A stretch of DNA of 64,000 nt from Halichondria panicea (Eukaryota > Porifera > Demospongiae > Suberitida > Halichondriidae): contig NC_087391.1 in assembly GCF_963675165.1 (NCBI RefSeq), positions 4,948,646 through 5,012,645 of the forward strand, in the 5' to 3' direction. The notes under the pieces were generated by a model. That model ran no database searches. It saw nothing but the letters and a program-made list of their open reading frames with translations, and was not told where the DNA came from. Each line of letters opens with the position of its first letter. The stretch's first letter is position 1. Both the position numbers and the translations under genes were made by a program. Of this stretch, positions 1 through 64,000 are shown one piece after another.

Positions 1-57
1 GACATAGATTGAGTAGGTGCTGTACACACACGTACTGTCCAGACAATTAAGGCATAC

Positions 58-3000
58 CAGTGATGATGTAATCCTTGGTGACAGCCAGAGAGTACAGAGC
101 TCCATACATTGTCTCCATCTCATGCAGGAGGGCAAAGTCATCGTGGCCCTTCCAAATGTGTATCTTGTTGAACGAGCAGCTATACAGTCGGTCCTATAAG
201 AGAACCACACAGTACAACCTAGTACAGAGCACAAACAGGCATTGCCATAACACTGTAAACAATGCCTTAGGGGCATTTCAAGTACACCTGACTGCATTGC
301 ACATGTACAATAATTATGATAACAGCATGCTTAGGGAAACAAATACACTAAGCAAACCGATGGATATAGTTCATAAAAACACAATAGTATTCACGAGTGA
401 TCAATGGCATATTGTAAACTAATTCTACTTTCTTCAGATTCAGAAAGTCCCACCTTTCTCTTGTCATACTCGAGTGCCCGCACCCAGGATTGAGAGAGAC
501 CACTGATGTTGTGGATCTCCTTCAACGTTACTGCATTCCACACCTGTGCAGAAAGTCAGGATACTCTTAAAATTCATCAGTATATTTCCTCAGTAATTTT
601 GCACACAATAGTGACAAGTTGAAAGTACCTTGATACAGCCGAATGATGAAGTGTAGAGGTATTCCTTACTACACACCATAGCACTGACCATTCCATCATG
701 AGCTTTCTGTGTACGTGGGGGGAGGGGGTTGAACACTTCAGGAAGTAATGATTTTAGACCACACCCACCTGCACGAAAGCCACTTCCTCCAGTGTTTCTA
801 GGTGCCATGATCTGAGACACAAGTCAGTACCAGCACTGTACAAGATCCCCCGACCAATGGCAAGACACAATGTCTGATTGAAAACAATAATTGTTATAAT
901 AAATTGACACCTTTAAAGCCATCAACATGTGTATACATATCACGTACTAAGTGCCCTAACACACACACATACTTATATATAAATATATACCTAGTACCTA
1001 ACAGCCCCCCACCTCCCCCCTCACACACATGTATACAGTGGGCTAGCTTACACAGTCCTTATGAGCGGCCACTGTCTTGAGGCAGCCCTTCCTCAGGTCA
1101 GAGGTGGCCCATACTTTGATAGTACCATCGCTGCTCCCGCTGTACATCAGGTTGTGATGGATGACCATGGACCAAATGGTACCCTTGTGGCCTCTGGGTG
1201 TGTGTGTGTGTGTGTGTGGGTGGTGTGTGTGTGTGGGTGTGTGTGGGTGGGTGGTGTGTGTGTGTGTGTGGGATAATCAATATTGACCAAGAATTCAACA
1301 ATAATAATGTGCAAGAAAATGTGTGTATACATATTAATTACAGGATCAGTGAGAGATTGACATTCCTATCAGTTCCTCCAGGGAAGGGGTTTATTGTAAT
1401 CATTGCCAGTTACAGACAACTCAATCTACATGTACTGACGTAAGTTAATACAAAGGCTCAACAGTTCTATTCATACAGCTACAGTTGGCCTAAGGGCATA
1501 AACATCAAGGTACCTACAATCACGTACAGACTACGCCTAGAGGGTGGGGCAAGGGGTGTGGTTAGGGTTAGCATACGTACCTGAAAGTGCCAATACACTT
1601 GACTGTGAAAGGCATCTCCCACACAAAATCAGTTCTTCTCGGGGCGTCCAATGACATTGAAACCGTTGAGCCCATCGAGTCCATAGACCATCTCTTTTCC
1701 TTGGCCCCACCCAATCCTGTCTTGCGGCCAGTTAGAGGCGTGATGTCTGATGTTATTCTGCTTGTCGAGGTTTGTCTTATACGAATGTTTTTGTAGTCAG
1801 CTTCTAGTTTGTCCATTCGTGATGTCAGATTCGTGATGGTCCTATAGCAGAGAGCAGTATGATTGAAGTACGTTAATGTGTCTTAGTACATGTAATTTAT
1901 TGGTAAGCCTTTTGCTTGCCTGCACAAATTGCATATAAAAAGCTCCATTCTCCTTCACTTTAAACAATATAATAATGTATCCTCCACTAGGAGTGCATGC
2001 CCTCCTGCCTCCATTTAACACACTCTCCACACTCTCCATCCCCCTCCACCCACGCACTCACATTGCCTGATGCTCCAGCTGCTGAGCCATGGTACTGCGC
2101 TCCATACCAAGTTTCTCAGTGGCCTTTACTGCATGAGCCAGCGCCTCTCTCAGCTCGTCGTTGTTTGTCCTTACTGCCTTCATCTGGGGGAGAGATGGGG
2201 AGAGAGAGAAATTGGACTAACACGTATTAAAAAGGCGTTAAAGAAAATTTGGCAAGACTGTCCAATAACAATTGCAGAGAGGTTTACTATAGGCTATCAC
2301 TATATGCTATCAGGAGTACATTCTCCCAATGCTATCGATCAATGTGCCTAGACTGCATATTACACAATATTATTTACACTAGAGTTTACAAAACAGCCTC
2401 TATGTACGCGTATAATTATAGTACATGTACGTATTATCAAGGGCGTACAAAGGAGACATGCAACTGATTATTAACTATGTGCGAGCAAAAACCAAAACCA
2501 CTGACCGGATATATACTAACAAAAATCTATTAATAGACATTATTTTTAGATATTACTGTACTTTTCCACCGCCCACTTTAGTTTTTGCTCACAAGTTGTT
2601 GCATGCCCTCTCTCTTTTGTATAGTTAGGCAGCTGACTGCACTCACCTCTCTCATGGCGATGGCGAGCAGCTGTGACTCGTCTCTATACTCACACTGAGG
2701 CTTGTGCTGTGTCACTGCATCTGATGTACCACTGAACACACAGCCTGAGGGGAGGGGAGGGGAGGGGAGGGAGGGGAGGGGAGGGGAGAGGGGAGGGGAG
2801 GGAGGGGAGCGGAGGGGAGGGGAGGGGAGGGGAGGGGATTGCATGGTCAATGCTCACAGCGTGTAAAATATGTAGGCACAATAAATGGAGCGTGACTTAT
2901 TAAACAAGGAGAATATCAAACAGTTATAGTTGACATTTACATTGCATGTACTTTATATCCTGATGGCTAATTACATGGTGTGCACGCGAATACACAGGTA

Positions 3001-3710
3001 ATTAAAAATACATAAAGGACGGTTTATTAATTGCTTTTGCAACAAGAGAGGGCCATTCTTATATCACGCTACTACATACAGAGAGAGTGTGCTCTAACAA
3101 GGAGCGAGCATGTACACTCTTTGTTCTCATACACAAACACCTCGTACCGAACACATCTCAAACAATTTGGGTGTGACGACAATAATCTAAAGTGCCTACA
3201 TGTATATATACCTACTGAAAAAAATCACTTACCAAATTCTCCATACGGACATGGTATTCTACTGCATATGCTCAGATGTTTCTCTAGCGTTTGCCGTCTC
3301 ATGACCCCACACGCTGAGCCTCCGATCGTACACACCACCTTTGCAAACCCACAGCTGCTCTCGTGTGCGTCTCGATCACCAAGCCGAATCACTTCCCGGC
3401 AACCATCTTCGTCCAATTCCAAGAACTCTTCCTTCACACACAGGACTCCGTGGCAGCAATGAATCATTAGATCGTATATCTGTTCCTTCACGGCTCGATT
3501 AACAACCAGCTGTCCTGAGTCACAGGTCTGACCGTCCATGGGACACTTGAGTCCGTTACTAGTGAGTGATTCAATACAGCTTGTGCAGAAGGTGTGTCCA
3601 CACTTGATGGAGATAACAGGATCACGATATACTCTTTTACACACTGGGCAAAGCAGAGCTGTTGGTTCCTCCACAAATTTTGTAGGCTTAGTAGAGCCGT
3701 GTCCTGACAT
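58..3710 (-). CDS. TRAF7: TRAF7-like E3 ubiquitin ligase (RING, TRAF zinc finger, coiled coil, WD40), 3' end outside window
   Basis: Exons read on the minus strand: 3233-3710, 2647-2744, 2062-2183, 1581-1841, 1052-1193, 769-873, 629-706, 454-543, 58-193, then off the window. The start is the ATG at 3710 (MSGHGSTKPTKF). Residues about 20-60 form a C3HC4 RING (CPVCKRVYRDP, CGHTFCTSCI, CPMDGQ), followed by TRAF-type zinc-finger cysteines and histidines (HESSCGFAKVVC, CPYGEFG). The next exons give a short coiled coil. From about 1620 down come WD40 repeats; SGSSDGTIKVW and YSAGTDL are typical blades. This domain order is specific to TRAF7, which acts in MEKK3/JNK-NF-kB signalling and ubiquitylation (family knowledge). 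Introns contain GT and GGGGA simple repeats. The last WD40 blades lie beyond base 1. Confidence 0.9.
1198..1271. repeat. GT/GGGT microsatellite
   Basis: An imperfect (GT)n run interrupted by GGGT sits in the TRAF7 intron next to the acceptor of exon 1052-1193. On the coding strand it reads as (AC)n. Confidence 0.85.
2745..2845. repeat. GGGGA-type simple repeat in a TRAF7 intron
   Basis: About 90 bp of GGGGA/GGGAGG units lie directly beside the TRAF7 exon at 2647-2744. On the coding strand this is a C/T-rich run ending at the intron acceptor, so it may also serve as the pyrimidine tract. Confidence 0.8.
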
Positions 3711-3956
3711 GGTGGGGCTTGACCAGGAGCTTGCAGGCCTATAGACAAAGAGAAAAGAGCTCTCAAACTCGCTCCAGCTTTGATGGACCACACCTTCGAT
3801 TGCAATACAGTGAGCTTTATTTGGATCTTAAGCTAATTAAATTATCACATGAGACTCAACAACAGTGCAGTGTAAGCTTAGCTATAATTATAGCTCTGTG
3901 CAAGCTCCTTCAAGGCTTTTTCAAGGCTTAATATTATATGAGTGTCCACTAAAGAG
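3711..3956. promoter_or_regulatory. divergent promoter interval TRAF7/EXOC5
   Basis: Only 246 bp separate the TRAF7 ATG (3710, minus) from the EXOC5 ATG (3957, plus), so the two genes are head to head and probably share a promoter. I see no convincing TATA box. A possible 5'-UTR acceptor (TCTATAG) for TRAF7 is at about 3739-3745. Confidence 0.6.
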
Positions 3957-6900
3957 ATGTCTGGTCCCTCGCTAGAAGATTTTAAACCAGTGAGTACAGA
4001 CTTTGAAAATTGTCTAAAACATGCACACCACATGTGTACAGAAGCCTATTTATTGTAGCTTGTTGTCCTACCCTATACCCATGCTTTAAGGTGCCACGGA
4101 ACCCTAAAGTAAGCATTGAAATCAATTTATGCCCCTTAGATTTGTATAATTTTGATGTGGAAGGTGGGCGGGGCTGGTATGTTACCATTGTATTGAGCCA
4201 CACCCATCTAAATGTATTACCGTACTATTTTTCTGGTGAAAAAAGCGAATGAGCCAAATCAGCAGAAAAATTGACCCTTTGCGATAACTATATATTGCTT
4301 TCTGGCAAGGATCGTGTGTAATTACCAGTAGCACTGTAGGCCTACTAGTTTAGGTTTTGCGATTTTATTTTTGCGAAGTGATCAACACTCGCAAAGCGTG
4401 CAAAACATTACATTCTCGGTGATATAATTTTATTGCAAAGTAAAAAAAAAAATTTGCAGAATGATTGCAGGACAGTAACAAAAATGACATGTGAGTAGTG
4501 TGATTGAGGTCGTGTCAGTAGTGTCCTCCTATGCCATATATCACTGGGTACATGTATTGGTGGCGGCTGCCTGTGTTGTATTCACCCAGGATAAATTGTT
4601 TGATGGCTTTCTTTGCTTTCTTCCATGTTCCTTTCTTGTTAGTTTTCTCAGTGTTGGCAGCTTTATCACTGGGTGTGTTTTGTTCTGAGGTGGGTAGAGT
4701 GTTGTATTTGACCATCTTGTTGCAAGAGTTAGGATTGCTTGGTTGTTTGATTGCTTGCAGATCAGAGGCAGTTCGTTGTGTTTTTGTTTGTTTATGGTTG
4801 GTTGCTTGAAGCCAGCTGGTTTTTATAGTGCTGCGAGAGGAAGCCTTGGTATGCATCATAGGAAGCTATGAATAAACGATCTGTACAATGAATCCAATTT
4901 GCACTTGTTCAAATGACGGCAAAACCAATGACCTTTGCGATTAGGTAGGTGCATAGTACACTCTCACCTGCACCTGTTGTGAGTCATTGTGAGTCATTGT
5001 GGGTCATTGATCTCACACTGATAATATTTATTAGCTATCATTGAAGTTGCATTCCATGTGTGCTTATCTATATGCCCCTTTGTTTGTTTGCAGGAGGCCT
5101 TCACCCTCGAGAAGTATGTGGAGAAACTGGCTCAGCTTAACCCGGACACTGGCCTGGGACCACTCAGCAAGAGCAAGTCAAAGCCATTCGAACCTCAGGT
5201 ACTGTGTCTCAATAGAATGGAGAAGTGTGTCACCTGATTAGTAGGCTGTACATACTGTACTGGAGAAATTGTAGATACTCACTTGTTAGTGATCAATTGT
5301 AGCATAATGTCTAACCACGCATTAAATCATAAAATTGTTGGCTGGTGTCATTGATTTTCGCCCTTGGACCATATCCATGGTATTGGACCAAAAATTAGTT
5401 AATCTCCCAAATATGAACATTGATGACATCATTTTAAAGGCAGAAAACCAAAAATTGTTTAAATTGCATCAACGATGATTCATTCGTTTCTAGCTTATTT
5501 TGAGACTTTGGCTCCTCATGTACTAACCCTGCCCCTCTCTCAGGTTCTGTTAGAGTCGTTTGAGGCGAGTATGCATGTTCTAGAGGATCTGACTGAGAAA
5601 AACCAGAGGAAGGTGGACAAGTTGGAGCACGTCTGTGTCAAGAGAGAGGAGGAACACAGGAACAGAATCAAAGATCTGGACTCTACTTACTCGGTGGGTG
5701 ATCTTTAGTGTCTCTATCTGTCTGGGGGGGGGGGGGGGGGGTCATTTTGCTTACTTTAGATGTACATATGCAGTGTAATTCACGTACACATACATGTACG
5801 TGTTCTAGAGATGGGCTAGGGCTTTTCGGCATTACGACATGCAGCCATAATTTTCTATACACAGGAGTGCATGCATCAGCATAGATAGTGTAACAGCCTG
5901 TATAATTTAGAAACAGTGCATGTACATGTATAAACGCAATCTGAAGCTGAGATTCAGCTCTAAAAAGGCAGCTTTAATCTTTGTTACTGAACATTACAAT
6001 AATACACATGCAAGTGATTTGGTCTCCCCTCCCTCCATCAGGATGCATTTACTGAGTTCCAGGCTCTGGAGGAGAGGATAACCAACGTCTCGACCAAGGT
6101 GGTGCATTTGGGGGACCAGCTGGAGAGCTTGAACCACCGTCGAATGCGTGCCGTGGAGGCCCAGTCTCTCATGACCTACCTGGGAGAGTTTGAGGAGAAG
6201 TCCAAACCATCCATTCCCATGTTCACAGATCCTGCTCGAGTGAGACTTCAGATTGAGTATTTGTTTAGAAGGAAGCTATAATTATAATAGTCTTATTATT
6301 CCTTCTATTGTAGTATACTGTAAACAACGTCCCTGCAGGTGTCTCACACAGTACATTGTACATTATGACCTTTTGATTGTACGATACTCCATATACCAAC
6401 CACCTGTGTAAATAATCTTTGTTGTGAGACGTTACAATAATTATAAAACCACCGAGGGTTTAGTGCTCTCACGGACTAGTTTTGTACAACATGTGTCATC
6501 ATGTAAAGACAATACTACAACTTTATGGGTTCGATTGTTTCGTTCTGTACAGAAACTCGATGCTGCTGACCTCATCTTCAAACTGTACACACTGTCTCGT
6601 GAGCTACCCTCAGAGAAAAAGTAAGCCACTCTGTCTCTCTATGTCATGTGATAATCACACTACTATCATGTGACCTACAGATACACGAATGTGAAACAAA
6701 ATATCAATGCCAAGTTTGCGGAGACTGAGAGTCAACTGGTGGATGGATTCATTGATTCACTACAGTCCTTGGACACTCGGAGAATGAAAGAGTACGCACA
6801 AGCACTGCAGTCATTTAATTTGGTGAGGGGTGTCAAATTGTGTGGGGTCTGTAGCTTGTACATTGTACATGTACGTTCTAGGTCACACTAAAGCTAGGTG

Positions 6901-9900
6901 GTTGGGGGAGCTCTTTGGAAGTTTCTGTAGCACCAGATTCTAGTTCAACTCCCTAATTGATCGATGGAGGTGTTTTTGTTGTTTAGATCTCTGCTTAATG
7001 TGTCTCATTTTGCTTGCACAGGGAACAGCCAGAGTGGTGGAAAACTACATTGTTCACAACATGCCTGTAAGTGGAGTATTGCACATGTACTTGCATGGAG
7101 GCACGTGTACTTGCATGGAGGCACATGTACTTGCATGGAGGCACATGTACTTGCATGGAGGCACGTGTACTTGCATGTACTTGCATGGAGGCACGTGTAC
7201 TTGCATGGAGGCACATGTACTTGCATGGAGGCACATGTACTTGCATGGAGGCACGTGTACTTGCATGGAGGCACGTGTACTTGCATGGAGGCACATGTAC
7301 TTACCTGTAAAGCACAGTGGATCAGATTTGTTTGTGATGTGTCCCCTTAAGTCAGTGTATGTTCAAGGTGTTGTATATATATAACAACTAGCATGCATCC
7401 TGTCAACAACATTATATGCTGTTGACAGGATGCATCTTTTAGTTTTGGGACTGTTAAAAAGAGTGTGTGCACGCACACGTACATGTATACATGTATAAAC
7501 GTACATTGTCTTTGTCTGCAGAAAGCCACTCATTACAGCTGTGCAGACGAGATGTTCAGTGTGGTCGAGGGAAAGTGTAGAAAGGTAACGCTTCACCTCC
7601 CCCACTTCTTATTTAAATGTATGACGGACTACGTCCCTTTGATTCTCACAGGCACATGATCAAATGGTTGAAGTGTTTCATAATCCTGATGTGGTCTTGA
7701 TCAAATTTCTGCAAGCTATTGTGGATAAAGTATTAGGAGTAAGTCTGTCATTGCCCCCACCTCGTTGCTTAGGGTACAGTATTAGGAGTAAGTCTGTCAT
7801 TGCCCCCACCTCGTTGCTTAGGGTACAGTATTAGGAGTAAGTCTGTCATTGCCCCCACCTCGTTGCTTAGGGTACAGTATTAGGAGTAAGTCTGTCATTG
7901 CCCCCACCTCGTTGCTTAGGGTACAGTATTAGGAGTAAGTCTGTCATTACCCTTACCTCGTTGTTCACACTATGTGGTAACTAGTAGAGCACAGTGTGTT
8001 ACAGTTTCTCCACTCTTGCAGAAGTATATTGACCAAGAGCTGCAGGGCTTAAAGTTGCAGTCTGGGGACAAGGAACGCTACTTGGTTCGACTTCACGCCC
8101 TCTACCAGAAGTGAGTTGCCCCTGTAATTAGCTGGCTCTGCCTTCTAAGCAAGTTATAGCCTAGCCTCATTCCCGCCCCAACTTTTCTCTATTGTAACGC
8201 TTCCGAGAAAAATCGGCCTGGGGACGAGACTAGTTTATATAGCCTGGCCCTAGTACATGTCATGATATGATAAAGCCACCCACCATACACCAGACAATGC
8301 GTTGCCTGGTGTATGGTGACCTTTAAGTACCACTGGTTTCTCTGCAGGAGCATGGCACTTCAGCAGAACATTGGCAAGTTTGATGCCAGCATTGAGCAAT
8401 CCTTTCTCTCCAAGATGATACGAGTCAACCTCTTCATGAAATATCTCACCTCTTACTCTGAGTAAGTATATACGTGTAGCACTTTCAATAAATGTTTAAT
8501 TGTTGAACACCACATATTTTGGCTTTTTGAAAAACTTACAATATATCCCTTGCAATGTCCCGATGTATACAGGCTTTCGGTTATGTGATTGAGACTGTTC
8601 ACGTTTGTTTTGTGCAGGATGGAGCTTGCTCACCTGAAGTTCCGTTGTGACCATGCCCTCTCTGACTTCCAGGACATGGTCGGCATCTCTTTGAGACCAG
8701 GAGGAAAGTGAGACACACACAACTAACGCTCGTAATACAACTATTAACGTCATTTTGTTGGCATATACATGTAGTTCACATGTAAAACACGTTTACTGGC
8801 TGAGCTATTAGGTACTCGCTACAGTCATAACATGCTACTCACTGTGTGTGTCTTCTTCTAGACTACATATAGTTATGTCCTCCCCTACTTCATACACACA
8901 AGTATGACCCCCCACCCTCACACACAGACCCCCTGCATTGCATGACCTCCTCCCTCATACACATAAGTATGACCCCCCACCCTCACACACAGACCCCCTG
9001 CATTGCATGACCCCCCTCATACACATAAGTATGACCCCCCACCCTAACACACAGACCCTCTGTATTGCATGAGACCCCCCTCATACACATAAGTATGACC
9101 TCACACACAGACCCCCTGCATTGCATGACCTCCTCCCTCATACACATAAGTATGACCTCACACACAGACCCCCTGCATTGCATGACTCCCCTCATGCACA
9201 CACACACACACACACACACACAGGAGTGTGACTATATCTCAGGGTGATCCTGGAGAGACGTTTGTGTCTCAGGAGGTGTGCACTAGCATCCTGCACGAGG
9301 CCAAGGGCAGCATCAGACGAGCACAAGATGTAAGTCTATAACATAATTATAGCAGGGGGACATACATGTATACATGTAAGCAAAGAAATACATACTACAA
9401 TTCAATGACAGTTTCAGCTTCTAATAATCTTTCTTACTAGCTACAAGTCTGTTTTTCTGTATGTCTTTTACTATTTCTTTGGTGCCTGGTAGCGAGGGTT
9501 TTTGGGGTCTTTTTGTCTTGAGTGGTTGTCTAGATCAGGCTTGTCGCCCGTGCCACCGTAGCGACAGTTATATCCTTTGTATTTGGCATTGTTGGGATTA
9601 CAAGTATCGCTGTGGTTATCCAGGTCAGCTTTGGTTCTTGCACCTGTGTATTTAAATACCTTCACTAGTAGACATTGTTGGACTGTTTGAGAGACTTGTT
9701 TGTTAAAAGAGAGAGGTTCTGTAACTTTGAGGATATACTTCTCTATAATTATTATAGTAGGGCAATCAATTTTCTGTGCAAAGCTTGCTAGAAACAGGTT
9801 TTCAGGGAAATATTATGAAAATGAATATAGTTGAGTTGCACCTGCACATTCTGAATACCGCATAGCGTGTAATTTTTGTGGGGCAAAATATTCGTGGTTG

Positions 9901-12900
9901 GAGGTCTGACCACGAATATTTTACCCACGAATGAAGCGACCTTGCCTACCTTTACCTGCAGTGCCAGCAGCAACCACGAAAATATTACCCACGAAATGTC
10001 TCATTATTGCTGAATCACAAATATTTTGTCCCCCGAAAATTACCCGCTATACGGTACTGTTATTTGGGAATAAGATTCTTATAGGGGAGAATAATCAGAA
10101 GTGGCGTTGGATTTGCCTTTGTTGCACGAGGCCAAGGGCAGCATCAGATGACACAATAATAATACTAATCACTTACTTTATATACAATGTATGGCAGGGG
10201 TACATGTACAGCAAATAAATACAACATCTGTATGTTGCTTAGCTACATGTACATTACTACAGTTCTCACTAGCAATTCAATAACAGTTTCAGCTACTATG
10301 ACAGGTGCCAGATTATAATAAGATTATGCAAGACCCTGTACCACTCATTTTGCTTTGAATAGTTGTTTTCTTCTGTGTATACTATGAAATGTAGAGCATG
10401 CAGTCATTACTAAGAAGCTTACCACTGACTGTATTTGTATAATGATAGGGATATTGCTTATAATTATAGCTACTAACATGTATATACATAATTATAATAC
10501 TTCTCACTAGCAATTCAATGACAGTTTCAGCTACTATATAATAGTCATATTCTTTAGTTCGATTACTACAAGTCCATTTTTCTGCTGTACTAGTTTTTTC
10601 TGTCGTGCTATTTCTTTGGTTCCTGGTAGCTAGGGTGGTTGGGGTTCCCTGGTTGGCATGGTTGTCTAGATCAGCCTTGGTTCCCGTGCCACTGTAGCCA
10701 GATTCGTGTCCTTTATATTCGGGATGGTTGGGGTTGCACTGGTTGGCATGGGGGGGGGTTGTAGCTTTGAAGGTCTATTTTCTGTGACAGGTGCCAATGG
10801 CTAGCTATATATAAGTTACGAGCATTCCTTTTATGAATAGGCTATATATATACATAATAATTATACTACATCAGAGATCATACTTAGCTGTAAATAAGTG
10901 TTTTCTTATGTAAACGTAGAGCATGCAGTCATTACTCTGATTGTACCTGCACTAGCTCCCTCACTATTATATAATTGATCTGGGAACAAGAGCCATAAGA
11001 ATAGGGAGCAGCACAATTATTTGTATATAGCGAATTTGTAGGCCCATACTTGATACCTGTATGTTACATATAATACACTTATACTACAGTTCTCACTAGT
11101 AATTCAATGGCAGTTTCAGCTACTAGTCATATTCTATAGTTCAGTTACTACAAGTCTGTTTTTCTGCCACACTATTTCTTTGGTGCTTGGTAGCGGGAGT
11201 TGTTGGGGTTCCCTTGGTTGGCATGGTTGTCTAGATCAGCCTTGGTTCCCTTGCCACTGTAGCCAGGGTTAGGGGGCGTAGGTCCTTGATATTTGGGACT
11301 GGTGGGATTCAACTGCTCCCCGTGGTTGTCCAGGTCAGCCTTGGTTCCTGTGCCAGAGTATGACATTGTGGGATTGCTTTGACTTGCTGGATGAAAGAGA
11401 GTGGTTTTGTAGCTTTTAGAGACCTAAGTTTGCTGTTGAATTCTTTTTTGATTCTAATATGTATAGTTCTTTTATAGGCACGCAATTTTCTGTATGAGCT
11501 GATAAGAAAAAGTTTTTCAGGGAAATATGTTATTATGACAGTTCACTTGAAAATGAATATAGTTGAGTTGCACCTGCACACTCTGAATAATATTATCTGT
11601 TTTTTTAAGGGATAATATATTTATTGTGTGATATCAAAATTAGGGTGACTGCAAAAATTCACCTTCATTATTGTTTGAAGACACACCTTCCCTCACTCAC
11701 TATATCCTCACAGTGCATGATGCTGTACATGTATCATGTGTTCATTCAAAGTATCTTAGTACTACCTGTTACTACATGTACCTGATGATTAGTACTACCA
11801 TAGGTAACGAAAAGAGCTTCTTTTTTCTCTTTTTGTTTATCTATGGTAGTACCTGCTGGCTTAGTACTACATGCTGGTAGGTAGAGCATGCGTGCACGAA
11901 TCACTAATGGTCAGTGTCGTTGCAGTGGTCAGGTGATAACTGTCCAGGTGGCCAATACACTGCACTTGTAGTGATTTGTGCACGCATGTCACCTCCTCCG
12001 GTTGGTGCATGTAGGTATGATAGTTGTTGCATGAATATCATTAAAATGGCCACGAATTATATTGAGAATAGCATCAAAATTTATGACAGTGAAATGAGTT
12101 ATCTAATAACACGCCATATAGGAACAACACACAATTCTTAGTATAGCAGTAGCTAGTGGCTTAAATTTGCCACTGTATTATAGCTATACATACATACGTG
12201 CGAGTATATTATATATACTTCTCACTAGCAATTCAATGGCAGTTTCAGCTATACTAATCATGTTCAAGCAAGTTCAGTCAAAGTTTTTTTCTGCCGTATT
12301 AGTTCTTTGGTTCCTGGTGGCTAGGGTGGCTGGAGTGTTCGGGGTTCCCTTGGTTGGCATGGTTGTCTAGATCAGGCTGGTCTCCCGTGCCACTGTAGCC
12401 AGATTCGTGTCCTTGATATTCGGCATTGTTCGGGTTACACTGGTTGGCATGGTTGTCCAGGTCGGGTTGGTCACCTGTGCCACTGTATCCACCTCCACTA
12501 GACATTGTTAGACTGCTTTTGACAGGGTTATCTTGTTCTGTGACTTTAAAAGAGGCTGGCTTGTAGCTCTGAAGATCTGATAAGGCCACTCCAAGTGATA
12601 CTCTGGTTTCTGGTCCACCGCCCGCATCAGATTTTATTCTTGGATTTCTATCTCATTATTGGATTTCTATCTCATTATTTCTACTACGCATGCGCAGAAT
12701 GGTCCATGTGGTACAAAATAGTATGATTAATGATATTCATTTGCAAAATAATGAGATTCATAAGGTGAAATTGATAATGACATAATGAGAAAAGCCGCCC
12801 GCCCGCATGCAATTAGAAAAACTTCAGTACCAGAAACCAGAGTGTCACTTGGAGTGGCCTAATAGGGAAACCTCAATTGTGTGGTTTGCTATATACAGGT

Positions 12901-15900
12901 TTGCTACAGGTTTGCTAGCCTCAACTTCATGTTGTGGTTTGCTACGCCCAGTAAGTACAACATTCCTTATAATGATGGTCAGCTATAATATATAGATAAT
13001 GCATTCCATAGAAAGGCTCTCTGTGTTGCAAAGATCATGCAAGACCCTGTACCGCAACTCATTTTGCTGTAACAGGCGTTTTCTGAATGTAGAGCATGCA
13101 GTCATTACTCTGATTGTACCTGCACTAGCTCCCTCACTATTATATAATTGATCTGGGAACAAGAGCCATAAGAATAGGGAGCAGCACAGTTCATAGTATT
13201 TGAATTGTTTATTAATAGGAGAGACTTAAATGCCCTCAGTCATTAGGCATTGTACATTATACTTCTCACTAGCAATTCAATGGCAGTTTCAGCTACTAGT
13301 CATATTCTATAGTTCAGTTTACTACAAGTCACGTTTTTCTGCCGTATTATTTCTTTGGTGCCTGGTAGCGGGAGTTGTTGGGGTTCCCTTGGTTGGCATG
13401 ATTGTCCTTATCAGCCTTGGTTCCCGTGCCACTGTAGCCAGGTGTGTGTCCTTTATATTCGGGATGGTTGGGGTTACACTGGTTGGCATGGTTGTCCTTG
13501 TCAGGTTGGTCTCCTGTGCCACTGTATCCACCTCCACTAGACATAGTTAGACTGCTTTTGACGGGTTATCTTGTTCTGTGACTTTAAACGAGACTGGCTT
13601 GTAGTTTGGAGGTCTATATTGTCAGACAACTTTTCACACGGGTTATCTTCTGTGACTGACTGGCTTGTAGTTTGGAGGTCTATGTTGTTGGACTGCTTTT
13701 GACACAGGTTATCTTCTTTTGTGACTGGCTTGTAACTTGGAGGTCTACGTTTACATAAAGAACCTCTCGTGTGGTTTGCTATATACAGGTTTGCTACAGG
13801 TTTGCTATAGGAACAGATGCCTTAACTCTTAAGTTTCATGTTGTGGTTTTCAGGTTACAAAAATCATGCAAGACCCTGTATACCACAACTCAATTTGCTG
13901 TAAATAGATAACATCTGTTCCAGTCATTACTCTGATTATTGTATATCAATGCTAGGAACTGGAGCCATAAAGATGCCCAACAGCATAATTATTTATAGCA
14001 ATAAATTGCTTATTAGTAGCATTAATTTGGAATTTGTAGGCCCTAGTGAGTTGCTCACTCTTCTCACTTATGCCCTCTTATTGGGATACAGATGTAGTAG
14101 GTGGCCCTGTGTGTTGTACTAACAAGCTTATCACTGACTGTATCTGATCCTTTTCAGCTCCTGGGAGAGAGGGAACTGTCAGAGCTGGTACAGGGAGTGT
14201 ACTTTGCCATCCTGGACAAGGTCTGCACTGAGCACTTCCACACTGCACTGGATATAGGACAAAACGGTACCATCAATATTAATTAACATAGTGCCCTCTG
14301 TTCTTTGTGTATATATCTGCCTGGTTTGAGTGTGTTGGCCGCGTATTGTACATGATACATGCATGTACATTAGTAGCCACATACCTTGAGTGTCTGTCTA
14401 TACAATACTAAAGTGTTGATATCCTACCTCCCCTCCTTCCCCTTGTGCAGTTGACCCCAAGATGTCCCCTGTTGGTCACTTCTGTGTGGTAGTGGGTAAC
14501 GTCAACTGTAACATGCACCTCGTGGACAAACTGTTCAGAGAAGCCATACTACCTTGCATACAGTAAGTACCTCTGTAAAAGGACGCCCTTTATATCACGG
14601 TGCCTCAGTTAAGAGACACCCTCGATACCAAGGCTGGGTCCTTCACCCATTGTGTTCCCCCATGCAGTATTCCCTCAGCGGCTACCAACTGTGTTGAGAA
14701 GAAGAGAGATGTCATCTCGAAACTTGAGGCAAAGATAGAGAGTGGAATAGAGAAGTAAGCCACCCCTATATATATGCAGTTGCAACATGTGTGTGTGTGT
14801 GTATACTATAAGCTGTATAATCTACAGTCACCCGAACCACAGATTGAAGGAACTATTTCTAAAAATTACAGGTTGTGTGGTGTTTATAGGGTGGACGATT
14901 GGCTTGGAACTTACATTGCTCGGCAGATCATAATATTTATATACAATGTACATATATATTGAGGTATCTACTGTGTGTACAGGAACCTTGGCTGGATGGT
15001 GAGCACTGTCAAGAGCATCCTGGTAGCCTACCAGAAGAAGACAGACTATAAGCCTGAGGGCATAGCGGTGGCAGAAGGCTCTCAGGTACAGTACAGTACA
15101 TTGTTCGCCCTCGTGCTTTTGCCTGTAAAACACTCGGTCTCATGCTACTATATATAGCCAATCTGAGATGCCGTAATTTAAGCTTTTGCCATAACTTAGG
15201 CTTCCACATTTTTATGATTCCTCACCTCCACCACCTCCTCCAGGCGTGTAGCCGCTCTGTGACGTACATGAGCCAGTGTTGTCGTGTGCTGAGTGAATCA
15301 CTAGATGGTAAGAACTTGGAGGCAGTGCTACTTGAGCTGGGCACTCGACTGCACAAGGTCATCTTCGAGCACGTCCAAACACATTCCATTAATGAAATGG
15401 GTGAGCCTATAATTATATACCTCTATACCTTCAAGCCCAAGTCCACCATTAATTTTAAAAATGAAAGCACCACAGGTGCTGATGCCTCGGTGGAGATGCC
15501 AAAGTTACATAACATAAAGCTACTAATAGCTTTTATACACATGATAAACAAGATAAATTTTGCTGCATGCAAGAACTCAGGGAGGGGGTAATGATCAACC
15601 ATGATTGCTGTTAAAAACGATCTATGCCAAAGTTCAAGTCTAAAATTTAATGGCTGCATTAGCAGAGCCTTGCAGCTCTCTTCTCACTCTTGCAGCTACC
15701 AAATAGCTAGCGTTCTAGTGCAGAGCTAACTACTAAGTAGAGTAGCAACACTCGGTAAACAAGTTTGGCTACGTGCTCTTCTGAAAAGGCTGCAATGGCA
15801 TTCCAAGAGCAAAACTAGGCATAACTCGATGAACGAAGCATTATTTTGCAAATCCACGAATTGAAATCCAAGTAAACATGACTAGAAGCCTATAGAAACT

Positions 15901-15941
15901 CTTACTTGCACTTGATTCATCCTTGAGCAGCTGTAGCAGTC

Positions 15942-15975
<34 letters not shown>

Positions 15976-16941
15976 ACCGTATACCTCGCTTGCGCATGCG
16001 CACCGAGGCATAATCAAAGGCTGTGTCTTTGCCATTATATAGGAGAACATAGAGTACTTCAATGATCAATATTATGATATGGAGCTTTCTGTAGCCTGTC
16101 CCCACAATACTCATACTGTACTGGGGAATGTATGTTGGTTTGGATAATCGACAAGTGTGATCCATCTAGCAAATACAGACAGTGGTACCATGTACAGTGT
16201 TATAGTTGCACTGCTGCACAATGTTATGTGTTGTGTCCCTCCATGCATGCAGGTGCCATGATCCTCATCTGTGACATGAACGAATACAGACGAGTCATTA
16301 AAGACTTTAAGGTATGTACACTGTAAAGCATCATGTACACATGCATCTGTATTCACTGGAGCTTACTTGTTGGCGTGCATGTGGCCACTGGTATCATTCT
16401 GTATTCAGTTGCTATAGTGCTGAGCTTGGTTGTTAGTGTGTGCTAGCTCTACTGTTAATGGCTGTCGGTTGATAACGTTCTCTTTCTCTGAGTCTACAGA
16501 ACCCTTTTCTTGATGAGCTGTACGAGAGCCTTCAGACACTGTGCAATATATTTGTGGTCAAGGCAGACAATCTACATCAAGTGTTATCAGAGGAGCCCTA
16601 CGTAAGTTGTGCCTGTGTGTGTGGGTGAGTGGGTGGGTGTGTGCCTGTGTGTAAAATGTGCCTATACCACCATGCGTGGTGTGAGTGATCATTATGTATA
16701 TAGTTTCTTAGCCTTACAAAGCCCCCATAATTATAAGTAGCCTTGTCCTTGGTGTGTGTTTAGTGCTCTGTAAGAAAATGTGACTAGTTGCTTAGATAGC
16801 TCCATCTGTCCCCTTTCTAAGCTAGTAACTTAATCGTTTGTGTTTTGTTGTCTACAGGTGAACTTTGACCGGGCAGTACTGCAAGCTCTGGTGGCTGCAC
16901 GTGCAGACAACAAGAGTGCCAAACTGAGCAAAATGTTCTAG
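3957..16941 (+). CDS. EXOC5: exocyst complex component 5 (Sec10)
   Basis: Twenty-one exons: 3957-3989, 5094-5198, 5544-5693, 6042-6239, 6553-6620, 6681-6822, 7022-7066, 7522-7584, 7652-7738, 8022-8110, 8348-8461, 8618-8707, 9224-9329, 14158-14266, 14451-14562, 14668-14754, 14983-15085, 15244-15400, 16253-16311, 16500-16601, 16858-16941. They total 2103 bp or 700 aa, close to the 708 aa of the vertebrate protein. The 33-bp first exon (MSGPSLEDFKP) joins in phase to EAFTLEKYVEKLA. Diagnostic stretches are VHLGDQLESLNHRRMRAVEA, DGKNLEAVLLELGTRLHK and KKTDYKPEG, which match Sec10. The product is a subunit of the exocyst that tethers secretory vesicles to the plasma membrane. Intron 13 is 4.8 kb, far longer than the others, and houses the antisense repeat-peptide genes. 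The gene converges with the membrane-protein gene at 17127. Confidence 0.95.
7081..7304. repeat. 20-bp minisatellite, about 11 copies, EXOC5 intron 7
   Basis: The unit is approximately ATGTACTTGCATGGAGGCAC, with an A/G variant (CACATG or CACGTG) and one truncated unit near 7175. It begins just downstream of the donor after exon 7022-7066. CACGTG variants are E-box-like, but this is probably incidental. Confidence 0.9.
7393..7435. repeat. perfect 16-bp hairpin, EXOC5 intron 7
   Basis: ATGCATCCTGTCAACA at 7393-7408 is exactly inverted at 7420-7435 with an 11-nt loop. It is isolated and could be the relic of a short inverted-repeat element. Confidence 0.85.
7731..7945. repeat. 49-bp tandem repeat that copies the exon 9 splice donor
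   Basis: About four and a half copies of a 49-bp unit. The first copy starts inside the coding exon, so each unit repeats the exon end and donor (TATTAGGA/GTAAGTC) and also carries a CTTAG/G acceptor-like site. Copies differ by only a few bases, so the expansion is recent. Confidence 0.9.
8161..8234. mobile_element. small inverted-repeat element (CTAGCCTCRTYCCC family)
   Basis: The ends CTAGCCTCATTCCC and GGGGACGAGACTAG are imperfect inverted copies flanking about 45 bp in an EXOC5 intron. Related hairpins occur at 25583-25645, 39089-39177 and 49391-49451. No coding capacity; MITE-like. Confidence 0.5.
8281..8318. repeat. 17-bp hairpin in EXOC5 intron
   Basis: CACCATACACCAGACAA pairs with TTGCCTGGTGTATGGTG across a TGCG loop with one mismatch. 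Confidence 0.75.
8882..9221. repeat. about 60-bp tandem repeat and CA run next to an EXOC5 acceptor
   Basis: Roughly five units of the type CATACACATAAGTATGACC plus ACACACAGACCCCCTGCATTG, some shortened, end in a (CA)n run. They fill the intron up to the AG before exon 9224-9329. Confidence 0.85.
9471..9675 (-). pseudogene. repeat-peptide family copy A, disrupted near its start
   Basis: The open stretch from about 9650 to 9471 reads KYTGARTKADLDNHSD and later GGTGDKPDLDNHSRQ, ending in YQAPKK like the intact copies. The homologous ATG at 9675 is followed by MSTSEGI and an in-frame TAA, so the intact frame has no usable ATG. It shares the 3' flank of the other copies (CAATTCAATGACAGTTTCAG near 9403). 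It lies antisense in EXOC5 intron 13. Probably a decayed copy; an unseen upstream exon could rescue it. Confidence 0.6.
9856..10056. mobile_element. 201-bp MITE with about 35-bp terminal inverted repeats
   Basis: The left end TACCGCATAGCGTGTAATTT and the inverted right end TACCGTATAGCGGGTAATTT match over about 35 bp, continuing into GGGGCAAAATATTCGTGG-like sequence. Internal inverted copies of CACGAATATTTTACCCACGA are present. There is no open frame. A related element is at 60846-61033. Confidence 0.7.
10123..10148 (+). repeat. duplicated 3' piece of EXOC5 exon 13
   Basis: The 26 bp here are identical to 9292-9317, inside EXOC5 exon 13 (coding LHEAKGSIR). Weaker similarity continues into the flanking intron (GCAGGGG.ACATGTA). 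The copy has no donor at the equivalent place and is presumably not spliced. It shows that one duplication breakpoint of the intronic array lay within or upstream of the EXOC5 exon. Confidence 0.8.
10608..10750 (-). pseudogene. repeat-peptide family copy B, truncated and frameshifted
   Basis: Reading from 10750 down, HANQCNPNHPEYKGHESGYS and TGTKADLDNHANQG are clear, but one base is missing in the CCAACCAAGGGAACCCC stretch found in copy C. That shifts the last 14 or so codons. The first half of repeat 1 and the start codon are replaced by a G run at 10750-10758. A broken member of the family at 11172, 12299 and 13347. Confidence 0.85.
11172..11366 (-). CDS. repeat-peptide family copy C, 64 aa, nested antisense in EXOC5 intron
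   Basis: ATG at 11366 (MSYSGTGTKADLDNHGEQ), stop TAG at 11172. The protein is two copies of a roughly 30-residue repeat, SYSGTGxKxDLDNHxxQxNPxxxxYQG, and ends YQAPKK. It is hydrophilic, with no signal peptide, membrane segment or cysteine pattern. Divergence between copies falls in codon-friendly positions while the motif stays. I do not recognise a named family, and no function is proposed. It lies antisense in EXOC5 intron 13, with the conserved 3' flank (CAATTCAATGGCAGTTTCAG) at about 11100. Confidence 0.6.
   Translation of the reverse strand: MSYSGTGTKADLDNHGEQLNPTSPKYQGPTPPNPGYSGKGTKADLDNHANQGNPNNSRYQAPKK
12299..12505 (-). CDS. repeat-peptide family copy D, 68 aa, nested antisense in EXOC5 intron
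   Basis: ATG at 12505 (MSSGGGYSGTGDQPDLDNHA), TAA at 12299. It has two repeats: GYSGTGDQPDLDNHANQCNP, then a second with the same GYSGTGDQPDLDNHANQ core and a histidine/proline-rich tail (HPSHQEPKN). An in-frame upstream start at 12589 exists, but the same region in copy E is out of frame, so the inner ATG shared by copies C, D and E is preferred. The upstream 90 bp are strongly similar to those of copy E, as expected of a duplicated promoter or 5' UTR. Function unknown. Confidence 0.6.
   Translation of the reverse strand: MSSGGGYSGTGDQPDLDNHANQCNPNNAEYQGHESGYSGTGDQPDLDNHANQGNPEHSSHPSHQEPKN
13025..13195. repeat. array spacer repeat, also at 10320-10400, 10915-11015 and 13860-13935
   Basis: Blocks containing ATCATGCAAGACCCTGTA, GTAGAGCATGCAGTCATTAC and AACAAGAGCCATAAGAATAG recur between the repeat-peptide copies. 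They mark the non-coding part of the tandemly duplicated unit (about 0.55-1.1 kb). Confidence 0.8.
13347..13544 (-). CDS. repeat-peptide family copy E, 65 aa, nested antisense in EXOC5 intron
   Basis: ATG at 13544 (MSSGGGYSGTGDQPDKDNHA), TAA at 13347. Two repeats are present; the second is GYSGTGTKADKDNHANQGNP with NNSRYQAPKK at the end. Identity with copies C and D is high in both repeats, in the 3' flank (13262-13340) and in the 5' flank (13545-13620). Three imperfect copies of the 5' flank motif (GACTGGCTTGTA.TTTGGAGG) follow at about 13610, 13670 and 13730. The protein is small, charged and Gly/Asn/Asp-rich, with no recognised domain. Confidence 0.6.
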   Translation of the reverse strand: MSSGGGYSGTGDQPDKDNHANQCNPNHPEYKGHTPGYSGTGTKADKDNHANQGNPNNSRYQAPKK

Positions 16942-17126
16942 CTGTATAATTGTATAAACTGCCACTTGTAACCATCAGACATTTTATATTCCACATTAAT
17001 TTCAATTCACGATACAAATTATACACAAGTCTTTATTATGTAACAAGGGGTGTGACTGTACAATACTCGTTCATTAATTTTTTTTACAAACACAATAACT
17101 ATTCTTTACAGTCAGATAATTATATA

Positions 17127-19580
17127 CTAACAAGGACATACATGTAAGAAGGTTAGAATATACTTTGGAGTGATCTGTTCATAAGAGAAACCGTAGCAAT
17201 GAGTAAAAGGTATAACAGATGAATCCTCGGTCAGGTAGCCATACATCACATTTTTGGAATAAACATGTCTGCATATAAGAGTATTTATAATGCTGCAGAA
17301 GCAATTCCCATTTTCATCGTATGTAGCTCCTCGATAAGTGTATAGGACTGCACCTTGGGGCTCGCTGTAAGAAAACTGGATGCTGCAATTCAATGTTTTA
17401 TTTTGGAACTGAACTGAAGGAAGAGAAATAATAGAAGGTTTATCTACAATTTCTGAAAATAACACATACTCCCCCAATTTCGGATAGTAGATCACAAGAG
17501 GCTCGTTGTTTTGTGGGAAACCCGCACGATCGATATGACGACCAACATTGATGCCAAGGTCAACTTTCGGACCAGCATGGTAACCAAAGATGTCTTTTAC
17601 GGCTGTACATTCATCATCAAAGCGATTCACATCTCCAGTTATGGGATTCTGAGAAGCGTAGTAGAGTATAAAATTACCTTGTGTGTAATATGAATAGCAA
17701 AAACTGTTAGTGCTGTTGACAACTCGTGTGTCACAAAACTTTCCTTCAGGTGATACAACTATCACTTCAATCACATTAAAAAAAATTTCGAAATTTTCCT
17801 CTCGATACTCAAACTCACTCAAGCAGTATATGTCCCATGGATCTATGTTTGGGATCTGTTCCAAATTAACAAAGCTTCCGTTGGAGGGAGTAATAATGTC
17901 AGAAATATTAAACAAAAGTAAATCGGGACCGATAGAAAAACGATAGATACCTAGCGACTCGTACTCATCATAGGTCTTACTTGTTGCTATGGCATATTTT
18001 AACCAGATTGTAAAAAGAACACCAAGAGCTCCACTTGTGGCTGCAAGCTGCATTATAATACCGAAGTAATATGTTCTCAAGCATTGGTGTGCACACGTAT
18101 CAGGAGGGTAAGCGCTCTCACTCGATTTGGGAAGAATTTTCTTCAGTCTTTTGCCAGGTGGCTTGATAGGTCTAGTAGGAAAAAGATCACCTAAGCATTT
18201 AGGCTTAATTGGCTCAATTTTGCCTGCTATTTTCACAGTGAAGTAAAATCGTACAAATGAGCGTATGAGTCTCCAGCAAGAAGCAATCACAGCTGCAGTC
18301 GCACTGATTCCAATATTTAGCAAAATCGGAGAAGCATCTCTTGGTTCTGGCGTCTTGCAAGAGGTTTGTGAGAAGGCATATAACACTGACATTGTCAGCA
18401 TTGGAACATCTTGAAACCACAGTATGATTGCACCAAGTGCTTCATTTCGTGTTGTTGAGTTCCATCCTTTTCGAAAACACCATTTTAGGGGATCAGTAAT
18501 TTCACCTGCTACATCCTTTTCTTTTCCTTCCTCTTCATCCATGTCTCTGGATGCAGTTGTAGCTCCTTGTCTTGGTGTAAGTGGTGTTAGTGCTTCATCA
18601 CCGGTCCCCATTGATGCATAACTGATGGTAGTGAATGCAACACTACCGTCTTCTTCATTGGTGGGCATTGCTATAAGTGCTTCATCACTGGTCCCCATTG
18701 ATGCATAACTGATGGTAGTGAATGCACCACTACCTTCTTCTTCATCGGTGGGCGTTGCAGCTCCTTGTACATGTCTTGGTGTAAGTGGTGTTAGTGCTTC
18801 ATCACCGGTCCCCATTGATGCATAACTGATGGTAGTGAATGCACCACTACCTTCTTCTTCATCGGTGGGCGTTGCAGCTCCTTGTACATGTCTTGGTGTA
18901 AGTGGTGTTAGTGCTTCATCACTGGTCCCCATTGATGCATAACTGATGGTAGAGAATGCAACACTACCGTCTTCTTCATCGGTGGGCGTCGCTATAAGTG
19001 GTGTTAGTGTTTCATCACTGGTGAGTTCTGTCTCCATTCTGGCGTTAAGTGCAGTGTCCATAGCATCATTTGTATTTGTAGCTAGATCTACATCTTTTTC
19101 TTTTCCTTCTTCTTCATCTATGTCTCCGGGCGTTGTAGCTAGTGTTTCATCACTGGTGGGTTCTGTTTCCATTCTGGTGTTGAGTGCAGGTTCGATAGCA
19201 TCATTAGAAGATTGTATATGCTGATAAGCCTTTCTATGAGTTTTGCAACAGCTTCTCTGACAAGACTTATACATGGAATACAATATGACAATTCCTTCAT
19301 GTCCAATTGAAATCACTGATAGTACTGTACCAAAAGCGGCAAACAGAAACCAAGCTCTCAGCCAGTTGTCATCGCGTGGTAAGAGAGGATTGTTGAAACT
19401 CACCTCCTGAAAGTGGAGGACAACCTCCCAGTCAGTGTATGTGTCGAAAACAGTCAGAGCAGTGGATATGGTGAAGATGGTTATCTGTAGCAGCACCCAA
19501 GGGGGAGAAAAGTCACTGCACCGCAATACAAGACCAGTAGCTGTAGAAATGTAACCTCCAATCTGTCTAGCATCAGCCAT
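17127..19580 (-). CDS. single-exon 817-aa multi-pass membrane protein with acidic tandem repeats
   Basis: ATG at 19580 (MADARQIGGYISTATG), stop at 17127. No introns, unlike every neighbour. Predicted membrane segments: WVLLQITIFTISTALTVF (about 27-45), two closely spaced near 75-110, ALGAIILWFQDVPMLTMSVL, a segment after SPILLNIGISATAAV, and YYFGIIMQLAATSGALGVLF. About 270 residues follow that are probably extracellular, with several N-x-S/T sites and cysteines. Between the second and third helices lies a cytoplasmic region with repeats of about 39 residues (TPTDEEEGSGAFTTISYASM then GTGDEALTPLTPRHVQG), which are 117-bp DNA repeats at about 18580-19020. The LWFQDVP helix is reminiscent of XK-related scramblases, but I cannot assign the family. 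Convergent with EXOC5. Confidence 0.75.
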   Translation of the reverse strand: MADARQIGGYISTATGLVLRCSDFSPPWVLLQITIFTISTALTVFDTYTDWEVVLHFQEVSFNNPLLPRDDNWLRAWFLFAAFGTVLSVISIGHEGIVILYSMYKSCQRSCCKTHRKAYQHIQSSNDAIEPALNTRMETEPTSDETLATTPGDIDEEEGKEKDVDLATNTNDAMDTALNARMETELTSDETLTPLIATPTDEEDGSVAFSTISYASMGTSDEALTPLTPRHVQGAATPTDEEEGSGAFTTISYASMGTGDEALTPLTPRHVQGAATPTDEEEGSGAFTTISYASMGTSDEALIAMPTNEEDGSVAFTTISYASMGTGDEALTPLTPRQGATTASRDMDEEEGKEKDVAGEITDPLKWCFRKGWNSTTRNEALGAIILWFQDVPMLTMSVLYAFSQTSCKTPEPRDASPILLNIGISATAAVIASCWRLIRSFVRFYFTVKIAGKIEPIKPKCLGDLFPTRPIKPPGKRLKKILPKSSESAYPPDTCAHQCLRTYYFGIIMQLAATSGALGVLFTIWLKYAIATSKTYDEYESLGIYRFSIGPDLLLFNISDIITPSNGSFVNLEQIPNIDPWDIYCLSEFEYREENFEIFFNVIEVIVVSPEGKFCDTRVVNSTNSFCYSYYTQGNFILYYASQNPITGDVNRFDDECTAVKDIFGYHAGPKVDLGINVGRHIDRAGFPQNNEPLVIYYPKLGEYVLFSEIVDKPSIISLPSVQFQNKTLNCSIQFSYSEPQGAVLYTYRGATYDENGNCFCSIINTLICRHVYSKNVMYGYLTEDSSVIPFTHCYGFSYEQITPKYILTFLHVCPC

Positions 19581-22500
19581 TAATATAATGACTGCTTGTG
19601 GTTGTTGGTTTGCAAGTTGTGTCGTCGCCCGGTTTCCGTGAAACAAAGATTCCAGACAGTTTTGACACTCAAGTTTGTAGTTGCCAAGTTATTTTTTGAT
19701 GCTATTTTTATAGCCAACCACTTTTCTGTGGAGCTTCAAGGGTTATTATGACAATAATTGATTGAAAACGAATATTATTGTTTGAGCTCTTTCTCGGTAC
19801 GGTTGAATAGTTAGCTGAGTGATATAGCAGGTTCTATTCCGCTATATGCAATTGAATACTATACTGTAACTAAGCTATAGCAAGCATTCATGCAAATTGA
19901 CTTCACTATTGCTGTGCCAACAATTCTTAGATAGAGAGCAAAAGTGAGTACAAAAAGGCTGCAGGAGCACAAAATACAGTGATAGAGGCCCTGCATGGGT
20001 GGGGCTCACATGAACAAAGAGAGGAAATGTTAACAATAGTGAGGCTAAATGCTAGAGTCCAAAGTACAACTTGACAGCAGCAAAATTATGTAGTAAATAT
20101 TGCGTAATACGGTATAACATGTAGATCTATGCACCAACAAATATAGTTCGACTTTTGTAATGTTGGTGCTAGTTGAGTTGCACTGCAAACTCTGAATACT
20201 GTTTTCTAAGAACATGGCTCTAGTTCCCAGAGAACAGTATTCAGAGTTATTACCATAGGGGGATATAAACACAGGCGTTTATAGGAATATTGGTAGGTGC
20301 TCAGGTCGCGCAATAGCGCGAAATGTTTGTATCTCGCCCACACACGTCACAGGAAGCCATGTCCACGTTTGAAATATAAATTCTATACGTGTAGAATTGA
20401 TATCTTAAAACGTGGGTGTGTATACCAGTACCATGCATTTATACAGTCTGCAGTGTATCCGGCACTATGTGTAGAAGACATAGTCTTGTCAGTTGATTGT
20501 TCTGTGTGATCGTACTGCTGTCTTTATTCTCTTCAGACTGTGCACTGAAAGACTTCTCTGCTGAGCAGCTATATACTATAGCAGAGGAGCAGAGGACCTG
20601 ATCACACTCTACCTACAATGGTTTTGATGCTGGTGATAGTATCATTGTGCTCTCACTATTAATTTTAATATAGTGAAAGTGAGAGCACAATGATACTACA
20701 CCAGTCTGAACATCTGCATCAAAACCATTGTATAATTATTCAGCAGATGTTCTGGTGATGATAGTATATCATTGTGCTCTCACTATAGGCTATAGTGAGA
20801 GCACTGACAATGATATTCTATCACCAGAACATCTACAGTGGTTTTGATGCAGATGTTCAGACTGGTGTAGTATCATTGTGCTCTCACTTTCACTATATTA
20901 AATAGTAAGAGCACAATGATATTCTATCACCAGAACATCTACAGTGGTTTTGATGCAGATGTTCAGACTGGTGTAGTATAATTATCATTGTTCTCTCACT
21001 ATATTGAGAGCACAATGATATACTATCACCAGAACATCTGCATCAAAACCATTGTATAATTATTCAGGTAGAGTGTGATCAGGTCCTCTGCTCCTCTGCT
21101 GGTGATGATTGTAACTTGAGAATACGAGTGGTGTAAGCTGCGCTGTGCTAATACCTCTCACCGTTGTTTTGCTTTCGCTTAAAAACTATTAGAAGAGGTG
21201 GAAAGGTATAATTATATATGAAATTGTTGATAGAATAGAATTCATTATATAGGAGAGGACAGACCTGAATATGGAAACAGAAACCTATCTGGCTGATGGC
21301 TTGATGAACAACGACCTGAAGCAAAACAGTGGGAGCAAAGCGGATCAGCAAACCTTTGTCAGAGTATAAGAGAGAATATTTAAGCACGGACATGCAGTAG
21401 ACAGATAAACAAGCAGAGAAAAGACTTGTGTACATGTGTGTACAGGCATCTATTGTTATCTATAATAATTATGGTGTCATTGTTGTGTTTTGTGGCTTCA
21501 TACACACAACCAGATTGTGGTAACTCACTTACTTTCACCTAGTATTGTTCGATATGCTGAATAAGACAGCACCACTCGGCTCCTCGACCTCTTCCTAAGT
21601 TGATTCAGATTCTCGAGCACGCATGCGCATTACATCCACAGGAATAATTATTGTCTGCAAGATGCTTGATCTCTTGCCAAGAGATCAAGTTCACAAAATG
21701 GTTACCTGCTTTAACATTTTTCTGACTCTTGTAGGCTAGCTAACAAAAAAACTAGCGTTTTTCTGACTCTTGTCAGCTAGCTAACAAAAAGCTAGCGCTT
21801 TAGTGCAACAATGTTGAATAGAAGTTTGTGCGAACAGGTGATACTACGAAAGAGTCTGAATACTGCAACAGCCTTCAATGTGAGTCAAACTAGCCAAAAA
21901 AAGCTTTAGTTTGCTAATCCACAAATCAAAATCCAAGAGTATAGAAGCTAGTCTCGCGCAGCCAGCCCCAGATGTTTTCTATTTGAATGCTAGGTACAAC
22001 AATTTTTAATCGAGGCTAGATCTAGTGCGAGACTATAATTATGTGACAGGGCCTAGCGCCTAGGAAAACAACCCTTATGGAGCAAACTAATAATTTTCAG
22101 TACACTACAAAGTAGAGCTATTTTAGGATTTTGGTTTTCTTTCATAAGAAGGAACTGCAATATCCCTATAACTTTTCAAAAAAATTTTATCTGAAATTTT
22201 TTTGTATATAGCCGTTACAAGGCAGCCATTGAATTTTTCATGCTGTTCCGAATTTGGAACATTAGTTTCTCAAAACGGTAGGTCAATACTGGCCCCCTTT
22301 CACCAGCAAATATTTTGGGGTAGGAAGGTGCATGAGATAAGCAAACATTGGCACTTGAAAGAGGTTGAACTTTAATTGCTGTCTTCACCGATGGCGTTGC
22401 CTAAAGAAGTAGCTATTCAAGCTTTTAATTATCATAACTTTTAAAAGACACTACTAATAAAAGAGACACAATTTGTCCAATGTCAGGGGGGTACTTGAGC

Positions 22501-23063
22501 ACCCTCTGCTACCTACTAGATCCGCCCCTGCTGAAGTTAGAGGAGGCTTTGAGCACCTTCCAGTCTGTTCCAGTATAACATTGTACTTTTCAGGTCTCTC
22601 TAAATATAGGATAAGAAGCCACCTCTTCTCTTTTTGTAAGTTCATACTCTTGCTTTCCTCTGGTCTTTATCACTTTAGGAGTCCTGAGACGTCTTTATCT
22701 TGTCCTGAGCGCAACTAGCTAGATAAACAGAGTCCAGCTGTACTCCGAAATGGCCGACAAGTTGATTTTCACGTCCTCCTAAATTTACAAGCAAATTTAA
22801 CCTTGATTTTTTGGTACACAAAAACAATACCTTGTGTGTTGTTTGTATGTCCTGTTGTGGGATACCAACCCATCACTGCACTGCGCTCTCTCGCTTCTGC
22901 GCATGCGCTCTCATAAAAGTTTATCTTTTGCGGCTACGCCCCGAGACATAACACATTCAGGAGACACGCCCCCTACCTAAGGGCTGTACGGAAGTTCAGT
23001 TCCACCAGAGCTCTCGAGCAGCAGAAACTTTTTCAGTCTTTTTTCCAGCAGCAGGCAGCAGTA
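19581..23063. other. 3.5-kb intergenic region rich in inverted repeats, no supported gene
   Basis: It contains a 20-bp hairpin (20188-20207 with 20229-20248, 19/20 paired), the foldback element at 20581-21100, and a tandem pair of TTTTTCTGACTCTTGT.GGCTAGC segments near 21715-21800. There is also a dispersed repeat-like tract at 22470-22720. A 95-codon minus-strand frame at 21148-21435 has no homology that I recognise. The region just left of 23064 is the phosphorylase promoter and 5' UTR (GCAGCAGGCAGCAGTA before the ATG). Confidence 0.6.
20581..21100. mobile_element. foldback-type inverted-repeat element with internal palindromes
   Basis: The ends GCAGAGGAGCAGAGGACCTG (20581) and its reverse complement (ending 21100) begin long inverted arms of roughly 95 bp. 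Inside are at least three further palindromes built from ATCATTGTGCTCTCACTAT and its complement, centred near 20665, 20790 and 20900, plus repeated CAGATGTTC...GTGGTTTTGATGC segments. It carries no coding capacity. The structure resembles foldback or composite MITE elements. No clear target-site duplication was seen. Confidence 0.75.
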
Positions 23064-26000
23064 ATGGCTCAAGGTGACTCTTCTGGCTACAGGAAGAAGC
23101 AAATCTCCATGAGAAACATTCCTCAGCTTGAGGACGTGAATACTGTGAAACTGAGCTTCAATCGACACCTCCATCAAACACTGGTCAAGGATCGCCATGT
23201 TGCCACCAAGCATGACTTCTACATGGCTACTGCCCACACTGTACGGGACAAGCTAGTGGGCAACTGGATCAGGACGCAGCAGCATTACTACAAGGAGGAT
23301 CCAAAGGTCAGTTATTCACACATACACTGCAACGAGGCAACGAGGCTCAAATGCACCAAATATCATTTTGTACCGTGTTGTTTTGTTTTTGTTGACTCAC
23401 TGTGTTGTGGTGTTCTTGATCTCACTGTCTGCACGTTGTTTCCATGCCTACATGCAGCGTTGCTACTATATCTCCATGGAGTACTATATGGGACGCTCTC
23501 TGACCAACGCCATGGTGAACCTGGGAGTGGACTCAGAGATGGAAGAGGCTCTGTATGAGGTGAGGATAATGGCTGCCACCTCAGTGGTCGTGGTTCATGG
23601 GGTTTGATTGTTAGAATGACCCTGCATGGACTCAACTTCATGCATACTATGAGTGCATTCATGCTTGCCATCTGACACAACGAATATGTTTAATAATAAA
23701 ATTTTAATTTATGAAGCCTCTTCTATACCACACTATAGAAGCCTTGCACTTAATAATTATATTAATTGCCTGAGGGGAAATGAACAGCCCTTAGAGTATT
23801 ATACTTCCTAATCTTAGAGCCCTGCTAGCTAGCAACCTCTTATATAATTGCTAGCTGTCCGCTGTTTCCACCTTGTTGAACAATGTGTGTATCCATGGCT
23901 TGCACATGCTCTCATCATGCTAGGTGCTCATGCACTTTGCAGTTATCTTGGGAAAGAGTGTGGTAAAAAGTTTGCCACTGAGTGATGTTTACATGTACTC
24001 ATAATTATCTTGGTATAGATTCACACAAGTAATATTTATCGTACAAAGCTGCCCCCTCACAACCCTCACAACTCTCACAACCCTCACAACTATTACACCC
24101 TTTGACACCCTCACAACTATCACACTCTCACACCCTTACTACTCACACCCTCTCACACCTTCACAGCTCGGCCTTAATCTGGAGGAGTTGCAGGACCAGG
24201 AGGAGGACGCTGGTCTCGGTAACGGTGGTCTGGGACGTTTGGCTGCCTGCTTCGTGGACTCCATGGCAACCCTTGCACTACCTGCCTATGGGTACGGCCT
24301 ACGTTACGAATACGGAATATTCACCCAGGCCATCAGAGATGGGTATCAGGTCAGTTCTTAGTGCATTCTGTATACATGGAGCTGGTTGTGGCAGTCTTTG
24401 AAGGTAGCCTTAGAAAGGCCAAAATGTGGTTGTTTTTTGGTGTTCTACATGTAGCTAGATACAACTGTACCACTCCTATGTTTATCATTGTAGAACTTTG
24501 CACCTTCGTGTATTGAGATTGAACCCTCTGTACCTACAGCATGAACTTCCCGATGACTGGCTCCGTTTTGGCAACTGTTGGGAGCTGCCTCGTCCAGAGT
24601 TCACCATCCCCGTCCATTTCTACGGCAGTGCTGAGTTGGATGGATGGCAGAACACACAGGTTGTGTTGGCCATGGCCTATGACTATCCTATCCCTGGCTA
24701 CAGGAACACCACTGTCAACACACTGCGTCTGTGGTCTGCCAAGTCCCCCAACAACTTTGAGTTGGGATACTGTGAGTTTACTAACTATAGAGTTGGGATT
24801 CTCTGAGTTTACTAACTGTAGAGTTGGGATTCTCTGAGTTTACTAAAGTTCTTCCAGTGGCATCTCGTTCATGATATGTACTTGAGTAGCATGAGTAGAT
24901 CATCCTAACTCTGTATATGCCTATATGTGTGAGGGGGTGTGCTGAACCTTGTCACTCCAAATAGAACAATACTAGAATCCCATTATTATCATTACTGTAT
25001 CACTGTATTACTAAGTCCTTGGTTATACGGAGCTCTAAAATGTAGCACTTAGTAGTTGTAAACACACAGGGAATTAACGCTTGACATATTTTCCCCATGT
25101 ACCCAGTCAACCATGGCGACTACATCAAGGCTGTACTGGACCGTAACCTGGCAGAGAACATTACCCGAGTGCTCTACCCCAATGATAACGTGAGGAAATG
25201 GTACACTCCTCACACTCTTCACACTACACACTCCTCACACTCTTCACACTCTTCACACTACACACTCCTCACACTCCTCACACTCTTCACACTACACACT
25301 CTTCACACTACACACTCCTCACACACACACCACACTCCTCACACACTCCTCCCATAGATGATGGAGGGCAAAGAGCTGCGACTGAAACAGGAGTACTTCC
25401 TCTGCTCGGCCACTCTACAGGACATTGTTCGTCGCTACAAGACCTTCAAGTCACGCGAGGGAGGTCCCAGCAGAACCACCTTCGACCAGTTCCCAGAGAA
25501 AGTGAGACTCCTAGTGACTGCATGTGCTAGCTTTTATATTATCAATTATAAGTTGTCAACGATATTCAAAGCAGCTAGTGTGGGACTAGCCTCGATCCCA
25601 GGCCGCACTTCCTTGAAGGGGAGGCCAGTGAAGGAGGCTAGTGTATGACATACCTTCGTATACTAATTGCTACATGCTTCAGTCCAGCGCATGAAGTGTA
25701 AACATCATTTGTATCAATGTTATCATAGTTACGTATATGGATCACTCTCGGCTCTCTTGCTCACACCCTCCCTCCATTATTATAGGCTGCCATTCAACTC
25801 AACGACACCCACCATGCACTGGCTATACCAGAGCTAATGCATATTCTCATGGATCTAGAAAAAGTTGGCTGGGAAGAGGCCTGGGACGTGTGCACCAAGA
25901 CCTTTGCCTACACCAACCACACCCTATTGCCTGAGGCCCTGGAGAGGTGGCCTGTGACCATGCTCCAGAAAATACTGCCCCGACATCTGCAGATCATCTA

Positions 26001-29000
26001 CGAGATCAACGCCCGCCACCTTAAGGTGAGTACCACCTCTGATAGTGTGTGTAGTGTACACGCATTGTGGAAGATGGTTTAGAATATCTTTTTTCTTCTC
26101 TGCTTGTTATTATAATAACGTAAATTCTTCCAGATGGTGGAGGAGTAAGTGAATGATACTGATTAAGTGTATTAAGTATCCTCATGCATGCTTGCAATTA
26201 CCTAGACCAGCTGAATAGGACTAATCTTCATCTAAGCGTAGCCAGTAGGTCCTGTATAATTATTATTAGGGGTATTGATTGTAGTAGAATTTAACAGTTC
26301 AATGATGATTCTTGCCCCCCCGTCTCCCCCGGACAGGCTGTGACTGCCCGATGGCCTGATGACCTGGACCGTGTGCGGAGGATGTCTCTAGTTGAGGAAG
26401 AGCCTGAGAAGAGGATCAACATGGCTCATCTGGCCATTGTTGGCTCTCACGCTATCAACGGAGTGGCAGCCATTCACTCTGGCATCCTCACAAGATCAGT
26501 GTGAGTGCAGTAGGGGAGGGGAGGTCCTTAGATCTCAGCTTGAGTTGCAAATATTGTTATTACACAGCGTGCAGTTTGTTGCCGAGTACATATTGATGTA
26601 CTATATACATGTTTGATAATGCTGCAATGATATTATGATGTGCTTATAAATCAACAATTGCTTTGCAAAAAAACGTGTTTTAGAGTTAACTTTGAAAGTT
26701 TGTAACGAATGTCTAATTTCAAAATTAAAAGATGCATTTTGTTCATAGATGTCAAATTATTATGGTTTTTCTCTCCCTCTCTCTCTTTCTCAGGTTCAAG
26801 GATTTCTTCGAGTATTGTCCTGAGAAATTCCAGAACAAGACCAATGGCATCACTCCTCGTCGCTGGCTGCGTCTCTGCAACCCAGGGCTATCAGACACCA
26901 TCTCTGACGTGAGTGAGGCTCACTTGTTGTGTATATCTTTACACGTGCTCACATGTACCAAGAGCAAATTAGAGTAGTGGATCCCACTCACCTATGACTA
27001 GTAATACTCACTCTTGGCCAGTATTGCCTACAAGTGTCAGACAGTCCCTATAATTTTCTTCTAACCATCCGGTGTGTCTGGACGATCTCAGGTCACCCTA
27101 CTAACTCAATCTACTAACTCAATCTACTAGTAATTCTATCGGTATTCTCGTTTCTCATTTGCTCCTGCATGTACTGATGTGTAAAGTATGCATAAAAGAA
27201 TTATGGATCTTAACATTAACTACTTTGTGTTGTGTGCAGGAGATAGGAGAGGGTTGGGTGATTGACCTCATGAAGCTGAAAGACCTCCTACCACTGGCCA
27301 CCAAGAGCAGCTTCCTAAGATCCGTTCTCAAAGTCAAGAAGGTGAGTCACATGACCTATACCCTGGGGATTAGAATGTGTGCATACTTATGAATGACTGT
27401 AGGATTTATGACTCGTAAACTACATCTGTACATGTAGTAATGTTAGTAGTATGTATTGTTTAAATTCATGACATGTAACCCTTATCATGTGACTGTCATG
27501 TGACTATAGGACAACAAGTTGAAGCTGAAGGAGTACCTGTATGAGAACACTGGGGTCACGGTGAATGTGGACTCCATGTTTGATGTTCACGTGAAGAGAA
27601 TCCATGAGTACAAGAGACAGCTGCTCAACGTCCTGCACATGATCACCCTCTACAATCGTACGTCATCTGCACAATTATGTACTGACCGTGTAAGCACGCA
27701 CGTATGGTAGAAATGTTCATATATTTCGTATTGTAGAGCATCATACGAAAATTAAAACTACGAAATTATTATACTGAAATAGGTTCAACGTCACTCGAAA
27801 TATTTAAATGTGTAATTTGCACCAACGAAAATTACTCGCTATACAACTTATAGTTATAGTTGAACATTGTTTAGACATGTTATTATTGTACATCTCCCAA
27901 TAGCTGATCATGTGGTATCAATTTTATTTGAAGTGTCAGATCATCTTGTCACCCCTCTTGTGCAGGCATCAAGGCCAACCCTGGTGTGCCCATGGTCCCC
28001 CGTACAATCATTGTGGGAGGCAAGGCTGCCCCAGGCTACTATACTGCCAAGAATATCATCAAACTCATCAACTCAGTTGCTGAAGGTTCGTCTCATGTGA
28101 CTACACATAACTGCATGTAGTACTTTCGATTGATTATAACTTTAGTTTAGATGGTCCAATATAAACAATAAAACATGCATTCTGTAGCTCTAACTATGTC
28201 TAATCACTGGTGTGGATTGTCTCAGTATCTGGCCGATATTCGACACAAACCGTGGGCTATAGCCTTGGTGAAATGACTGATTTTGGGTCCGGAAATAACG
28301 TTTGAAATAACCATACCATGAGATAGAGATCTCTTTGAGCTACAGGATGCATGTTTTATTTTTGAAATCGGACCTTCCAAACCAAAATTACGATCCCCTA
28401 ACAATTACATAATTATGCACTGTACGCCCATCCTTACTCGAACCTTTGTACCCACCCCCCTCCAGTTGTAAACAACGACAAAGATGTTGGTGACTGCCTC
28501 AAGATCATTTTCCTAGAGAACTACCGAGTCTCACTGGCAGAGAAGGTCATCCCAGCCACTGACCTCTCTGAGCAGATCTCCACAGCTGGCACTGAGGCCT
28601 CAGGCACTGGAAACATGAAATTCCAGGTGAGTAATAAGGCTCTGGCATGTATATAGAAAGACACACCTGTTGTTTTTATAGCTAATTTTTTGAGGTCCTT
28701 GTATATAGCGGGTTCATGTGTGCAGTTACAGATGATCAATATTACAAGGATTAATGTCTATAATGATCTAAATATGCCTTATTGTGTGCTCTAGCTTCTA
28801 GTCAGTAGTGTATTGAACTCTACACCACCCCCCTCTCCCTTCCCTCTCCCTCTCCCTCTCCCTTCCCTCTCCCTCTCCCTCCCCTCCTCCCAGGCGAATG
28901 GAGCACTGACCATCGGCACTTTGGATGGAGCCAACGTTGAAATGAAGGAAGAGATGGGAGCTGAAAACATCTTCATCTTTGGTATGACAGTGGACGAGGT

Positions 29001-30297
29001 GGAGAAGCTACGCAGTGACGGGTAAGTGACAGCTAGAGGCTTCTCATTGTAAGCTTCTCCTCGCTATGGCTTACTTGTGGTTTGGCAATAGTGACTTGGA
29101 GTAGTACGGTGCTTCCTCTAATGTGAGTGTACCTAGTGGGTTGACAACTCTACACAAAAATTATTCTACGAAAATTTGTTCTTTATATAATTACTGCTGT
29201 AACGTGCAAAGATTGAAGGCGTGGCCTAGGAGTGCTTCTGGTAAGCAGTCAACCCACGAATTTTATTCAACAAAAGGCCATTCCACGAAGTGGCTCAAAC
29301 ATTTTGCACTATAATATGCTATTAGTCTGCATGTTGTGGCATTGATAACTGAGTTTGCTAGACACATACAATTATTGTAAACTAGTACTTGTAAGTTGAT
29401 GTGTATGTTGTACTCGCTACGTGATGTGCAGGTACGTCCCTCGCAAATACTACGAGGCAAACGCTGAGCTCAAGAAAGCCATTGACCAGATCCACGACGG
29501 TTTCTTCTCCCCCAACGAGCCCTCCCTCTTCCATGACCTCACCAACCATCTGCTCAACCATGACACGTACGTGTGCACTGTCCACTGTCATATATAACTC
29601 ACAACACACTTTAATTATGTACATTACAAATAATATTGTGTTGTCCTAGTTTACTTGCCTGTACATTAGTATTCCACTGAACTTTATTATCAGACTCTGA
29701 AGGCTTTATCGTGCTTGTGTTATGCACATAGTCTCACTTGCTTCATACTGATAGTAGCTACTTGTACATGTATATATAGACTAGGCGGTGTGCCTTCATC
29801 TATACTAATCCACCCTCCCTCACACAATGTGTACTTACCTCCCCCCACACTCTCTCACTCGACAGCTACTGTCTGCTGGCTGACTATGAGGCGTACATAC
29901 AGTGCCAGGAGCGTGTCTCAGAGGCCTATAAGGTGAGCAGTCTGACTGCTAGCATACCAACCACCATCCGTCTATAAATTAACGCCTTAATTCACTGCTA
30001 CGTACTACAAACATTTATGCACGCAAAATAAATATTGCTTACAATTGCAGTGTGTGTATTTCCCAACAATAAGGTCCTTGTGTATTGTTGGTACACTGTA
30101 CGTGAGCTCACTTGTACAATGTTTGTTGTCTCACAGGACCAGACAAAATGGCTGACCATGGTAGTGAGGAATATTGCTACTGTGGGCAAGTTCTCTAGTG
30201 ACCGCACCATCCAACAGTACGCCACTGAGATATGGGGGGCCACACCCTGCCCACCCCCCAAGGAGACCAAAACTGACGCTAAAATGTGAGTGGTTGT

Positions 30298-30331
<34 letters not shown>

Positions 30332-30502
30332 ATGGGATCGAGCTTTATAGGTTGATTTGTGTGTGGTGTGGTGTGGTCAGTCAGTTTTGATCTGTCTTAT
30401 TCTTTTCTTTTCCCCAGGGCTCCTGTCAAGACTGCACCTGTCAAGGCTGCTATTACCAAGCCTTTGGCCAAGTCTGTGTCCAAGCAGAAGGCAAAGGCTT
30501 AA
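23064..30502 (+). CDS. PYG: glycogen phosphorylase
   Basis: Eighteen exons: 23064-23306, 23458-23559, 24167-24349, 24540-24771, 25107-25189, 25358-25501, 25786-26025, 26337-26500, 26794-26908, 27240-27341, 27510-27657, 27966-28085, 28466-28626, 28894-29021, 29432-29566, 29866-29932, 30137-30285, 30418-30502; 866 aa against about 842 in mammals. The enzyme releases glucose-1-phosphate from glycogen using pyridoxal phosphate. The cofactor lysine lies in [24 protein letters not shown] and RVLYPNDN are family signatures. The N-terminal phosphorylation site is kept (RKKQISMR, compare RKQISVR in muscle phosphorylase), so control by phosphorylase kinase is likely. The C-terminus adds a Lys/Ala/Pro tail ([18 protein letters not shown]) in its own last exon, absent from the vertebrate enzymes I know. 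Confidence 0.97.
25198..25345. repeat. CACACTC(T/C)TCA minisatellite in phosphorylase intron 5
   Basis: Short units such as CACACTCTTCACACTACACA fill most of the 168-bp intron between exons 25107-25189 and 25358-25501. A similar CACAACCCTCA array at 24055-24160 precedes exon 24167-24349. Confidence 0.85.
25583..25645. mobile_element. CTAGCCTCGATCCCAGGCC hairpin element
   Basis: Ends ACTAGCCTCGATCCCAGGCC and GGCCAGTGAAGGAGGCTAGT are partly inverted around a short loop, within a phosphorylase intron. Same family as 8161-8234 and 39089-39177. Confidence 0.5.
27700..27850. mobile_element. decayed TIR element related to the 9856 MITE
   Basis: TATTTCGTATTG and ACGAAAATTACTCGCTATAC near the ends, with several CGAAAATT/AATATTTCG inverted bits, resemble the MITE at 9856-10056. 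The ends are too worn to define exactly. Confidence 0.35.
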
Positions 30503-30900
30503 ACAAACTAACTGAATCAGATTTAATTGTAGTGAAAAACAAATCCATTTAGTAGCGAGCCTGTCAACGATTGTGTGCTATATTTAGTTGTGTGTATTAT
30601 ATGCACAAAAACAAATTAATCTGTTTTGTTAATTAGGAATCAATGTGAAGAATGAATATTTCCAGTTGCTATATATGTATGTACACGTCATCCGCTCTCT
30701 AACTTTATCTAAAATGACGATCTTATTATCTTGCATTGTTGGGATTGTTGAGATCACAATATGTAACTATATACATGTACCAGTATTTCGAGAATTTGCA
30801 TCATCGACGATATACATGCTCACATGATGAAACTACAAAGAAAACTAATTCAAAACTACACACACAATCTTAGCACACAGAGACTGAGTTCTAGCTAGGT

Positions 30901-30948
30901 GCATCAGAGAGCTGCCAGGAGTATCCTTTGAGCAGTTCCCTTCAAGAG
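30901..30948 (-). promoter_or_regulatory. SECIS-like hairpin, selenoprotein W copy 1
   Basis: In the 3' UTR, about 115 bp after the stop at 31063. On the minus strand TTGAA opens the core. GGGAACTGC then pairs with GCAGCTCTC (one mismatch and one G-U), followed by TGAT, giving the 5' UGA / 3' UGAU non-canonical quartet. The apical region TCAAAGGATACTCCTG contains the unpaired A run and a small AGGA/TCCT helix, as in form 2 SECIS. It is identical in copy 2 (31746-31793). Confidence 0.75.
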
Positions 30949-31062
30949 ACCAGAAACTCAGCCATGCATGCAAAAGTTAATGTGTCTGCATTGGGGGAAA
31001 AACAAAATATTACTATTAAATGTATAAAAATGGCTCCACTTACGAGTCTTATAAAAAGCTGT

Positions 31063-31494
31063 CTACTTCAGCTTGGCGCTAATGGCATCCGTAATCTTCT
31101 TCAGCTTAGCTTCAGAGTCAACGTAGCCATCGCCATTCTATATGAGGGATAAAACAAAGTAATCAGTAGTAGCGATCACTAACCTTTTTAGAGTGAACAA
31201 GGTCACCATCAACAGTGACCTCCAAGTAACCAGATACCCCATCTGTAGATTCCCCCTCCTGTATCATGTCAGTGTGCGTACGTAGAGACAAGCAGTTAAA
31301 TTACAAACGTAAAAAACATGGGAACACACCATTTTAATATCGTCCCCAAACTCGTCCGTCAGTTCCTCCGACAGGCGACGATACCTGGACACATACCCTC
31401 ATCCACCACTGACAGAAAAGAAAGAAACACATGTTAAAACTACCAAGCTTCACAAATATTCTCACCAATACACGACTTTTACTGTCACCACCAT
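31063..31494 (-). CDS. SELENOW: selenoprotein W, copy 1 (TGA read as selenocysteine)
   Basis: Four exons on the minus strand: 31466-31494, 31330-31408, 31184-31258, 31063-31137; 85 aa. The start is MVVTVKVVYC. The cysteine codon is split by intron 1 and followed by GGT GGA TGA, with TGA at 31399-31401, giving the CxxU redox motif CGGU. The rest (GYVSRYRRLSEELTDEFGDD, GYLEVTVDGDLVHSKK, GDGYVDSEAKLKK) matches vertebrate selenoprotein W, where CGAU, FFEVMVAGKLIHSKK and GDGYVDTESK occupy the same places. All splice phases fit only if TGA is read through. Thioredoxin-like fold, a probable cytosolic redox protein. A SECIS-like hairpin lies at 30901-30948. Confidence 0.93.
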
Positions 31495-31745
31495 AATGAT
31501 TGGATCTGTCAGATACAAAGGATCTAGAATCAGGAACAGCTCTTCACTGCACTATACAGGTGTAGGTCGTCTGGGTTGGTAATGTCTACACGCCTACTTT
31601 CTTTGGACCTTGTCATTGAGAGATCCAGAGATCACATTTTAATCAAAAAAATAATGATGAAACTACACAGATAATCACAAAACTAAACTACAATAGTTCA
31701 AAACACACACAACCTTAGCACACAGAGACTGAGTTCTAGCTAGGT

Positions 31746-31793
31746 GCATCAGAGAGCTGCCAGGAGTATCCTTTGAGCAGTTCCCTTCAAGAG
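31746..31793 (-). promoter_or_regulatory. SECIS-like hairpin, selenoprotein W copy 2
   Basis: Same 48 bases as at 30901-30948, with the same quartet, 9-bp helix, A-rich internal loop and small apical helix. It lies about 130 bp after the copy 2 stop. Sequence just outside the hairpin differs between copies (CTCAGCCATGCAT against TTCAGTTATGTAT on the plus strand), so the hairpin is the conserved part. Confidence 0.75.
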
Positions 31794-31920
31794 ACCAGAA
31801 ATTCAGTTATGTATGCAAAGTTAAATGTGTCTGCATTGGTGGGAAAAACATAATAATTATTATGAATACTCACAATTAATATTGATGGCGGCTCCACTTA
31901 CGAGTCTTAAAAGAAGTTGT

Positions 31921-32387
31921 TTACTTCAGCTTGGCGCTAATGGCGTCCTTGATCTTCTTTAGCTTAGCTTCAGAGTCAACGTAGCCATCGCCACCCTATT
32001 AACATGAGGGATAAAACGAAGTGATCACTAGTGGCGATCACTAACCTTCTTAGAGTGAACAAGGTCACCATTAACAGTGACCTCCAAGTAACCAGTTATT
32101 CCAGGTGTAGATTCCCCCTCCTGTATCATGTCAGTGTGCGTACGTAGAGACAAGCAGTTAAATTACAAACGTAAAAAACATGGGAACACACCATTTTAAT
32201 ATCGTCCCCAAACTCGTCCGTCAGTTCCTCCGACAGGCGACGATACCTGGACCCGTACCCTCATCCACCACTGACAGAAAAAGGAAGCACATGTTAAAAA
32301 AACTGCTAAGTTTTAAGTCTATGTACATGTACCATGATTCACAAATAATTATTCTTACCAGTACACGACTTTTATTGTCACCACCAT
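31921..32387 (-). CDS. SELENOW: selenoprotein W, copy 2 (TGA read as selenocysteine)
   Basis: Exons 32359-32387, 32192-32270, 32046-32120 and 31921-31995, with the same lengths and phases as copy 1; 85 aa. Start MVVTIKVVYC, then GG-Sec-GYGSRYRR with the TGA at 32261-32263. Differences from copy 1 include V5I, V15G, D32P, V34I, S35T, D42N, N52G and T67K; the stop is TAA rather than TAG. Introns and 3' UTR are also similar, so this is a recent tandem duplication (offset about 860 bp). It lies downstream of ADAT3 in the same orientation. Confidence 0.93.
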
Positions 32388-32555
32388 ATTGGATCTGTCA
32401 GATATGTCAGAAAGAGCTTTTTAACACTGGTGTGAAATTTACTGTTTAGAGAAATGGCGTGCTAAGGAATTATGGACGTGAAAACAAGGGCGTGCCTCCT
32501 ACGCGCATGCGCTAACTGCGGTATTCTAATTACAAGTAAACAAAAAATGGATTAT

Positions 32556-34052
32556 TCATGACAATGTGTTGTACACTTCAAAATGATGATTGAGTCCTTC
32601 TTGCAAGTGAATCTTGTACTTTGAGCCAAGTCCTCCATCTTCATTGTTGTTTTGAGAGTAGAATACACGGCCAATCCGTGAATGCACTAATGCCATTGAG
32701 CACCTGCATGCCACATAATAAATGAACACATTACAAAACACAAAATAATGTACATATACTCACATAACACACGGTTCTTTCACAGTATACAAATCATATC
32801 CTGTGCACAGATATTGAGCTGATTTCTTTGAACGTTTAGCAGTAGGCATCTCTACATCTTGTGAATTAATTTCCTCTTCCTTAGCTGGGATTAGTCCACT
32901 GTCAGAGAGATGGCCTTGCAGCAGACTTGCTTTGCCCTGGTTCCAGGCACCACCTCCTTGCTGTACGGCTACATTGTCAATAGCAACCATCACTGCATGC
33001 TTCAGAGGGTGTAGTGAGTCTGATACTCCTTGAGCCACAATGGTGTGAGTAAGAGGGTCAACGACAACTGCTCCACCATCGGCAGTACCTAGCAGCTCCT
33101 ATACACAGGGGTACAAATTGTCAATGAAAAACGCATCAGAAAAGTTTTTATTTACGTCAGCTCCATTCTTTGAGCCAGCAGCGTCCATGAAAGACTTGAT
33201 AAGAGAGGCTTCTTCCTCAGAAAATAGTTCACCTCCAAGTGCCTTCTCTAGCCTAAATTACGCTTCAATGAAGGCTGCTCTATAATTTATAATCGAACCT
33301 TTTATTCTCATGGAAGTTTGTGGGCCAAAACTTTGTTGCTGCCACAAACTGAGCTCTTGTAATAGGCTTCGTTCTACAGACCTGTACAATTGACACACTG
33401 CCCAGTCCCGTGAAATCAATGCGAGGACGGAGTTTTTGGGTAAAAGATTCAATAGTTTCCGAATTGGTGGGAGAGATGAGCACCTGTATAATACCATCTG
33501 TGGAGAAAAAGAAAAAGGTAGCAGTAGCTAATGAAAGAAGAAATTAAGTTCCCCAGCCTGGGATTGAACCCAAATAGAAAAAGAAAAATCAAAAAAGAAT
33601 TCCCACTCCGGGAATTGAACCCGGGCCTTCTGGGTGAAAACCAGAAATCCTAACCACTAGACCAAATGGGAGGTCACACTTATTGCCTTTCAGTACAGCA
33701 ACCAATTCTGAAAACACACACACATTTACCTGTAGATCTCACCCTCTTTAGATGGCTTAATTCTGAAATTGGGTATAGTCCACACAGCTCTCTGCACAGA
33801 GCAATAATAAACAGTCTGACTTACTATATGTAGTGTAGATTGTAATCGTTGTTCCATAATCTATGGTTATTCACACATACCGTACTAGCACAGATATTTT
33901 CTTTTTGTCATGAACGTCCACAGCAAATATTTCCTCTGCAGTTAAGTTAAGCATTATTTTGTATCACAGCTACTATTACGGAATGTAAGTCCTGTACCTA
34001 GAGAAATTTCATCATAAACCTCATCTGACAACACAGCTCTGATTTTGAACAT
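32556..34052 (-). CDS. ADAT3: tRNA-specific adenosine deaminase subunit 3
   Basis: Exons on the minus strand: 33998-34052, 33881-33935, 33730-33755, 33299-33497, 33156-33252, 32764-33098, 32556-32703; 304 aa. Start MFKIRAVLSDEVYDE. HLKRVR, ITRAQFVAATKFWPTNFHEN and [20 protein letters not shown] match ADAT3. With ADAT2 it forms the enzyme that deaminates A34 to inosine in tRNA anticodons. The zinc ligands are His in LKHAVMVAID and the two Cys of EPCVMC. The catalytic Glu of active deaminases is Val here (HAV), as is normal for the non-catalytic ADAT3 subunit. A tRNA-Glu gene lies in the intron at 33498-33729. The 26-bp exon 33730-33755 is inferred from phase and the HLKRVR match. Confidence 0.93.
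33547..33576 (-). other. tRNA T-arm-like remnant
   Basis: On the minus strand TTTGGGTTCAATCCCAGGCT looks like the T arm (box B) of a tRNA, followed by GGGGAACTT. It lies about 25 bp past the intact tRNA-Glu and is set off by repeated GAAAAAGAAAAA tracts. No 5' half is present, so it is probably a relic of a duplicated tRNA gene. Confidence 0.4.
33600..33671 (-). tRNA. tRNA-Glu (anticodon TTC)
   Basis: 72 nt on the minus strand. The acceptor stem TCCCATT pairs with AGTGGGA (mostly). The D arm contains GGTCTAGTGGTTAGGAT. Anticodon loop TTTTCAC sits in a TCTGG/CCAGA stem, and the T arm is CCGGGTTCAATTCCCGG. A T-rich run (TTCTTTTTTG) follows as a Pol III terminator. No intron. It lies in an ADAT3 intron on the same strand. 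Confidence 0.97.
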
Positions 34053-34359
34053 TCTCACCACATGCAAATAGCTTTCCAGTAATGGCAAAATGGCTCTCAG
34101 TCAACTTATTTTTACATGCAAAGAGAAGAAGCCATTTCGAATTTCTGTTCTCCATGCTTTGATTTCATTGTTCACAACTGATTTGTCATTTCAACAATCT
34201 TTACCAGACATACAAAACTGAGCACACACAGTACAGTGAGATAAAACAAAACTAAAGCAAAATCTGACCTACAGTGGGTAAACACTCAGTGTGGAATACA
34301 TACAGTGCCAGAGACATTAATGGATTTTGTATAGTACAGTCTGTTCAATTGGTGAGCTA

Positions 34360-36333
<1,974 letters not shown>

Positions 36334-37132
36334 GATTGCTGGTGGCTAGGGTCCCTCGCAATCCTCTTGGAAACAGTAGCTTGAGCTGCAAAGTGCTTCT
36401 GACGCTGGCAGATGAGTGTTGTGTTGAAGAAAGTCCCGCCCCCAAAGTGCACGTGACATCAATCGTAAAGAATCTACTATAATTATGGTAATGAAATTAC
36501 ATAATTTATAGTATCTATGCTCTATACATGCGCTCTGCATGCGCGAAAAATTGCTTCTAACCACTGCCACATGCATGCAGTCTAACCATAGATCTAACTC
36601 TTCAATCTATGGTCTAACTGATCAAACTTCAAACTTTAAATACATGTAGTACCTATAACCGGTCAACCATACTCAACCCCCTGCTCTACTGTGTCTGCAA
36701 ACATGTACAACAATTCAAACTACAAAATATCGAGGAAGCAAGGATCAGTGCTTTGTAAACAACCCAAACCCAACGTCGATTGCGATCAGTGGGTGCTGAA
36801 ACTGGATTTACTGTGAAAATCGAATGACATTGAGAACCTTAAACTGAACTATAATTGTGCTAGCTACCTTATCTTATGTAAACTATGTCTTTAATGTAAA
36901 ATGATGTGCTTTGGCTATTGTTTCTACAATTGGAGGGAAAGTGGTAACTTATAAAAGTCTACACAGTTCACTTTTGTGCATGACAAGACAAGAAAACGAT
37001 CCGTTCCTGTAAGTGAAAGCAAATTATCACATGACGGAGTGTGCGCTAATTGGAGAATGCTAGACGTAGATCGACCAGCGCAGCAGGAAAAGAAAGCCTT
37101 ACAGAATCAGCAAGAGAAACTGGTGGAGTGCA
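36334..37132. promoter_or_regulatory. divergent intergenic region RAB4/atlastin
   Basis: 799 bp between the two start codons, with no coding signal. It should hold both promoters and 5' UTRs. A short palindrome (ATGCGCTCTGCATGCGC) is at about 36530-36545. No other motif was recognised. Confidence 0.5.
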
Positions 37133-40100
37133 ATGAGCCAAGGTAACCCAGACAGCGTACAAGAGCTGAGATATAGAGGTGCAGCAATGGAGTCTTCAGT
37201 GGGTACCTCAGTGACAAGCTCTGTAACCTCTGGAGAAACTGGTAGGTGCCCCAATCATCATAAATAATAATTGCTATTTTCAACCCAACCCTAATAATAA
37301 TTAACACCCGTCAATCACCGCTCATAGACCCCCAGTGGAGTGTCATGAGCTCGTTTGCAGAGGTCAACTCTCCGCACCGACCTCGTGCCGTCCAGATCGT
37401 CAAGGCAAAGGACGACCACACCTTTGATCTTGATCGTGAAGCACTTAGTGAGGTATTGCTGTCTGATGATGTGCGAGACAAGAAAGTGGTTGTCTTGTCA
37501 GTGGCTGGCGCTTTCAGGAAAGGAAAATCATTCTTGCTTGACTATCTGCTACGATTTCTGACAAATGGAGTAAGAAATCTACCTACTTATTTATATGCAC
37601 TCTCGTAATCAGTGTACTCATTTGGAGGTAACATAGCATTGGATTTATGTCATGTGCTGGTCATGTGACGCTGCAGGGTCTGGAGGGGTCGAGTGATTGG
37701 ATGGGAGGAGAGGACGATCCATTGACGGGGTTCTCCTGGAGGGGGGGTAGTGAGAGAGAGACCACCGGCATCCTCATGTGGAGCAAGCCGTTTATGGCCA
37801 CACTGCCAGAGAGTGGGGAGGAGGTGAGGGGGTGGGGTGTATATTGAGGTTGTTTTAGTTAAGAAGTTGTTGATTTTGGTAAAAGCTTAGCTAGGCTTAT
37901 TTGGTTGTTAGTAGCTACATGTATGGCCAAAGTTTTTTCTTTAACTGTATCTGTACCATGATCTCTCTCTCTCTCTCTCTTTCTCTTCAGGTGGCCATTC
38001 TGATATTGGACACTCAGGGAGCGTTTGACAATCAGTCCACAGTCAAAGACAGTGCCACCATCTTCGCCCTCAGTACCATGATCTCTTCCACTCAGGTAGG
38101 CTCTCAAGTTGGGCAAAACCCTTCCTTTATTGCACATACCTGCTGCCTACATGTGGATGCAGCATGTCTCATACTAGGCGCTCCTAACTAAACTGTAGAC
38201 AGCTGTAATCGTTACATTCGGGATATAATGTTTTGTTTTCAATTGCCACAGGTGTATAATTTGTCCATGCAAATACAAGAGAATGATCTTCAACATCTTC
38301 ATGTAAGTTTTCCAAAATTGAGCTCTCCATCAAATATTGAGATTGCTTTTTTATACAGCTATTCACTGAGTATGGTCGACTAGCCATGGAGCAAGGAGAT
38401 GATATTCCCACTCCATTTCAGGTTAGAAGAGTCTGTTGAGCTTTTGCTGTTTGTGCACAGAGGGCTAGCTCACTTACTTACTTATCCGTGTTTTGCTGTT
38501 TGTGCACAGAGGGCTAGCTCACTTACTTACTTATCTGTGTTATTGTTTCTACAGTCGCTGTGTTTCCTGGTGCGTGACTGGTACCACCCACATGACCACC
38601 CCTATGGTATGGACGGGGGAGATGGCTACTTGGAGAGAGTCTTACGAGTAAGCCTCTCATATCATAATCTGCATTTGCTAATAGTAGCATTCTTTGCTTT
38701 TTAGCTTCGTGATCTTTACCTATTTCAGTGCCATTATTGTTTTCAGTCTTACTGTCCTTTACCTACATTGTATTCTGTGTATGTAATGAAGTTAATTAAA
38801 AGTTAATTATCTATTTCTCTCCCCAACAGGTGACAGACCACCAGCATGAGGAGTTAAAGTTGGTACGAGAACACATCCGGTCCTGTTTTGAGAGTGTTGC
38901 TTGCTTCCTCATGCCCCACCCCGGACTCAAGGTGGCCACTAGTCTGGACTCTGATGGACGACTAGGCGGTGGGTATGGCTATCTATAAGTGGTTCTTATG
39001 TCATCTCTAGCTAGTTAGTATTGTACGCTTCATTACTTTGTTAGATTAATTGATTGCATCACTGAGCACAGAAACAGCATGTCACATGCTAGCCTCGATT
39101 CCAGGCCGCTCTCAATTGAGAAAGACGGCCTGGTATGCACTGTCTCTGGTGAGAGGGGCTGGGATCGAGGCTAGTCACATGCATGTAAACGATGTACATT
39201 GTATTCCTTGGTTGCTGAGAACTGTACTATTGCATGTACGTACTGTAGACCTGTCTTCCCCCCCCCAGATATTGATGCAAGCTTCAAGAGTTACCTAACC
39301 CAGTTGGCCCCCATCCTGCTCAGCAAAGAGAAGCTAAGGGTCAAGAAGATCATGGGCACCCCTCTCACTGGCAAGGGGCTCCTGGAGTGCTTCAAGGTGG
39401 GTCTAGCTGGGTTGTGGTGGTTGCTCTTAACCCAGTCTGGATTACTGCACACATGTATAGTGCACTTATGATTATTGGTGTTTAGTGCCTTTGTGTTGTG
39501 TGGCCTCACCCACCACTTACATATGCCTCTCTGTGCTCTAATCATGTATCTATCCTACCCTCCCGCCACACACAGATCTACATGGAGATTTACCAGAGTG
39601 AGACTCTACCAGAGCCCAAGTCCATGCTCAAGGCAACAGCTGAGGCCAACAATCTCACGGCACAAGTAGCTGCTCTCGACAAGTACAACAAGGACATGGA
39701 ACAAGTGAGTACACCCAGGAGCACATGCTCTGTAGCTCTGTAGCTAGCTTGTTGTGTGTGTGTTCCGTGTAAAAGGGCTTTGCATAATTATGTTGCTCAA
39801 CCATTGCCTGGAATTTTAGCTAACTTTAAATTCTCACTAATAATAATATGTTCCGTCACAATAGTATGTAGTGTGCTTAAGACAAACTTTTAGTCTGTTT
39901 GTAAATTTGTCAGTGAAGCCTCTACTGTATACTGTCCCTGCAGATATGTGGAGCTGACACTCCTTACCTGTCCCCCGATACCCTGGAGAAAAAGCACAAG
40001 GAACACATGGCAGCTGCTCTTCTGGAGTTCAAGTCTACTCGTAAAATGGGTGGCTCTGTCTTTTGCAAAAAGTACGAAGATGAACTTGTCAAGAAAATGG

Positions 40101-40836
40101 ATGCAGCATACGAATCTTTTGTGAAGAGAAACGAGAGCAAGCATATTTTGAATGCGTATCGTACCCCTGCTGTTCTGGGTCTCATAATGGTGTTGTCTTA
40201 TTTGGTGTCGAGCATTCTGGACATGATTGGAATAGACTCTTTGTCAGATACAGCCATTTTTGGTCTCTACATTCCCCTCCTGTTGGTGGGGGTGTGGCTT
40301 TATGTGCGATACAGCGGGAACTTCCGAGAGGTGGGAGCAATGATTGATAACATCACGGCCACTGTCTGGGAGAATGTGAGTGGTTGTCTTGCATGGGTGT
40401 GTGGGGGTATGTGGGTGTGAGTGGTTGTCTCGCATGGGTGTGTGGGTGTGTGTGGGTGTGTGTGGGTGTGAGTGGTTGTCTTGCATGGGTGTGTGTGAAT
40501 GGTTGTCTTGCATGGGTGTGGGTAGACCTCTAAATGTTTATTAAGACTACATGTACATAACGTTTTCCACACCCTGAATGTTGGTGTTGCGCCGCATTAG
40601 TCTACAAATATTGTCTGCCCCCACACCTCTTCACCTGTCTCTGCTTCAAATTATATGTAGCTATATATGTACATGTAGCAAGCACACTAATTTGTTCATC
40701 AAGTTATATACTTTTCATTGCCCCCTCCACCACACACACACATTGATCTCAGGTTATACAGCCATTGTATGCCAAGCTGGCTCAGAGGGCTCTCCAACAA
40801 GCAGTTACCTTGGCTACTGACAAGAAAACAAAGTAA
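37133..40836 (+). CDS. ATL: atlastin, ER-shaping dynamin-like GTPase
   Basis: Exons 37133-37241, 37328-37569, 37677-37823, 37991-38095, 38252-38302, 38359-38421, 38555-38647, 38830-38968, 39269-39396, 39576-39704, 39944-40375, 40753-40836; 573 aa (human ATL1 is 558). GTPase motifs: P-loop GAFRKGKS, switch with [18 protein letters not shown], and LVRDW for base recognition. [17 protein letters not shown] belongs to the three-helix bundle. Two close hydrophobic segments ([19 protein letters not shown] and [20 protein letters not shown]) form the ER membrane hairpin, and a short amphipathic tail ([18 protein letters not shown]) follows. Atlastins fuse ER tubules homotypically. The intron before the last exon is filled with GTGTGGGTG repeats (40375-40520). 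Confidence 0.96.
39089..39177. mobile_element. 89-bp hairpin element in atlastin intron
   Basis: TGCTAGCCTCGATTCCAGGCCG at the left and GGGCTGGGATCGAGGCTAGT at the right are inverted copies. An internal AGGCCG.../...CGGCCTGG pair sits around CAATTGAG. Best-preserved member of the CTAGCCTCGATCCC family in the window. Confidence 0.75.
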
Positions 40837-41259
40837 CCAACTGAGGATAGTATACGTAGATAATAAAGTAACTTTATAATTATGATGTTTGTGTGCGCTG
40901 AGCCACTTGTATTAATATTATTATTATTATTATTATTATTATCAGCCCTTGTGTTTTTTGTGACAGTCAAAATGTCTTGAAATAAAAACTTTTTTCAATA
41001 TAAATCAACTCTGACATTAGCATAAAATTAATTGTGAATGAATGAATAACTGCTATGTATATATGTATAAATTATGTAGTACGTACAAAAGTGTTGTCTA
41101 GAATCTTATCCAAGTTCCCATGGGTTGGATGTGAACATAATTATTGTCTAACATATCTGACATGACTGCACTCTATAAACTAGTGGGAGTTACAACAACA
41201 AAAACTAATTGATTTCAAAATTTCTCAACTAAATGCATGACTGTACATATTCTGTTTGT
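40837..41259. other. convergent intergenic region atlastin/anoctamin
   Basis: 3' ends of two converging genes. It holds an (ATT)n microsatellite at 40912-40943 and AATAAAA polyadenylation-like signals near 40862 and 40979. Nothing else was recognised. Confidence 0.6.
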
Positions 41260-44200
41260 TCACGGAGGACTAACCGAGGATTGCCGTGATAGTGACGGTT
41301 GCTGTGATAGGGACACTTGCCGTGTTAGGGACGCTTGTCTGAGTAGCTTCTCTCTGGTCAAATAGTCTCTTCTGGCGATGGCTAACCGCACCCATTTAGG
41401 GCGTGGCTTGATGGCCCACTGCAACCACACCGCCACCACTAGTAGGATATGCTCAAAACTAAACACCAGACCCACAACGTACCTGTGATGTGTGAGGGGT
41501 GTGTGTGATGTGTGAGGGGTGTGTGTCATACAGATGAAACAACGTAGGCAGTTGCTGTAATGTAAACTATTAGCAGTAAAGAAATGAATTCTGCAAAAAA
41601 TTTAGCTTGAATTTTACCCATATAATATAAGCTTTACGTATGTAAACCCAGAGTATATTTATGTGGTATGACTCTTCCGAACCTCTTCGAACTACAGTCA
41701 AGTGTATCCCTATATTATATATTACAACCCTCCATGCATGCACCTAGCTGACCTGCCACTCCCCACGGCCATGACCTGGTCCCCAAGCTCCGCCCTGTCA
41801 AACAGCGAGGGCAACCATTGCATGAGTTGCTCAGAAGAGAAACCCAAAATGGCACAATTTGAGAGAATTCCAATGAACACAATCACTCCCATGACATCAT
41901 ACCACACCCCTATATCTCGTGTCCTGCGAGGGGGCGGTCGTCGATACGCATAGAGAAGTTTGAAGAGGTCCGAGCGAGCCTCGATGTACAGGAAGAGGAG
42001 GGTGACAGCCGAGCCCAGGGGAAGGGCCGAGGCAAACAGGGTGATGTACTGTAGGGGAGGGGGGGAGGGGGGTTAGGGTATTATCAGATCAGGAGAAAAT
42101 CGGCTCAGCGCTACTAATAGGTACAGTACCTATTATGTAAATTGATGGAGATATTAGTAGCACAGAGCTAATTTTCCATACTCGGTACTTAATGTTCATG
42201 CTTCTCTACTAGCTGGCACCATATCTTTCTTGTGGCCAGATAGTTGCCATGCACACTATTGATAGATTTACACACGTGTGAACTAATAAGTGTGCTTTGA
42301 TCCAGCATGTTAGCACCTCAGGCTGAAAGGTGTTGTGGCAATACTGTTTACCTTACATCAGAATTTCCTATGATTGTGGTACAGTATTTGACTACAGCCT
42401 ATAATAGTTCACAGGAAGCTAGTATATGCAAACACTTTACACTTACCCCAAATTGAACCACCATTTCCAAATAGTCGTCAAATTGGTCATACTCTGCCAG
42501 GGTAGCGTCTGGAATGACCTTGCGACCTTTATACTTTGACCTCTCGACTCGGCTGGCCCGTATCTCTCCCACGAATGGGATCACAGACTCCATGACAACA
42601 CGTCGTATTTCATCACCTGTGGCATATGTACAGGAAGTTACAATCACCACTTGTATATGCAGTCAAAAGGTCGTCTGCAAATAAGTAGGAAATTACTCTG
42701 GTGTTAAAATGATAAAAATGGAGGTGCAAACATGATTTCAGACACAGCCTCGTACAGCTGGTTTAAAATTATGTGATCCAAGTTCCTAAATTCAAAATAA
42801 GGCTATAATTATCAGAATCCTTGTTAATTGTACCATTAGGCCCATTTAAGGTTATACCTGGTAGTTATTTAAGTTTATCCACAGCAGATTTAATTTAAGC
42901 CATGCAGTTCCATCTCTAAGCAGCTACTACATGGCAGTTGCTATACAGGCCTATCTTACATAGAGAACCCTTCTCTTACTCATAAAGAGGCTGGCAATCT
43001 CGGCTCTGAGGGTGATGATATCCAGTTGGTAGAAGGCAATGTAGAAGAGTGGCATGAAGCAGTCCACACACTCAAAGGTGACTCTCTTGATCACCATGGA
43101 GGCGTGCCATCGTCCCTCAGTCCTGTGTGTGTGTGGGGGGGGAGGGAGGTAGATAAAAGTAAGAAGATCAAGCTATGATCATGCATTCAGCAAAGGTCAA
43201 CATTAATTTTGTATTTTTTAATCTATCGCCTAGTAGTAGAAGTTCTCCGTGGTGGTGTTTAGCACCCGTACAAAGTAAGACCTCTTTTACCATGGACTCT
43301 TGTAAGCTAACCATCCCATCCCATATGGTAGCCATGGAGTCTAAACAAAGCATTGGTACATCACCAACTAGATGTCATTTGACCATTGAAGACATTGTTG
43401 AACAGTAGTTTCCTCTGCACCTGTGATTTTCCAGGTCTGTACATTTCTTGGCGACCATACCGTACAGCTGGTTGATAAAGTAGATGATAGTGGAGTGGGC
43501 CAGTGTGGGCACCAGCCACAGGTAGTAGGGACTGTCCGATGCAAACAGACCACCCTGCATGGAGGAGGACCAAGAGGAATCATGTATCCAGACACAAGCA
43601 CGTAATCTTGGTTTATGTTAATTAGTTATAAGTCTGTCTGACTAGATTTTCATGCACCAGAAAGCATTAAAGTGTGACCAACATCACCAAAGTTTGACAA
43701 CAATAGCAACACAGGTTAACTTTCACTCTTGCACAGAGCAATGCTTCCTTGCAACCTATTACACACACAGGGAAACATCAACAGCCTAGGGAGTGAACAG
43801 TACAAATCTTCTATTATGGAGGATCAAGTACAAGCATTGTTAGTATGCATGTTCTAATTTCCATTGTATTATTTTACAGTCTATAGTCAGTACAAAATGT
43901 TAATAGAAATGTTGCTTATCTCAAGTATACACAAGACCTTCACACTATCTCTCCACACTCACTGGTTGAGCATATCTGGCCAGGGCTGCAACATAGATGG
44001 GACTAGCAGTGTTCTTGACATAGCCATTGAGATTCAGTGACAAGGTCATGGCCCCTAGACCCAGGCCCAGGAGTGGCAGCATGGCCAGGAAACTGAACAA
44101 GTACCAGCAATTTCTCTTCCAGCTACGGTAGTAGATAATCTCTCGTTTTGACACCGGATCGATAACCTTATCACCATGGTAACCTGGTAGACGCTGGTCC

Positions 44201-44260
44201 TTGGAGGAGAATTTGTACGTATTCCAGTGGAAGCTGTTGACAAAACTTTTTCGTCGCCAG

Positions 44261-44297
<37 letters not shown>

Positions 44298-44947
44298 TTG
44301 AGTGTAATTGTCACTTACCACCAGAAACAGAACGGCCCATATTGACATGAACACTGAGAAGAAGGGAAGGTATGGGTCTGTGTCCACGGTGTCACCAGAG
44401 CTCCTCATGGCATACATGGCCACACCCACAATAGCCGGGACTAGGGCACACAGAGAATAGAACTGCATCCAGCTGAAGTAAAAGGCCACCTCTTCACCTG
44501 CAGAGATGGTGTGTTAATTAGCTGACTATTTGCTATTTGCTATTGATATACCTCTGAGCTATAGTTAAAAATAATTATTATACAGTTCATAAAGCTAGTA
44601 AGCAACAATATAAAATATAGTCCTCACCAAAGTAACTCCTGATCTTGGCCAGGTCTAGTTGTATGGTGGGTAGCATGGCTCTCTTGAGCATGGCTATGAG
44701 CTGTCTCTTCTCTTTGCCATGATGAAGCGGGTAGGCCTCTTCAATAAGAGGGGGTGAGCTGTGTTTGAGGGCGGATATGAAGTCTTTCCTTTGTGACGGC
44801 ATATTGCAGCCTTTCTTAGCAAGTTCGTCCTGCATGCATGGTGATTTAAAAACATCAACAATAAATAATTTATTAGATATCTAAATGGGCAGGACACTGT
44901 ACATGGATGAACATACAGTCAGTGATTGTAAATGGCTGTCAATATTG

Positions 44948-44984
<37 letters not shown>

Positions 44985-45661
44985 CGGATGAGGGGCAATA
45001 GCTACACTAGCGAATTATGCTCATTCGAAGAAAATCTGTGTTCGTAATTATAATGCTCGACAACAACTTGATCCTATACACTAGTTACCGTGTTATTAAA
45101 CATGAGTGTGTGATAAACTGTCGTAAGTGAAGATAGGATGTGACAGTCCATTTAGGTCAAGACATGTTTACTCACAAGTGGTGAATTACAACTACCTTGT
45201 TGACTCTTATATCTTGAATGAGATGGAAAAGCAGTTTAACTTCCTCTGCAGATGTAAAGAAATTGTCACCGTCTGAGTTAATCAGTCTGTCCATATCGGA
45301 CTGACGTATGACGCACACCTCCTCCGAATCTTTGACCTCTCTCGTCCACTCAAGAGCTTCAGCCTGGCAAGGGGAAAAGTCATCGATTAAAAACACAAGA
45401 AACATGGCTTCAAATTACCTTTTCCACTAGGGCAGTTAGTTTCGCTGTGACCACTATCCCCTTGCCGTGGGAACCCAAGTCCACAAGTTCACACTTCAGG
45501 CCGTCTTTCTCTAAGGCCTCGGAGACGAACAATCCTGCCCACTCCAACTCAGTGAGTGAGAGGAGATAGCGGGAGCGAGGCTGATCACATGACTCGTCGA
45601 CACTGTCTGAAACGGTGCTCTCCTTGGGGACGTCCTTCAGCAGTCTGAACAAATCATACAT
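41260..45661 (-). CDS. ANO10: anoctamin (TMEM16), ANO10-like
   Basis: Exons on the minus strand: 45419-45661, 45196-45363, 44628-44829, 44319-44497, 43963-44262, 43421-43554, 42980-43122, 42447-42616, 41753-42048, 41260-41482; 685 aa (human ANO10 is 660). Conserved anoctamin stretches: IRSYFGE, PLFYIAF, YDQFDDYLEMVVQFGYV, DIGVWYDVMGVIVFIGILSN and the last helix VFSFEHILLVVAVWLQWAI. Multiple hydrophobic helices span the middle exons. The TFDDYLELFLQFGYVSLF-like motif points to ANO10 rather than the ANO1 chloride channels. ANO10 is an ER/endolysosomal lipid scramblase in vertebrates. The start at 45661 (MYDLFRLLKDVPKES) fits in phase, but an upstream first exon is possible. The C-terminus has repeated serine/glutamine phospho-like motifs (RQASLTRQVSLSQQPSLSRQ). 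Confidence 0.87.
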
Positions 45662-46560
45662 TAGTACCACACGTATAGAGCACAGGTATCTACTCCCTTT
45701 GTCATTACCTTTTTCTCATAGCTGAGTCTTGTCCTTCTCTAGCTAGCTCTCTACACAGGCTCCAGCACAGTTATGCAAAAGTGATGACTCAGCTCTGCAG
45801 TCTAGCTAATCAGCCTGTGTTCTTATCCTGCTTTGTGGCTAACTTTGAGGTGAACTTGTAGGCAATGTTCAACTTTTTGTGGAGCTAGACTATATTCATG
45901 CACTCCTGACCTTGTTACTGTAACTATATAAAAAATCTGTAAAATGAAAGATCACCTCCCATATAAACTGTCCTGTCAACTGTTCATTCTGCACTAATAG
46001 GGCCTACAATGTTGCTAGTCGTGAGAAGGGGGAAGGACCTGACCTAGACTGACGAGCCATACAGTAAACCATCGATACTCGAGTAGTAAACATACATGGG
46101 ACATACATGGGACATGGCCATCTCTGCTGTGCATGTACATGTGAAAAGCGATACATTTGCTGGCCTGACCAAGTCAGATAGGATTGGCAATTGTAAAATA
46201 CAAAACAATATGAAATTGTATTACATGTACTCTAAGAACTCAATGCCTAAGATATCTTGCTGATATTTGGACCTAACTACTGCACAGCCTGCACTTTGTT
46301 TGCATGCTCCTGTGGGACTGGGGAGGATGTGAATTGATAATCAGAATCAGATTTACTTCCTCTCTAGAAATTAATTTGTGCAAGTTCTTATAGTCTCTAT
46401 AAAATACCTAGTGCAGCTCTCAAAGCCTCCATTCTTGCAGCACCTACCTCTCAAACTATTAGCTCACGGCAGCTGAACTTTTGCAAAAGTCAAAAACTTG
46501 GATCAAGTGAAAGAAGCTCACCTCCCACGCAAACAGTGAATAACACGAAACAAGCTGATA
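45662..46560. other. divergent intergenic region anoctamin/globin
   Basis: 899 bp between start codons, with no supported gene. It presumably contains both promoters. A direct repeat CATACATGGGA occurs twice at about 46090-46112. Confidence 0.5.
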
Positions 46561-47506
46561 ATGTCTGTGACACAAGTATCAACCATCTCTGAGAGTTCTA
46601 CGACTGTCAGCAGAGAATACCAACCCTTAGCTCTGACTGAGAAGCAGAAAGGACTCATTGAGAAGACATGGAAGGTTGTGGAGGAAGATATTGGCATGCT
46701 GAAAGGAGGCATTCTCCTCTTTATGAAGTAAGAGTTTTTACTTTGTAAGCTTGAGTCTAACTATCTAGTGCTTGCAACTTAATTCCTTCTCTGTACATAT
46801 GCATAGCCATAAGATGGTGTGTATAGCTACATAGCTGTACTGTAATTGCAACTATAGTGCGTACAAGTAAACAAATGACTTCATTGATGGTTTCCTCTGT
46901 TGCAGGATATTCGAGCTTAGCCCACCAGCTTTGAAACTGTTCAAGAAGTTTTCGGATATCCCTAATGAGGAGCTACCTGAGAATGAGCACTTTCAGAGCC
47001 ACGGCCTCCACGTGATGGAGACGGTTGCCCTCGCTGTCAGCTCTCTCAACAACATAGACGAGCTGGTGGTGGTCCTCCGAGAACTGGGTGGGACTCACGG
47101 ATCATATGATCTTCAGCAGGCTCACTTTGATGTAAGCCAGATAACTTTTTTTTATGAGTCAGTCTGAACGGGATGTTGAGGTCATACTGAAAGAGGATAT
47201 TTATTTTGCATTTCTATTATGGAAATTTCCCTCTTCATTTATTTAGCTTCTGAATAATAATTATGCATTTCCTGAACATGTAAAAGGGGATATTACTATA
47301 GCCATGTTCCTATTGTATATTCACCCATTTCCTTCCCTCTGACTGTGCAGCTGGTGGGACAGTCTCTGCTATGGACCCTGGAGCAAGGCCTGGGAGAAGG
47401 GTTCACTACAGAGGTCAAGGCTGCTTGGACCACAATGTACGGCCTTGTTGCCACGGAGATGAAGGAGGGACTGCAAGAGTACAAGGACTTCTCAGACTCT
47501 CTCTAA
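46561..47506 (+). CDS. globin, neuroglobin-like
   Basis: Three exons, 46561-46727, 46906-47131 and 47351-47506; 182 aa. Residues 1-22 are a Ser/Thr-rich N-terminal extension, then LTEKQKGLIEKTWKVVEEDI begins helix A. Phe CD1 is in LKLFKKFSD. The distal His (E7) is in HFQSHGLHVMETV and the proximal His (F8) in LRELGGTHG. VGQSLLWTLEQGLGEGF and AAWTTMYGLVATEM strongly resemble neuroglobin. Intron 1 is in phase 2 at the B12.2 position and intron 2 in phase 0 at the G7.0 position, the two ancestral globin introns. Intracellular oxygen binding or redox signalling is likely; it may be hexacoordinate like neuroglobin, which the sequence alone cannot show. Confidence 0.93.
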
Positions 47507-48560
47507 TTATATACACAGAACATAACATAAATATCAGAACAGAACAGAATCTTAACATTTTGGTTATAATTATTGTGTTTTAGCTCGTATACATTCATTT
47601 TGTGCAATATAATTAATTTATAATGACGTTATTTTGATAAGAATGACTGACTATCAATGGGAAACACATAATTATTACCTGCTTGTATGAAATGTACAAA
47701 ATAAAGGTTCAGGCTATAATAAATTATTCAATGTAGCATTTAGATATGGAGCTACACAGCAGTGTCTCAGGGACCTCCTCCATCAGTATGAAAACAGTGG
47801 GAGAGACAAGGCAGTAACACTCATCAAAACAACTGGTAAAGTACACATTCTATTAATCGTATAGTATGATAATCTACTATCACACTGTCCCCCCTTTCTT
47901 TCTCCCACTGTCCTCCATTCTAAGATGTACGTGTAATGTACAGCATTGAACACGCACAGCTATCGCTTCACTGTTTCCAACCAAGGAGTAGAGAACACCA
48001 TTAAGTTTATCTCTCAAGATGCAGCAGAATTTCATTGAAACCAGGACATGCAGCCTTTCTAGTACGTACCGAAGACTACGAACTTAATTATCAGTCTAGA
48101 CATGCAATGAGAAACACATAAGTGGTTTATAGCAGCGACTGTGATGGCAACTAAAACAGGTTGACCTCAACCCAAGTAGTGCAAGGGGGTAGAGCAGTAA
48201 GTTAATTGCCTGCCCCTTGTCTGACCTTGCTTGCTGCAGAGAGGATGTAGCAGCTCTAACCTGTCACCACAGACACTTAGTTCACAACCACAGGCTCTTG
48301 AACCACTTAGCTAATGACCACAGAATCAGAGTCTCACAGAACACCACATACAATATGCATGACTATTGAGTATACCGTATAAGTCTTCAGTACCATAATT
48401 ATTGACTTTCCTGGTTAGTGCATGATGTGAGATCACACACATTTTAGGAATTGTAAACTGACTTTCGGTGTTTCCCTTGCAAGCTAGATCTATTTAGGAA
48501 AGATATCTGATATAGAACGGTTACAGTGGACAGATGCATTCGTGTACAGATATAGCTAGT

Positions 48561-48815
48561 CTACCTCCAATAAACAATTTTAACGGCCGGAAGAAATATT
48601 CCCATGGTAATATGGCCATTTAAATTCTTAGGTTTCACCGCATACAGTCTGGCTACGTGCAAGAGTTCAGCCATCAAAGCTTGGAGACAGGATATGGGGA
48701 TGAGTTGATCGGGGTACTTGTCGGGGTTTGCCAGCTGTACGTGACCGAGGAGGGAGTGCATGCAAGAGGAGAGGGCTGGTATTTCCTACAAAACCTCCAA
48801 GTGCTGAAACAAAGA
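48561..48815 (-). other. possible orphan exon, product unknown
   Basis: On the minus strand an acceptor-like TTTTGTAG near 48790 opens a frame EIPALSSCMHSLLGHVQLAN then PDKYPDQLIPISCLQALMAE, running to a stop at 48561. The composition is protein-like and helical, but I cannot name it and found no partner exons. A GTGAAA donor-like site follows RLYA at about 48640. Confidence 0.25.
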
Positions 48816-49390
48816 ATGGATTTTCAAGACTATCTCATGTTTTAAGCTGGTTGACTGATAGGCTTCTGGTTAAGAAATTCCCGGCCCTGGATAACCAAGG
48901 GTAACCACATTATTTTCTCGCTTACCTCAAAACATATGTTAATTATGACAAAACTGTACAGCTAGTATAAGTCGAACTGTTCTAAACAGAGGACCTAGGG
49001 CAAAATGCCAATACCCTGGGAACTGTTATCGTTTGCTGATAATTAAGAGAAGCATGCATGCAGCCATTTCTGAAGGAACTAAACCTTGAACTATACCTAC
49101 TGGTCTCGCACACTTGAGAGTATTCTCCCACAGTCTGTACATTCCAAGCAGCTCTGTAATGGTAATTAATTAAAGCTAACACTTAAGCATGGGCCTCATC
49201 AAAAGGGAATGTTTTAAAAGGCCATAATCTTGTCTTCCACTAATTGTTGAGTCTTCCCCAAAGAAATCTAATTTACACCACATAAAACAGATGCTCATTT
49301 ACTGTACATGAAGTGAAAATTAGTTTAGTGAAATTCCTTTGATCAATCTACAAAGCAATTTTCACATCCCTAGTCAGGGGAACTGAACTC

Positions 49391-49451
49391 ACCTCACTGG
49401 TAGCCTCGATCCCACGCCCACTTCCTCAAGACCTGTGAAGGAGGCTACTCA
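49391..49451. mobile_element. fragment of CTAGCCTCGATCCC hairpin family
   Basis: GGTAGCCTCGATCCCACGCC at the left and GTGAAGGAGGCTAC at the right resemble the element at 25583-25645. Confidence 0.45.
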
Positions 49452-49463
49452 CGGAGTATCTTC

Positions 49464-49534
49464 ACTGCACCAAAGCTCTTTGTGAATACTCGATCCATCA
49501 TGATATCATATCGGTAGAGTCCACCTCCTCAGCA
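49464..49534 (-). pseudogene. SPTLC2 exon fragment
   Basis: GCACCAAAGCTCTTTGTGAA and ATCATGATATC.ATATCGG.. match the exon of the downstream SPTLC2 gene that encodes the cofactor lysine (51687-51848). Small insertions and substitutions break the frame. A degraded third copy of this exon, about 2.2 kb from its probable source. Confidence 0.75.
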
Positions 49535-50215
49535 ATTTTAGTTGACGAGCCTCCTTGCGATCACACTCTGCAGGGAAGTCATAATTCCATACTCCACAGG
49601 GAGAACCATGCACTCCTATAACCTGCAACATGCAATTGGGTTATATCCACCATCATACATGCACATGCATGCACTCATTCTCATCAAATCTTGCTTTACT
49701 GTAAAAATCCATTTCCATTATCTTTAAGACTGACAGATGTATCTGCTCGCCCTCACGCACGCACGCACACACACACACACACACACACACATGTATCTGC
49801 CCACACACACACACACACATGCACAGGTGCTCAGTGTAGATAGAAGAAATCTATGCTCAGTGTGATCCACTATCTGATCACCTAGTGGAGTATGAGTGGG
49901 CGTTGGTAATACCTTGGTTACAGAGTTGCATCTTGTTATCATGGCTCTAGGCAAGTAGAAAATGCACCTTGCATGCGTTTACCAAATTACGTTGTGTGGC
50001 CACGTATAAGTTATTCATGAAATGTTCACTTCTTGAGTGATCAGGCAAAATTCTACAGAAGAACGTTACGAACAAATAATAGAGTTTTAAGAAGATATAA
50101 TAATACGGCTATAATAAAAAAATTATAGCTATACATGTAGAAACTTGAACGAATTAAAAGGTTCAAAAAGTCAATGAAAGGACATAGTTAGATAGTTCAT
50201 CAGCGTTTGATAAGT

Positions 50216-53200
50216 TCAACGTTTTAGCCTGGAGTTCTTCAAGACCAGCATATCCCCCACCTCACTGATCTCCTTGAGAGCCTGCAGTTACACATAGAGC
50301 CATGTATTAAGATATGCCATGTATTAAGGTATGTCATGCAAGCATCAATGGTGCTAGCATTGCAGGCACAGTGCCGGTAATATCAAATAGTCTATTTAGG
50401 GAGGTCAAAATCAACAGTGTATTAAACTACAAAGCCACAAGTGCAACTAACTATGTACATGCATTATAAGTTAAGAGAGTACTTACAAAGTTCAGCATGT
50501 CTTTGGTGTGTGAGGCAGACAGACAGATCCTGGCCCGTCCTTCTACCAGGGAGGTGGCGGGGAAACCAACTACCACGACCCCAATCTTACGCTTGAGCAG
50601 TTCTCGAGAAAACACCCTGCACAAGGGAAAACAAAAACAACTACATGTACTAGCTTTTAAACGACCAACAACACTCTGAATTATTTTTTCTCGTAAACGT
50701 CTGAATTAAAAAAGCCACTCTAAAGAGCATTGTTTTGTTTTCGTAGAGATAAATTATTTTTAGTAGCACTTTTACGGTGCAAACACGTAAGCAGACTTAC
50801 AATTAGTGTAGAGAGAGCTTTTCTTATAGCCTCTATAATTTTACTTCATTGTTGACAAAATTAATATGCTCACGCAAATTTGGTGTACTGATAGAGAAGG
50901 ATTGGTACAACGGGAGAGTCCTCGTTGCCATACACGATGAAGCCCATCTCATGAAGTCTCTTACGAAAGTACCTAGAGGAGAGAGAAGTGCACGATCAGT
51001 AGCTGACCACAGTAGCTCACGTGAAGATTAAATACACACCAGATAAAGATAGTCAGGGTCAAAAGGGCTGCTTAAAATCTGCTTCCGGAGGACTTTAGTT
51101 GCATTCTGATCATCTTTTTCTTTGGTACATTGAAATTAAGGAGGTACCAAAGAAGAATTAGATGATCAATAATTAGGAATGCAATTAAAGTCCTCTAACC
51201 TCTGGAATCAGATTGTAAGTAAGACCTTAATTTGACCCTGACTATTATCTTCCTCTGATAACACACTACACATCGTAAACATCCTATAAGGAGGACTCTG
51301 AGCCTACCATATAAATGGGACTCTCATTCAAATCGTGCTTCTAATTTATAGCATAATTAAGAACTTCAAACAATCTTCATCCACATTCAAAAGAACTCCA
51401 TTATTTAATTACCTGCTGTTCTCGGCAAGCTGCTTGATTCTCCTTTGACCTGCAAAGGAAATGAAGACATCAATTCAGCCTCTCTTTGAGAGTGAGTCAA
51501 CAACTTACCCTCGTCTGTGCCGTCCTTGCCCATAATGATGCTCATGGAGCTGATGATTTGCTGAGCCACTGGACCAGGCATACCAGTAGCGTAGGTGGTG
51601 GCGTGGGAGTAAGCTCTTATATGGCTGACTATCTCCTGCAAATCCACTAGTGAGGTCCATTTGATTACGTATGTGTCTAAACTCACATGAGTAGCTGCAA
51701 TGTATCCACCGGATGCACCAAAGCTCTTTGTGAATGTTCCCATCATGATATCGATATCGGCTGGGTCCACCCCCCAGTACTCAGCCATGCCCCTTCCTGT
51801 ATCCCCCATCGCTCCAATGCTGTGAGCCTCATCAAGGTAGAGGTAAGCCTGCAAGTTTTAATTTTTAATATTAGTAGCTCTAGCAGCACAATAAATATTT
51901 AGTGTAGCACGGTTTCCCTCTTTCTTTCCTCCTTTCTTCCCCACTATCTCCCCGCAATTTCTTTCCCAGGTGAACCAAACCAAAACTACAAACCTTATAC
52001 TTCTTCTTGAGAGCAATGACTGCTGGCAAGTTGGGACAGGAGCCCTCCATACTGCATGGGAGTAAACTTTGTTCGAGTATGCATTCTGTTACCAACCCTC
52101 TACTCACACCCACACCCACACCCACCCTCACACTTGAGCACAAATGGCACAGACTCCACCCACCTGTACACTCCTTCTAAAACGATGAGTATCTTCTTCC
52201 AACGTCGATGTGTCCGCAGCTGACCGTTAAAAATGGCATCTTTTAGAGCTCTCTCAAGATCATCCACATCTGCCAGGTGGATGGGGGATATGTAGCCATT
52301 AAATGAACGCAAGAATGTTAGTATAAGCAAGCAATAATACAAACAGTCGAAGATGATCTTGGTTACCCTTGGTTACTAATACATCGTCTTACTGTTGTGC
52401 TTGAAAGTCTTGATGGTTGCACCTGAGAGTCGACAGCCAAGGATGAGAGAGGTGTGGTTTAGCTCATCACTCAATATCAGACAACCCTGCAACAACAGGC
52501 AAAGATCACCATCAGTGTATAATAATTATGACCTAAGAGAGTGGGCGGGTGGTTAGCACCGGAATGTAAACAAACATGAAAGGTCACTCAAAACTGTGGC
52601 AAAATGATAATTTAATCGGTACTTGGACAACACCTACCTTTCCCATTAGGGCTGGTATGTTGGTGGAGTTGGTTGCAAAGCCCATGCCAAACACCATAGC
52701 AGCTGGTTTCCCTACAAACTCTGCCACAAGATGCTCCAGCTCTTTGTGAATAGAGAGTGTTCCTGAGACAAGAGACAATTCAATAGTCAGTCTATCGGGT
52801 AGTTCACCCTCTCCTGACTCACCTAGATCCTTGCGAGCACTGCAGGACCCCGCTCCGTACTGACGAGTGGCCTCCTGTGATGCCTCTGCACACGGCCCAC
52901 TGCTCTGAGCAAAACCAAGATAGTTGTATGAGCCGAGGTTGAGGCAGCGAGTGGTTGTTCCAGTGTTTCTGTACGTAGGAAGATTTACACACAATGGAAA
53001 AAAACAGCATTAAATTCATAGCAAGCTCCTGTTTTACAAAGTGACCTTAGGCACTAGGCGATGCCTTTTAATAATGCAGATAGATTATTGCGTGCATTGT
53101 ATGCAGGCTTGTACAAATATTACTAAGAGTTACACAATAGCTCAAACCTGAAGGTCCAGTTGTAGTCATCGCTTTCACGATCGACGAGCTCAAAATACGC

Positions 53201-53536
53201 CCCAGGGGTGCTTGCAATGGGCTTGTTCCAGCAGTCTCGGATACGACGATAAACATGTCTCATGTAGAAGCCTTCAAAATTAAGATGCATCTTGAAAAAA
53301 TCCTGCAAAAGAATATTTAACAAGTCTTAAAAGTGCACAAATACACTTACATCTTTGACAGCATGGTTCTCCTTCAGACCTATCTTCACCAGAAAGTCAG
53401 AAATGTGCCCAAACAAAAGTAAAACTCCATAAGAGAGGTAAGTGAATACTGCTTCAATGAGTGGGTACACTTCAAACGATTCTTTAGGCGGTGCTCGAGT
53501 CCTGCTGTGGTTGTAAAGTCCATTTGATGTAGCCAT
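50216..53536 (-). CDS. SPTLC2: serine palmitoyltransferase catalytic subunit (SPTLC2 type), copy 1
   Basis: Thirteen exons on the minus strand: 53351-53536, 53148-53302, 52823-52968, 52638-52762, 52393-52486, 52164-52269, 51994-52051, 51687-51848, 51509-51635, 51413-51449, 50874-50972, 50487-50616, 50216-50281; 496 aa. It condenses serine with palmitoyl-CoA, the first step of sphingolipid synthesis in the ER. The N-terminal helix [20 protein letters not shown] is the membrane anchor. [24 protein letters not shown] and the cofactor-lysine motif [12 protein letters not shown] identify the catalytic SPTLC2/3 subunit, since SPTLC1 lacks this Lys. The C-terminus ends [15 protein letters not shown]. 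It has one more intron (51450-51508) than copy 2. Confidence 0.96.
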
Positions 53537-54191
53537 TGCTGCAAGCCTTTTTGGAAAGGTCAGTCTTGTCTAGTTGGGCGTGACCCGATTTGTTGTCAAC
53601 AGAAGATCAGGCCACGCCCAACTAAACTTGTCTCGGTGACACATCCTTTTCTGAGAGTGTCGTCATGGTCCACGTAATCGCGGGGTCTATTCCCACTCGG
53701 GGTCAAATATATCAACCAGCTCCACCCCCTTGGGCCTTGGCCAAGTTTAGTCCAGCTCCATGGCTCTGCCATGCCACAGTTCTCAATTCTTTTTATAGGG
53801 TACATGGTGCAGCTCACTACTATACTATACTATACTCAAATAGCTGGAGTAGGGTTTTCAGATGCTTTCTTTTCCTAGCTCATAGACATAGCTAATTATC
53901 TATGCCTAGCTAGCTACACTGCAGAGTAAGCTAGATCTTTTTACTTCTGCTCTTCTTACTGCAGTACAGTATGGAGCAAACCTATCCGACCATTGAGATA
54001 GATGGGCCTCGGCTAGGAGGATGCAATGCATACTATACTGCACTGTGAGTGTCTCACTGTGTTGTGACTCCACATGTTGTCCCCGCATTCTGCAGAATCA
54101 GCCCATACGCCCACACTGCACCTTGCGGTAGATCAGTAATCAGCACAGCTCAGTACCCAGACCCAAGACCAAGAAGCCCTTTCATCTCTGT
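53537..54191. promoter_or_regulatory. 655-bp divergent region between the two SPTLC2 genes
   Basis: Head-to-head starts at 53536 and 54192. No open frame or clear motif. A short ACTATACTATACTATACT run is at about 53817-53835. Confidence 0.5.
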
Positions 54192-57100
54192 ATGACCATG
54201 ACATCTATGCACAGCAAGCAGTCAAGCGGGAGTGAAATGGAACCTCAAATAAAGAAACGCCGTCCAAGAGCCAAAGAATCATTTGAAGAACCTCCATTGT
54301 TTGAAGAAATCTGTACATACATCACTTATGGAGTTCTTGCTGTTGTTGGTTATGTTAGTGATTTTCTAAGGTTTGTTGGAGTCAAGGAAGGACCTAGACT
54401 GAAGAATGTGAGCTGTACTTTTATTTTTCTGCAATTTTTTAAAGTTTTATGCATGAATATAATTATGATATAAAGTTATGCCACACCTGTTAGACTTAGC
54501 AACTAGACTAGAATGCCTGAAATTAGTTCTGCATAGCTAAATTCATATGACATTCGCAACTGTACTTTTATGAATGTGTTTGTACTTGTGGGCTAGGGCC
54601 GACCCTACGGTGAGATGTGTTATCACTCATCTCACTATAATTATGTTACTATGGTGTGATATGCACATGCACATGCATGACATGACAGGCGCTATACACG
54701 TCGGCAGTGTGATTTTTATCTTATTTTGAGTTTTGGATTACGACCACAAATTGTCCAAGGGCATTAAACATTAGCCTATAATACATATTTGCTAGGATTG
54801 GCTGGAAAACCACATCAATCATTTTGCGGAAAATATACATGTGAATGACGTTGTAACGGTTTGTAGTTATGCACTCGTCGGATTCCGCTTTTTAGTGTTA
54901 CTCCCGGCCTATCCTAGCAACTTTTTACATTGCTTCTTGTTGGGCATTTCCAGGAAACAAAGCCGTATTGGTGTGGCTTTTATCTTGTGTTTGATTACGA
55001 TCGCGTTGTATTGTACCCCCTCTGCAGGACAACTTCAAAATGAACAGGGATTACGACATGTTCTACTTTCGCAATATATTTCGCAGAGCTCAGGACTGTT
55101 TTGAGCGACCAGTTGCAAGCACTCCCGGACCTTACATTGACATTTGGGATCGAGTGAGCCATGACAACAACTGGACCTTTGAGTAATAATATTCAATTAT
55201 TGGACTGTGTGTTTAATGAGATGCAATTATTTCGCAGATTAAAAAGCTCTTCCACTCGCTGCCTCAACCTCGGCTCATACAACTATCTTGGTTTTGCTCA
55301 GAGCAGTGGGCCGTGTGCAGAGGCATCACAGGAGGCCACTCATCAGTACGGAGCGGGGTCCTGCAGTGCTCGCAAGGATCTAGGTGAGTCAGGAGAGGGT
55401 GAACTACCCAATAGACTGCATGACTATTGAATTGTCTCTTGTCTCAGGAACACTCTCTATTCACAAAGAGCTGGAGCATCTTGTGGCAGAGTTTGTAGGG
55501 AAACCAGCTGCTATGGTGTTTGGCATGGGCTTTGCAACCAACTCCACCAACATACCAGCCCTCATGGGAAAGGTATAATTATATTTTTTATAAACGTGTT
55601 ATGACACACATTTTTTGTTTATATATAGGGAAGCCTTATCATTAGTGATCAGCTGAATCACACTTCTCTGATTCTTGGTTGTAGGCTCTCTGGGTCTTTA
55701 ATAAGAACCTTTAAACACAATGGTAAGAGATGATCAGGCAGTAATGTATACTGCATTTGTTAACTTAATCGTACTTTGTTGCAGATATGGAGGGCTTGGA
55801 GAAGGTACTTCGCACGGCAATCATTCAAGGACGTCCGCGTACCCGCAAACCATGGACTAAAATAATGATAGTTGCCGAGGGAGTATACAGGTAAAGGAAT
55901 TATCTTAGTTTAGAATCTGAGTATGTGTAGTTGTTTGTATTCACTATATGTATTCACTGTTTATGCTTTCATTTCCACAGTATGGAGGGTTCTCTTGCAA
56001 ACTTGCCAAAGATTGTTGAGCTCAAAAAGAAGTACAAGGTAACTTACCAGCACATTCTCATGATTATGATACTTGTTGGTTCGTAGGGAGCATCTTTGTA
56101 AGACAATGTTGCCTATGTGTGACTCTTTCCCCTGTGGATAATTCAATGCAGGCTTACCTCTACCTTGATGAGGCTCACAGCATTGGAGCAATGGGGGAGA
56201 CAGGAAGGGGCGTGGCTGAATACTGGGGGGTGGACCCAGCCGATATCGATATCATGATGGGAACATTCACAAAGAGCTTTGGTGCATCCGGTGGATACAT
56301 TGCAGCTACTCATGTGAGTTTAGACACATACGTAATCAAATGGACCTCACTAGTGGATTTGCAGGAGATTGTCAGCCATATAAGAGCTTACTCCCACGCC
56401 ACCACCTACGCTACTGGTATGCCTGGCCCAGTGGCTCAGCAAATCATCAGCTCCATGAGCATCATTATGGGCAAGGATGGGACAGACGATGGCCAAAAAA
56501 GAATCCTGCAGCTCGCCGAAAACTCGAGGTGATAAGATTATACCAACATAATAATAACTGAGCTCGTTATTATTCTACTAGATGCGTTGCAAGCCTTATT
56601 TATTACAAGCACTTGTACAGCAACAATATAAAATGAAGAATTAAAATTGAAATTGAATAATAATGAAGCTGTATATCTGCCAAGCCTGGGTGATTCCCAT
56701 ATTAATACAATAACTGATTGTCTCTTTCTGTGGCTGTGTAGGTATTTCCGTACCAAACTTCACGAGATGGGGTTTATTGTGTATGGGAATGAAGATTCTC
56801 CAGTTGTTCCAGTACTCACATACAACACTACCAAAACAATGTAAGCAGTTGCCAGTCAGATGTTGCAATCTTTTAGTTTGCTGTCTTTCTTTCTTTCTAG
56901 CAACTTCTCTCGTAAGATGCTTGAGAGGAAGATAGCTACTGTCTGCGTGGGCTATCCAGCCACACCCCTTTCTGAGGGGCGGATCAGAATATGTCTGTCC
57001 GCTGCTCATACAAGGGAGATGCTTGATTATGTGAGGAGCAATCATGCCTGTATTTGTGCCATTTAATTAATTACTTTTTTATACGTGCCCTTTTAATTAC

Positions 57101-57208
57101 TCCCCTAATTATTATCTCTATCTGTAGGCGCTGAAAGAGATCAGTGAAGTAGGAGACATGTTCATGATGAAATGTTCCAAGAGAAAAAAGATGAAGACAC
57201 AAACTTAG
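54192..57208 (+). CDS. SPTLC2: serine palmitoyltransferase catalytic subunit (SPTLC2 type), copy 2
   Basis: Twelve exons: 54192-54407, 55028-55182, 55238-55383, 55448-55572, 55629-55722, 55785-55890, 55981-56038, 56152-56313, 56365-56528, 56742-56840, 56901-57030, 57128-57208; 511 aa. Start [16 protein letters not shown], then the anchor helix [20 protein letters not shown]. The catalytic motif [12 protein letters not shown] and [12 protein letters not shown] are intact. Exons 3-4 and 8-9 with their introns are nearly identical to copy 1, while exons 1-2, 5-7 and 10-12 have diverged ([17 protein letters not shown] against [17 protein letters not shown]). The C-terminus is basic ([13 protein letters not shown]). 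Both copies appear functional, so sub-functionalised isoforms are plausible. Confidence 0.95.
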
Positions 57209-57676
57209 AGTATTGGAACACTAGATAGCTACTAGATTCTTTTTATAGATTGTCCAGTATGATTGTATATGTCCACAAGCCCACCTCTTTTCAAATAAAA
57301 TTTTTTGACCACGCTATCTCATAAAATTTAATTGTACTCCCGAAATTGGCAATTAAAAGTTTTTCGCCCCCTGAGGCTGAGCTCTAAGCTCAACGCCCAC
57401 TCTTGAGAGAACGCCCACTTCTCAGAGTAACCAACAACACAGTAGGCTACACTACAGTTATATAGCTTATATTAAACTTTGAAGCTACATAGCAAGTTCT
57501 ATATTGCATCTCTATAACCTCTAAGCCATATAACGTCCTTAGAGGCTTTAAAAGAGCAAGGAACAAGCTTGCAAGTCAAACCAAGCTGCTAGACTACTCC
57601 CACTCTGCAAGAAAAAAGGGGGTGGGGCTGCTGTCAGTAAGATTTTACAAAAAGATCTACAGTGGAGAAGCAAGCC
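57209..57676. other. intergenic region SPTLC2 copy 2 / usherin
   Basis: It includes an AATAAAA polyadenylation-like signal near 57295 and the presumed usherin promoter and 5' UTR. A short direct repeat (ACGCCCACTYTTGAGAG / ACGCCCACTTCTCAGAG) is at about 57390-57427. Confidence 0.5.
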
Positions 57677-60600
57677 ATGAGAACTCCAAGTTTATTGTTG
57701 GTATCAGTGCTACTAGCTTGCTACTTCAAGCTCAATGAGGGACAAGGAAGCTATCCGCCATTTACAAGTGTGGCTACATACAGACCAGTCATGGCTTCTT
57801 CAGAATGTGGTGGAGGAGAGACAGTGGAAAATTTCTGCGAGTTTACAACAGATGCAACAGCCTCTCTCGCCCCAAACTGCATGGAAGCAGTCTGCAATGG
57901 AACCTGTCCGTATGGCTCTACATCGCCGGCAGCTATTCCATTAGCTACATTGGGGACCTTTAGTGTGGGCGTTACCACGGTGGTGGGCAGGCCATCGACA
58001 ACCACAAGTGCTCTACGCTTTGACAACGCATCCATCACTGTTCCTGGCTCTAGAGTAGCTCTAGTGGGTGATGCAGGCTTCTCATTCTCAGCATGGATCA
58101 ACCAGGACCCTGGAAACACTGGGTAGGCCTATGCATTGTAATTTAGCTTCTAAAGGACTTGCGAAATGATTTTATAAACTGAATACGTACGTCCACCGGT
58201 ACGCAGCAGTGACATTGTGTTCTGTGTGCGATGTGATATATAAGTGATACTCCTTAAAAGGTAGTGGCATTGTGTACTGTGTGCGATGTAGTGATACTGC
58301 TTAAAAGGTATACGTAGTGCCATTGTGTGTGACTGTACTGTGTGTGATATGGGACCTTAATTAATCAAATCTTTTCCCGCAGTGCTCTGATCTCAAAGTC
58401 CAACAGTGATTCTTCGGAGAGAAACTATGCTATCTCTATCAGCGAGACATCCATCACTCTCGACTATCTTCATGCGTCCATACCTCTCACTAATACACAG
58501 AGGTTTAGTACCGTTAGCGTTGAGGGGGTGCTCCTTGACCCCGCCCACTGGCACCTTGTCACTGTGACTGTGTACGATGTGGACGCAGTGTTTTATGTGA
58601 ACGCGAGTGTGGTGGGTGTGAGAGTGTTGAATGGTCCCATCCAGGACACGGTGGTGAGGGACGTGTTGCTAGGACAACTGTCTCCAGGTGAGTGGGCAGG
58701 GGACGGTCACAAGGAGTCATATGTAAAATAATATGGATATGACATAATAATAATGCAAAAAAATAAGAAATTGGCAAAATAATCATTTGCTAGAATTGAT
58801 TGTCTGTGGTGATAACAGTGTGTGTGTCCACCTCCCTCCTCCTCAGGTGTTAGGTTCTTTAATGGACTTATGCAGGATATCTCCTACTACACCAGAGCGC
58901 TCACTGTCAGGTGAGCAATCTGCAAGTGTCTCTCAGTATCCACTTTCTATTAGTTTTTGCCTACAGTAGTGTGCTCAGTAGAGGACGACCCGACCACCTA
59001 TACATTGCTGGCATTATTAATTAAGTACAGCAACTATATAAGCTACAACAATAATTATTGAAATAACATACACAATGTAGCGCTTGTATATAGCCATAAT
59101 AAGGCATCTCATTTCACCCCCCAGGGAGGTGACGGAGCTGTACACAGGGACTTTCCCCAACATCCATCTCTCCTCTGAGTGTCACTGTCCCCCCTCACAC
59201 CCACTCATCGCACCTAATGAAGCCGTGTGTGTGCAGCAGCCGGGGGTTGGTTTGCCATCCAGGGGTGCTGCAGAGAGGCTCAACCCACTCACCCACCCGC
59301 CTAGCTTTGCTAACGACTTTGCTACGTCCAGGGGTTGGATATCGTCACCAGGGCAACGGGACGTAAACATCACATTCACTCTTACAGATTCTCTGTATGA
59401 GGTGAGCACTGAGATCATGTGTTGGGGGGATTACTAAGCAAAAAATTAATTACGATGACCTAATTTCTCTTTCAGTAACTGTAACTTGAGTTCCGTGCAT
59501 ACAATTTCTAATGATTTTTTGGTTTTTTGAAAGCTTAGAACGAGACCTTTCAAATGGTGTATTGGTTCATATTTGAGAAATGATATAATTTGTCAATTTC
59601 TGCCCAATAACCATGGATTATAGCCCATGGTCCAAAGGCGAAATATGTCAAATTATGGCCCCAACCAAATTTGGAATTGAAACATCATTTGAAAGGTATC
59701 TCTTAGCTTTCAAAATCGGATCAATAACACTAAAGTTATGGCTGCTCAACTACATGTACCACTAACCCTCGTGAAATCAATCACTCGGTTCAGTTTTCAT
59801 AACTTGAGTTTTGTGCATCCAATTTCTGCTTTCTGGAAGCTTCAACGAGACCTTTCAAATGTTTCCATTAATTTCTTCAAGGTTCACACCATTCTAATTA
59901 TTATTATTTCTGCAGCTCATCTTCATCAATATCCGCTACGGATCACCACGCCCCAGAGCCTCCGTGTGGGAGACATCACGTGATGGAGGAATGACCTTTG
60001 AACCAGTGCAGTATTACGCCAATGATTGTATGCTCTATTTTGGTCTCCCTGACAATGGGCCGATAGTCAATGCTGATGATGTCAACTGCATCACAACCAC
60101 ATCTCTGTGAGTATTATTGTGTTATTACTCAGAAGGTGATCGATAAATTGTGGAAGCTTACGTCTGAACGGCCTAAACTACATTTATGCTATAGATGCGT
60201 GTTCCTTATACCGTAGTGCTAGAAATGTATGCGTCCATACAAACTAATGTTTTTATGCGAATGCCTATCTATCATATCCCATAAATGTGTATCACTCAAT
60301 TATTGGCCTTTATTTGAGGCCTGTACAATCCCCGTTGAAATCACGGTGCTTAAATCAAGGAAATAAGATTAATCACATAAATAAAAATCGCATAACGTTT
60401 TGTAGCCTTAATTATTGATTATAATTGGCCAAAACGCAATATTTTATGCTCGCACATATTTCACACGATAGTACACAGCATATATTGCTCTACTCACAGT
60501 ACAATGCTTGAACTGCACTATGCATGTATTATTTGTATGATTGCTCATTGCTCATTGGAGGCGTTTCCATTCTCTACAGACAAACACCCACCACCAATGG

Positions 60601-63600
60601 CGATGTTCGTACCCACTTCCTCAACCAAGCCCGTACCTCAAACTTTGACCTCAACACCAGCCCAGAGTTGCGACAGTTCATCTTAGCCTCTCATTTCCGT
60701 CTGAGGTTTATTGACTTCTTTGAGAGCTCCACTACTGTTGCCCATCGCTATTACAGCATTCTGGAGGCTACAGTAGTAGCAAGGTGAGCAAGCTGTTATA
60801 ATAATATTATCCATCTCCCTCTAAACACATTTCTTACCATTGGTATACCGTACAGCGGGTATATTTCGAGGGTATAAATGTTTGTGGTTTTCGCTAATCA
60901 AGCATCTATCGCGAACATTTATACCCACGAAGTTAATATCACATGCATGCTGCTGAAAGACTACTATTCAAATCCGCAAAAACCTTTCTAACGGTCATTC
61001 CGCGAAAGTTTATACCCTCGAAATATACTCGCTCCATGTATACGATAGTTAAGGCTGCTTAATCGATTGAACATCTGTATTGACAGTGAGAGAGTCTGTA
61101 TCAGGAATTTGCATTCTATGGTAAACTTTGCTATGCAATTACCCTCTCTCTCCCTCTCTCTCTCCCTCTCCCTCTCTCTCTCCCTCTCTCTCTCCCTCTC
61201 CCTCTCTCTCCCTCTCTCTCTCCCTCTCCCTCTCTCTCCCTCTCTCTCTCCCTCTCCCTCTCTCTCTCCCTCTCTCTCTCCCTCTCCCTCTCTCTCCCTC
61301 TCTCTCTCCCTCTCCCTCTCTCTCCCTCTCTCTCTCCCTCTCCCCTCAGGTGTGCTTGCAATGGCCACTCTGCTCGATGTGGCGCTGACATCGACTCAGT
61401 GTGCGACTGCGTGCACAACACTCAAGGATTAAACTGCGAGCAATGTCTGCCCTTCTTCAATGACAAGCCATGGCAGTACGGGATCACAGACAACGCGTTC
61501 CCGTGTAAACCATGTGACTGCAACGGCCATTCCACCAGCTGTCGTTATGATTCAACCGTTGATCCCTTCCCTGATAGCTACGATCTCGGTGGAGGTGGAG
61601 TCTGCGATAATTGCCAAGACAACACTGGTGAGCTATTTAGCACGTTTATATACCAACAACTTGAACTCATTCAATACAATCAAATGTAGCAAAAATTTGG
61701 CAAGAAAAATTTAACTGAATCTCCTCATACAGCTGGTCCTAGCTGTGAGACATGTGCAGTGGGCTACTTTGCACCCTCAGGGACTCTCCCCTCTGACCCC
61801 ACCCCGTGTATCGCATGTGGATGTAATGCCGATGGAATCACCGACGCTATCGGAGACTGCGCTAAAGGTCAAGGTTCAGGCGGCGAAATTCTCGGCCAGT
61901 GTTCGTGCAAACCTCGAGTGACAGGCCTGAAATGCGATACCTGTGAGGTTGGATTCTTTAATCTCATAGTCACCGATCCTGAGGGTTGCACTCCCTGTGG
62001 TTGTAATACCGACGGCACTTTCGAAGCCGTGGATACGTGCAATTCGATTGGAGATTGCCCCTGTAAGACAAACGTTATGGGGGCCAAGTGCGATCAGTGC
62101 AGACTCGGAACGACTAATTTGACCGCGAGTAATGTGGGCGGATGTGATGCGTGTGGGTGTGACTCTGTGGGATCAGCCAATTTGAACTGTGACCCTATAA
62201 CGGGCATGTGCGAGTGTAAGCCTGGTGTGGGGGGTGTGCGATGTGACGCATGTTTGCCGGGCTTTTTTGGCTTCTCGGAGAGTGGGTGTGAGCGTTGTGA
62301 GTGTGTGCCTGAGGGCGCTCTCAATAACGTCTGCGACTCAGTCACAGGTGTGTGCTCATGTGCCGATAATGTGTTTGGTGATCGATGTGATGCTTGTGAA
62401 GATGGATTTTACAACGTGACAGCCGGATGTATGTCATGTGACTGCGATACAGCTGGAACTGAGAACGAAACAAGTGTATGTGATAAAACGACTGGACTCT
62501 GCCCTTGTAAGATTAACGTTGAGGGGGAGAAATGTGATAGCTGTCTACCAGGATTCTCAAATCTGATTGGCTCAAATCCCGACGGATGTTCAGCATGTGA
62601 TTGTTTCGGGCCTAATACAAACAATGCGGGTGTTGTATGTAACCCAGTTACGTTGCAGTGTGAGTGCGGTGCTACGGCAACTGGATTGAGATGCGAATCA
62701 TGCGTGACCAGTTTTTATCAGACGGACACTGGCTGTGTGTCATGTGACTGTGTATCTGGTGGATCTCTGAGTGATGAGTGTGATGCTGTGACGGGACAGT
62801 GTGAGTGTGGGAGTGTGGGCGTGGCTGGACGAAGGTGTGACACCTGCCTACCAGGATTCTTCCAATTCCCAACGTAAGGAGCACCATTTTGTCTTTATTA
62901 TAAAAGTTGCACTAAGTCTTACTTATATTTGGCACGAAGTGATATCATGTTTGTTAGCTTTTATAAATGACAGTGAAATTTGTTGGCTATCTTTATTCGG
63001 AAGTTGCATAAAGTGTCTTAGCTTCGAGAATGATAATGCAAAGGTTATATTTCTTTCTTGATTTTTTCCTAACCATGTTCTGCCCCCCCCCCCCCCTCTG
63101 CAGCTGTTCCTCATGTGGGTGTGACCTTGCCGGCTCTGTAGAGGGTACGCTGTGTGACCCTGTCACTGGAGTGTGCAGCTGCAAACAGTACGTCACTGGG
63201 ACGCTCTGTGACAGCTGTGTCCCCGGGTTCCAACAGCTGGAGGCTAGCAACCCCTTCGGATGCTCTGCACGTGAGTGAAGGATCATCTCTATTCGTGTAC
63301 TGTACCCCCTCAGGCAATACGTGTACTGTACCCCCTCAGGCAATACGTATACTGTACCCCCTCAGGCAATACGTGTTGTGTACCCCCTCAGGCAATACGT
63401 GTTGTGTACCCCCTCAGGCAATACGTGTTGTGTGCCCCCTCAGGCAATATGTATTTTGTACCCCCTCAGGCAATACGTGTTGTGTACCAAGCATAATGTT
63501 AAATAGTAGACACACAGTCCCTTAACCGTTGGAGCATGTCTGTAAAAAACAAGTAGGCTGCTTAACAGAAGGTTAGCTTACGGTGTACACAAGCCACTCA

Positions 63601-64000
63601 CCTTCCATTGATATAGGAAGACGAAGACGATATTTTTCTGGGCCTCAGTATTTGTTATACACTGACTAGTAAATGTCATGGTCTTGTTATACACTAACTA
63701 GTAAATGTCATGGTCTTGTTATACACTAACTAGTAAATGTCATGGTCTTGCAAGTGTGTAGATTGTACGAGCTGCCATTTGAATATTACGCAGAATACGT
63801 AATTATGTTTAAACACAATAGATCCCAAACACTTGAAATTTTCTCATATTCAAATGGCAGCTCATACGATACTTAAACGTAAGATTTTATATTATCTGCT
63901 TGCATTCTACAGAGCCTGATGAGCAAGCCCCACCCACTGTGATGCCCTCCTCCGCCACCTCTGTCCTCATCACCTGGCTCGAGCCCGAGGCACCGAATGG
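57677..64000 (+). CDS. USH2A: usherin (USH2A) homologue, 5' part; continues beyond window
   Basis: Exons 57677-58122, 58383-58687, 58847-58910, 59125-59401, 59916-60106, 60580-60783, 61350-61627, 61733-62873, 63104-63270, 63913 onward. The ATG at 57677 (MRTPSLLLVSVLLACYFKLN) starts a signal peptide. The domain order is that of usherin: a LamG-like jelly roll (about 120-310, GFSFSAWINQDPG), a laminin N-terminal domain (about 380-580, GWISSPGQRDVNITFTLTD), ten laminin-type EGF modules from CACNGHSARCGADIDSVCDC to GFQQLEASNPFGC, then a fibronectin III domain (SATSVLITWLEPEAPNG) at the right edge. Vertebrate usherin also has ten laminin EGF modules. A huge extracellular adhesion protein, found at ciliary links and basement membranes in vertebrates; its role here is unknown. 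Confidence 0.93.
60846..61033. mobile_element. 188-bp MITE in usherin intron
   Basis: Left end TACCGTACAGCGGGTATATT then TCGAGGGTATAAA; the right end ACTTTATACCCTCGAAATAT then ACTCGCT is its inverted copy. Related to the MITE at 9856 through TACCGTA.AGCGGGTA. Internal TCGCGAACATTTATACCCAC repeats the motif. No coding capacity. Confidence 0.7.
61138..61347. repeat. 210-bp (CT)n/CCCTCT pyrimidine tract ending at a splice acceptor
   Basis: Pure pyrimidine on the coding strand with a higher-order unit of about 40 bp (TCTCTCTCCCTCTCCC). It runs directly into CCTCAG before exon 61350-61627, so it forms an extreme polypyrimidine tract. Confidence 0.9.
63296..63489. repeat. 26-bp minisatellite, about 7 copies, usherin intron
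   Basis: Unit TGTACCCCCTCAGGCAATAC plus GTGTTG or GTGTAC. It starts about 25 bp after the donor of exon 63104-63270. Each unit has a CCCCCTCAG/G that looks like a splice acceptor. Confidence 0.9.
63650..63747. repeat. 32-bp tandem triplicate
   Basis: TATACACTAACTAGTAAATG plus TCATGGTCTTGT occurs three times with one substitution. Confidence 0.9.
63764..63867. mobile_element. 104-bp inverted-repeat element in usherin intron
   Basis: GTACGAGCTGCCATTTGAAT at the left and ATTCAAATGGCAGCTCATAC at the right are near-perfect inverted arms of about 22 bp around a 60-bp AT-rich centre; MITE-like. Confidence 0.7.

Follow-up and report, generated by a model that had tools for sequence, protein, structure and literature searches.

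A partly decayed array of microprotein genes in an EXOC5 intron of Halichondria panicea belongs to an undescribed family with archaeal, bacterial and prophage-like relatives

Prokaryote-derived genes, such as those of metallopeptidases and HMG-CoA reductase, have been reported from the genome of Amphimedon queenslandica, where, according to the part of the report drawn on here, some peptidase genes are clustered, suggesting tandem duplication (PMC4784904). Like the array described below, these are prokaryote-like genes within an animal genome; however, the cases in that part of the report are enzymes, unlike the microproteins of the EXOC5 intron (PMC4784904). A search of the literature on sponge gene transfers with introns found nothing to the point. 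At the protein level, an ORF of the Nitrosopumilaceae MAG PL23a_bin.18 (L006:4992-5099) shares 66-70% identity with the best animal units over ~30 residues. This ORF and its relatives in genomes G042 and G006 possess the YSGTG..ADLDNHANQ-type unit of the animal copies; however, they are standalone, contain a single unit within 35-39 codons, and bear no family name that we could find. The RefSeq hypothetical proteins WP_268748063.1 (Pseudomonas nitroreducens plasmid) and WP_261890207.1 (Vibrio cortegadensis plasmid) have the core DN[HR]SNQLNxNNDAY, but differ from the animal copies in their one unit, an acidic W-containing C-terminus and the lack of a YSGTG start, and the Cereibacter member begins with MGRYSG. 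The ORFs of the IMG/VR contigs L011, L014, L017 and L042 comprise two units like the animal copies, in 56-62 codons and with a similar core, whereas their unit spacing is tighter, the first unit has YANQ for HANQ, and the N-terminus is GVS..THTQ-like. Some IMG/VR two-unit ORFs lie near terminase-like or ParB-methylase-like ORFs, as read by eye. The unit doublings in the animal and in bacteria may be independent.

The animal array was analyzed within a window of 64,000 nucleotides, to which all positions below refer. PF07393 matches flank the cluster on both sides, and the host gene is therefore read as Sec10/EXOC5. Positions 2-69 of the model match 6562..6819 (plus strand), with internal stops, so that this region is not one clean exon; positions 504-557 match an exon region at 15241..15402 (plus strand), which also matches PDB chain 5h11_A (listed as an uncharacterized protein) with an E-value of 1.5e-8. 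The 4.8-kb intron that holds the cluster spans 9330..14157 on the plus strand, with limits read by eye from the splice-site consensus. On the minus strand, the ORFs and repeats of the window revealed five copies of a two-unit ORF of 64-68 codons, of which C, D and E are open and A and B broken. Together with the PF07393 matches, they bear out the earlier note, which had described an antisense array of three intact and two broken copies in one EXOC5 intron. Copy E (13347..13544; 65 codons, 65 aa) is the best preserved of the array, with a complete consensus core in its two units. Copy D (12299..12505; 68 codons, 68 aa) also has two units, the second of which carries an in-frame 9-nt insertion and has lost the final Y. 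In the two-unit copy C (11172..11366; 64 codons, 64 aa), unit 1 is eroded, with GEQ replacing ANQ. Copy A (9471..9675) has the homologous ATG at 9673-9675, but a stop closes this frame after 7 codons, and its motif frame is without ATG and terminates in two stops. Copy B (10608..10753, ends approximate) has lost its 5' part, and the frame of its unit 2 is broken.

The claim that the copies keep the motif holds for units E1, E2, D1 and C2, which have the full core, but conservation is unequal, the core being eroded in C1, D2, A1 and A2. The start codon and the A at its -3 position are kept in copies C, D and E, whose GC content is 52-54%, against 36-39% in the flanks, and the length differences between copies (12, 9 and 9 nt) are multiples of three. 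The pattern D.DNH..[QT].[ND]P has eight matches in the six frames of the window, compared to none in 50 mononucleotide shuffles combined.

The family has the consensus core DN[HR][AS][ND]QxNPNxxxY, and its members are small standalone ORFs or terminal tails of larger frames. In an 18-row alignment, the core residues N, Q, N and Y do not vary, and individual members deviate at other positions, with NSNN or NENN for NPNN, for example. Searches of Pfam, NCBIfam, PHROG and the PDB returned no match above cut-off, which upholds the view that the repeat has no named family. In Pfam and NCBIfam, the animal proteins gave only a sub-threshold echo of the ArgC/semialdehyde dehydrogenase dimerisation domain PF22698, which we rejected at 14.5-22.7 bits (three animal proteins) against the Pfam cut-off of 27 bits, and the six relatives checked did not match PF22698 at all. 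PHROG gave only weak echoes (E-values of 0.14 and 0.46); the PDB gave no match to the animal sequences and a single one to the prokaryotic profile (E-value of 0.033), taken as chance. No paper was found that contains the motif strings.

Relatives were sought in archaeal, bacterial, plasmid, phage and IMG/VR sequences, with sampling weighted to archaea, bacterial chromosomes covered by one pattern scan, and the eukaryote side represented by this genome. A profile of the animal units plus one 35-codon archaeal ORF (66% identical to an animal unit, tblastn-confirmed) identified members in 10 of 250 genomes of Nitrosopumilaceae, the family to which that archaeon belongs, as judged from the ORFs read. 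A second profile, built partly from the ORFs of that search, found them in 12 of 250 genomes of the family and, across the phylum, in 8 of 398; the reading of ORFs behind the archaeal counts did not extend to G407, G139 and G099. IMG/VR yielded 24 distinct contigs with members, some with identical proteins, and four of them (L019, L021, L031 and L051) have a variant YANQ unit alone. Judged by reading ORFs, members made up 5 of 8, 19 of 41, 6 of 6 and 4 of 4 stretches in the respective IMG/VR scans, and a scan with NPxNxAYW returned 27 stretches with five members, none of them new. IMG/VR scans with back-translated animal profiles returned 57 and 108 stretches, none with a relative. Five of 72,556 plasmid records hold a member at E <= 0.01, with ten further records at E-values of 1 to 10 left outside this count; the PLSDB table, itself incomplete, lists no separate gene for three of the five (P. 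hygromyciniae, Cereibacter and Thioclava). Animal or Bacillota-type queries found no convincing member among plasmids, nor was one found in 50,697 phage records, which gave one chance match at an E-value of 10 and where the low-complexity filter may hide some.

The profile search of the repeat proposed in the earlier note, run here on prokaryotic and viral collections, thus returned archaeal, bacterial and prophage-like relatives, and the array can no longer be regarded as an orphan animal family. As judged from sequence, the animal units represent a family, so far undescribed, of very small, hydrophilic proteins that also occurs in archaea of a Nitrosopumilaceae family, on Pseudomonadota plasmids and in prophage-like contigs. 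An orphan-looking cluster of animal ORFs is hence an entry point to an unnamed family that unites animal sequences with archaeal, bacterial and prophage-like ones, and whose members are short, testable and easily missed by annotation.

Unit D1 scored above the best of 500 shuffles against each of 18 relatives (z of 5.3-18.3). Its scores reach 131 for the archaeal G042 and 111 for the archaeal G001, and lie at 58-85 for seven further archaeal ORFs and at 48-87 for nine members from bacteria or phage contigs, so that outside G042 and G001 the archaeal and bacterial scores overlap. In a tree of 30 alignment columns, without unit D2 and copy B, the animal units group weakly (73/87) with five of eight archaeal and two of ten bacterial units, and a single animal clade was recovered in just 22% of the bootstrap replicates. 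The presence of the family in archaea, bacteria and prophage-like DNA suggests that the gene was borrowed from microbes, and since the top D1 scores belong to two archaeal ORFs, we take transfer from an archaeon as the best, though weakly supported, origin among the prokaryotic and viral relatives compared. With a probability of about one in two, we read the locus as tandemly amplified, partly decayed two-unit microprotein genes of this shared family. The ancestor gene would have passed from a Nitrosopumilaceae-like archaeon into the animal lineage, landed in the EXOC5 intron and been kept in use for some time, before it duplicated in tandem and began to decay. If the transfer is true, the locus is an archaeon-to-animal case.

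Comparison of unit 1 with unit 2 over 21 codons revealed a synonymous excess in all four copies tested (Fisher p of 0.007 for E, 4e-7 for D, 0.015 for C and 0.005 for A, on rounded counts; copy B lay outside the test). Old purifying selection acted between the two units, and part of this constraint may date from a donor. Same-unit comparisons between copies showed no significant constraint (p of 0.07-1), and neither did whole copies (Fisher p of 0.65-1). The dN/dS values are 0.60-0.75 for C, D and E against copy A, and 1.10 (D-E), 0.97 (C-D) and 0.82 (C-E) among the open copies. The earlier note had named dN/dS near 1 together with frame breaks, in copies and related genomes, as evidence against genes, and this is the combination found among the copies; the range of 0.82-1.10 and the two dead copies make their present function doubtful. 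Open frames alone are little proof, since 26 random substitutions leave 40% of the simulated E copies free of stops. The same values, together with the broken copies A and B and the core residues eroded in unit 1 of C and unit 2 of D, would also fit a once-useful gene, transferred or not, that is now a decaying, productless intron array whose copies owe their persistence solely to being duplicated in tandem along with the intron. This has a real chance of being correct, yet three of five frames are open with start codon and -3 A kept, length differences come in multiples of three, and the two units were constrained with respect to each other, though possibly long ago. It is unlikely that a module circulating among archaea, bacteria and prophages was not only captured by the animal from a Nitrosopumilaceae-like archaeon and amplified in the EXOC5 intron, but also remains active there, with the peptide of one copy or more (E) produced today and serving, for instance, in dealings with symbiotic microbes.

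A whole-genome search with copy E (131 Mb) found only the five known places at E <= 0.001, and the archaeal relative as query found nine places at E <= 1, all of them units of the five copies, these counts being lower bounds. The single locus found argues against an old eukaryotic family of vertical descent, whose prokaryotic members would have been taken from eukaryotes or be equally ancient. The occurrence of the family in archaea, bacteria and prophage-like contigs alike fits such antiquity, but the patchy archaeal presence (10/250) and the top scores of two ORFs from one archaeal family do not, and we consider this origin improbable. The gene may also have come by transfer from a bacterium or another eukaryote.

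The copies are accompanied by a conserved minus-strand 3'-flank element (repeat family D7, six copies), which lies downstream of copy A at 9398..9431 and recurs at 10273-10306, 10511-10544, 11100-11133, 12229-12262 and 13273-13306. All five genome matches of the copy E 3' flank fall inside the locus, the 9398 copy not being among them. The earlier note had taken flank conservation to be as for real genes; this argument is weakened, because tandem duplication brings flanks along. A transposon or MITE as the repeated unit, carrying the ORF by chance, was rejected as very unlikely: the intron does hold two long inverted-repeat pairs, I1 and I2, but these do not bracket the copies, and ORF and 3'-flank matches are confined to the locus, without dispersed copies. 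Equally slight is the chance that a putative antisense transcript, rather than a peptide, interferes with EXOC5 splicing, for although the copies lie antisense within the intron, their likeness to prokaryotes is at the protein level.

Eight members consist of 57-75% N/Q/D/H/G/S/P residues. The proposed absence of a membrane segment agrees with the lack of any hydrophobic stretch and an AVILMFWC content of 9-12%. The structure model of copy E is of low confidence (pLDDT of 53, pTM of 0.22), too low for a fold search. The unit also ends larger open frames in L008 (247 aa) and L125 (194 codons, stop to stop). As it occurs alone, doubled or capping larger proteins, we tentatively propose, at rather low odds, that the unit is a portable, largely unstructured docking peptide, whose conserved core would form the contact surface for a putative partner; finding that partner would reveal the role of a 35-residue, probably disordered module. 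A two-gene toxin-antitoxin or defence pair was rejected, as no conserved partner gene was seen and the six downstream neighbours compared differ. Of the PADLOC defence models (E <= 1e-8), 77 were hit among 112 ORFs neighbouring prokaryotic members on 12 stretches, against 4 among 87 ORFs on 11 control stretches; each of the 25 models shown hit one ORF, and the ORFs so hit bear seven names, probably for about five proteins. Among the downstream neighbours, the sole related pair is that from Pseudomonas (23% identity), whose two loci have an upstream helicase-like ORF in common as well (45%).

Positions 9330-14157 form one intron of the EXOC5/Sec10 gene (limits placed by eye), with matches to PF07393 on either side. 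ORF and repeat searches located a two-unit ORF present in five copies, arranged in tandem on the minus strand of this intron, which confirms the antisense tandem array described in the earlier note. Copies C (11172-11366), D (12299-12505) and E (13347-13544) are open and encode 64, 68 and 65 residues, respectively; copies A (9471-9675) and B (~10608-10753) are broken. Alignment of the eight units from copies A, C, D and E revealed seven invariant columns over 29-33 residues. The unit motif matches eight times in the window versus zero times in 50 mononucleotide shuffles, and is therefore above chance. Searching the genome (131 Mb, 39 contigs) found no further copies outside the intron. A prophage-type relative used as query gave a lone weak match on a different contig (E 0.67), which was taken as chance.

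The same intron carries two inverted-repeat pairs, at 9856-10056 and 12580-12863 (44 nt at 84% and 35 nt at 94%), that look like MITE-type elements. In addition, 29 nt of an EXOC5 exon (9292-9320) recur with 97% identity at 10123-10151, in the intron that follows this exon, likely a trace of local duplication. The segment 6944-7384 of the EXOC5 gene region is repetitive; translated on the plus strand, it gives tandem repeats resembling HVLAWRHMYLHGGTCTCMEA.

The animal proteins gave no match over the cut-off in Pfam, NCBIfam or PHROGs, with weak echoes at best, and no match in PDB; the relatives tested likewise matched no family model over the cut-off. A unit-profile pattern scan of an 84,980-species genome collection returned 71 stretches, among them a single relative: the 35-codon ORF MGKYSGTGDKADLDNHANQLNSNNDEYAGSDKDEE of the Nitrosopumilaceae archaeon MAG PL23a_bin.18, with 66% identity to the query unit. 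With a profile built from the animal units and this ORF, 10 of 250 genomes of the archaeon's family matched, PL23a_bin.18 included; the member ORFs that were read (for example MTNTNISIGGYGGTGDQDDLDNHSDQCNPNNDEYDGYQD in genome G042) include a few without an in-frame ATG. Pattern scans of IMG/VR yielded, as judged by reading, 24 distinct contigs whose small ORFs or terminal tails carry the motif, many of them two-unit ORFs. Among 72,556 plasmids, five carry a single-unit form (two from Pseudomonas and one each from Vibrio, Cereibacter and Thioclava), and no convincing member was found among 50,697 phage records. String searches for the motif in open-access papers found no description of the family. 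Given relatives in archaea and bacteria and the lack of a library model, the unit belongs to a microprotein family that has no name in the searched libraries and spans archaea, bacteria and one animal; to that extent the earlier note, which knew of no named family with this pattern, is borne out. One subfamily (stretches L010, L126, L113-L117 and L070) shares an acidic C-terminus, roughly SRGxDERPxDW, which occurs across Pseudomonadota plasmids, phage-like contigs and the archaeon G529 and forms a second conserved module.

In local alignment, unit 1 of copy D scored highest with two archaeal ORFs of the Nitrosopumilaceae archaeon's family (131 and 111), compared to 58-85 for seven other archaeal ORFs and 48-87 for nine bacterial or phage-contig members; its score beat 500 shuffles for all 18 relatives. 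In a 30-column tree, most forks of which are unresolved, the animal units cluster with five of eight archaeal and two of ten bacterial units (support 73/87). Together, these scores and this grouping favour an archaeal origin among the prokaryotic sequences compared, bacterial chromosomes having entered through one pattern scan. Nitrosopumilaceae are common sponge symbionts. What is new here is that an animal shares this family with archaea and bacteria, and that the animal copies are probably of microbial origin. A published study reports a sponge genome with prokaryote-derived genes (PMC4784904).

Some prokaryotic members have mobile or defence genes in their vicinity, namely AbiEi and GmrSD in G042, an IS240-type transposase in the archaeal genome G001, and a ThsB-type TIR protein in Vibrio. 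PADLOC matched 77 models among 112 neighbour ORFs versus four among 87 control ORFs; since these 77 models overlap heavily and stand for a small number of proteins (seven names among the 25 shown), the defence-gene excess is suggestive rather than established. Comparison of neighbours found no conserved partner gene beyond the two Pseudomonas plasmids. Two archaeal members lie close to transposase ORFs that resemble each other, at 5117-6241 of the PL23a_bin.18 stretch (IS240-type DDE domain) and at L064:1658-1993 (read by eye).

Within each of the four copies tested, per-site differences between units 1 and 2 are mostly synonymous (Fisher p 4e-7 to 0.015), which shows that the two-unit protein was once under constraint, in the animal lineage or in a donor. 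Copies C, D and E keep their start context and frame, with a coding-like GC contrast, which also speaks for a working gene. Against it, the dN/dS among these open copies is 0.82-1.10, two of the five copies are dead, same-unit comparisons across copies detected no significant constraint, and 40% of simulated copies remain stop-free after 26 substitutions. The earlier note had named a dN/dS near 1, frequent frame breaks in related genomes and lack of minus-strand products as evidence that would refute it; part of this is observed among the copies, and its interpretation is supported in part. The likeliest history is that of a formerly useful gene, present today as tandem copies under little constraint, of which copy E is the strongest candidate for one still alive.

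The unit is hydrophilic and rich in N, D, Q, H and G, and a composition check found no hydrophobic segment in it. AlphaFold2 prediction from a 10-sequence alignment gave a pLDDT of 53 and a pTM of 0.22, low scores consistent with disorder or an overly thin alignment. The unit occurs standalone, doubled, or at the end of larger frames (247 residues in L008; 194 codons stop to stop in L125). In the simplest reading, to which we give roughly one chance in four, it would act as a portable binding peptide.

Elsewhere in the window, one ORF resembles laminin beta (E 4e-22), which makes an animal genome the most likely source. Two highly alike serine palmitoyltransferase-2-like ORF pieces lie in opposite orientation at 51405-51857 (minus strand) and 56020-56532 (plus strand), the latter matching Serine palmitoyltransferase 2 structures (7k0i, E 1.9e-37), and this pair is possibly an inverted gene duplication.
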